Assembly: GCA_944323135.1 (NCBI GenBank)
Contig: CALURI010000019.1
Location: forward strand, 1-36,270
Direction: 5' to 3'
Source: Candidatus Gastranaerophilales bacterium
GTDB taxonomy: Bacteria > Cyanobacteriota > Vampirovibrionia > Gastranaerophilales > Gastranaerophilaceae
Length of the DNA: 36,270 bases
This document shows, piece after piece, positions 1 through 36,270 of the stretch. Position 1 is the first letter of the stretch, and every line of letters begins with the position of its first letter. The position numbers were made by a program, and so were the translations under genes. The notes below the pieces were generated by a model. The model was not told where the DNA came from, did no database searches, and was given only the letters and a program-made list of their open reading frames with translations.

Positions 1-68
1 TGAATGTGTACAACACCTTGCAATACGTTCTTTTTTTCTTTTTTCTTAGTTTTTACTGGTCTTGCCAT
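1..68 (-). CDS. rpsK: 30S ribosomal protein uS11, N-terminal part
   Basis: Partial gene; only the first 22 codons lie in the window and the rest runs off the left edge. The readable N-terminus is MARPVKTKKKEKKNVLQGVV followed by HI, a basic leader running into the (G)VVHI stretch that opens the uS11 core (E. coli has GVAHIHASFNNT). The ATG is preceded by an AAAGGAAAG ribosome binding site. It follows rpsM on the same strand after about 70 bases, the normal order infA-rpmJ-rpsM-rpsK. uS11 sits on the platform of the small subunit near the mRNA exit. The call rests on a short piece plus gene order. Confidence 0.88.
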   Translation of the reverse strand, partial: MARPVKTKKKEKKNVLQGVVHI

Positions 69-136
69 TTTTACTTTCCTTTATGTTTTTTATTATTTAT
101 ATTTCTCAGATTAGATAACCAAAATTTTATTTAAGG

Positions 137-508
137 TTATACTGTCTTTTTCTTAGTGATTGCCAAACCTTTTTTACCGCGTCTTGTTCTCGCGTTTGTT
201 TTTGTTCTTTGTCCGCGGCATGGAAGGTTGCGTTTGTGTCTTAAACCTCTGTAAGAGCCGATTTCTTGAAGACGTTTGATGTGTAATGAAACTTCACGAC
301 GTAAGTCACCTTCAATGTGATAGTTTGCCAATTCATTTCTTAATAATTTAATGTCTTCATCTGTTAAATCGTCTGTTCTTAAATCCGGTGAAATTTTTGT
401 AGCTTCAAGGATTTTTTTTGCTCTTGTAGGTCCGATTCCGTAGATGTATGTTAATGCTACTTCCATTCTTTTGTTACGAGGTAAATCTACCCCTGAAATT
501 CTTGCCAT
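137..508 (-). CDS. rpsM: 30S ribosomal protein uS13
   Basis: Full-length uS13 of 123 residues, the usual size. The start [20 protein letters not shown] is the family signature (entry into the tRNA-contacting head domain), followed by the helix-two-turn-helix segment [12 protein letters not shown] and the basic C-terminal tail [18 protein letters not shown] that reaches the P-site tRNA. The start has a strong AAAAGGAG site about 10 bases upstream. It lies between rpmJ and rpsK in the canonical alpha-operon order. The 236 bases separating it from rpmJ are longer than usual and contain several inverted repeats (separate entry), so it may have its own regulatory leader. Confidence 0.98.
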
Positions 509-744
509 TTTTTATTTTCTCCTTTTCTTGGCTTTGGTGCGATTTCGCACTCTCTGTTGTTAGATTTTTTTTGGTATGAGGCTTAAATACTTCCTCACCA
601 TTGACCGTTTTAAGTTCGTCAATTCAACTGTTACCAGATGTTCAGAAGGTCAGATGTCAGAATTCAAGCTATTTATGGGACTTCGTTCAAATATTATTTT
701 GTAATTGCTTGTTTTCTTGCCCTCTGGGCTTCTGATTGTCTGAA
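509..744 (-). promoter_or_regulatory. long structured rpmJ-rpsM spacer, possible r-protein leader
   Basis: A 236-base non-coding spacer inside an otherwise tight ribosomal operon. Inverted repeats seen include GTGCG/CGCAC just upstream of the rpsM ribosome binding site (about 537-550), GAGG/CCTC with flanking pairs (about 575-600), ATTGAC/GTCAAT (about 602-625), and GCCC/GGGC just after rpmJ (about 719-731). TTCAGAAG (about 630) and CTTCTGA (about 730) can also pair over distance. In E. coli the rpsM leader folds and binds S4; a functional analogue here is inference only. Confidence 0.35.
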
Positions 745-858
745 TTAACCTTGTCTTTGTTTGTGTTTAGGATTTTCACAAATTATTGCGATTCTGCCTT
801 TTCTTTTGATACATTTGCATTTATCGCACATTGGTTTTACTGATGATCTAACTTTCAT
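745..858 (-). CDS. rpmJ: 50S ribosomal protein bL36
   Basis: A 37-residue gene, too short for most ORF callers, read directly from the sequence: it begins [20 protein letters not shown] and ends [10 protein letters not shown]. It has the C-type zinc knuckle of bL36, with Cys11, Cys14, Cys27 and His32 as ligands. The length is the standard one for bL36. It lies between infA and rpsM, exactly where rpmJ is found in most bacteria. The zinc-binding form of the protein implies normal zinc supply; a zinc-free paralogue would lack these Cys residues. Confidence 0.96.
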
Positions 859-895
859 TTTTTTCTTCCTTTATTGTTTTTGTTGTACGTAGTTT

Positions 896-1111
896 TTATT
901 TTAGTCTGAAGGTAATTCTTCCGCGGCTTAAATCGTATGGTGTCATTTCGACTTTAACCTTGTCTCCGGGCAGAATTCTTATGAAATTTTTTCTGATTTT
1001 GCCGGAGATATGTGCAAGTATTTCGTGGTCATTTTCGAGTTTGACTCGAAACATTGCATTAGGCATTGCCTCTAAAATGGTACCTTCTAATTCTATAACG
1101 TCTTTTGACAT
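896..1111 (-). CDS. infA: translation initiation factor IF-1
   Basis: 71 residues, the standard IF-1 length, a single OB-fold that occupies the A site of the small subunit during initiation. Signature segments are [20 protein letters not shown], the central [17 protein letters not shown] and the C-terminal [12 protein letters not shown]. The start has an AAAGGACA site. It heads the rpmJ-rpsM-rpsK run; the usual upstream partners secY, adk and map are not here, so this segment of the ribosomal operon has been split off and starts with infA. Confidence 0.98.
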
Positions 1112-1136
1112 ATTGTCCTTTCAAATTCGGCTGTTC

Positions 1137-1153
1137 ATTATACACCTATTATA
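1137..1153 (-). promoter_or_regulatory. putative infA promoter -10 elements
   Basis: Two perfect TATAAT hexamers on the minus strand, at 1148-1153 and 1137-1142, lie 26-42 bases upstream of the infA start. No convincing -35 box is seen at 16-18 bases from either. Since infA has no gene close upstream on its strand, a promoter is expected here. Confidence 0.45.
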
Positions 1154-1271
1154 AGATGTTATCTTTATCATACTTGTAAAATATTCAATTGCAAGGGGTT
1201 TGAACATGTTTTTTAGTATGATGATATGTAATAAATTATTATTGTTTTTCTAAAAATGGCACACTAACAAT

Positions 1272-1309
1272 AGTTGCTTGAATCTTAAAAAATCTTTATT
1301 CAAGCAACT
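1272..1309. repeat. 12-bp perfect inverted repeat
   Basis: AGTTGCTTGAAT (1272-1283) and its exact reverse complement (1298-1309) with a 14-base A-rich loop. On the plus strand it is followed by TTTTCG; on the minus strand, where transcription from the prepilin locus would arrive, there is no clear T tract. It may terminate or insulate between the broken prepilin and infA. Confidence 0.5.
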
Positions 1310-1380
1310 TTTCGTACTTTTGTAAATTTTTCTTAATATTTTTAATAAGTTCAATTTTTAATTAAACAAAATATTAAAAA

Positions 1381-2015
1381 TTAATAATTTATTTTCCATC
1401 CGTCTTCCATGATTCTTTTTATATATGTATCGTAATATATTTTACCTTCTTCTGAAACGTATAAATTGAAGACATAATAACCGTATTTATTTGGACTTTT
1501 TAATCCATTAACATCAAACTCAAACCAGGTAGATACATTGAAAGATTCATCTGGGTCAGTTCCCGCAAATGAACTACTTATTCCAGTAGTACTGTCAACT
1601 TTTATCATTGAACCATCTTGTAAAAAGTAATAATAGTCTTGGGACATATCATCTACATCATTTGTATCTAAATAACTTACTTTATAATTATTTTTTGCTG
1701 TTTCAAACTTTATAATATTAAAATATTCTCCTATATCTTTATAGTATTGGTCACAATTTGGTTTAAGGGGGCTGTTACATTCTTCTGCATTCGTTCTCAT
1801 ATTTGAGTATATTGTTGTGTCTTCAAGTTTATCTACTTCATCCTTTGCTATAATTTTTGTACTCCCTGTTGTATTGTAGAAATTGTTTTCCTTAGCTGTG
1901 TAACATAAACTTTTTTCTGATAATTTGCTATTAGACTTGGCATAGTAATTGCGGCAACTACTCCTATAATTCCTAATGTGATTAGAACTTCTGCAAGTGT
2001 AAATGCTTTTTTCAT
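1381..2015 (-). pseudogene. type IV prepilin-like protein, frameshifted
   Basis: The true start is the ATG at 2015, with an ideal AAAAGGAGG site 5-6 bases upstream. It gives MKKAFTLAEVLITLGIIGVV, a class III prepilin signal: short basic leader, cleavage after Ala4, Phe+1 and Glu+5, then the hydrophobic pilin helix (about residues 5-30). This frame stops at codon 56 (TAG, 1848-1850) just after a run of five A's (1854-1858 as T's). Adding one A restores a continuous reading (VQKIIAKDEVDKLEDTT) into a frame running to 1381, for a protein of about 211 residues with an acidic, Tyr- and Asp-rich C-terminal half. That half resembles the variable globular part of pseudopilins and contains NVSTWFEFDVNG and PNKYGYYVFNLYV. 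I read it as one gene broken by a single-base deletion, a sequencing error, or less likely a -1 slippage site. The function (pilus, pseudopilus or competence) cannot be told. Confidence 0.72.
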
Positions 2016-2061
2016 TATGCCTCCTTTTATTTTTATCTGTGATGTGTTGATTCTCTATTTT

Positions 2062-2067
2062 ATTATA
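2062..2067 (-). promoter_or_regulatory. possible -10 box of the prepilin gene
   Basis: A TATAAT hexamer on the minus strand about 50 bases upstream of the prepilin ATG at 2015, preceded by a long A run. No good -35 is visible, so support is modest. Confidence 0.3.
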
Positions 2068-2111
2068 TTTTTTTTTTAATCCACTATTGGAAAATTCTAT
2101 AAATCTGAACA

Positions 2112-2160
2112 ATACTGTTTTTATATGAGTTATATCACATATATTAACAGTATAACTCAT
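2112..2160. promoter_or_regulatory. nested inverted repeats between prepilin and XRE gene, operator candidate
   Basis: ATGAGTTATA (2125-2134) is repeated in perfect inversion at 2151-2160 with a 16-base spacer. An overlapping pair, ATACTGTT (2112-2119) and AACAGTAT (2146-2153), is also perfect. They lie between the divergent prepilin start (2015) and XRE regulator start (2198). Dyads of this kind are typical XRE operators, so autoregulation and control of the prepilin are plausible but inferred. Confidence 0.45.
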
Positions 2161-2197
2161 TTTATTAAATAGTCAATCCTTTAGAATATAAACTATA

Positions 2198-2416
2198 ATG
2201 AAGAATATAAAGTTATTGGAGCTTGGTAATAAGATTAGACTTGAGCGAATGAAAAGGGATATTTCTCAGGAAAAACTCGCAGAAATGGCAAATCTTTCTA
2301 TTCGTACAATAAGTGATATCGAACGTGGTATTACTGATATTAGATATACTAACCTTTTGCAGATTGCTGAGGCTTTCAATTTGAGTTTATCTGAGTTGTT
2401 AAATTTTAAACTTTAA
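2198..2416 (+). CDS. small XRE-family HTH transcriptional regulator
   Basis: A 72-residue protein that is almost nothing but a Cro/C1-type helix-turn-helix. GNKIRLERMKRDISQEKLAE is helices 1-2, MANLSIRTISDIERG is the recognition helix, and TNLLQIAEAFNLSLSELL is helices 4-5, the standard XRE pattern with SQEKLAE and TISDIERG. No dimerisation or sensor domain is present, so it probably acts as a compact DNA-binding dimer. No Shine-Dalgarno sequence precedes the ATG, which overlaps a TATAAT (2194-2199). Perfect inverted repeats lie 38 bases upstream and another palindrome lies just downstream (2472-2503), both possible targets. The domain is certain; the regulon is unknown. Confidence 0.88.
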   Translation: MKNIKLLELGNKIRLERMKRDISQEKLAEMANLSIRTISDIERGITDIRYTNLLQIAEAFNLSLSELLNFKL

Positions 2417-2471
2417 TTGTTAACTTTTTTTACAAATAAATGATTTTCTGAAATTGGCTGGGAATAATATA

Positions 2472-2503
2472 CTTAATATATATAGAGAGGTATATATATT
2501 AAG
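2472..2503 (+). promoter_or_regulatory. AU-rich 13-bp hairpin touching the ribosome binding site
   Basis: CTTAATATATATA (2472-2484) and its exact reverse complement (2491-2503) flank the loop GAGAGG. Twelve of thirteen pairs are A-U. The 3' arm ends in AAG, the first bases of the AAGGAG ribosome binding site (2501-2506) of the gene at 2514. In RNA it would partly mask the site; in DNA it is an operator-like palindrome just after the XRE gene. There is no T tract, so it is not an ordinary terminator. Confidence 0.6.
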
Positions 2504-2513
2504 GAGATGTACT

Positions 2514-2900
2514 ATGGCAATCAGAGTTGACGGTATTGAATCTGAAGATGAATTGAGGAAAGCTCAGGCTGCGGCTCAAGCTCAAGGTACATCTATTACT
2601 AATTATAACGAATGGTCGCAGATTTTACAGGAATTTCAGGAAAACGGTATAGAATCTACGGGTTCTTATGCCGGTGATAAGGCGAGAATGCAAGAAATTC
2701 AATCTGCTGTTGAAGAATATGCTATGCAAGTTCAGGAACAAGAAAGAATTCAGCAAAATTCTCCTGATAATAAAGAAACGGAAAAAGTTCAAAAATCTTC
2801 TGAAACTGATAAAAATCAAGAATTAAAAGCTACTGTTGCTAATGCTACAAGTTCTCAGATTATGGCTGATTACATGAAATATTATCATATGTTGATGTAA
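2514..2900 (+). CDS. hypothetical Gln/Glu-rich protein
   Basis: 128 residues from the ATG at 2514, chosen over an upstream in-frame start at 2454 because AAGGAG lies 7 bases before it and because the upstream codons cross the hairpin at 2472-2503. I do not recognise the family. The N-terminus MAIRVDGIESEDELRKAQAA looks folded. The middle (about residues 55-110) is Gln-, Glu- and Lys-rich with helix-forming stretches such as YAMQVQEQERIQQN, then a polar linker, and the end is SSQIMADYMKYYHMLM. There is no signal peptide or membrane segment, so it is probably cytoplasmic or a non-classical export substrate. It is convergent with lepB, 25 bases away, and may be under control of the AU hairpin and the preceding XRE gene. 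Confidence 0.75.
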   Translation: MAIRVDGIESEDELRKAQAAAQAQGTSITNYNEWSQILQEFQENGIESTGSYAGDKARMQEIQSAVEEYAMQVQEQERIQQNSPDNKETEKVQKSSETDKNQELKATVANATSSQIMADYMKYYHMLM

Positions 2901-2925
2901 TTTTGAGTATTTAAATTTTGAGATT

Positions 2926-3573
2926 TTATTTGAATACTTTAATTCTGTTAAATGGCCAGAAAAGGATTACGGCTTTACCTATAAATCTGTCTTCCGGTAA
3001 AAATCCCCACCATCTGCCGTCAAAAGAGTTGCCTCTGTTATCGCCCATCATAAGATATTGATGTTCTGGGATTATAATAGGACCGCAAATCATATCTTGA
3101 GTACAGGGTTTATCGTAATATTGGCTGCTTATATAAGGTTCATCTAAGGGTTTGTCATTTATATAAACTGTACTTTTACCGTCTTTGTCTGTTTTTAATT
3201 CAAATTTATCTCCGGGCATTCCTATTACACGTTTGATGTAAGCAATATCTTTGCAGAAAAAACCGGTAAGTCGTGAAAAAACTTTCCAAGGTGTATTTTT
3301 AAGGCTTTCAAAAGGCGGATAAAATACCATAATATCACCGCGTTTCGGAGTTGTGTAGAATCTTGAAAATCTTTCAACTACAATTCTGTCGCCTTCAATT
3401 AAGGTTGGACGCATTGAAGCTGAAGGAATCCATCGAATTTCTCCTATAAAAAATCTTATTATAATTACCATTACGACTACAAAGACTACGGTTTCGATTA
3501 TTTCTCGTACTGAAGGGTTAATTTTCAGGTAATTCTCTTTTATCTTATTTATTAATTCTTTGATTTTATCCAT
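2926..3573 (-). CDS. lepB: signal peptidase I
   Basis: 215 residues, a typical size for the shorter S26 family members. A single membrane helix (about 26-43) is followed by the catalytic Ser53 in IPSASMRPT and the general-base Lys114 in YIKRVIGMPGD. The GDNRGNSFDGRWWG box (about 175-190) and a C-terminal FWPFNRIK follow. The active site faces outside the cytoplasmic membrane and removes signal peptides of exported proteins, such as that at 35099-35524. Its ATG lies inside the last codons of the polyprenyl synthase gene (8-base overlap ATGGATAA), so the two are translationally coupled, a pairing that has no obvious metabolic logic. Confidence 0.97.
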   Translation of the reverse strand: MDKIKELINKIKENYLKINPSVREIIETVVFVVVMVIIIRFFIGEIRWIPSASMRPTLIEGDRIVVERFSRFYTTPKRGDIMVFYPPFESLKNTPWKVFSRLTGFFCKDIAYIKRVIGMPGDKFELKTDKDGKSTVYINDKPLDEPYISSQYYDKPCTQDMICGPIIIPEHQYLMMGDNRGNSFDGRWWGFLPEDRFIGKAVILFWPFNRIKVFK

Positions 3574-4420
3574 TTGCTATAAGTCCTAAAAGCTCTTTCA
3601 ATGCTGTTTTATATTTATTATCTTCTAAATCATTTATTTCTTGTAATGCTTTTTCAATGTAATTATTCAACAAAATATGGGCTTTTTCAATCCCATTTTC
3701 GTAATTTTTTATGCTGCCTGCAAAAATAACGGGGGCATTATATATACCTTCTTTAATATCTGATTTAGTTGTTTTCAGATTGATAATATCATCTCTTATT
3801 TGAAAGGCTATGCCAAAGTTTTTGGCAAATTCATTGCAGTTTTTATTTGATTTGGCAATTAAAAGACTGCCGCAAAGCCCTGTTTCGAATAGTTTTGCGG
3901 TTTTTTGCTCAGTTTTTTTTAGGTATTCTTCAATAGTTGGAATTTTATATTTATTTAGTCTTTGGTTAATTTCTCCGTTTGTCATCGCGTCAAGAGTGTC
4001 GGAAAACATTTCTATAAGCGGGATTGAATTTAATTTTGTTATATTTTTCAATGCTACGGACAGAAGGTAATCTCCTGTAATTACTGCAAATTTGTTATCG
4101 AATTCATTATTTATAGTTTTTGTGTTTCTTCTTTCCAAGCTTTCGTCAATAACATCATCATGAATTAATGAAGCGTTATGGACAAGTTCAATTGCTGTTT
4201 GAAGACGTATTTGATTATCATCAATATTTATGTTTAATGCTTTTAAATATAAAAAAGCCAGAAGAGGCCTTATATGTTTGGAAGGAGCATTTAAAATATT
4301 TAAAAGTTTTGATTTTAGAGGGTTTTGGATGTTAATCCCAAACGTTAATTCTTGTGAAACCTTTTCTATCTCAATTTTCACAAGTCCCAAGATTTTAGAA
4401 TATTTTTCACTAAAACTCAT
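3566..4420 (-). CDS. polyprenyl diphosphate synthase (trans, long chain)
   Basis: 284 residues from the ATG at 4420. A longer in-frame start at 4495 is rejected because it would translate through a terminator hairpin. The all-helical isoprenyl synthase fold is shown by KHIRPLLAFL, the first Asp-rich motif HDDVID (Asp88, Asp89, Asp92), TGDYLLSVAL and GEINQ. The second motif FQIRDDIIN has Asp210 and Asp211 but Asn in place of the last Asp. SDIKEGIYNAPVIFA matches the SDL..GN.TAPV.. segment of octaprenyl/solanesyl synthases more than that of FPP synthases. It probably makes the side chain of a quinone or another long prenyl diphosphate from IPP and an allylic primer. No quinone-head gene is nearby. 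It overlaps lepB by 8 bases. No clear ribosome binding site is seen before the chosen start. Confidence 0.85.
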   Translation of the reverse strand: MSFSEKYSKILGLVKIEIEKVSQELTFGINIQNPLKSKLLNILNAPSKHIRPLLAFLYLKALNINIDDNQIRLQTAIELVHNASLIHDDVIDESLERRNTKTINNEFDNKFAVITGDYLLSVALKNITKLNSIPLIEMFSDTLDAMTNGEINQRLNKYKIPTIEEYLKKTEQKTAKLFETGLCGSLLIAKSNKNCNEFAKNFGIAFQIRDDIINLKTTKSDIKEGIYNAPVIFAGSIKNYENGIEKAHILLNNYIEKALQEINDLEDNKYKTALKELLGLIANG

Positions 4421-4449
4421 ATTAATTAGATTAACATAAAATAATTTCT

Positions 4450-4486
4450 GAATAAAGAAAAACGACAAACTTTGTGCTTGTCGTTG
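4450..4486 (-). terminator. rho-independent terminator
   Basis: On the minus strand AACGACAA and TTGTCGTT form a perfect 8-bp stem (4461-4468 with 4478-4485), followed by TTTTTCTTTATT. It ends transcripts coming from the 4633-8550 gene run and lies just before the polyprenyl synthase start at 4420. Confidence 0.75.
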
Positions 4487-4527
4487 GAAAATCAATAGGA
4501 AAAAGGGAAAGGAAAATTTTTCTTTTA

Positions 4528-4639
4528 TTAAAGTTTCGAAAAACTTTAATATGTCCTGAGGAGTTTGACTCCTAATTCTTATTTGGGTTATACAAATTTA
4601 TGTATGACCGTTGTATTACGGGTAGATTTTTTCTACCCG
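4528..4639 (-). repeat. three consecutive inverted repeats after the coiled-coil gene
   Basis: From the stop of the 5781-4633 gene outward: CGGGTAGA/TCTACCCG (4619-4626/4632-4639, overlapping the TAG stop), AGGAGT/ACTCCT (about 4559-4573), and ATTAAAGTTT with its complement (about 4529-4551). None is followed by a strong T tract. They may protect the 3' end of the transcript upstream of the real terminator. Confidence 0.45.
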
Positions 4640-5781
4640 AATGTTTTGAATGTTGATTCTGTGTTTTTTTCGATAACTTTTTGTACTGCATCCATTTCAG
4701 TTGAAATTGCATCTTGTTCTGTATCGAGTTGTTTTAATCTTAATTCAAGGTTTTTATCTTGAGCTTGAACTATTTCGATTTTAGAGTTAATTTCTTGAAT
4801 TGCTTGATCATATTCATATTTTTCATATTCATATTGGTTCATAGCATCTTCGTAAGCGGCTTGGTCTGTCGCTGTTGAAGTAGTTAATGAATAAGTAACG
4901 CCTGTATCTTCTATAGGAGTTCCGTCATCATCATATTGCGGGATAGTTATATTTATATAACGCCCTGAACTGTCTTTTTCAATTTTACATCCGGCAGAAG
5001 CTTTTACCTCTTCTGTTTTAGTTTCGCTTCCGATTGTGTAACAATTTATGTTTGATTGAGAATTACCGTTATCATCATAGTTTGCGTTTTCTAAATCCGT
5101 AAGTTTATAAAAATACGGGTTGTATTCTCCGGTAGTGGTGTCTTTTACATATCGTACAAGATAATCGCTTGCTCCGTATTTTTGATTTAGTAATTCAATA
5201 TATTCAGCTTCTTCTTTTTGAAGTTGTGCAACCTGATCTGCGGATAAAGATTTTAAATATTCATCCTCGCTGTTAATTGCAATTGTTTTTCCTTCCGTAT
5301 CAATTGCGTTTCCGGAAAAATCAGGTGTTGCATAATATTTTTTATCTTTTGAATTATAGTAGGCTGTTGTTCCGTCAATATCATAAGTAATTGCATCACT
5401 CATATTTCTAAGAGTAGTCGCGCCTACTTTGAATGTAGTTCTGTTTTCATCGGCATTAACTATACTTGTAGATGCTCCGACAACTGAAAAATCATCTGTC
5501 CATTGTCTAAGATAGCTGACTGTATATGTTCCGTCGTTTTGAGCAATCATTGCTGTAATTTGGTTTGTTAATGCTCCGTCTTCGAAAGTATACACTGTTT
5601 TTGTGTAATCATCGACAGACGGCGGAACCGGTACTGACATACCCAACAAATCGTTGTAGTAGTTAGCAGACTGGTTAGACAATGTTGTTCTTTGTTGGTT
5701 TATCTGTTGACCTTCAAATTCAACATTGGTTTTTCTGGCTGTCAGTCCAAGAAATCTAGCTTGTGATGCTGCCATTCCCAT
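4633..5781 (-). CDS. hypothetical coiled-coil-tailed protein, short paralogue
   Basis: 382 residues. The N-terminus MGMAASQARFLGLTARKTNV and the C-terminal coiled coil (about 300-382, ending DAVQKVIEKNTESTFKTFG) are clearly related to those of the protein at 9752-11527. The middle is different, acidic and Tyr/Asp/Thr-rich. Conserved helical ends with a variable middle recall axial proteins of flagella and other type III secretion systems (hook, filament, cap). This is architecture only, as I cannot match it to any such family. No signal peptide or TM is seen, consistent with non-Sec export or a cytoplasmic role. The start is fixed by an AAAGGAAG site and by a leader nearly identical to that of the paralogue. 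It follows the HEAT-like gene after 108 bases and ends in hairpins plus a terminator. Confidence 0.8.
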   Translation of the reverse strand: MGMAASQARFLGLTARKTNVEFEGQQINQQRTTLSNQSANYYNDLLGMSVPVPPSVDDYTKTVYTFEDGALTNQITAMIAQNDGTYTVSYLRQWTDDFSVVGASTSIVNADENRTTFKVGATTLRNMSDAITYDIDGTTAYYNSKDKKYYATPDFSGNAIDTEGKTIAINSEDEYLKSLSADQVAQLQKEEAEYIELLNQKYGASDYLVRYVKDTTTGEYNPYFYKLTDLENANYDDNGNSQSNINCYTIGSETKTEEVKASAGCKIEKDSSGRYINITIPQYDDDGTPIEDTGVTYSLTTSTATDQAAYEDAMNQYEYEKYEYDQAIQEINSKIEIVQAQDKNLELRLKQLDTEQDAISTEMDAVQKVIEKNTESTFKTFG

Positions 5782-5867
5782 TGCTGTCGATCTTCCTTTC
5801 GTTTTACTTAGTTCTAGTATTCATGTTATCGACACATGAGAGTTAAAACTTTAATCATGTTTCAAAT

Positions 5868-5889
5868 CATGTTAAGATTTTGTAACATG
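5868..5889 (-). promoter_or_regulatory. 7-bp hairpin at the end of the HEAT-like gene
   Basis: CATGTTA (5868-5874) and TAACATG (5883-5889) are a perfect inversion with an 8-base loop, directly after the stop of the 6375-5890 gene. It is followed on the minus strand by a weak ATTTG tract. It could be a leaky terminator or a processing site between the three-gene run and the coiled-coil gene. Confidence 0.4.
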
Positions 5890-6375
5890 TTATGTTTGAG
5901 GCTGATTTCTAAAACGAGGTGAAATGTACGCTAGGATTGCTCCTCCGATTTCTTCATTCGGGTCAAAATTTGAAGCTTGAGGATGTAAAGAATTTTGTAT
6001 TAACATTTTTACAAGCGGACCGAATGCATCAGGAACTTGAGTTTTTCTGTATATTCCGGCAAGATATGTTTGAATGTTCGGAGATGTTGTATTATTGAAA
6101 CGCGACAAAATTGGATACATTTTATCAATACCTTTTACTCCGTTATCAAGCATTTCATTTACTATGTGTAAAGTCTCTACAATTTGGGTTTCATTATTAG
6201 AATGAGATAGGATATCTGCAAGGTATGGCAGGGCTGCTTCTCTTTGAGATATAAAGCAGTCAACTTTATTCTTGTCAACAAGAGTGTAATTCCTGTTGCC
6301 TGAAGGAAGCATACAAGGTTGATATTGCGTTATATTATTATATGTTACAGGTTGTACAGTAAGATAATTATACAT
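5890..6375 (-). CDS. hypothetical HEAT/ARM-like helical repeat protein
   Basis: 161 residues. After an N-terminal stretch without clear fold (about 1-45), the rest is paired amphipathic helices of HEAT character: REAALPYLADILSH, TQIVETLHIVNEMLDNG, GIDKMYPILSRF, NIQTYLAGIYRKT and AFGPLVKMLIQNS. Repeats of this type are protein-binding scaffolds. No catalytic motif, signal peptide or membrane segment is visible. It starts 8 bases after the stop of the four-TM protein gene, with AGAGGGA as ribosome binding site, so they are one transcript and may form one complex. The family is not recognised by name. Confidence 0.75.
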   Translation of the reverse strand: MYNYLTVQPVTYNNITQYQPCMLPSGNRNYTLVDKNKVDCFISQREAALPYLADILSHSNNETQIVETLHIVNEMLDNGVKGIDKMYPILSRFNNTTSPNIQTYLAGIYRKTQVPDAFGPLVKMLIQNSLHPQASNFDPNEEIGGAILAYISPRFRNQPQT

Positions 6376-6383
6376 TAATCCCT

Positions 6384-7862
6384 CTATGAATATACAAATG
6401 GCGGTCCGTTTTTAATTTCAAGTAATATATTATCTGCAATAACTTTTAATTCTTCTTTAGGTTTTTTATTTTTTGCTTGTTTGTAAAATTCGTCAACAAG
6501 AGGTTGTATTGCAGCTTCTTTTTTTGATTTGAAGTTTCTGAGCTCTGTTGAAACAAGTTTGTTTTGCAAATCAACTTCTGTTTGGGCATTCAGTTTTTTT
6601 ACTTGAACTTCTTTTATTGCATCACCTGCAAGTTTGCCGCCGTAACTCAGAGCTGTAAGTCCTGTAATCCCGAAGAATAATTGCTTAAATTGTTTATTAT
6701 CAGTATCTAAAAGCCAGTTGTAGAAAAATGCTCTGTAATCATCGACGTGTGAATAGAATGTCGGTTTTGGCGTACCGTCTCCGCCTATTGTTTCATTTAC
6801 TTTTGTTGTTGATGTTTTAGCTTTTTTTATTAATTTTTGAGTAAAATCGTTGACTTCATCTTTATTCCACTTCAAATCTTTCAGGTAATTGTTAATTGTA
6901 TCTTCATTTGCATCTATTGATTGGAAATATGCTTCAAGAAGTTTTTTATCATTATCTTTTGTTTTGTTTGTGGAATTTTTTACAATATTTGTTATCAGGT
7001 CTTTTCTGTTTTTTACATAATCTTCTAATAATGTTTTACTTTTGCTTAGGTTTTTTAGTGACATATAACCTAAACCTACTATTGCAGCAACAGTCCCAGC
7101 TCCGAGTAAAAAGTAATTAAAACTGTTATTTTTTTGATTTTTATTCGCATATTTATCGCCTGTAAAATTTAAATGTTTTCCAAAATTAGGTAATATTTTT
7201 TCACTGTCATCAGATAAATATTTACTAAATTCTTTAGCTTTTTCTGAAAGCATACTTCTTGTTATTTGAATTTTACCTGCAAATGATTGTGTTTCAATAT
7301 CTATAAGTTGTTCTTGCATGTTTTTTTGGATATCAGCTTCACGTTTTTTTACCCAGACATCTTTGAAACCGTCAAAGAAAGTTTTACCCATAAATGCCAT
7401 TGCACTGAGTGTTAAAACTCCGACACCAGCAAGAATTGTTTTTCTTGTAGGACTTTGAATCATTTGATACAGTGCTTGATGTGTTTCTTCGTTGATGGCT
7501 ACATTTCTGGTTGTTGCCGGAAGTCTTTTTTCATTTGAAATTTTAAGATTAATTTTAGTATTTCGTTTTACAAACGCAGAAAGCAGTGCAATAGCTCCCA
7601 TAACTCCTGTTGCTATGGCGCTTATCGGAACTATGCTTTTTTCGGGAGAATTATTATATTCATATAATCTTAAAGGCATTTTAGTGTTTTTGGAAATTAC
7701 TAGAGTATCGCAGGTGTCTTCAAGATTTACATTAGAATCTGATTTTATAAAATTATTTACAAGAACGCCTTCTTTTGTTTCCATGTTTGCACGTTTTTGT
7801 GTTGTTGTTAAATTTTTTTGTTGTCTTAAAGTTTCACTGTCTCTAAGCGGACTGATTGTCAT
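6384..7862 (-). CDS. hypothetical four-TM membrane protein with internal duplication
   Basis: 492 residues with four hydrophobic segments: IVPISAIATGVMGAIALLSAF (near 80-100), ILAGVGVLTLSAMAFMG, FLLGAGTVAAIVGLGYM, and LFFGITGLTALSYGG. Long charged, helical cytoplasmic-type segments lie between them. The stretch after TM2 (GKTFFDGFKDVWVKK...) and the stretch after TM4 (GKLAGDAIKEVQVKK...) align over about 55 residues, so the protein is two copies of a two-TM plus helical-tail unit. It overlaps the upstream Cys/His coiled-coil gene by 20 bases and is followed 8 bases later by the HEAT-like gene. No known family is recognised; a membrane platform for its neighbours is inference. Confidence 0.75.
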   Translation of the reverse strand: MTISPLRDSETLRQQKNLTTTQKRANMETKEGVLVNNFIKSDSNVNLEDTCDTLVISKNTKMPLRLYEYNNSPEKSIVPISAIATGVMGAIALLSAFVKRNTKINLKISNEKRLPATTRNVAINEETHQALYQMIQSPTRKTILAGVGVLTLSAMAFMGKTFFDGFKDVWVKKREADIQKNMQEQLIDIETQSFAGKIQITRSMLSEKAKEFSKYLSDDSEKILPNFGKHLNFTGDKYANKNQKNNSFNYFLLGAGTVAAIVGLGYMSLKNLSKSKTLLEDYVKNRKDLITNIVKNSTNKTKDNDKKLLEAYFQSIDANEDTINNYLKDLKWNKDEVNDFTQKLIKKAKTSTTKVNETIGGDGTPKPTFYSHVDDYRAFFYNWLLDTDNKQFKQLFFGITGLTALSYGGKLAGDAIKEVQVKKLNAQTEVDLQNKLVSTELRNFKSKKEAAIQPLVDEFYKQAKNKKPKEELKVIADNILLEIKNGPPFVYS

Positions 7863-8550
7863 TTTTTTCTAAATCCTTTTCATCTTGAGTAAGTTTTTTG
7901 TATAAATCGTGTATAAATGTTCTTAATTCAAAAGCTTTTTTCGTTTCATCTATTTGTTTGTCATTGTTATCTGTATCCATTGGTTGGAATATTGAAAATA
8001 GAGATTTTACTTTCTTTTTCAAATCTTTAAAAGCTTCTGATATTTTCTTTTCGATAGAAGCTTTTAGTTCCCCAACCATTGCAGTCAGTTTGTCTGAAAT
8101 ATCAGCTAATTTTTGTTGTATTGTTTGAATTGTGTTTGAGATAGTTGTCGGGATGTTTGCTATAGTTCTTACAATTCCTCCAAGAACTGTGTTTAAAACA
8201 AAGTTAACGGGTTTTGCAATAATTTGCGGTGTATTGTTAGAGAAAAACTGGGCAATGTTTGCAAGCCTTTGGCTTGAATTCATTAATGCATTTTGAAAAG
8301 CTTGTACATTTTGTGCAAAGTTTTGAGCATCTTGTGCACGTTGTAATTTCGCATTTTGTTGAGCTTTTAAAAATGCTCCTATAGCAGCACATTCATTCCA
8401 ACTCATTTCACCAGGCTTGGCAGAAAAATCTGCTTTTTTCATACCGCCGCCGCCCCCCATGCCATTGCATATCGGGCATGCTCCAAGCGGAAGACCGTGC
8501 GGACAAGTCCCTACTCTTGTGTTGTTTGTTTGTACTACACCAAGTGACAA
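7843..8550 (-). CDS. hypothetical protein with CPHG-CPIC knuckle and long helices
   Basis: 235 residues. It starts with TTG at 8550, supported by AGGAGG eight bases upstream. The N-terminus carries CPHGLPLGACPICNG (Cys16, His18, Cys25, Cys28), a likely zinc knuckle, then a GMGGGGG linker. Next come a helical Gln/Ala-rich region (about 50-100), a moderately hydrophobic amphipathic stretch VNFVLNTVLGGIVRTIANIP, and a coiled coil TIQQKLADISDKLTAMVGEL with a Lys-rich continuation. The C-terminal tail is charged. It is first in the run 8550-5890 and overlaps the next gene by 20 bases. The knuckle suggests a protein or metal contact at the head of a rod. No family name can be given. Confidence 0.78.
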   Translation of the reverse strand: MSLGVVQTNNTRVGTCPHGLPLGACPICNGMGGGGGMKKADFSAKPGEMSWNECAAIGAFLKAQQNAKLQRAQDAQNFAQNVQAFQNALMNSSQRLANIAQFFSNNTPQIIAKPVNFVLNTVLGGIVRTIANIPTTISNTIQTIQQKLADISDKLTAMVGELKASIEKKISEAFKDLKKKVKSLFSIFQPMDTDNNDKQIDETKKAFELRTFIHDLYKKLTQDEKDLEKNDNQSA

Positions 8551-8683
8551 TAAAAAATCCTCCTGTGTTTTTCACGTTAGAGGACACTTTTGAAAAATAT
8601 ATCTTACTTACCGATGCTCGCGGTAAATAACTTTTTCTGAGTGTTCCGGCTTTTACGGTTGCGGCACAGCTGGAGATGTTCAC
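8408..8683 (-). other. possible small ORF or structured leader upstream of the CPHG gene
   Basis: A GTG at 8683 has a perfectly spaced AGGAGG (7 bases) and opens a 91-codon frame starting with VNISSCAATVKAGTLRKSYL. Its last half overlaps the CPHG gene in another frame and looks like out-of-frame reading. The non-overlapping part (8551-8700) is richer in G+C than its surroundings and contains nested pairings such as GTG..CCG/CGG..CAC, plus TTACCG/CGGTAA (about 8610-8630). A leader RNA or a short regulatory peptide are both possible. The rest of the gap up to 8887 is AT-rich and holds the promoter of the plus-strand acyltransferase. Confidence 0.3.
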
Positions 8684-8853
8684 TCCATTTCCTCCTATTT
8701 TTAAGAGTATGATAAGAATATATTTATGTCAATTTTTCTGAATAATTATATTAATATATATAAAGTTAGTGAAATTTTCTAAAATTAATCCAAGTAAACA
8801 GTAATTATTACATTAAATAAGTTAATTTTTCTTAAAATTTTTTATTTGAAATT

Positions 8854-8862
8854 TGCTATATT
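8854..8862 (+). promoter_or_regulatory. extended -10 promoter of the acyltransferase gene
   Basis: TGCTATATT fits the extended -10 form TGnTATAAT with one mismatch, 26 bases before the ATG at 8888. A GGAG site follows at 8873. No -35 is clear. Confidence 0.45.
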
Positions 8863-8887
8863 TAATTTAGTGGAGTAAAATTTATAT

Positions 8888-9721
8888 ATGGTAGTTGAGG
8901 AACAATTATATTCTGACATCCCCCCTACAAAGCTTAGAAACAAGGAGGAGAAATTTAAACCGGCTAAAACAAGTAAGTTTTGGCTGTGGGTTGCAAGCAT
9001 GTTTTTCTTTAATATGCTTCAAAATCGTTTTTATGCTTTCAGATACCGAGGAGAAGAAAATTATTTTGATGGTGATACAAATGTTCCCACAATTCTTTTT
9101 GCGCCTCATTGCAACTGGTGGGATGGAATTGTGCTTTATAACACTACTCATAGGATTTTTCATAAAGAAATAAGATTAATGGTTGAAGAATTAAACAGAT
9201 TCCCGCTTTTAAGACGCGGTGGTGCTTATTCGGTTAACAAAAAATCTGCTCAATCGGCTATGAAAGCTTTAAAATATTCAATTGATGTTGTGGGTGATAT
9301 TAGAAATATGCTTTGTATTTTCCCGCAAGGCATTATTAGACCGCCACATTACAGACCTATTGAATTTCAGACAGGACTTGCATATATAGCTGAAAAAGCT
9401 TTAATAAAATATGGTAAAGTAAATCTTATTCCTATGGCTATTGATTATTGTTTCTTGAGAGATAACAGACCGGAAGTTATTGTAGAATTCGGTAAACGAA
9501 TTGAATTGGTTAAAGGTGGAGAATTAGAAAAACTTTCAAGAAAAGAACTTACTCATTATCTTGAAAATTCACTTCAGGAAACTTGTGACAATTTGTTTAA
9601 TGAAATTTCACAAGGTGATATTTCAAAATATAATATTCTTTTTAAACAACACCTAAAATGGTATCGAAGAATTGAACAACGTTTGAAAAGTATTGATTTG
9701 CCCCCTGTCGCAGGTGTATAA
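8888..9721 (+). CDS. PlsC-type 1-acylglycerol-phosphate acyltransferase family protein
   Basis: 277 residues. The catalytic HX4D motif is His74-Cys-Asn-Trp-Trp-Asp79 in FAPHCNWWDG, and the glycerophosphate-binding FPEG motif appears as FPQGIIRPP (about 145-153). GGAYSVNKKS between them is also typical. The conserved Glu is replaced by Gln in FPQG, a variant seen in lysophospholipid acyltransferase relatives, so the acceptor need not be lysophosphatidic acid. A hydrophobic segment FWLWVASMFFFNML (31-44) suggests membrane association. It is a single gene with its own promoter and ends in a bidirectional terminator shared with the minus-strand gene that follows. It transfers fatty acyl groups to a phospholipid or glycolipid acceptor at the inner membrane. 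Confidence 0.88.
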   Translation: MVVEEQLYSDIPPTKLRNKEEKFKPAKTSKFWLWVASMFFFNMLQNRFYAFRYRGEENYFDGDTNVPTILFAPHCNWWDGIVLYNTTHRIFHKEIRLMVEELNRFPLLRRGGAYSVNKKSAQSAMKALKYSIDVVGDIRNMLCIFPQGIIRPPHYRPIEFQTGLAYIAEKALIKYGKVNLIPMAIDYCFLRDNRPEVIVEFGKRIELVKGGELEKLSRKELTHYLENSLQETCDNLFNEISQGDISKYNILFKQHLKWYRRIEQRLKSIDLPPVAGV

Positions 9722-9724
9722 AAT

Positions 9725-9753
9725 AAAAAAGCCGATTTTAAATCGACTTTTTT
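9725..9753. terminator. bidirectional terminator
   Basis: AAAAAAG/CTTTTTT with an inner CGATT/AATCG stem and one mismatch. It serves both the plus-strand acyltransferase and the convergent coiled-coil gene, whose TAA lies within it. Confidence 0.8.
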
Positions 9754-11527
9754 AGGCATTATATCTTTTGAAAGATTTTTCAATGTTTTTCGATATTGTG
9801 TTCTTCACCGTATCATATTCTGTTGTTAGAGAAGAAATTTCAGTATCCAGATTTTTCATTTTCATGTCTATTGTTTCTTCTTTTGCATTTAATTTGGCTT
9901 TTTCTGTTGTATATTTTGCTTCGGCTTGTGCAATCATTGTATCATCTGAAACTTCTTTTATATATGTATCTGTAGCATAATTACCTTGATAATAATATCC
10001 GTCATCTTTGACTTTTGATATATAAAGCATTCCGCTTTGTAGCATTTCTTGTAAATATTCATTATCTTCTATTTCATTGTTTTCTGTCCAACCATTTGCA
10101 CATATTTGATTGAATAATGAATCATAAAAAGTTGATTGAGCTAATTCATCACTTGAAACAGTTACTCCTGTTGTAATTGTAAGTATTGTATTGTTATCAA
10201 CAAGTGATGATTCGGATAGCTTATTTCCGACATAATAAGCATCTGCCCCATTTGCATCTGTTGCAGAAATACCGTTCATAAAATCATAGAAATAAGTTAA
10301 GTATGCTTTCATGACACTGCTTAAGTTTACACCAACGGCAGATTTACATCCGTTTTTATCATCATGACCTGAATCGGCATTACCTCTTGCAACAAGACCA
10401 ATATAACCTGTTCCATCTGAACTAAGCCAATTGTTAACATCAGATATTACCCCTCTATTATTATCTTTATTACTTTTATACCAGTAAGCAAAGTTCCCCA
10501 TATCGGTGTCATTAAAGAATTGGTATTTCCCATCTTCTGCATTGCTATCACCTCTTTTAGAATCTCTGTTTTCGGTATTACATTGATTACTTATCATATC
10601 TTCAATATTTGTTCTTGCATATTCAAGAGCTTGTTGTGTATAAGCATCACCTGTGTCCAATAATGATTCTAAAGTATCCAGCATGTCATCCCAAAAAGTT
10701 GAAGTCGTTATTGCATCAATTGCACCACCGTAGTATCCTATAGAACTGGTTCTGTTGCTAACTCCTTGAGCTATCATTGTATAATTTCCGCTTAAGATAT
10801 CTCCAAGTGTAATTTGACCTGAAGAAGCTTCTGTATAATCTGTTGGTCCAGGTATTCCCAAAATACCTGAAGTATTAGATGCAATATCGCTTTCACCATT
10901 TTTATAATATGTTTTTGCGTTATTATCGTATAATACAACTCCTCGTGTAATGTCTGTTTCAAAATATGTGTCAGTAGGATTAACCACGTAGCTGTCTAAT
11001 ATTTCAGCTAATTCATCTATTGTAACATCTTGTGTTTGAATAGCTATAGTTGTATCTCCGCCAAAACCTGCAGCTTGATTATATGGCAGACCTTGAATTT
11101 TTGTTTTCAAAGTTTCTGATATTAAACCGCTGTTGTATAAACCTTCAACAAATGCTTGGCGCATAGTTTCTGAAGGTAATGTCCCTAATCCTTCTTGAGG
11201 TATGCCGGCAAAACGAGCAGCCGCAGCGTATTTGCTGTTTAATGTAACTCTGCCCATTGAATCAATTAATATAGTCGGCATATAATCATTTAATGCGGAA
11301 GGAGTCATTAATATACCGTAAGATAAAGTAGTGCTGGTATCCCCTGTTCCGTAATAGTCATATATTAATTTAGTTTGATTTAAAGAATTTTGGTATTCAT
11401 TTGAAAGGTCAGCAAGTTCACGTGACAATGCGATTTTTTGGTGAGATAAACGCATTGATTGATATTCACAGTCTGATTTCCTCGCTGTGATTGTCAATAA
11501 TCTTGCTTGTCCTGCTGCTAATCCCAT
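9752..11527 (-). CDS. hypothetical coiled-coil-tailed protein, long paralogue
   Basis: 591 residues from the ATG at 11527. A TTG 21 bases upstream is rejected because the paralogue at 5781 has the same leader and the same MG(L/M)AA start. The N-terminus MGLAAGQARLLTITARKSDC and the C-terminal coiled coil (about 525-591, with MKNLDTEISSLTTEYDTVKN and ending SKNIEKSFKRYNA) match the shorter paralogue. The roughly 450-residue middle is unrelated to it, globular-looking, Gly/Thr/Asp/Tyr-rich and low in charge clusters, as in surface or secreted domains. There is no Sec signal. Conserved helical ends around a variable exposed middle suggest an axial or secreted structural protein, by architecture only. 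It stands alone, with a terminator at its end. Confidence 0.8.
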   Translation of the reverse strand: MGLAAGQARLLTITARKSDCEYQSMRLSHQKIALSRELADLSNEYQNSLNQTKLIYDYYGTGDTSTTLSYGILMTPSALNDYMPTILIDSMGRVTLNSKYAAAARFAGIPQEGLGTLPSETMRQAFVEGLYNSGLISETLKTKIQGLPYNQAAGFGGDTTIAIQTQDVTIDELAEILDSYVVNPTDTYFETDITRGVVLYDNNAKTYYKNGESDIASNTSGILGIPGPTDYTEASSGQITLGDILSGNYTMIAQGVSNRTSSIGYYGGAIDAITTSTFWDDMLDTLESLLDTGDAYTQQALEYARTNIEDMISNQCNTENRDSKRGDSNAEDGKYQFFNDTDMGNFAYWYKSNKDNNRGVISDVNNWLSSDGTGYIGLVARGNADSGHDDKNGCKSAVGVNLSSVMKAYLTYFYDFMNGISATDANGADAYYVGNKLSESSLVDNNTILTITTGVTVSSDELAQSTFYDSLFNQICANGWTENNEIEDNEYLQEMLQSGMLYISKVKDDGYYYQGNYATDTYIKEVSDDTMIAQAEAKYTTEKAKLNAKEETIDMKMKNLDTEISSLTTEYDTVKNTISKNIEKSFKRYNA

Positions 11528-11545
11528 TGTTTTCGATTTTCCTTT
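11528..11545 (-). promoter_or_regulatory. conserved leader shared with the short paralogue
   Basis: The bases before the ATG, AAAGGAARATCGAMARCA (R = A/G, M = A/C), are the same in front of the genes starting at 5781 and 11527, with three substitutions in 18. It includes the ribosome binding site and fixes both starts. Confidence 0.6.
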
Positions 11546-11721
11546 CAAAACCAGTAACGTTCATTTATGTATTACGGTATTTACTAGATTAATCTTTAAA
11601 AAATAATCCTTTTTTGTAACATTTGTTAATATTTTTTTAACTAAAAAATAAGATAGTTATTAATAAATATAAAATTACTACAAGTATAATAATGCAAAAT
11701 GATGAGATTTTATAAAAAAGT

Positions 11722-11729
11722 GGTATAAT
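11722..11729 (+). promoter_or_regulatory. extended -10 promoter of the Ycf45-like gene
   Basis: TGGTATAAT (11721-11729) is a perfect extended -10 element. The start codon at 11839 leaves an untranslated leader of about 100 bases, containing TTGCGCGTACGG (about 11769). The rest of the gap 11528-11838 is AT-rich with no other structure I can defend. Confidence 0.65.
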
Positions 11730-11838
11730 ATAAATAGAAAGGTGAAGAAAATTTTATAAATCAGTTCCGTTGCGCGTACGGAGTATCAGCCGGTTATTAT
11801 TTTGTTGTATACAAAATAGAAGAAAGGCAGAAAAGAAA

Positions 11839-13464
11839 ATGACCAGCTTACAATTTCAAAATGATTTGGATCGCTTGACAGAAGTTTTGCCTGACAAAGT
11901 CAGGAAACACATCTCTTATGACAAAATGGAAGATGTTATAGAAATTGTATTGGATATAGGAAGAACCCCTGAAATTCGCCATGCAGGAGGTAAAATTGAA
12001 TATCTTGGTGATGAATTTGTAACCGAAGATGATATTAATTATATAACCTCAAGAATTCAAGAATTTACGTCAGATAACCGTTCAGGAATTCCCGGAACTT
12101 TGCATAGGATTAGTGCTATAAGAAACAGGCAAGGAAAAATTATTGGTCTGACTTGCAGAATAGGAAGAGTTGTTACAGGTACTATTGCTTGTATAAAAGA
12201 TATTTGTATGATGAATAAAAGTATTCTTTTCCTAGGACGTCCGGGGGTTGGTAAAACTACTAAATTAAGAGAAATTTCAAGATTAGTTGCTGATGAACTC
12301 GGCAAGAGAGTTGTTATTGTTGATACATCAAATGAAATTGCAGGCGACGGAGATACCCCGCATCCGGCAATCGGGCATGCAAGACGTATGCAGGTTACTC
12401 AACCTGAATTTCAAAAAGATATTATGATTGAAGCGGTTGAAAATCATACGCCTGAGGTTATTGTCGTTGACGAAATAGGTACTGAAGAAGAAGCTCAAGC
12501 TGCCCGAACAATTGCAGAACGCGGTGTTATGTTGATTGCTACGGCACATGGCAACAGCTTAGAAAATTTAATTAAAAACCCGACATTATCGGATTTGGTG
12601 GGTGGTATCCAATCAGTTACCTTAGGAGATGATGAAGCAAAACGAAGAGCTTCTCAAAAAACGGTTTTGGAAAGAGAAAAACAGCCGACATTTGATGTTG
12701 TTATTGAAATTCTTGATAGAAATACGCTTGCTGTATATAAAAATACAGCAGAAGCTGTTGATTATATTTTGCGCGGTTGGCCTATAAGACCTGAAATCAG
12801 AAAAGTTGATAAAACTTATGATGCTCAACCTCAGGTTGAAGAAAAACATGATCCCGGAATTTCAGATATTCCAAAAGAAATAGATAAATTAGAACAAAAA
12901 ATTCAGCCTGAACATAATACTGACAGTTTGAAATTTAGTTTTTCACGTCAGAAATATGTTGAAGAGGTAAAAGGAATAAAAAAAATCTACCTTTATGCAG
13001 TATCAAGAACTATAGTTGAAAAAGTTATAGAAAGATTAGATTTGAATGCAGAAATTACACGTAATCTTGAAGATGCAGATATTGTAATTGCTCATAAAAA
13101 CTTTATAAAAGGAGGAGCAAAAGTTTTAAGTACAGCAAATGACTATAGATTACAGATATTTTATGTAAAAACAAATTCTATGGCGCAGATTCAAAAGGTC
13201 TTGAAGGAAGCTTTACAAATTACAGAAGCATCAGAAACTTTATGCGGATATTATGATGATGCGGAACGAGCTTTAGATGAGGCCAAAGCTGCTATTAATA
13301 AAATTCTTGCAGGTGCAGAGCTTGTAGAATTAACACCCCAAAATCAACATATTAGAAAGCTCCAGCATGAACTTGTTGAACAGCATAACCTTTCAAGTAA
13401 ATCCGTTGGTGAAGGCAGTAACAGACATTTAAGAATTGTCGGCGGAAAAGATTTTAATAACTGA
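11839..13464 (+). CDS. Ycf45-like AAA ATPase with C-terminal R3H domain
   Basis: 541 residues from the ATG at 11839 (AAAGGCAG site upstream). An in-frame start at 11770 lacks such a site and begins with a non-conserved Arg-rich stretch. The N-terminal domain (1-115) contains LTEVLPDKVRKHI and RHAGGKIEYLGDE, followed by a SpoIIIAA-like P-loop ATPase. The Walker A is GRPGVGKT (133-140) and the Walker B is EVIVVDEIG with Asp211-Glu212. RRMQV, ATAHGNSLENLIKNPTL and LVGGI are family blocks. After a linker (330-370) comes a C-terminal module (about 375-480) and an R3H domain (about 500-541, RKLQHELVEQHNL...S.SVG). R3H binds single-stranded nucleic acid. The family is typical of cyanobacteria and plastids; its role is not established. 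It is followed by the glutaredoxin gene. Confidence 0.9.
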   Translation: MTSLQFQNDLDRLTEVLPDKVRKHISYDKMEDVIEIVLDIGRTPEIRHAGGKIEYLGDEFVTEDDINYITSRIQEFTSDNRSGIPGTLHRISAIRNRQGKIIGLTCRIGRVVTGTIACIKDICMMNKSILFLGRPGVGKTTKLREISRLVADELGKRVVIVDTSNEIAGDGDTPHPAIGHARRMQVTQPEFQKDIMIEAVENHTPEVIVVDEIGTEEEAQAARTIAERGVMLIATAHGNSLENLIKNPTLSDLVGGIQSVTLGDDEAKRRASQKTVLEREKQPTFDVVIEILDRNTLAVYKNTAEAVDYILRGWPIRPEIRKVDKTYDAQPQVEEKHDPGISDIPKEIDKLEQKIQPEHNTDSLKFSFSRQKYVEEVKGIKKIYLYAVSRTIVEKVIERLDLNAEITRNLEDADIVIAHKNFIKGGAKVLSTANDYRLQIFYVKTNSMAQIQKVLKEALQITEASETLCGYYDDAERALDEAKAAINKILAGAELVELTPQNQHIRKLQHELVEQHNLSSKSVGEGSNRHLRIVGGKDFNN

Positions 13465-13489
13465 TTTGCTATGTTGAATATTTTTTGTT

Positions 13490-13495
13490 TATAAT
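13490..13495 (+). promoter_or_regulatory. possible -10 of the glutaredoxin gene
   Basis: TATAAT 25 bases before the glutaredoxin ATG. A weak TTGCTA lies 18 bases upstream. The gene may also be read from the Ycf45-like transcript. Confidence 0.4.
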
Positions 13496-13519
13496 AACCT
13501 AAATTAAAAGGAGGTTATT

Positions 13520-13780
13520 ATGAATAAAATTGATATTTACACATCTTCTGTCTGTCCTTATTGTGTAAAAGCAAAAAAACTTTTGAAAACTTTAGGTTTA
13601 AATTATACAGAACATAATATTGATGAAACTTTTGATGAAATAACAAAAGAATTATCGGAAAAATTTAAAAGACCGATTATGACAGTTCCTCAAATTATTA
13701 TTAATGAACATTATATTGGCGGGTATGACGATTTGGAAGCGATGTATAAAAGCGGGAAACTTAAAGAAATTATAGAATAA
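13520..13780 (+). CDS. grxC: glutaredoxin (dithiol, GrxC type)
   Basis: 86 residues, the size of a classical dithiol glutaredoxin. The active site is Cys12-Pro-Tyr-Cys15 in SSVCPYCVKAKKLL, then the TVP cis-proline motif (MTVPQIII) and the glutathione-site GGYDDLEAMYKSG. It reduces disulfides and ribonucleotide reductase with glutathione or another low-molecular thiol. An AAAAGGAGG site lies 7 bases before the ATG. It ends in a strong bidirectional terminator shared with ppdK. Confidence 0.94.
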   Translation: MNKIDIYTSSVCPYCVKAKKLLKTLGLNYTEHNIDETFDEITKELSEKFKRPIMTVPQIIINEHYIGGYDDLEAMYKSGKLKEIIE

Positions 13781-13782
13781 AT

Positions 13783-13817
13783 AAAAAGACGGAAATTTCA
13801 AATTTCCGTCTTTTTTT
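13783..13817. terminator. bidirectional terminator between grxC and ppdK
   Basis: AAAAAGACGGAAATTT pairs with AAATTTCCGTCTTTTT, with an A run on one side and a T run on the other. It is a near-perfect long stem able to end transcription from both convergent genes. Confidence 0.9.
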
Positions 13818-13839
13818 ATTTGGAGGTTCTGTTGCATGC

Positions 13840-16518
13840 TTATTTGCAACCAAGAGGTCCTTCTTCTTCTTTGCTGTGTTTGAATTCAATAACAGCTTGA
13901 GCCGCAGCCAGTCTTGCTTGAGGTACTCTGAACGGTGAGCAAGATACATAGTTCAATCCAATTCTGTGACAGAATTTAACTGAAGCAGGATCTCCGCCGT
14001 GTTCTCCGCAAATACCGCGTTTTAGGTGCGGTCTTACTTTTAGAGCTTTATCAAGAGCTATTTTCATTAACTGCCCAACACCTTCCTGATCAAGAGTTTG
14101 GAATGGGTTTGCCGGAAGGATTTTTTGTTCTACATAATTTTGTAAGAATTTACCTTCAGCATCATCTCTTGAATATCCGAATGTCATCTGAGTTAAATCG
14201 TTTGTTCCGAATGAGAAGAATTCTGCATATTTAGCAATTTGATCAGCAGTTAATGCTGCTCTTGGAATTTCAATCATTGTTCCGAACATGTAATCAACGA
14301 CTACTCCTTTTTCATCCATAACTTCTTTTGCAACACGTTCAAGTACTGATTGTACTGTTTTTAGTTCGTTAACGTGTCCTACAAGAGGTATCATAACTTC
14401 AGGCTTAACGTCAAGACCTTCTTTTTTCAAGTCGCAAGCTGCTGAAAATATAGCTCTTACTTGCATTTCGTTGATTTCAGGATAAGTTAAACCTAAACGG
14501 CATCCTCTCAAGCCCATCATTGGGTTTGATTCAGACATAGCTTCAACGATATTAAGAAGTTTTTCATCTTCTTTGTAATCTTCACCTTTAGCTTTTTTAG
14601 CTGCTACTTTAGCGATTAATTCTTCTTTATCAGGTAAGAATTCGTGAAGTGGTGGATCAAGAAGTCTTATCGTCATTGATTTTTCGCCCAAAGCTTTAAA
14701 CATAGCATAAAAATCACTATACTGCATTGGCAATAGATGATCCAAAGCTTCTTTTCTGGCTTCCGGAGTTCCTGCGATAATCATTTTTTGAACCCAAGGA
14801 AGTCTTTCAGGATCCATAAACATGTGTTCTGTACGGCATAAACCTACACCTTCAGCACCTAATTCGAGTGCTTTTGCAACATCTGCAGGTGTATCAGCAT
14901 TAGCTCTTACACTTAATAATTTAGTTTCATCAACCCATTTGAAAAGTTTTTGGAAGTTTTCATCCATTTTAGGCGGAATTAAATGAACAGCTCCTGCCAT
15001 AACTTCACCTGTACCGCCATCAAGAGATATTATATCATCTTTGTGATAAACAGTTCCGTCAGCGGCAGTAAGAGTTTCATTTTTAAGGTCAATTTTAAGA
15101 TCTTCACAACCGGCTACACAAGGTTTACCCATGCCTTTTGCAACTACTGCAGCGTGAGATGTCATACCGCCTCTTAGTGTTAAAACACCTTGAGATTGAA
15201 TCATACCATGAATATCATCAGGACAAGTTTCAATTCTGACTAATATAACCTTTTCTCCTGCCTTACCACGTTCTGCAGCTTCTTCTGTATCAAATACGAT
15301 TTTACCTACGGCTGCACCGGGAGATGCAGCAAGCCCTTTTGCAATTTGTTTCGCTTCTTTTTTAGCAGTCGGGTCAAAGTCAGGTAGAAGTACTTGATAA
15401 AGTTGGTTTGCATCTACAAGTTCTATTGCTCTTTCTTTATCAATAATACCTTCTTCGCACATTTCAACAGCAATTCTTACAGATGCTTTTGCTGTTCTTT
15501 TACCGTTACGGGTTTGTAAAATATATAATTTACCTCTTTCAATTGTAAATTCCATATCTTGAACATCTTTATAGCCTTTTTCAAGTTTTTTAGCTATATC
15601 AACATATTGTTTGTATAAATCAGGCATTTCATGTTCAAGTTCTGCAATAGGTTTTGGAGTTCTAATACCTGCAACAACGTCTTCACCTTGAGCATTAGTT
15701 AAATATTCTCCATAGAATTTATTTTCACCGGTTGATGGGTTTCTGGTAAATGAAACACCTGTTGCACAATCATCTCCCATATTACCGAATACCATTGTTT
15801 GAACGTTAACGGCTGTTCCGTAATTGTGGTCGATTTTGTAGTGATCTCTATAAGCTACAGCTCTTGGAATATTCCATGATCTGAATACGGCTTCAATAGC
15901 TTCTTCTAATTGAATATATGGATCTTGCGGAAATTCTTTACCTGTTTCTTTTTTAATTAATTCTTTATAAGGTTCTATTAAAGATTTCCAATCTTCTGCA
16001 GTCAGGTCTGTATCTGATTTATATCCTTTTTCTGCTTTAATTTTGTCTAAATAATCTTCAAATTTTTGTCTGTCAATTTCCCAAGCAACAGAACCAAACA
16101 TTGTTAAAAATCTTCTGTATGAGTCATAACAAAATCTTGGGTTATTTGTTAATTTTATCATGCCTTCTACTGTTTTGTCGTTCAAACCTAGGTTTAAGAT
16201 TGTTTCCATCATACCGGGCATAGAAAGTCTTGCACCTGAACGAACAGAAACAAGAAGCGGATTTTCTGGATCTCCAAATTTTTTACCAGCTTGTGATTCA
16301 ACAGTTGCAAGAGCTGTTTTTACTTCGTCCATCAACCCTGCCGGCATTTTATTGCCATGATTAATGTAATCCATACAAGTTTCAGTTGTAATAGTCAACC
16401 CCGGAGGTACTGGTAATCCGAGATTAGTCATTTCTGCGAGGTTTGCACCTTTACCCCCGAGAAGATTACGCATATCTGCGTTACCTTCTTTAAATAACCA
16501 TACACGTTTTTCGGTCAT
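13840..16518 (-). CDS. ppdK: pyruvate, phosphate dikinase
   Basis: 892 residues from the ATG at 16518, chosen for its AAAGGAGAT site over an upstream ATG at 16551. It interconverts ATP + Pi + pyruvate with AMP + PPi + PEP in the cytoplasm. The ATP-grasp N-terminal domain has GGKGANLAEM (Lys23), SVRSGARLSMPGMMETILNL, and TIERGKLYILQTRNGKRTA. The central swivelling domain has GGMTSHAAVVAKGMGKPCV with the phosphohistidine at His455, the same number as in the Clostridium symbiosum enzyme. The C-terminal PEP/pyruvate barrel has GLCRTEHMF, IRLLDPPLHEF, GTMIEIPRAAL, GTNDLTQMTFGYSRDD and the catalytic Cys837 in GICGEHGGDP. All key residues are present. The reversible PPi-linked step fits anaerobic glycolysis with ferredoxin-dependent pyruvate metabolism. 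A truncated paralogue lies immediately upstream. Confidence 0.98.
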   Translation of the reverse strand: MTEKRVWLFKEGNADMRNLLGGKGANLAEMTNLGLPVPPGLTITTETCMDYINHGNKMPAGLMDEVKTALATVESQAGKKFGDPENPLLVSVRSGARLSMPGMMETILNLGLNDKTVEGMIKLTNNPRFCYDSYRRFLTMFGSVAWEIDRQKFEDYLDKIKAEKGYKSDTDLTAEDWKSLIEPYKELIKKETGKEFPQDPYIQLEEAIEAVFRSWNIPRAVAYRDHYKIDHNYGTAVNVQTMVFGNMGDDCATGVSFTRNPSTGENKFYGEYLTNAQGEDVVAGIRTPKPIAELEHEMPDLYKQYVDIAKKLEKGYKDVQDMEFTIERGKLYILQTRNGKRTAKASVRIAVEMCEEGIIDKERAIELVDANQLYQVLLPDFDPTAKKEAKQIAKGLAASPGAAVGKIVFDTEEAAERGKAGEKVILVRIETCPDDIHGMIQSQGVLTLRGGMTSHAAVVAKGMGKPCVAGCEDLKIDLKNETLTAADGTVYHKDDIISLDGGTGEVMAGAVHLIPPKMDENFQKLFKWVDETKLLSVRANADTPADVAKALELGAEGVGLCRTEHMFMDPERLPWVQKMIIAGTPEARKEALDHLLPMQYSDFYAMFKALGEKSMTIRLLDPPLHEFLPDKEELIAKVAAKKAKGEDYKEDEKLLNIVEAMSESNPMMGLRGCRLGLTYPEINEMQVRAIFSAACDLKKEGLDVKPEVMIPLVGHVNELKTVQSVLERVAKEVMDEKGVVVDYMFGTMIEIPRAALTADQIAKYAEFFSFGTNDLTQMTFGYSRDDAEGKFLQNYVEQKILPANPFQTLDQEGVGQLMKIALDKALKVRPHLKRGICGEHGGDPASVKFCHRIGLNYVSCSPFRVPQARLAAAQAVIEFKHSKEEEGPLGCK

Positions 16519-16603
16519 ATTTATCTCCTTTCTTATTAATATAATAAACACTTTTAATGTTTTTACTATAACACAAAAATAAAATTTATAACTTTTTAAA
16601 TAA

Positions 16604-18946
16604 TTATAAATTTAATTTTCTTTTTATTGCGGTTTGGGCTGCGATTAATTTTGTTTGTGGAATATAGTTTGTATCTATTGAAATATAATCCATGCCAATT
16701 TCTAGTGCATATTTTAGGGAATTTAAATCTCTCATTTGAATCCCGCATATTCCGCAGGTTAAATTTTTATTTGATTTTTTACCGTTTGTTGCAGACATTA
16801 GTATTAGTTGGCCTACACTGTCTTTATCTAATCTTATAAACGGATTAAATGAAATTATATTTTTTTCAATACTATTATTAATGTAATCATAATTATAACG
16901 TGAATATCCGAATGTCATTTGTGTTAAGTCATTTGTTCCGTATGAAAAGAAATCGGCATGTTTTGCGATTTCTTCTGCGGTGAGAGCTGCTCTTGGAATT
17001 TCAATCATTGTTCCGATTTTATATTCAATTACAATATTTTTTTCTGACATGACTTTATCGGCGGTAGTTTGAATAAGTTGTTTTAAAATTTTTAATTCAT
17101 TAACATGGCTTATAAATGAAGTCATAATATATGGGATAGGGGTATAACCTTCTTTTTTTAAGCTGCATGCTGCTTCAAAAATAGATTGAATTTGTATTTC
17201 ATAAAGTTCAGGATAAAGTATTGCCAATCTGCTTCCTCGAAGTCCAAGCATAGGATTAATATCAGATATTTTTTTCAGAAAATTATATGTGATATTGTCA
17301 TTTTTATTATCTTGGTTGTTGGCTTCTTTTATAATTATATTTTTTATTAATTCTTCCTTTTTTGGGAAAAATTCTTCAAATGGGTAATCTGATAGTCTGA
17401 ATGTAAATATTTTATTATCAAATTTCTTTAGCATTTTGTAGTAGTCGTAATATTGTTGTTGTTTTATTGTTTTAAGAGCGTGATATCTTTCATTTTTTGT
17501 TTTTGCATTAATTAGGTTATAAACCCATGAACTAATAACATTGTCGCTATCTGGTAATAAACATTCAGTTCTGCATAGTCCTATCATATCAGAGATGTGG
17601 GCGCAAGCATTTGTAATTTCTTCAGGATGATATATATTTGCGCCTATTTTTATTTCTTTGGTTTCGTCAAGCCATTTTATAAATGTTTGGAAAAATTCAT
17701 TATTATCTGCTTTATTTATAATTTGCGGTGTTATATTCATAATTGCTTCTGATTTAGTAATGAGTTTTTCATTAACCATATCTATTGCAATTTTTAATGA
17801 TGAATTTGGTGTAGTTTTGCCGTTTCTGTATTTTAAAATCCATAATGTGCCATTTTCTATTGTAAATTCAATTTCTTGGGAATTTTTATTTATATTTTCC
17901 AATTTTTGCGAAATTGAAATAAGTTTGTTGTATACATCGGGCATTTCAAATTTTAATTCATCAATGTTTTTAGGTGTATTGTTATTTTTTACAATATCTT
18001 CTCCCTGAGCTTTATTTAAATATTGCCCGTAAAGTTTTTTTTCACCTGTTGATGGGTTGCGTGTCGCAAGAATTCCTGTCCCGCTATTGGAATTTTTATT
18101 ACCGAATACCATTGCTTGAACACTGATTGCGTTACCATAATTATGAGATATATTATTACGTTCTCTGTGTGTTTTGGCTAAAGGATTATCCCAGCATTTG
18201 AATATTGCTTCTATTATATTTATAAGCTGAGTATGCGGGTTTTGCGGAAATTCTTTGCCGGTATTATCTTTTATTGTTTTTTTATATTGCTCTATTAAAA
18301 ATTTATAACCGCTTGTTGATATTTGAGAGTTATTATTTACTCTTTCAATTTTTTTTATTTTTTCAAGTTCTGTATCAAAAAATTTAAGTTTATTTAATCC
18401 AAATACAACGGAACCATAGCCTGCTAGTAACTTTATATAGCAATCATACCAGAAAACAGGAGAATTTGATAATTTAATCATGTTGCTTATTATTTCATCA
18501 TTTAAACCTAAATTTAAAACAGTTTCAGGGATACCCGGCATGGAAAAATTATTTTTTATCCTTTCAAGGATATAAAATGGAGTTTTTGAAAGCTTTTTCC
18601 TTTTAGTTTCAATTGATGATTTATAAATTTCGTCCAGTAAACCTGTTATAGGAAATGCTGTTGATGATCTTATTGAAAATAATAAAGGATTGGTTGAATC
18701 ACCAAAAATTTTTCCGGTTTCTTTTTCTATTATTGAAATGGAATTTTTAATTTCATCAATTAAATTTTCATCTAATTTGTAGTCGTTATTGATATAATTT
18801 AAGCAGTTCTCGCTTGTAATTGTAAACCCTGAAGGGACAGGAAGACCTAATTGAACCATTTCATAAAGATTTACTCCTGTTGTTCCGAGCAGCTTATAAT
18901 TATCTTTTGTTCCTTCATTAAATAAACATACGCGTTTTTCTGTCAT
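16604..18946 (-). CDS. PPDK paralogue lacking the phosphohistidine domain
   Basis: 780 residues, colinear with the ppdK product next door from the identical start MTEKRV.LF.EG to the end, but with three lesions. First, the whole central domain of about 150 residues carrying the TSHAAV histidine is missing, the sequence passing from SEAIMNITPQIINKADNN directly to EFFQTFIKWLDETKE. Second, the ATP-site GGKG is GTTG (Lys23 to Thr). About 35 residues are inserted at 101-134, splitting the SARxSMPGM loop. Third, EHGGDP after the catalytic Cys734 is IQMRDL. Residues of the pyruvate/PEP site are otherwise kept: CRTE, the Arg of FRLSD, GTMIEIPRAAL, GTNDLTQMTFGYSR and GICG. The reading frame is fully open over 2.3 kb, so it is not simply decaying. 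It cannot run the PPDK cycle alone; a PEP/pyruvate-binding regulatory partner of PPDK is inference. Confidence 0.9.
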   Translation of the reverse strand: MTEKRVCLFNEGTKDNYKLLGTTGVNLYEMVQLGLPVPSGFTITSENCLNYINNDYKLDENLIDEIKNSISIIEKETGKIFGDSTNPLLFSIRSSTAFPITGLLDEIYKSSIETKRKKLSKTPFYILERIKNNFSMPGIPETVLNLGLNDEIISNMIKLSNSPVFWYDCYIKLLAGYGSVVFGLNKLKFFDTELEKIKKIERVNNNSQISTSGYKFLIEQYKKTIKDNTGKEFPQNPHTQLINIIEAIFKCWDNPLAKTHRERNNISHNYGNAISVQAMVFGNKNSNSGTGILATRNPSTGEKKLYGQYLNKAQGEDIVKNNNTPKNIDELKFEMPDVYNKLISISQKLENINKNSQEIEFTIENGTLWILKYRNGKTTPNSSLKIAIDMVNEKLITKSEAIMNITPQIINKADNNEFFQTFIKWLDETKEIKIGANIYHPEEITNACAHISDMIGLCRTECLLPDSDNVISSWVYNLINAKTKNERYHALKTIKQQQYYDYYKMLKKFDNKIFTFRLSDYPFEEFFPKKEELIKNIIIKEANNQDNKNDNITYNFLKKISDINPMLGLRGSRLAILYPELYEIQIQSIFEAACSLKKEGYTPIPYIMTSFISHVNELKILKQLIQTTADKVMSEKNIVIEYKIGTMIEIPRAALTAEEIAKHADFFSYGTNDLTQMTFGYSRYNYDYINNSIEKNIISFNPFIRLDKDSVGQLILMSATNGKKSNKNLTCGICGIQMRDLNSLKYALEIGMDYISIDTNYIPQTKLIAAQTAIKRKLNL

Positions 18947-19005
18947 AGTTTTTCGTTTCTAAAATTTGTGGGCTTAAAAATGTGGTTAAAAATTAATGCG
19001 TACGC

Positions 19006-19251
19006 TTATTTTTTAAAATAATCGCAAATTAAAGTTTTTTTACGGGGAATAAGATTTTTAATATTTTCTAAAAATTTATTTTTTTGTGATTCTTCTAATT
19101 CTTTTTTCAGGATTGCTTTTTCCAAAACGACTTTGTTATATAAGTCTGAACATACAGAACTTTTTTCAACATGCTTTCTTAGTTTTGCCAATTGAATTTC
19201 TTTTTCTCTAATAAATCGTGTTAGTTCTTTATTCACTTTAAAAGACCTCAT
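19006..19251 (-). CDS. small hypothetical charged helical protein
   Basis: 81 residues, strongly basic and predicted helical: KELTRFIREKEIQLAKLRKHVEK, then EKAILKKELEESQKNKFLENI, with heptad-like spacing of Leu/Ile. It has two Cys in the second half (CSDLYNKVV, LICDYFKK) and no membrane segment. No ribosome binding site is evident before the ATG, and I do not recognise it. It lies between the oxidoreductase operon and the PPDK paralogue on the same strand. Confidence 0.5.
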   Translation of the reverse strand: MRSFKVNKELTRFIREKEIQLAKLRKHVEKSSVCSDLYNKVVLEKAILKKELEESQKNKFLENIKNLIPRKKTLICDYFKK

Positions 19252-19318
19252 ATACTTTACTTTATTAGAATAAGCTTAATATTTAATTTTTAAATCGGCT
19301 TTTTAGTTGATTTAATAA

Positions 19319-19864
19319 TTATACCGGTAATAAATCATATTCATAACCGATTTTTAAAGCTTGAATATTTAGAGGTAAAAGATTTTTTCTATGCGGAGGA
19401 ATAACAGCATCAAGTGCTTGGTTAAGATATTCCAAAGGAATAATTTTGGTGCCTTTTGCAAGTATTCCTAGCGATAAAATATTGGCCATTTTTACGTTAC
19501 CTAAATCTTCTGCCATTTTAGAAATTGGTGCAAAAATGTAATTTATATTCGTTCTGTTTTTTACTTCTTTTACAAGTGTAGAATTTGCAATCATCAAGCC
19601 GCCTTTTTTTATTTTAGGTAAAAACCTGTCAAAGGATGCTTGATTTAATGCAATAATGAAATCTGCATCAGATTTATTCACTTCACTAACTTCATCATCA
19701 CTCATAACGACTTCGCAATTAACGGTTCCTCCGCGCATTTCTGCTCCGTATGAAGGGTACCAGGTTACATTTTTACCTTCAAGCATAAATGCATTAGCTA
19801 AAACTTCTCCGGCAAGCAATACGCCTTGACCGCCAAATCCTGCTATTATAAAATTCTTTTCCAT
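19319..19864 (-). CDS. 2-oxoacid:ferredoxin oxidoreductase, gamma subunit
   Basis: 181 residues, a complete gamma subunit. The N-terminal FIIAGFGGQGVLLAGEVLANAF is the family signature, then WYPSYGAEMRGGTVNCEVVMS, ADFIIALNQASFDRFLPKIK and VKMANILSLGILAKG. The subunit contacts the CoA-binding region and the TPP subunits of the heterotetramer. An AGAGGAAAAG site precedes the ATG. It is last in the operon delta-alpha-beta-gamma, 57 bases after the beta subunit. Confidence 0.95.
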   Translation of the reverse strand: MEKNFIIAGFGGQGVLLAGEVLANAFMLEGKNVTWYPSYGAEMRGGTVNCEVVMSDDEVSEVNKSDADFIIALNQASFDRFLPKIKKGGLMIANSTLVKEVKNRTNINYIFAPISKMAEDLGNVKMANILSLGILAKGTKIIPLEYLNQALDAVIPPHRKNLLPLNIQALKIGYEYDLLPV

Positions 19865-19920
19865 TTTCTTTTCCTCTTTATGGGTGTGATAATTATTTAC
19901 TTTTATGAATATTATATGAG

Positions 19921-20685
19921 TTAGTTTTGAGTTGTTGTTTCTTGGGTTAAATCTTTATATATCCCCGGTTTAAATATTGGCATCATTTCATTTTTTACTC
20001 TGTCATGTGCTTTTTGTGGAGACATTTTCCAGTTTGTAGGACAGGTTGAAAGAATTTCAACAAATCCAAACCCAAGTCCGTTTATTTGAACTTCAAAAGC
20101 TTTTTTAATTGCTTGTTTAGCTTTTCTTATATTTGCGACAGTATCAAGAGAAACTCTTGCTGAAAAAGCGGTTCCGTCACAAAGTGCAATATGTTCAGCA
20201 ATTTTTATCGGGTAACCGTAATAATCAACATTTCTTCCTGTTGGTGATGTTGTTGTTACCTGTCCAAGAAGTGTTGTCGGTCCTAATTGACCGCCTGTCA
20301 TTCCATAAGTGGTATTATTAATACAAATTGCGGTGATATTTTCGCCTCTTAATGCCGCGTGCATGCTTTCAGCAAGTCCGATTGATGCGAAATCTCCGTC
20401 GCCTTGATATGTAAATACAATTTTATCAGGTCTTGCTCTTTTTATACCTGTTGCTTCTGCCAGAGCTCTACCATGCGGAGCTTCAAGAGAATCAACATTA
20501 ATAAAATCATATATGGTAACTGAACAACCGATAGAAGCTGCTAAAATAGTGTTTTCTCTAATTCCCAGTTCATCTAATACTTCCGCAACAAGTCTTACTG
20601 CAACACCATGATCACAGCCAGGGCAGAAAGAATATTTTACATCTCCTTTTAAAGATTCCGGTAATTTAAAAACTTGTGTTGCCAT
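19921..20685 (-). CDS. 2-oxoacid:ferredoxin oxidoreductase, beta (TPP) subunit
   Basis: 254 residues. The thiamine pyrophosphate site is GDGDFASIGLAESMHAA ... NNTTYGMTGGQ (the GDG...N motif with Mg2+ ligands), and the N-terminal FCPGCDHGVAVRL binds near the cofactor. No iron-sulfur Cys cluster of its own is visible beyond CPGC. It decarboxylates the 2-oxoacid and passes electrons to the delta ferredoxin subunit, giving acyl-CoA. Its ATG overlaps the alpha subunit stop (TAATG), so they are translationally coupled. Sequence alone does not decide between 2-oxoglutarate and branched-chain 2-oxoacids. Confidence 0.95.
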   Translation of the reverse strand: MATQVFKLPESLKGDVKYSFCPGCDHGVAVRLVAEVLDELGIRENTILAASIGCSVTIYDFINVDSLEAPHGRALAEATGIKRARPDKIVFTYQGDGDFASIGLAESMHAALRGENITAICINNTTYGMTGGQLGPTTLLGQVTTTSPTGRNVDYYGYPIKIAEHIALCDGTAFSARVSLDTVANIRKAKQAIKKAFEVQINGLGFGFVEILSTCPTNWKMSPQKAHDRVKNEMMPIFKPGIYKDLTQETTTQN

Positions 20686-21749
20686 TATAATAATTCCTCT
20701 ATTCTATTAACAATTTCTTTAGCCGAAGGCGGAACTCCAACGCCTTTATTGATTAATTCAACAGGGCATACTCCGTTAACGGCTAATTTTACGTCATTAA
20801 CCATTTGCCCCATATTAACTTCAACTGTAATAATTTTCTTTGCAGATTGAGCAAGCTCAGATATTCTTTTTGAAGGGAAAGGATATAGGGTTATCGGTCT
20901 GATAAACCCTGCATTTATTCCTTTTTCACGGAGTATTTTCATAGCTGTTTTTACATTTCTTGAAGTACTTCCGAAACTTGTTAAAATTATTTCAGCATCT
21001 TCTGTATTAATTTCTTCCCATTGAGTTTCGTTTTCTTCAATAAGTTTATATTTATTATACAATTTGTTTAAAAATTCACATCTGTCATCTGCTAGAGGAC
21101 CGTAAGAACGAATTATTCTTCCGTTTCGTCCTTTTGCTCCTGTTAATGCCCAGCTTGAATTGTCTATTTCAGGATATGGGTAATCATAAAATTCTACAGG
21201 TTCCATCATTTGTCCCAAAAGCCCGTCTGCAAGTAATACGGTTGGATTTCTGTATTTTTGGGCAAGATAAAATGCTTTATATGTTAAATCAACACATTCC
21301 TGAACAGTTGACGGTGCCAGCACTATTAAATTATAATCTCCGTTGCCGCCACCTTTTGTTGCTTGAACATAATCCCCTTGAGAAGGGTAAATATTGCCGA
21401 GACCGGGACCGCCTCTCATTACGCTGACAAGTACAACAGGTAATTCATCTGCTGTAGCGTAAGAAAGTCCTTCCTGCATAAGTGCTACTGCACAGGAAGA
21501 GGATGATGTCATCGCTTTTACACCGGTTGATACTGCGCCTATTGTCATATTGATTGCTGCAAGTTCACTTTCCGCAGAAACATAACCGCGTTTTAATTCT
21601 TGCATTTTCCCGCTCATAAATTCTCCGATTTCACTTTGCGGAGTAATCGGATAGCCAAAATAACATTGGCAGCCTGCTAAAACCGCAGCATTTGCTATTG
21701 CATAATTCCCTTTTGTTAAAACCTTTTTATTAGTAAGACATTGTGTCAT
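20685..21749 (-). CDS. vorB: 2-oxoacid:ferredoxin oxidoreductase, alpha subunit (VorB-like)
   Basis: 354 residues. Domain I has GNYAIANAAVLAGCQCYFGYPITPQSEI, then AESELAAINMTIGAVSTGVKAMTSSSS, ELPVVLVSVMRGGPGLGN and a C-terminal domain II. The stretches GGGNGDYNLIVLAPSTVQE and ADGLLGQMMEPVEFYDYP are close to those of subunit VorB of 3-methyl-2-oxobutanoate:ferredoxin oxidoreductase, so I favour branched-chain 2-oxoacids. KorA (2-oxoglutarate) is the alternative. A GAGGATTAACT site precedes the ATG. It is the second gene of a four-gene operon. Confidence 0.9.
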   Translation of the reverse strand: MTQCLTNKKVLTKGNYAIANAAVLAGCQCYFGYPITPQSEIGEFMSGKMQELKRGYVSAESELAAINMTIGAVSTGVKAMTSSSSCAVALMQEGLSYATADELPVVLVSVMRGGPGLGNIYPSQGDYVQATKGGGNGDYNLIVLAPSTVQECVDLTYKAFYLAQKYRNPTVLLADGLLGQMMEPVEFYDYPYPEIDNSSWALTGAKGRNGRIIRSYGPLADDRCEFLNKLYNKYKLIEENETQWEEINTEDAEIILTSFGSTSRNVKTAMKILREKGINAGFIRPITLYPFPSKRISELAQSAKKIITVEVNMGQMVNDVKLAVNGVCPVELINKGVGVPPSAKEIVNRIEELL

Positions 21750-21792
21750 AGTTAATCCTCATTTAAATATCAGAAAAAAATTTTTCTAAATA

Positions 21793-22005
21793 TTAGTCTT
21801 TGTATACTTCCGTTATTGCTAAGTCAGGGCATCTAATGGCGCACATTGCACATCCCAAACATTCATGGTTTGGATCATAAAACTCTACTGTGTGAACTCC
21901 CAGACTGTTTGTTTCATTCCCTATCCTTAAAAGTTTTTTGGGGCATTCGTTTATACAAAGATAGCATGCTTTACATTTATTTTTGTCTATTACTATTCTG
22001 CTCAT
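21793..22005 (-). CDS. 2-oxoacid:ferredoxin oxidoreductase, delta (2x[4Fe-4S]) subunit
   Basis: 70 residues, almost entirely a bacterial two-cluster ferredoxin: CKACYLCINECPK (Cys11, 14, 17, 21) and CLGCAMCAIRCP, each CxxCxxCxxxCP. It takes electrons from the TPP subunit and passes them to soluble ferredoxin. It is first in the operon. The start has AGAGGTAAAG upstream and an extended -10 promoter (22036-22044). Confidence 0.95.
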   Translation of the reverse strand: MSRIVIDKNKCKACYLCINECPKKLLRIGNETNSLGVHTVEFYDPNHECLGCAMCAIRCPDLAITEVYKD

Positions 22006-22035
22006 CTTTACCTCTTTATCAAATGTCTAATTTAT

Positions 22036-22044
22036 ATTATAACA
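22036..22044 (-). promoter_or_regulatory. extended -10 promoter of the oxidoreductase operon
   Basis: TGTTATAAT on the minus strand, a perfect TGnTATAAT, 31 bases upstream of the delta subunit ATG. It drives the delta-alpha-beta-gamma operon. The divergent plus-strand promoter for the giant coiled-coil gene must lie in 22050-22180, where the DNA is nearly all A/T; I cannot assign it. Confidence 0.65.
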
Positions 22045-22187
22045 TCGAAATAAAAAACGGGGTATTCAATCTTTACAATTGTAATAATAAACGTTAACAG
22101 TTTGCATTGATTGATATTCTTCTGATAATATATATATATAAAACTATAAATATAATAAAGAGGGATATTTTTAAGAAAGAGAATAAA

Positions 22188-25100
22188 ATGGCGCTGACTG
22201 TAGATGAAATTGCAGAAATCCTCAACACAATGCGTGTTGAAAATGAACACAATGTTGAAAATTTTGAAAAAGTTTTAACCGGTATAAATAATAAACTTGA
22301 ATTAATGGCTGATGATAATGAGGCCACTGATTTAATTAAGCTTTATCTTTCGGAACTGAAAAAGATTGTTGAAGATAAATATACTGATGCAAATGAAAGA
22401 TTCTCAGGAATAGAAAATTATCTTAAAAATATTGTTTCTTCTCAAAATGAAGGTGCTAAAACAGCAGAATTAAATGATTTATCTAAGGTTTTGAGCGCAA
22501 GTTTTAATGCTTTATCAAGTGAATTTTCACATCAGGCAAGTGCTTTAAACGATCTGGATTCCAAATTAGAAATTATTAGAACAAGTTCATTTAATAAAGA
22601 TGAGCTTGCCGGATTGTTAAACAATTTTGCATCTGATATATCAGAAATGAACGATGATTTTGGAAAATCATTCGGAAAAATTCAAGATTCTCTTGCTGAT
22701 ACAATTGAAAAAATAAATAATTTAGATTTTTCTGCTCAGATAAATTCTCTTGAAGGGAAAATATCATCTCTTGCCCAAAATATTGATTCTGTACCGGCAA
22801 AAATTTCTTTTGCAACTGTGGAAGATAAGATTTCATATTTCCAAAATATTATAGATTCTTTGAGAGGCGTTATATCAGATATCCCTTCTTTAAGTGCAGA
22901 AGCTGTTGCAAAGAAGTTTTCAGATTTAGAAGATAATTTTAAAAATATTGTTTCAGAAGCAGACTTTACTGCATTCAAATCTGATTTGGCAGATTTTGTG
23001 CAAAAAATTATTGATAATTCAAGCGCTCTGAATTCAGAACTATCATATTCCGCTGAAAAAATTGAAAATATTTTATCAACTATAAATTCAATGGATTATA
23101 CGCAGGATTTTGATCGTATTTCAAGAGAAATGGCGGAATTAGAATCTGCTGTTAATGAAAATATTGCAGAGGTTGAAAAAAACATAAATACTTCAATTTC
23201 AGATGTATCTGAAGATATATTGAAAAAACTTGATAATTTTGAAACTTCTTTATCATCAATTGTATCTGATTCTGATTTTGCAGGATTTAAAAATGATTTG
23301 GCGGATTTTGTACAAAAAATTATCGATAATTCAAGTGCTTTAAATTCAGAACTGTCATATTCTGCCGAAAGAATTGAAAATATTTTAACAACTGTTAAAG
23401 CTCTTGATTTCAGGGATGATTTCGCAGGGATAGAAAGCCGTATTAATGATTTGAAGGAAACTTTTGATGAAGGTTCAAAAGTAAATTATACAAATTTGTC
23501 GGAACAGATAAATACAATAAAAACGTTAATAGATAACGGCTTTTCCGGCGTCGATACGTCAAGAGAGACTGTTTATAATGATTTGAAAAACCGTATAAAT
23601 GATATTGTATCTAATTTACAAACAGTCATAAATTCTAATCCCCAAAAATCTATTGATGAACTTTCATCTGTGGTATTGAATTTATCAGAAAATGCTGCAG
23701 AATTGAGAAAAAATATCAGCACTGATATTCAAGGAGATTACGGGGATGTTAAATCAAGTATAAATGCTGTCGCTTTAGCTTTACAAAATGTTAAAGAAGA
23801 TATAATTACAAAAAATACAGATTATTATAATTTATCTTCTGAAAATGCTTCTTTATTACAAGAAAAAATTGATGAACAACTCAGGGTTTTAGGTGACATT
23901 AAAAACTTAATTAATGAAGGTAATAAGTTTGATTTTTCAGAGGTTACATCTTCAATTGATAATATAAATAATGAAATTTCTTTGATAATTTCAGATTTGA
24001 AAGAAGATTCTTCTTCAAATTATGAAGCTGTTAAATCGTATATAGAGGAACTATCTTCCGCTATAACTTCTACCCGTGAAGAATTTTTGAATGTCGCCGG
24101 TCAAAATTCAAATCTGTTGAGTGCAAAACTTGATACTGTTGTGTCAAATGTTGCGGATTTCAGAGAAGAATTTAAACAGGCTATATCAAGTGATGTAGGT
24201 AATTTTTCTTTAATTTCTGATGATATAAACGGGATATCTGAAAAAATTGAAAAGTTACAAAGCAATTTTGTTGAAAATTCCGCAGAAAATTTCAATTCCG
24301 TTAAATTTTTATTAGAAGAAATGGCGGAAAAGTTATTTGAAGATATCGAATATCAAAAGAAAATGTTTTCTGATGTTTCGCAAAACGAAGAACAAAAACG
24401 TCTTGAATCAGTCCAAAAATTGACTGAAGATATTCAAAATCTGGAAACTATTTTAACAACAAATAACGAATCTTTTAAATCAGTTATAGATGAAAATATA
24501 AAAAATATTAAAGAATATATTAAAGAGTTTAGAGAATCTTTATATACATCACAGCTTGAAGGTGAAAACAAATTTAATGTAAAACTTGAGGCTCTGGATG
24601 TATTAAATCATGGATTTGAAACATTTGTTACGGATTTGAATAGCCAAATTCAAAATGTCTTGGATGAAATAAAAACTCTCGATGCAACAAAGCAGAATAA
24701 TGAAATTCAAACAGAGTTAAATAATTTGAAAATTTTGTGTGAAGGTATTCTTACTTCTACAAATGATATGTTAAGCAGAAATGATGAACTGGCTTCTGTA
24801 ATATCATCTTTGATGGAAATTGTATTGAAGAAAGGTGATATAAATGAAATATCTTTCAAATTAGATGAATATTCTGACTTATTAGCTTCATTAAGAGAAT
24901 TTGCTGAAGAATCTTTTGCGAATAATTCTTCTGAAATAAATTCTTTATATGAAAGAGTTGTGACTTCTTTTGAAAATATTGTATCAAGAGAGGATTTTGC
25001 GGAATTTAAAAAAGATTTGTCTGAATTCCTCCAAAAGGTTACAGATAATTCAAATATTTTAAATGCGGATTTTCAAACTAACAAAGAAAAAATTGAGGAG

Positions 25101-28100
25101 GTTATCGGAAAGCTTTCTTCTATTGAACCTTTTGATTATTCCTATGATTTAGAACAAATTTCATCAAAAATTGATGATTTATCTATGATATTTTCAAGTT
25201 CATCTTCTGCAAATTATGAAGGTATCAGCAAAAAACTCGACGAAATAAAATCACAAATTGAAGAAAATAATAAAGATGAAAAAATTACCGGTAAACTTGA
25301 TGAAGTTTCAGAACTTGTAAATTCTGTAAAAGACATATTATCAGAATCTGTTGATACAAATTCGAAATCAATAAATGAGCAATTAGCTAAGTTTGAAGAT
25401 GAATTTTCAAGAGTTGTAACAACTGATGATTTTACAAATTTCCGTCTTGATTTCGGCGATTTTATTCAAAAAATATTAGATAATGCTGATGTTTTGCATT
25501 TGAATAGTGATGCTGCAAAAGAACAAATTAATACTGTTTTAGATAAATTAAATACATTGAATTTTTCTGCAGATTTTCAAAATATTGACAGCAGGTTGAA
25601 TGATATAAAATCCTCATTTGATAACAATTCAAAAATAAATTGTGAAAATATAATAAATGAGATTAGCATTTTACAAACCTGGTTAGATGATAATTTAGCT
25701 AAAAATTCAGATTTAGATAAAGAAAATTACGATAAACTTTATTTTTCATTAACAGAGCTTTCTGATAATGTTAATGTTTTATTGGATTTGTCATCTCATA
25801 AACAATTAGAAATCTTGGACAAAATTTCAGAAACAATTGGAAGTTTTGTTGTTGACATTAATGAAAATATTGATAATGGGGTTAAACTTAATTTAGAAGA
25901 ATTAAAAAGTTCTGTTTCTGATGCGGTTAGTCAAATAACAGAGGTAAAACAAGGATTTGAAGATAAAACTGACAATATAACTTTTAGTTTAACTTCAGGG
26001 TTTGATAATATAAAATTATCATTGGAAAATATATTAACAGCATTTAATGCATTAAATGATTATTTAAAAGACGGGTATGAAAAAAATACTTCTGATGTTT
26101 TAACAGGAATCGAAACTGCTTCTGAGAAAATTAATGAATTAAAAGAAGAAATTCATAAAGTCACAACAGATTATTCAGACAGAATTTTTACTGTTATGAA
26201 TGAAATATCTGATAAATTTGAAGGGTTATCAACAGGTGTAGCAGATAGTGTAAGCTCTCAGATGTTAGGTTTTAAAAATACTCTTTCCGCAATATCTGAT
26301 AATTTGCAGAGTATGTATGGAGAGTATTTTAAACATTTACAAGATGCAAGTGAAGCTCAAGTAACTGAGATAAACGGGATATCAGGCAGTATAAGTGAAC
26401 TTCGTTCTCATGTAGATGAAGCAATTCAAAGTTTGAAAGATTATGTAACTGAATTAAATGTAGCTGCAAAATCTTCAAAATCATTGAGTGACAGTAAATT
26501 TTCGGAAAAACTGATTAATCTCGAAGCAGCATTGGCTAATAATGCTGACGGATATGAAGAAAAAATAGTTTCTCTTCAGGAAAAATTATCTGAATTTGTA
26601 AGTGTTATTGAAAATAGTTCTTCTGTTGCTGAAGAAAAAATAGCTTCATCTATGAATGAAATTGATGGAATAAAAAGTGATCTCGCTTCTGTAGAGGAAC
26701 TTATTAATACTTTAAGATTATCTTCTGATGAAAAAAGTTCACAGATTATTGCATTACTTGACACTGGTATTGAAAATGTTACTGTTTCAGTAAATGAAAT
26801 TAGTAATAATGCAGTTCAGAATATTGATGCTTCAATAAGCAAAAATATTTCAGTATTGGAAGATAAGCTTACAATTCTTTTAAATTATGTAGAAAATTTA
26901 AAAGATACAAATTTGAAAGATTTAGGGTATGAGCTGAATGACAGATTATCAGAATTAAAACAAGAATTAGGTTTAATTAATACCGATATAACAGATGCTT
27001 TGCAAACAAAATTAGAAGACATAATAGGTGCAATTGAACCAGTAAAATCAGCTGTAGAAAGTTTTTCAGGCTATGATTTTGATAAACTCTTAGATGATGT
27101 AAAATCAGCTCTTGAAACTTCATTTATGAACTTTAGCGTTGATGTCAACGGTGAACTTTCTGCGCATTCAGAATCTGTATTGAGATTGGAACAAGCTTAT
27201 AAAGAAACATTTAACAAGATTTCTGTAATAGAGGATTGTGTATCGGAGGATATTCAAAACAGTATTGAACTTTTGAATGTTACGATAGAAACTAATACCC
27301 GTAATTTAAGATGCGGTTTGGAAGAAAAACTTGATGAATATATTAATGACCTAAAAACTCATCTTGATATAGTAATAAATGATACAAAAACTTTAGATTC
27401 GATAGATAATCTTAAAGATGAACTTTCTGTAAAATTAGATGCTGTAATTTCAGAACAAGAGAATTTGGCTCAACAAAATAATGTTATAACAGCGGGTATA
27501 AATACTCTTGGTGATAGTTTGAAAAATTATGTTCAATCTGCTTGTGAAAATACAATAGACAAATATAGCCCTGTACAGAATAAAGAATCTATGGATGCTT
27601 TGCATCAAAAGTTAGATACTCTTGTTGCAACAACCCGTGAGGATGAAATTTTAAATTCATTATTCGAGCTTGAACAGAAAGCGGATTCTATCGGATTGGA
27701 TTTATCTGAATCAATAAATTCTATTAAAGAAAAAATCGATGTAATAGAAAAAGACAATTCATTAATACTTGCATTTCATGAGCTTGTTGCTAAAGTGGAA
27801 TCATTTACTGATGATAATACTTTGAATATAGCATTAAAAGCATTATCAGAAAAAATTGATATTATTGCATCTGATAGTGCAATGGACGAACTTCACGACA
27901 AATTTGATGAGTTTTCTTCAAAATTAGAATCATATACAGATGACAGTTCAATAGATACAGCGTTAAAATCGTTATCTGAAAAAATCGATGTGATTGCATC
28001 TGATAGTACAATGGAAGAACTCCATGATAAATTTGATGAATTTTCTTCAAAATTAGAATTATATACAGATAGCAGTTCAATAGATACAGCGTTAAAAACG

Positions 28101-29348
28101 TTATCAGAAAAAATTGATGTGATTGCATCTGATACTACAGTAGAAGAACTTTATGAAAGATTTGACGAATTTTCATCAGAAGAAGATAAGCTGGCAGAAA
28201 TGTTATCTACTTTACATGAAAAAGTTGATGCAATTGCTTTTGATGGTTCTGATTTTGATATAGAAGAAGAAATTGATGATATAAAATCTCTTATTTTTGA
28301 ACAAAGAAAATATTTTGAGGCATCATCAGATGAAAAAGCAGCAGCAATAGATAAATATTTGCGCGATGTTTTACTGAAGCTTGATAATGTTGATTTGGAA
28401 AAGAATTCGGAAGATATAAAAGATTCAATCATTAATACGCTTGTTTCGCTTTTTGAACAAATTTCTTTTGTTGAAGAATCCGAAGATATAAAAGATTTTG
28501 TGGAAGAAAAAACTGATGCAATCAATCAAAATCTTATAGAAGTTCAAAACCAATTAAAGCAGATTACAAAACCAAGTGATGATTCCGGATATTCATACAC
28601 TTTGCAGGATGTAGAAAGTGATATCGCGAAATTACGTCTGGCAATAAATAATATGTCAGATAATAGTTTTGAAAGTATATCGGATAATATTAAAAAAATT
28701 GTAAGTTCGGTAGAGGGACTTGAATCTACTTTGACTCAAGATCAAATTGTTGATTTAAAAAGTGATATTGAAAAGTTAAATGAAGATATTTTAAGTATCA
28801 GCTCCCGAACAAATAAACTTTTGCTCACTTCAGATGAATCTTATAAAGCATTAAATGACGGTTTAAATAACTTTAGCAGTCTTGTTTATAAGCTGGAAGA
28901 CAGAATAAATTATCTGGATAATTCAGAGGTGAGCGAAAGGCTTGAAAGGAAAATTGATAATATTCAATCAATGGCAGTTGCGTCTGCAAATGCTGACAAA
29001 GTTTTCCATCAAGTAATGATGTATTTGGGAGAATGGATAGATTCCACAACCGAAAATATTTCAAGTATAACTGATAAAACTTCTGAAATTTCAAGAATAA
29101 AAGAAAATATAGAAGAATTAAAAGAAATAATTCCTGAAAAATCATTGATATTAGAAGAAATTGAAAATAAGTTTGAGGAGCAGGAATTACGTATTGACAG
29201 ATTAGAGATGAAATTAGAGAAAATTTTATCGACACTTGAAGAAAAAGATAATATGATGTTAAATAGAAAAGTGGATAAAATTGAAAAAATGTTATCCAGA
29301 CTTGGTACAAATATAGAAAAACTGGCATCATATGTTGATGAAGAATAA
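22188..29348 (+). CDS. giant coiled-coil repeat protein
   Basis: 2386 residues from the ATG at 22188; an upstream in-frame start at 22107 is rejected because its codons run through the AT-rich promoter region. It begins MALTVDEIAEILNTMRVENE and has no signal peptide or membrane segment. It is acidic, Ser/Asn/Asp-rich, with very few Cys and long amphipathic helices with heptad-like hydrophobic spacing throughout. A module of about 60 residues, (D)DFxxFKxDLxxFxQKIxDNSxxLNxxx...EKIExIL, occurs at least four times, starting near 22962, 23274, 24993 and 25428. Three 43-residue tandem repeats lie at 27801-28187. The C-terminus (about 2330-2386) is a more regular coiled coil ending in EKMLSRLGTNIEKLASYVDE. 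A cytoplasmic filament or scaffold, or a non-Sec exported rod, are possible; I cannot name a family. It overlaps glcD by 17 bases. Confidence 0.85.
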   Translation: MALTVDEIAEILNTMRVENEHNVENFEKVLTGINNKLELMADDNEATDLIKLYLSELKKIVEDKYTDANERFSGIENYLKNIVSSQNEGAKTAELNDLSKVLSASFNALSSEFSHQASALNDLDSKLEIIRTSSFNKDELAGLLNNFASDISEMNDDFGKSFGKIQDSLADTIEKINNLDFSAQINSLEGKISSLAQNIDSVPAKISFATVEDKISYFQNIIDSLRGVISDIPSLSAEAVAKKFSDLEDNFKNIVSEADFTAFKSDLADFVQKIIDNSSALNSELSYSAEKIENILSTINSMDYTQDFDRISREMAELESAVNENIAEVEKNINTSISDVSEDILKKLDNFETSLSSIVSDSDFAGFKNDLADFVQKIIDNSSALNSELSYSAERIENILTTVKALDFRDDFAGIESRINDLKETFDEGSKVNYTNLSEQINTIKTLIDNGFSGVDTSRETVYNDLKNRINDIVSNLQTVINSNPQKSIDELSSVVLNLSENAAELRKNISTDIQGDYGDVKSSINAVALALQNVKEDIITKNTDYYNLSSENASLLQEKIDEQLRVLGDIKNLINEGNKFDFSEVTSSIDNINNEISLIISDLKEDSSSNYEAVKSYIEELSSAITSTREEFLNVAGQNSNLLSAKLDTVVSNVADFREEFKQAISSDVGNFSLISDDINGISEKIEKLQSNFVENSAENFNSVKFLLEEMAEKLFEDIEYQKKMFSDVSQNEEQKRLESVQKLTEDIQNLETILTTNNESFKSVIDENIKNIKEYIKEFRESLYTSQLEGENKFNVKLEALDVLNHGFETFVTDLNSQIQNVLDEIKTLDATKQNNEIQTELNNLKILCEGILTSTNDMLSRNDELASVISSLMEIVLKKGDINEISFKLDEYSDLLASLREFAEESFANNSSEINSLYERVVTSFENIVSREDFAEFKKDLSEFLQKVTDNSNILNADFQTNKEKIEEVIGKLSSIEPFDYSYDLEQISSKIDDLSMIFSSSSSANYEGISKKLDEIKSQIEENNKDEKITGKLDEVSELVNSVKDILSESVDTNSKSINEQLAKFEDEFSRVVTTDDFTNFRLDFGDFIQKILDNADVLHLNSDAAKEQINTVLDKLNTLNFSADFQNIDSRLNDIKSSFDNNSKINCENIINEISILQTWLDDNLAKNSDLDKENYDKLYFSLTELSDNVNVLLDLSSHKQLEILDKISETIGSFVVDINENIDNGVKLNLEELKSSVSDAVSQITEVKQGFEDKTDNITFSLTSGFDNIKLSLENILTAFNALNDYLKDGYEKNTSDVLTGIETASEKINELKEEIHKVTTDYSDRIFTVMNEISDKFEGLSTGVADSVSSQMLGFKNTLSAISDNLQSMYGEYFKHLQDASEAQVTEINGISGSISELRSHVDEAIQSLKDYVTELNVAAKSSKSLSDSKFSEKLINLEAALANNADGYEEKIVSLQEKLSEFVSVIENSSSVAEEKIASSMNEIDGIKSDLASVEELINTLRLSSDEKSSQIIALLDTGIENVTVSVNEISNNAVQNIDASISKNISVLEDKLTILLNYVENLKDTNLKDLGYELNDRLSELKQELGLINTDITDALQTKLEDIIGAIEPVKSAVESFSGYDFDKLLDDVKSALETSFMNFSVDVNGELSAHSESVLRLEQAYKETFNKISVIEDCVSEDIQNSIELLNVTIETNTRNLRCGLEEKLDEYINDLKTHLDIVINDTKTLDSIDNLKDELSVKLDAVISEQENLAQQNNVITAGINTLGDSLKNYVQSACENTIDKYSPVQNKESMDALHQKLDTLVATTREDEILNSLFELEQKADSIGLDLSESINSIKEKIDVIEKDNSLILAFHELVAKVESFTDDNTLNIALKALSEKIDIIASDSAMDELHDKFDEFSSKLESYTDDSSIDTALKSLSEKIDVIASDSTMEELHDKFDEFSSKLELYTDSSSIDTALKTLSEKIDVIASDTTVEELYERFDEFSSEEDKLAEMLSTLHEKVDAIAFDGSDFDIEEEIDDIKSLIFEQRKYFEASSDEKAAAIDKYLRDVLLKLDNVDLEKNSEDIKDSIINTLVSLFEQISFVEESEDIKDFVEEKTDAINQNLIEVQNQLKQITKPSDDSGYSYTLQDVESDIAKLRLAINNMSDNSFESISDNIKKIVSSVEGLESTLTQDQIVDLKSDIEKLNEDILSISSRTNKLLLTSDESYKALNDGLNNFSSLVYKLEDRINYLDNSEVSERLERKIDNIQSMAVASANADKVFHQVMMYLGEWIDSTTENISSITDKTSEISRIKENIEELKEIIPEKSLILEEIENKFEEQELRIDRLEMKLEKILSTLEEKDNMMLNRKVDKIEKMLSRLGTNIEKLASYVDEE
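22962..23370 (+). repeat. two 104-codon-spaced copies of the coiled-coil module
   Basis: The module beginning DFTAFKSDLADFVQKIIDNS (22962) returns at 23274. Over about 90 bases the copies differ at ten sites, nine of them synonymous and one Lys/Arg. The protein sequence is therefore held under selection after duplication. Confidence 0.8.
27801..28187 (+). repeat. three tandem 129-bp repeats inside the giant gene
   Basis: Units at 27801-27929, 27930-28058 and 28059-28187 each encode 43 residues of the pattern YTDDSSIDTALKSLSEKIDV then IASDSTMEELHDKFDEFSSK then LE. Units 2 and 3 are closest; unit 1 is more diverged and unit 3 drifts at its end. In-frame and head to tail, they look like recent expansion of a 43-residue helical pair. 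Confidence 0.88.
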
Positions 29349-30717
29349 GCTGATTTCTGATTTAAAAAAGAATATTCCGTCTTCCAATGTTTTAGATACA
29401 TTGGAAGAACGATATGCTTATTCTCAAGATGCAACAAATATAAGAACAATAAAGAAATTACCAGATGCTGTTGTATTTGTGGAAAATATTGAGCAGGTTC
29501 AAAAGGTTGTAAAACTTGCAAATAAATATAAAATCCCCATAATTTGCAGAGGAGCCGGTACAAATGTTGTTGGAGCATGTGTTGTAGAGCATGGCGGTAT
29601 AATTTTGAATTTTTCTAAAATGAATAAAATTATATCGATTAGTAAAGAAAATATGACAGCTGTTGTTGAACCCGGAGTTGTATTAGGAGATTTGCAGCGA
29701 GAAGTTGAAAAATTAGGTTTGTTTTATCCGCCGGATCCTTCTAATCTGGCTGTTTCTACAATCGGCGGTAGTATTGCCCAGTCATCAGGCGGTGCGAAAT
29801 CTTTTAAATACGGAACAACAAAAGATTACGTTATCGATTTAAAAGTTGTTATGGCAAACGGCGAAATTTTAAGAACTGGAGCAAAAACTATAAAAAATGC
29901 AACGGGGTATAACCTTAATACTTTATTTGTGGGTTCGGAAGGTACTTTAGGAATTGTTGTAGAAGCGGTTGTAAAATTAATCCCTAAACCTCAGTGTAAA
30001 AAAGTTTTAATGGCATATTTTGATAGTGTAAAAGATTCTGTTATAGCTGTAAATTCTTTGATAGAGCAAAGAATCTTTCCTGCAACAATTGATTTCATGG
30101 ATAAAAATGCAATACAGACAGTTGAAAGATTTTATCCTGCAAATTTGTTAACCGATAAGGAAGCAGCTCTGGTTATAGAAATTGACGGTTTTGAATGTTC
30201 TATTCAGTATCAGGAAGATATAATAATTAATATTTTAAATAATTGTCATGCAAGTGCAATCCGTTCATCTCACAATGAAGGAGAATATAACGCTATATGG
30301 ACGGCAAGGCGTGCTTCAATGGGAGCATGTGCAAAATTGAAACCTAATGTAACAACGGATGATGTTATTGTCCCGAGAGAAAATTTAGAAGCACTTGTTT
30401 TAGGAATTAGAGATATTTGTAATAAATATAATCTTGATGTTTGCATGGTCGGGCATGTCGGAGATGGAAGTGTTCATCCTCAAATTCCTATAGACTATAA
30501 CAATGAAGATGAATACAAACGTTATAAACTTGCAAAAGGTGAAATTTATAATCTTACAGCAAGTCTTGATGGAATTTTATCAGGAGAGCATGGTGTAGGA
30601 AGTGAAAAAAGGGATCATATAAATAAGGTTATAAATTCTGTTGCGCTTGATTATATGCGCCGGATTAAAAAGACTTTTGACCCTAATAATATTTTGAACC
30701 CTTATAAAATATTTTAA
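29332..30717 (+). CDS. glcD: GlcD-type FAD-linked 2-hydroxyacid oxidase
   Basis: 461 residues (459 if the second ATG at 29338 is used). The FAD-binding PCMH domain has ICRGAGTNVVGACVVEHGGI, VVEPGVVLGDLQ and PPDPSNLAVSTIGGSIAQSSGG. The C-terminal oxidase domain has GHVGDGSVHPQIPID, GEHGVGSEKR and the terminal DPNNILNPYKIF. It oxidises glycolate or D-lactate type 2-hydroxyacids to 2-oxoacids. The usual partner subunits GlcE and GlcF are not in the window, so it may pair with another electron acceptor or be a single-subunit D-lactate dehydrogenase. It overlaps the giant coiled-coil gene by 17 bases and is followed after 13 bases by a metallopeptidase-like gene, so all three are probably one transcript. 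Confidence 0.92.
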   Translation: MLMKNKLISDLKKNIPSSNVLDTLEERYAYSQDATNIRTIKKLPDAVVFVENIEQVQKVVKLANKYKIPIICRGAGTNVVGACVVEHGGIILNFSKMNKIISISKENMTAVVEPGVVLGDLQREVEKLGLFYPPDPSNLAVSTIGGSIAQSSGGAKSFKYGTTKDYVIDLKVVMANGEILRTGAKTIKNATGYNLNTLFVGSEGTLGIVVEAVVKLIPKPQCKKVLMAYFDSVKDSVIAVNSLIEQRIFPATIDFMDKNAIQTVERFYPANLLTDKEAALVIEIDGFECSIQYQEDIIINILNNCHASAIRSSHNEGEYNAIWTARRASMGACAKLKPNVTTDDVIVPRENLEALVLGIRDICNKYNLDVCMVGHVGDGSVHPQIPIDYNNEDEYKRYKLAKGEIYNLTASLDGILSGEHGVGSEKRDHINKVINSVALDYMRRIKKTFDPNNILNPYKIF

Positions 30718-30730
30718 AAATTTATTATAT

Positions 30731-31525
30731 ATGGATAAAAAAGAACTTATAAAATACTTAAAATCTTTAGGATTGACTGTGCATACCGGTACAAAAGCCC
30801 GTGGACATCAAGGTTTTTATATAAAAGGCAGAATTGATATTTCAAAAAATGTTCCGGAAAACAAAGTCGTTCAAACTTTATTGCATGAATTTGCTCATCA
30901 TATCCATTCAGAATTAGAGCCTGATATGAATAAAACAGGCGGAACTTTAAGCATGCTTTTTAAAACTGATAGTGATATTTTTTTTAATGAGCTTGTTAAA
31001 GTCACAAATTTTGTTGATGAAAACTCTTTATTTGTGCGACTTTATGAACATAAAGACAGAGTAAAATCAAAAATTCTTGAATATGAGAATATCATAAAAA
31101 TTTATTATCCAAAATTTCAGCGTTCTAAAAAATTTAAAGAATTTGATAAATATATAAAAAAGTCTGATGCAAGATATCTTTTAAAGTATGACAGGGTAAA
31201 ATTAATAAAAGGTGGATTTTTCAGAAAAACTGTAAAATTATATACAATAGACAATTTGGAGCATGACTTTAATGATATGCCCAAAGCTTTTTCTGCCTAT
31301 ATAAGATTAAAATCTTGTCAGAAAAAACAGTCAAAAATATCATCAAGAATAAACAGATATAAAAAATATTACGAAAAGCCGGCAGAACTTTTTGCAAGAT
31401 TAGTTGAAGGACTTTATCTTGACAGAGAATGGGTTGAAGCTATTGCACCTAATGTAACAAAAAGATTTTATGAATTGTTGAACAACGGTTATTACAAGGA
31501 GCTTGTAATTCTTAAAAAAGTTTAA
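30731..31525 (+). CDS. HEXXH zinc metallopeptidase-like protein
   Basis: 264 residues. The zinc site is His52-Glu-Phe-Ala-His56 in TLLHEFAHHIHSE, and Glu219 in YEKPAELFARLVEGLYL is a likely third ligand, a layout shared with gluzincin/ImmA-like proteins. It is basic and soluble, with no signal peptide, so it should be cytoplasmic. The 60-residue segment before the third ligand is Lys-rich. I do not recognise a specific family or a substrate. It follows glcD after 13 bases without a visible ribosome binding site. It ends in a stop codon shared with the convergent manC. Confidence 0.72.
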   Translation: MDKKELIKYLKSLGLTVHTGTKARGHQGFYIKGRIDISKNVPENKVVQTLLHEFAHHIHSELEPDMNKTGGTLSMLFKTDSDIFFNELVKVTNFVDENSLFVRLYEHKDRVKSKILEYENIIKIYYPKFQRSKKFKEFDKYIKKSDARYLLKYDRVKLIKGGFFRKTVKLYTIDNLEHDFNDMPKAFSAYIRLKSCQKKQSKISSRINRYKKYYEKPAELFARLVEGLYLDREWVEAIAPNVTKRFYELLNNGYYKELVILKKV

Positions 31526-32910
31526 ACTCTTCCGTACATATCTTCATAGCGAATTATATCTTCTTCAATAAGCGGATCGCCTTTTTGTATTTCAATAACT
31601 TCTAAATCTTCTTCAAATGGGTTTTGTAAAGAATGAACCGCTTTTAACGGGATGTCAACACTGTGTCCTGAAGATAGTATTAATTCTTTTCCTTCCAAGA
31701 CGACTTTTGCTTTACCTGTCAAAGTTACCCAATGCTCACTTCTATAATTATGTGATTGTAAAGATAATTTTTGTCCCGGATTTACGTGTATAATTTTGGT
31801 TAAGAATCCTTCGCCTTGAGCAATTACAGTATAAAATCCCCAAGGACGATAAACTGTTTTGTGGACAAGATGTGTATTATCATTTTGTTCTTTTAACGTG
31901 TTATAAATATGTTTAACATTTTGAGCTTGATCTTTTTTACATGCTAAAATTGCATCTTCTGTTTCTACGATTATTGTATCTTCAAGTCCAATAGTTGCAA
32001 CGAGTTTTGATGATGCATACACAAATGAATTTTTTGAATCTTTATCAAGTGCATGTCCTATAAAAACATTTCCGTTTTTATCTTTATTGCTAATATCATA
32101 AATAGATTTCCAAGAACCTAAATCATTCCAATCGCTTTCAAGTTTAATAAGTGCAATTTTATTTGATTTTTCCATTACCGCGTAATCAACGGAAATATTA
32201 GGCATTTTATCAAAATTTACAAACGGAATTTCATCGGATTTTGCGAAATTAAATTCATTCAAAATATTTATAATTTCTGGAGCATGTTTTTCAGCTTCTT
32301 TTAAGAATACTGAAGCTTTAAACATAAAGATACCGCTATTCCAAAAATATGTTCCTTCTTTTAAATATCTTTTTGCAGTTTCAAGTTCCGGTTTTTCTAC
32401 AAATTCTTTAACTTTAAATCCTTCGCCAAGTTTGTCACCAGTATTAATATATCCGAAACCTGTTTCAGGGTATGAAGGTTCAATTCCGAATGTTACGATA
32501 AATCCTTCCTGAGCAAGTTTTTCGCCTTTTTCAACGGTATTTTGAAATTTTATATTATCTTTAATAAATTGATCTGATGGCACAACTATAATTATAGGGT
32601 CTGAGTTTGACTTTTGCATAACATATTTTGTGCACACCGCAATTGCAGGAGCAGTATTCTTAGCAACAGGTTCTGATAATATTATAGGAGATTGTGTTAA
32701 TTCTGATAATTGCATCCTAACATTTGATGTATGTTTTGTGTTTGTGATGCTGATAATATTTTCTTCAGGCGTAAAAGATTTTAACCTTTGAAATGTAGCC
32801 TGTAAAAGACTTTTGTCTGAATTTAAATTTAATAATTGTTTTGGATACAGCTCTCTTGAAATTGGCCATAAACGGCTTCCTGAGCCTCCTGCTAATATTA
32901 TTCCGTACAT
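31522..32910 (-). CDS. manC: mannose-1-phosphate guanylyltransferase / mannose-6-phosphate isomerase
   Basis: 462 residues, bifunctional. The nucleotidyltransferase half starts MYGIILAGGSGSRLWPISRE followed by LYPKQLLNL, the GDP-mannose pyrophosphorylase signature. FVEKPELETAKRYL and YFWNSGIFMF follow. The C-terminal cupin (from about 345) is the type II phosphomannose isomerase: TVYRPWGFYTVI, GQKLSLQSHNYRSEHWVTLTG, GHSVDIPLKAVHSLQNP. It makes GDP-mannose from mannose 6-phosphate for cell-surface polysaccharide. AGGAGAGTGAT precedes the ATG. It stands alone on its strand. Confidence 0.96.
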   Translation of the reverse strand: MYGIILAGGSGSRLWPISRELYPKQLLNLNSDKSLLQATFQRLKSFTPEENIISITNTKHTSNVRMQLSELTQSPIILSEPVAKNTAPAIAVCTKYVMQKSNSDPIIIVVPSDQFIKDNIKFQNTVEKGEKLAQEGFIVTFGIEPSYPETGFGYINTGDKLGEGFKVKEFVEKPELETAKRYLKEGTYFWNSGIFMFKASVFLKEAEKHAPEIINILNEFNFAKSDEIPFVNFDKMPNISVDYAVMEKSNKIALIKLESDWNDLGSWKSIYDISNKDKNGNVFIGHALDKDSKNSFVYASSKLVATIGLEDTIIVETEDAILACKKDQAQNVKHIYNTLKEQNDNTHLVHKTVYRPWGFYTVIAQGEGFLTKIIHVNPGQKLSLQSHNYRSEHWVTLTGKAKVVLEGKELILSSGHSVDIPLKAVHSLQNPFEEDLEVIEIQKGDPLIEEDIIRYEDMYGRV

Positions 32911-32983
32911 ATCACTCTCCTGATTACAAATATTATAATATAAAAATTATATTTTTGTTTTTATTTTGTAAAACATATTTTTC

Positions 32984-33012
32984 TTGAATAATAAAATATT
33001 TTTTGCTAAAAT
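32984..33012 (+). promoter_or_regulatory. sigma70-type promoter of the lytic transglycosylase gene
   Basis: TTGAAT and TAAAAT separated by exactly 17 bases. The predicted start (about 33019) is only three bases before the ATG at 33022. With no Shine-Dalgarno sequence, the mRNA may be leaderless. Confidence 0.55.
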
Positions 33013-33021
33013 AAAATTAGA

Positions 33022-35010
33022 ATGATAGAGTGGGATTTTAAAAAGAAAGTAATAGCAATTACATTCGCTGTTGTTCTTGGGGTTGGTGGTATTTCTTTTG
33101 TTTCATTATACCAGTCTCCGCAAAGAACTGATGAAATTTATTCTGCAGCTTTAGAAGATTTTTCCAAAGGGGATTATCAAAACGCTTATTATCTTTTTTC
33201 TAAAATTACATTGTTTTCAAAATTAAAGCCGATTGCAATTTATCACAGGGCTGAATGCGCAAGAATGTTGGAAGATGATAAATCTGAATTAAAGCAATAC
33301 CAACTTCTTTTTAATAATTATCCTAAACATAAATTAAGTATTAAATCCCGTTATCTAGCAGGACAAAAACTTGTAGAAACAAAACCTAATTTAGCTAAAA
33401 AATATTTTGAATATATAATTCACAATGCCCCTGACACTGATTATGCAATTGCAAGTGATTATTATTTGGGACTTATATTAAAGCAAAAGTATCAGGATGC
33501 AGAAATTGTCCCTCAATCAGTTAAAGATGATATTCAAAATCATTTTAGACATTATCTGGAGAAAGCACCTTCTGGTAAACTTGCTTTGAAAGTGGTATAT
33601 GAATGGCTTGATTTATCAGGAAATATTTTAAAAGATGATTATTTGTTAATGGCAAGAACTTGTTTCTTTTTCGGGGAATATGAAAAAGCTCGTGAAATTT
33701 TGCAAAAAACAGATGTTACAGAAAATTGGGCACTTGATGTAAAGATATCAAATGCTTTAAAAAATTATCCAAGAGCAAAATATTTAACTGAAAACGGACT
33801 TCAAAAGCGTTCCCAATATGTTAGCGAAGATGATATTATTGATGCAATCGATATTTATTTGCAACTGTCTGAATCTAATTCAAAAGCTGTTGACAGGTTA
33901 CTTTCTCTTGCGTCAGGAAAAGGCAGAGATTATCTTTTGAGTTTAAAATGTGCTAATACTGCGCAAAAAGATAAAGCGGCATGTTATAATAATCTTTATC
34001 TGAAGTATCCGAACGGTAAGTTTTCAGCGGATGCATTGTCTAACCTCTTTTTCTTAAAAATAAAATCAGGCGATTATGAAAATGCAAGAAAAATTGGCAT
34101 GGACCATTTGAATAAATTCCCTGATGCAAATTCATCTCCAATGGTAATGTTTTGGCTTGGAAAAATTGGTGAAAAAACAAATAATTACGCAGAATATACA
34201 ACATATTATGAGAATGTTATAAATAAGTTTCCGGATTCGTATTATGCATATAGAGCTTACTTAAAACTTAGTCGTATAAGCGGGCCGTTAATTACAAATT
34301 ATATTGATCCTAAGCCTGTAATTTATCCTTATAAATATAAAGGCAATAATATAATAGTAAAACTTGTGGATTTAAAAGACTATGATGTTGTAAATGAAAT
34401 TGCAGGCAATGACGATTTTATAAAAAGTTGGGTTTTATTTAAAAAAGGTGATTTCCCGAATTCCATGCTGACAGCACGTGAAGCAATGGAAAAAATTAAA
34501 AATAAACCTGACAAATATGATTTACGTTGGCGTTTGATTTATCCGACAGTATATTACAATGATATAAAGCGATTTGCTCATGAAACCGGTAATAATGCGC
34601 CTTTAATGCTAGCGTTAACCCGAGAAGAAAGTTATTTTGATCCTCTTGCTCAAAGTATAGCTGGAGCAAGCGGTTTAATGCAGATAATGCCTGTAACGGC
34701 AAATGAGATAAATAATAAATTTAATCTTGGCATGCTTATCCCGTCTTCTTTATTTAATCCTTATCAAAACATAAAACTCGGGAACTATTATTATGAATTT
34801 TTAAGGAATAATCTGCAAGGGCATGACATTTCATCTGTTGCTGCTTATAATGGCGGTATCGGTTCTTTGCAACGCTGGAAAACTTCTCTGATATATAATG
34901 ATACAGATGAATTTGTTGAACAAATTCCATATCCTGAAACCAAAAATTATGTAAAAAAAGTTTTTGCAAGTTATTGGAATTATATAAGAATATATAACGG
35001 GAATAATTAA
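33022..35010 (+). CDS. membrane-anchored Slt-type soluble lytic murein transglycosylase
   Basis: 662 residues. An N-terminal anchor (about 8-28, VIAITFAVVLGVGGISFVSLY) is followed by a long series of TPR-like helical pairs (about 35-500, such as ALEDFSKGDYQNAYYLFSKI, ARKIGMDHLNKFPDA, YENVINKFPDSYYAYRAYL). These form the superhelical U domain of Slt70. The C-terminal SLT domain has the catalytic Glu536 in LTREESYFDP, then AGASGLMQIMP, NIKLGNYYYEFL and AAYNGGIGSLQRW. It cleaves peptidoglycan to 1,6-anhydromuropeptides in the periplasm or at the outer face of the membrane. It has its own promoter and ends in a bidirectional terminator. Confidence 0.93.
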   Translation: MIEWDFKKKVIAITFAVVLGVGGISFVSLYQSPQRTDEIYSAALEDFSKGDYQNAYYLFSKITLFSKLKPIAIYHRAECARMLEDDKSELKQYQLLFNNYPKHKLSIKSRYLAGQKLVETKPNLAKKYFEYIIHNAPDTDYAIASDYYLGLILKQKYQDAEIVPQSVKDDIQNHFRHYLEKAPSGKLALKVVYEWLDLSGNILKDDYLLMARTCFFFGEYEKAREILQKTDVTENWALDVKISNALKNYPRAKYLTENGLQKRSQYVSEDDIIDAIDIYLQLSESNSKAVDRLLSLASGKGRDYLLSLKCANTAQKDKAACYNNLYLKYPNGKFSADALSNLFFLKIKSGDYENARKIGMDHLNKFPDANSSPMVMFWLGKIGEKTNNYAEYTTYYENVINKFPDSYYAYRAYLKLSRISGPLITNYIDPKPVIYPYKYKGNNIIVKLVDLKDYDVVNEIAGNDDFIKSWVLFKKGDFPNSMLTAREAMEKIKNKPDKYDLRWRLIYPTVYYNDIKRFAHETGNNAPLMLALTREESYFDPLAQSIAGASGLMQIMPVTANEINNKFNLGMLIPSSLFNPYQNIKLGNYYYEFLRNNLQGHDISSVAAYNGGIGSLQRWKTSLIYNDTDEFVEQIPYPETKNYVKKVFASYWNYIRIYNGNN

Positions 35011-35042
35011 TGACTTAATATTATATATATTAATATAATAAT

Positions 35043-35073
35043 AAAAAGACCTGATTTAAAATCAAGTCTTTTT
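35043..35073. terminator. bidirectional terminator
   Basis: AAAAAGAC/GTCTTTTT with an inner TGATTT/AAATCA stem and one mismatch. It ends the transglycosylase transcript and that of the convergent gene at 35099-35524. Confidence 0.85.
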
Positions 35074-35098
35074 ATCAGTTTATTTTAATAACATATTT

Positions 35099-35524
35099 TT
35101 ATAACATATTTTTTCTAATATTTTCTTTTTGTTGGTCGATTTTTTTGATTCTTTTTTCAAGACTTTTTACTTGTTTATCTAAAGCTTTTCTTTCAGCTTT
35201 AACTGCATTATATTGAGCATCTATATCAGCATATTTAGATTTATAATTTAAAAGTTCGTTTCTGACATCAATTTGCGCATTATCTAATTGGATAATTGCA
35301 TTTTGCATCTTAGCGTTTCCGGCAGGTTCTTCAGCGGTGTTAGATGTAGTAGGAGCTGAAACAGATCTGTTTGTTGATGCTGCAGAAGTTCTAATTGGTG
35401 CAGCAGAATATGATGAGTCATCAAAATTAAGTGGAGTAAAAGCGTTTCCGTCGGCAAAAGCAGTACCAGAACAGATTAATAAAATTGATAAAGATAATAG
35501 GTAATTTTTTAAAGTTTTTTCCAT
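35099..35524 (-). CDS. small exported coiled-coil protein
   Basis: 141 residues from the ATG at 35524, preceded by AAAAGGAG; an in-frame start 13 codons upstream lacks this. MEKTLKNYLLSLSILLICSG followed by TAFA is a Sec signal peptide with cleavage likely after Ala24. The mature part has a Ser/Thr/Ala-rich low-complexity stretch (about 35-70) and a C-terminal coiled coil (about 75-141, with LDNAQIDVRNELLNYKSKY and KALDKQVKSLEKRIKKIDQQ). No enzyme motif is seen. It is probably periplasmic or envelope-associated. It is divergent from the rRNA promoter region. The family is unknown. Confidence 0.75.
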   Translation of the reverse strand: MEKTLKNYLLSLSILLICSGTAFADGNAFTPLNFDDSSYSAAPIRTSAASTNRSVSAPTTSNTAEEPAGNAKMQNAIIQLDNAQIDVRNELLNYKSKYADIDAQYNAVKAERKALDKQVKSLEKRIKKIDQQKENIRKNML

Positions 35525-35768
35525 GACAAATTCTCCTTTTATTAAATATACTTTATAAGACACTTATCTACAAGAAAGTATATATTATGCCTTTAAAAAA
35601 AAACTCATTCAAAAAAATGAAAAATATCGGGGAACTTTTTCTATATATATGCGTCAAAAAACATGTGCATGAGAGATTATTAACTTTTGTAAACGTCCAA
35701 ATTGCTTATGTAGTAGCACTTTTAGCGAAGAACTGAAAAAATATAAAAAAAAATATTAAAAAAAGTGC

Positions 35769-35797
35769 TTGACTTTAAAATTTCTTTTGCATACAAT
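35769..35797 (+). promoter_or_regulatory. rRNA promoter P1
   Basis: TTGACT and TACAAT with a 17-base spacer, about 410 bases before the 16S start. The -35 lies at the foot of an inverted repeat, AGCACTTTT (35715-35723) with AAAAGTGCT (35761-35769). Confidence 0.85.
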
Positions 35798-35889
35798 TAG
35801 AGACGTGCCCAGTGCACAGCGAACCTTTAAAAAATAATACATCGATCATAAAACGTTAAGAAATTTTAAAGAAAAATAAAAAAAACTAC

Positions 35890-35917
35890 TTGACAGAAAA
35901 AAATCACGATGTAAGAT
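35890..35917 (+). promoter_or_regulatory. rRNA promoter P2
   Basis: TTGACA and TAAGAT with a 16-base spacer, 121 bases downstream of P1. Tandem promoters are usual for rRNA operons. Confidence 0.8.
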
Positions 35918-36204
35918 TAGAAATGCAGATGACACTAGCGAATAGAAATAACGAATGCATCTGATTAATATATAAAGGAAGTAAACCCCAATTCAATATA
36001 AATTGAAATTGTGTCTGTGATTAACAGAGCTTCGTAAGAAGCGGTCGAAAAAGAGATTTTACTCTGTACTTTGACAACAGAATAGCTGAAAAGACAATAC
36101 TTTGTTAATTCTAAAAACGAATGATAAAGGACACGTTAAGCGTAACGCTTAGCGATAAGTAATGAGCTAGAAACTGTCGCAAGACAGATACTAATAACTT
36201 TCTG

Positions 36205-36270
36205 ACAATGGAGAGTTTGATCCTGGCTCAGGACGAACGCTGGCGGCGTGCTTCATACATGCAAGTCGAA
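36205..36270 (+). rRNA. 16S ribosomal RNA, 5' end
   Basis: The 5' end of a 16S gene: AGAGTTTGATCCTGGCTCAG (the universal 27F site, E. coli position 8) starts at 36212, so the mature 5' end is near 36205. It continues GACGAACGCTGGCGGCGTGC and CATGCAAGTCGAA, helices universal in bacteria. It runs off the right edge. It is too short for taxonomy. Confidence 0.97.

Follow-up and report, generated by a model that had tools for sequence, protein, structure and literature searches.

Three contiguous genes of a Candidatus Gastranaerophilales bacterium, here designated A, B, and C, stand behind a cobalamin (vitamin B12) riboswitch and are best explained, taken as a whole, as a B12-repressed operon whose proteins would be made when B12 is scarce and would most likely serve in the acquisition or handling of corrinoids, a reading to which we assign a probability of roughly 55%. 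The control of A-B-C by B12 is well supported by the nucleotide sequences and very probably real. The genes lie in a 36,270-nucleotide stretch of DNA, referred to here as the window (contig CALURI010000019.1 of assembly GCA_944323135.1), and were compared across a sample of 117 genomes from the order.

According to the ORF list of the window, gene A (7843-8550, 235 aa), gene B (6384-7862, 492 aa), and gene C (5890-6375, 161 aa) are real open reading frames on the minus strand, at exactly the coordinates given by an earlier sequence-only reading of this DNA, including the 20-base overlap of A with B (7843-7862) and the 8-base gap between B and C (6376-6383). Gene A begins with a TTG codon, with the Shine-Dalgarno sequence AGGAGG located 8 nt upstream. 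In all three genes, differences from two relatives fall mostly at third codon positions (27, 10, and 103 differences at positions 1, 2, and 3 for A against locus L105), an excess indicating that A, B, and C are coding and are held under constraint at the protein level. Elsewhere in the window are a SpoIIIAA-like ATPase with an R3H domain (11770-13464), a 2413-residue protein with apolipoprotein-like helical repeats (22107-29348), and, at the contig end, the start of a 16S rRNA gene (36205-36270).

Protein A is composed of a Cys/His motif (CPHG..CPxC), a glycine linker, and a long amphipathic helix region, and the hydropathy of the family gives no strong membrane helix. The Cys/His knuckle picked out by the sequence-only reading proved invariant, as the CPHG-x-CPxC pattern is present in all 32 aligned homologues; at the DNA level, 51 of 60 genomes have the pattern, each of them a single time. 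Searched against PDB sequences, the A profile retrieved coiled coils of tape-measure, colicin, FtsH, and apolipoprotein type. The lack of evident signal peptides, judged by eye, suggests that both A and C reside in the cytoplasm.

Protein B is a membrane protein built from two related modules, in each of which a long charged helix comes after a membrane segment, and it ends in an almost invariant C-terminal peptide. Of the four transmembrane helices first proposed, three are clear in the family-mean hydropathy (~74-102, 140-163, and 246-270) and the fourth, near 395-413, is weak, with a maximum of 1.16. Alignment of the two halves with hhalign (probability 97.6, E 4.8e-12, 69 columns) identifies an internal repeat; 2 of 120 column-shuffled controls scored higher, the one inspected being a 26-column match at the profile end, and the call leans on match length and register besides score. 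The AlphaFold2 model of B is weak and not reliable (pLDDT 67.5, pTM 0.44); it had no structural match in the PDB at E <= 0.001, and the B profile found nothing credible among PDB sequences.

Protein C is small, and its AlphaFold2 model is a confident all-helical solenoid (pLDDT 89.8). The model aligns with ARM/HEAT repeats at a VIA-align Z of ~11 over 102-139 residues, a value that helical repeats often reach and that lies within the range of unrelated ones. Foldseek returned no PDB match for the model at E <= 0.001, the C profile found nothing credible among PDB sequences, and Pfam applied to 26 C homologues gave only four scattered single-member matches. None of A, B, and C matches a Pfam or NCBIfam family above cut-off, housekeeping families included, which agrees with the initial remark that no component belongs to a recognized system. 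Across Pfam, NCBIfam, and PHROGs, A and B have sub-cut-off or coiled-coil-type matches and C has none.

The main clue, which the sequence-only reading missed, lies ahead of gene A. An AdoCbl-II (cobalamin, vitamin B12) riboswitch aptamer occupies 8633-8709 on the minus strand (Rfam RF01689; score 43.2 bits, gathering score 36.5). It lies in the 5' leader of A, 82 nt ahead of the gene, and this leader is conserved across genera. The upstream ORF at 8408-8683 overlies the riboswitch and was for that reason rejected as a possible leader gene. RF01689 is matched in 110 of the 117 genomes at E <= 0.01 and exceeds the gathering score in 91 of them. At 99 of 106 A loci the same strand has a listed RF01689 match no more than 600 nt ahead of A, at a median distance of 85 nt. 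The seven others comprise four in which RF00174, the classical cobalamin riboswitch, exceeds its gathering score (G003, G010, G028, and G030), two with RF01689 below the gathering score (G060, 30.8 bits; G006, 20.9 bits, E 0.037), and G024, at whose A locus no cobalamin riboswitch was found; a cobalamin riboswitch, in these two cases below the gathering score, is therefore present upstream of A at 105 of the 106 loci. The aptamer of G060 (L046 and L350) appears split by an extra stretch.

The occurrence of two structural classes of B12 switch before the same genes argues for selection on B12 control. When 26 aptamers were aligned, compensatory changes, in which both partners differ and pairing is retained, turned up in five of eight predicted pairs; the wide loci L091, L103, and L116, whose listed matches are long or partial, were omitted. 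In 63 of the 68 genomes with exactly one listed switch, that switch is at A. Within family f1, to which the window belongs and in which 91 of 95 genomes contain A, the four genomes that lack A and B (G086, G101, G108, and G114) are also the only four without an RF01689 match.

The unit itself is maintained throughout the order. A was found in 106 of the 117 genomes, B in 105, and C in 93, nearly always as single copies, and A is followed by B on the same strand within 700 nt at 104 of 106 A loci, the exceptions being G096, in which B is missing, and G028, in which the contig ends at A. All three are contiguous at 85 of the 106 loci. The proposal that these genes form one unit is thereby borne out: they are not scattered across Gastranaerophilales, and their order and adjacency are kept far beyond chance. 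C is the looser member, with no match in 14 of the 106 A-bearing genomes and a location elsewhere in six (five genomes of genus g14 and G012). The contigs that carry a detached C are free of listed RF01689 matches, which implies that C need not be a B12 protein. In genus g14 the detached C lies downstream of a SigF/FliA-like sigma factor and a type IV prepilin peptidase (L102:6541-8709), and in G096 two C genes follow A (L098).

Wider loci were obtained from 34 places besides the window, 31 of them holding A, to give 32 A-bearing loci in total. Across these the neighbours of A-B(-C) vary from genus to genus, so that A-B(-C) is the conserved core. Among 244 genomes of the phylum, the B profile had two matches outside the order, both marginal (E 0.003 and 0.007), and it had none in the five other genomes of the class. 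A scan of ~85,000 species yielded 357 stretches encoding a B relative; of the best 80, all but a few, which bear other MAG titles, are labelled as Gastranaerophilales, Melainabacteria, or uncultured. A mobile-element reading was rejected, as tblastn searches of 50,697 phage and 72,556 plasmid records with B came back empty.

The same variability bears on gene D (4633-5781, minus strand), which starts 108 bases past C and belongs to a multi-copy family with coiled-coil tails. No terminator-like site was found between C and D on this strand, and the two genes may be co-transcribed in the window. Every one of the 117 genomes has matches to the D family, in most cases many and often more than 10; in the window, D and the protein encoded at 9752-11548 share a similar N-terminal segment and a coiled-coil tail. 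The sequence-only reading had placed A-B-C beside putative secreted rods as parts of an envelope or secretion apparatus, and one alternative retains that idea but puts the structure under B12 control, for example as a means of contacting or retaining neighbours that produce B12, with D as one of its exported rods. This genome does encode a cluster of FliMN, FliO, FliP, FliQ, an unknown protein, and FliR (L247:11307-15351, G000:C13), with a corrinoid iron-sulfur protein pair nearby, and the short kind of FliP is spread across the order even where a genome has a single FliP. The Fli cluster may be a type III export core, flagellum-type or non-flagellar, shared by the whole order, and the D family would supply candidate substrates for it. 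The following of C by D at 7 of the 32 A-bearing loci, the presence of a FliP-type export protein in 116 of 117 genomes, and the spacing of some 5-9 kb between A-B-C and FliP in five genus g5 genomes and in G055, which may be chance, would all fit such a structure. D, however, is not a conserved neighbour and no fixed part of the unit, the co-occurrence with FliP gives no support as FliP is present with or without A-B-C, and neither the Pfam and NCBIfam cut-offs nor the PDB profile searches gave A, B, or C any resemblance to a secretion component. The three-gene unit and its rough anatomy hold, but the link to rods is weak and the riboswitch points to B12 rather than to an export machine; we regard a B12-switched secretion structure as an outside chance.

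How the switch would act can be read in part from the leader. The window leader is predicted to fold with a probable expression platform hairpin at 8556-8586 (minus strand), in which an anti-Shine-Dalgarno segment (~8580-8584) would pair with the Shine-Dalgarno sequence of A (8559-8564); the whole leader has a z-score of -2.23. The Shine-Dalgarno site could be placed in 18 of 26 loci tried, and a perfect complement of at least 5 nt lies between aptamer and start in 11 of these 18 and is absent in seven. With plentiful adenosylcobalamin the folded aptamer would then favour the platform hairpin, in which the Shine-Dalgarno sequence of A is masked; as the three genes overlap or nearly touch, all three would be shut down together. 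When B12 is scarce, A, B, and C would be produced.

The direction of switching is further suggested by the company that the switch keeps. There are 51 listed RF01689 sites away from A; in 22 that were inspected, with first genes assigned by eye, the switch precedes NrdD (the class III, anaerobic ribonucleotide reductase) in 13, BtuB-BtuC-BtuD-BtuF-like operons in four, MetE in three, a CbiM cluster in one, and an OprB porin in one. Pfam agreed with the assignments for 10 proteins from six of the inspected sites, and the BtuB assignment reflects operon context, the NCBIfam B12-receptor models scoring below cut-off. Loci L293 to L312, where RF01689 stands before NrdD/NrdG, MetE, BtuB-like operons, CbiM, and the OprB porin, make up a map of the B12 regulon of the order. 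Genes of the BtuBCDF, MetE, and anaerobic ribonucleotide reductase types are switched off by B12 in other bacteria. These copies of the switch thus appear to mark a classic B12-repressed regulon, from which A-B-C would be expected to be on at low B12.

Membership in such a regulon also allows A-B-C to replace a B12-dependent function at low B12 without handling corrinoids at all, much as MetE substitutes for MetH, and the NrdD reductase for its B12-dependent counterpart, when B12 is scarce. The predominance of B12-independent enzymes behind the other switches (13 NrdD and three MetE of the 22 inspected, by eye) speaks for such a replacement. A, B, and C, however, match no enzyme family and look structural, as an amphipathic helix protein, a long-helix membrane protein, and a helical solenoid, and we know of no B12-dependent membrane process that they could replace, so that we consider this explanation unlikely, if less so than the secretion structure.

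Cobalamin riboswitches also control cobalt transporters, and A-B-C might import cobalt instead of corrinoids, with the Cys/His motif of A acting as a metallochaperone. The single inspected switch before a CbiM cobalt transporter cluster (L306) and the invariance of the Cys/His motif, which suits metal binding, are compatible with this role. Against it, the reconstruction for gut Melainabacteria reports synthesis of vitamins B2, B3, B5, B7, B9, and K, in a main text in which the words 'B12' and 'cobalamin' do not occur (Di Rienzi 2013, PMC3787301); to the extent of that account, which lists other B vitamins but not B12 as made, these bacteria would have little use for cobalt, and cobalt import is the least probable of the alternatives.

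For corrinoid acquisition or handling, the preferred reading, the genomic context is informative in several respects. The BtuC-type permease PF01032 is absent from 107 of the 117 genomes in a survey of FecCD-type importers, including this genome and 16 others of its genus, and is strongly matched in seven. This genome encodes a corrinoid iron-sulfur protein pair (PF03599), which is of the CdhD family and lies with an FtsH-type protease beside the Fli cluster (L247:16233-19964); in relatives of genus g3 this trio precedes A-B-C, and in G025, G062, and G063 of that genus the PF03599 pair is directly upstream of the switch and A-B-C. The larger subunit in G025 scores 322 bits with the NCBIfam model of the acetyl-CoA synthase gamma subunit, above the cut-off of 306. 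Also on this side is the published vitamin list cited above, in which B12 does not appear. Co-occurrence of PF03599 with A-B does not decide the matter, as the family is also missing from many A-B-bearing genomes, nor does that of the B12-binding domain PF02310, which 109 of 117 genomes possess, whether or not they have A-B-C. Among the four f1 genomes without A and B, G086, G108, and G114 are not PF03599-positive and G101 is.

The weak points of a corrinoid role are G101, the genomes with both A-B and BtuC, and the mobility of C. G101 keeps a corrinoid protein without A, B, C, and the switch, which implies that A-B-C is not indispensable for corrinoid use, and A-B is accompanied by a confident BtuC in G007, G013, G033, and G104. 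A role in transport in particular, which we infer, has against it that A, B, and C do not appear to resemble any known transporter and that there is no ATPase among them.

In the arrangement that best accommodates these observations, B would sit in the inner membrane through its two related modules, each contributing a membrane hairpin and a long charged helix, A would bring to B a Cys/His metal or corrinoid site together with its long amphipathic helix, and C would serve as a small ARM/HEAT-type adaptor. The three proteins would most likely act together in corrinoid capture, import, or transfer, in bacteria of which most have no BtuC-type importer. A stronger version is put forward tentatively, as less probable than the corrinoid role in general and more so than any of the alternatives above: the duplicated membrane module, the amphipathic protein with its Cys/His tip, and the ARM/HEAT adaptor would together form an entirely new type of machine for taking up or capturing corrinoids, with no evolutionary relationship to BtuCDF, ECF, or BtuM importers, and would provide the main B12 route of the whole order.

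Competition for B12 is thought to shape gut communities, with transport deciding its outcome. Being order-wide, B12-controlled, and without known homologues, in genomes from which BtuC is nearly absent, A-B-C is a concrete and testable candidate for how an uncultured order meets its need for corrinoids and, more broadly, for an unrecognized way of getting B12 or of coping without it. Three anonymous proteins gain a predicted inducing condition, and the mapping of riboswitches can suggest function where protein homology fails. Among the open-licence papers listed for Gastranaerophilales and Melainabacteria, none was found to describe the A-B-C operon, and none linked Gastranaerophilales with a riboswitch.

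Compared with known systems, B12 riboswitch regulons are of a familiar kind: the leader of A meets the curated score for the AdoCbl-II riboswitch (RF01689) and, as is usual for this class, precedes an operon, but the genes controlled here belong to no described B12 family, and the A-B-C effector unit matched nothing above cut-off in Pfam or NCBIfam and nothing convincing in PHROGs or the PDB. ARM/HEAT repeat proteins resemble C in fold at the Z of ~11 given above, though no sequence relationship to C was found and the fold alone gives no function. The BtuB-BtuCDF system is closer in regulation, as the same switch class precedes BtuB-BtuC-BtuD-BtuF-like operons in relatives and both that system and A-B-C include an inner-membrane protein, whereas BtuCDF consists of FecCD permease, ABC ATPase, and periplasmic binding domains, for none of which a Pfam match was obtained in A, B, or C. 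BtuM, which uses a conserved cysteine on cobalt, and ECF-CbrT are small B12 membrane systems that are likewise linked to riboswitches; from these, going by their general descriptions, A-B-C would be set apart by its lack of a Pfam or NCBIfam family match, its three proteins, and its long soluble helices.

Follow-up and report, generated by a model that had tools for sequence, protein, structure and literature searches.

A PPDK homologue devoid of the phosphohistidine domain next to intact ppdK in a Gastranaerophilales genome

The ppdK locus and its additional reading frame

The window, i.e., the whole stretch of DNA analysed here, consists of 36,270 nucleotides from Candidatus Gastranaerophilales bacterium (assembly GCA_944323135.1, contig CALURI010000019.1). 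On its reverse strand, a syntenic locus is marked by three 2-oxoacid:ferredoxin-oxidoreductase-like genes (19319..21749). They are followed on the same strand by a small conserved ORF of about 81 aa (19006..19251), by the feature under study, a PPDK homologue of 780 aa without phosphohistidine (His) domain (16604..18946), hereafter the His-less gene, and, directly downstream across a gap of 85 bp, by an intact ppdK (13840..16518; 892 aa). While ppdK has a strong Shine-Dalgarno sequence (AAGGAG), none is recognisable before the His-less ORF. The small ORF precedes ppdK in most relatives with the locus; ORFs of about 81–86 aa ending in K[TV]LICDYF separate the oxidoreductase genes from ppdK in L037, L038, L043, L044, L046, L049 and L054 as well, and a pilin-like gene (RRAFTLAEVLITIGIIGVVAALTIPTI) fills this gap instead in genome G028 (L038:2318-3109, forward strand). 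Among relatives, this gap measures anything between about 0.4 and 2.8 kb, which suggests that genes come and go at the site. In 16 relatives, no remnant of the His-less gene was found in the interval that leads from the oxidoreductase genes to ppdK. Elsewhere in the window, positions 22107-29348 of the forward strand encode a repetitive protein of about 2400 aa, apparently a coiled coil, in DNA of low GC.

The His-less frame (18946..16604) runs over 780 codons from an ATG to a single terminal stop. When its CDS (about 28% GC) was shuffled, the mean number of stops was 67 and the minimum 41, vs. none inside the real sequence. These 780 stop-free codons, together with the open piece of an orthologue from another species (see below), show that the open frame is not due to chance. 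A deletion within ppdK itself, made during assembly, was considered and rejected, as the earlier note on this DNA had also supposed: the His-less sequence is only 47% identical to its neighbour, which makes such an artefact very unlikely, and it has an orthologue in a second species.

The two proteins align end to end and colinearly at this 47% identity, sharing the start MTEKRVxLF, and the exact ORF, the Pfam domains and the alignment all agree with the description, given in the earlier note, of an open PPDK homologue that has lost the phosphohistidine domain beside an intact ppdK, with the same start and colinear ends. In Pfam terms, the His-less protein has PPDK_N and PEP-utilizers_C and is devoid of the PEP-utilizers (His) domain (PF00391), which carries the catalytic His455, whereas the ppdK product has all three. 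The gap corresponds to linker, His domain and linker (about residues 403-517 in the numbering of the neighbouring PPDK), and some 14 residues (about 402-415; 17702..17743, reverse strand) join the N-terminal and C-terminal domains instead. Its score against the PPDK family model TIGR01828 is 747.5 bits, below the cut-off of 843.45.

From the N-terminus on, the reverse strand encodes a first part of the nucleotide-binding domain, from MTEKRV to about residue 90 (18676..18946), an insertion between SIRSS and the SMPG loop (residues 96-134; 18545..18661), the remainder of the nucleotide-binding domain (residues 135-400; 17746..18544) and, after the junction, the PEP/pyruvate-binding domain (PF02896; 16631..17695). 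The insertion had been noticed before and is indeed present, but it amounts to 38-39 residues rather than about 35. AlphaFold2 models it with very low confidence, like a disordered loop. As a possible tandem copy of the SMPG loop that follows, it shows only a weak local likeness to it, equalled by 0.65% of shuffles for this chosen pair; in a comparison with the rest of the protein, 24% of shuffles do as well, and nothing is seen at the DNA level. As a whole, the AlphaFold2 model (29 sequences, pLDDT 82, pTM 0.73) superimposes on PPDK crystal structures and chains with Z of 36-43 over about 700 residues, so that the predicted fold is that of PPDK.

Site conservation and selection

Residues were mapped on the PPDK of Clostridium symbiosum (1dik) through alignments and a column check. 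In PPDK, the ATP site comprises K22, R92, D321, E323, Q335 and R337, and the PEP/pyruvate site the ten residues R561, R617, E745, S764, G766, T767, N768, D769, C831 and Y851. In the His-less protein, the six ATP-site positions read T, R, E, E, K and R: besides the K22→T replacement already pointed out from the sequence, D321→E and Q335→K are additional changes, while R92, E323 and R337 are kept, and H455 is absent along with its domain. The PEP/pyruvate site is kept in full (10/10), as the earlier note had stated for its residues. This retention is selective, since the strictly invariant PEP-site residues are kept in 9/9 cases vs. 70/127 of the other invariant sites of the PEP domain (Fisher p = 0.006; the tenth residue, R617, is kept too but stands outside this count, as it is not shared by one of the references). 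No such protection is seen for the ATP site (3/6 kept vs. 84/125 other invariant sites). Overall, 42% of the strictly invariant positions of the PEP domain and 34% of those of the nucleotide domain are changed. In the PEP domain, the loop GICGEHGGDP of PPDK has become GICGIQMRDL, i.e., the replacement of EHGGDP by IQMRDL previously reported. The conserved EHGG loop adjoins the catalytic Cys, and its loss may change the PEP site.

One orthologue was identified, in a second gut bacterium, another species of the same genus (genome G009, MAG Candidatus Gastranaerophilales E24__bin68, contig CALUVX010000004.1), where it occupies the same position as in the window, directly upstream of ppdK. As the contig begins inside the gene, the comparison covers the C-terminal 22%: these last 171 codons are open and 76% identical, and IQMRD, as well as SIDT (for SCSP), are derived changes at conserved C-terminal positions common to both orthologues. 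The earlier expectation of an orthologue with the same deletion is thus borne out as regards the open frame, whereas the loss of the His domain is seen in one genome, the G009 contig ending before that region. In a survey of 383 genomes of the family and 386 of the phylum, with a cut-off that would miss fragments such as that of G009, the query itself was the only strong single match of the His-less type. Searches of genome contigs and viral contigs with specific peptides yielded no further orthologue, and a degenerate DNA pattern for CGICGIQMRD matched the known one only. Being found in two species only, the His-less gene is dispensable.

Over the 171 codons available, pairwise dN/dS (NG86) is 0.142/1.09 and a scripted GY94 fit gives ω = 0.064 (2dlnL = 111 vs. 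ω = 1), far below 1 (the earlier note had named a value near 1 as refuting its reading). With dS near saturation, the value of ω is approximate, though the rejection of neutrality is not marginal. For the control pair of ppdK genes, ω is 0.0078 (GY94). Purifying selection on this stretch is thus clear, although the constraint is some eight times looser than on PPDK. The composition of the His-less protein has drifted towards AT-coded residues (K+N+I: 32% vs. 17%; GC1: 0.35 vs. 0.54). Together with the missing Shine-Dalgarno sequence, this drift is what a weakly expressed gene under relaxed constraint would be expected to show.

Origin of the His-less gene

The earlier note had regarded the gene as a paralogue of its neighbour, but a copy of the adjacent ppdK is disfavoured by our results. 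At face value, adjacency, same orientation and same N-terminus (MTEKRV) speak for a tandem duplication, and an AU test does not reject a clade uniting the His-less protein with the neighbour's type (p = 0.205). However, MTEKRV is common to both PPDK types, and the His-less protein has a one-residue insertion (KFFDTE) that also exists in other Gastranaerophilaceae types (KYFESE), but neither in the neighbour's type nor in the outgroup. Likewise, at resolved diagnostic sites it matches the other types in 22/29 (22:7) and 15/19 (15:4) cases. The tree without outgroups offered no usable placement, whereas the tree with outgroups puts the His-less protein, on a long branch, inside the other PPDK types (SH-aLRT 97 and 99). 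Hence, the gene is probably no duplicate of the neighbouring ppdK, and a tandem duplicate has little chance of being the right answer, a question of origin that is independent of function.

As a rule, genomes of the family carry one PPDK, but several types exist, and their distribution cuts across genera, as seen in L072-L074, L075-L076, L005-L013 and L100-L105. The genera g2 and g10 hold two types each; this distribution suggests repeated replacement of ppdK by transfer. One genome (G137; 88% complete, 1% contamination) has two intact PPDKs, L106 on contig 4 and L107 on contig 28, which are 89% identical. In G023 and G032, which have another PPDK type, the small ORF is followed within this locus, after 68-104 bp, by ppdK, which lies in the very place taken by the His-less gene in the window. 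Since its diagnostic sites and shared insertion place the His-less gene with a different PPDK type, we infer that it is a former resident or a foreign copy standing beside its replacement.

Possible function and comparison with known systems

Without the swivelling His, no phosphate passes between the two sites of PPDK. The His-less protein is for that reason not a PPDK (EC 2.7.9.1; TIGR01828), and its sequence indicates that it should be unable to run the PPDK reaction alone. It resembles the enzyme in its colinear nucleotide-binding and PEP/pyruvate domains, in its fold and in its complete PEP site, but differs from it by the missing phosphohistidine domain and linkers, the replaced Lys22, Asp321 and Gln335, and the additional 38-39 residues. 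No substitute for the lost domain is at hand in the genome, the only match to PF00391 being inside ppdK itself, and no HPr was found there either, in agreement with the term pseudo-enzyme used in the earlier note. Pyruvate kinase is present, and the only two PEP-utilizers_C proteins of the genome are the ppdK product and the His-less protein.

The nearest precedent is VadK (Rv1127c) of Mycobacterium tuberculosis, a PPDK derivative with ATP and His domains that has lost its PEP domain and has a regulatory role (PMC13400623). Both proteins are derived from PPDK by the loss of one of its three domains, which makes the PPDK reaction impossible. In contrast to VadK, the His-less protein lost the His domain, kept the PEP site and has an intact PPDK next to it. 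The two-component dikinases HpeHI, which function with their parts on separate chains (the His swivel domain being borne by HpeH; PMC12167813), are alike in that dikinase parts are distributed over separate chains, but the genome of the window encodes no separate His swivel chain. The PEP-binding domains of Enzyme I and PEP synthase have the same barrel (Z of about 28-30), yet they match only the C-terminal half of the His-less protein, the sequence of which is clearly that of a PPDK. No PPDK lacking only the His domain was found described in the literature searched, which omits most subscription journals, consistent with the earlier statement that no such form was known.

The usual switch of PPDK is the PPDK regulatory protein (PDRP). 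Its Kinase-PPPase domain (PF03618/DUF299) had no match in the genome, nor in the 32 genomes of the genus searched, in a screen for which 3/14 control genomes were positive. Nearly all of these 32 genomes carry ppdK, yet no PDRP was detected in them. This absence, which extends to genomes of the genus without the His-less gene, may make room for a regulatory role but is no proof of one.

Given its preserved PEP/pyruvate pocket and the purifying selection on the 171 codons compared, the gene is probably not junk but encodes a helper or sensor without catalytic activity. The reading that we prefer, with a probability of about 45%, is that of a displaced PPDK kept as a non-catalytic binder of PEP or pyruvate, which plausibly influences PPDK as its partner in a mixed dimer. 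According to this scenario, a PPDK of a type differing from the neighbour's, former resident or foreign, would have been displaced by the present ppdK and would have lost part of its ATP site along with its phosphohistidine domain and both linkers. Its intact PEP site suggests that it binds PEP or pyruvate, as the earlier note had proposed, and it is the selective retention of the site that stands observed, while the ligand, together with Mg2+, would presumably still bind to the C-terminal barrel. Only dimeric PPDK is active; its subunits meet at an interface in the PEP-binding domain, and the central domains of the two chains have been proposed to mediate their coupling (PMC5556012). In a less supported step, the His-less protein might thus pair with PPDK via its PEP-binding domain, i.e., the PPDK dimer interface. 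Because coupling is proposed to involve the central domains, a mixed dimer with one subunit devoid of the swivelling domain would be expected to behave differently, and PPDK output could be tuned to PEP/pyruvate. That excision of the swivelling domain turned this protein into a PEP/pyruvate-sensing pseudo-subunit controlling, through mixed dimers, its own replacement in PDRP-less bacteria is a doubtful proposition at present.

Other readings of the function are conceivable. The His-less gene might be a slowly decaying pseudogene, i.e., a displaced PPDK in which the His domain was deleted and that drifts towards AT, its first stop codon yet to come. The AT-driven amino-acid composition, the weak ribosome site, the many changes at strictly invariant positions of both domains and the presence in only 2 of the sampled genomes fit such a decay. 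We nevertheless consider it unlikely, as neutrality is rejected over the last 171 codons, frames are open in two species, uninterrupted over 780 codons in the window, and the residues of the PEP site are selectively retained.

Were the His-less protein a PEP/pyruvate domain working in trans with the phosphohistidine domain of PPDK, in the manner of HpeHI, the retention of all known PEP-site residues, including the catalytic Cys831, would make sense, the adjacent PPDK would supply the His domain, and dikinases with parts on separate chains do work (PMC12167813). However, PPDK has its own PEP domain, so that an advantage is not obvious, the genome shows no free His domain, and both orthologues differ from PPDK in the EHGG loop and in several conserved residues towards the end of the barrel, all of which renders this possibility remote. 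The derived C-terminal changes common to both orthologues (IQMRD; SIDT for SCSP) would suit a barrel with a novel ligand or reaction (e.g., another 2-oxo acid), unrelated to the control of PPDK, and domain-deleted relatives of PPDK have gained new roles (VadK, PMC13400623). Yet an altered ligand is not what one expects from a protein in which every known PEP-site residue is kept, and we regard it as improbable.

The domain swing of PPDK is among the largest known, and it is still debated why activity requires the dimer (PMC5556012). A natural subunit that retains the PEP domain used for dimerisation and lacks the swivelling one is a ready-made test piece for this question. In its domain make-up, the His-less protein is the mirror image of VadK, and it may offer, within the Gastranaerophilaceae, an example of a displaced enzyme retained as the non-catalytic partner of its replacement.
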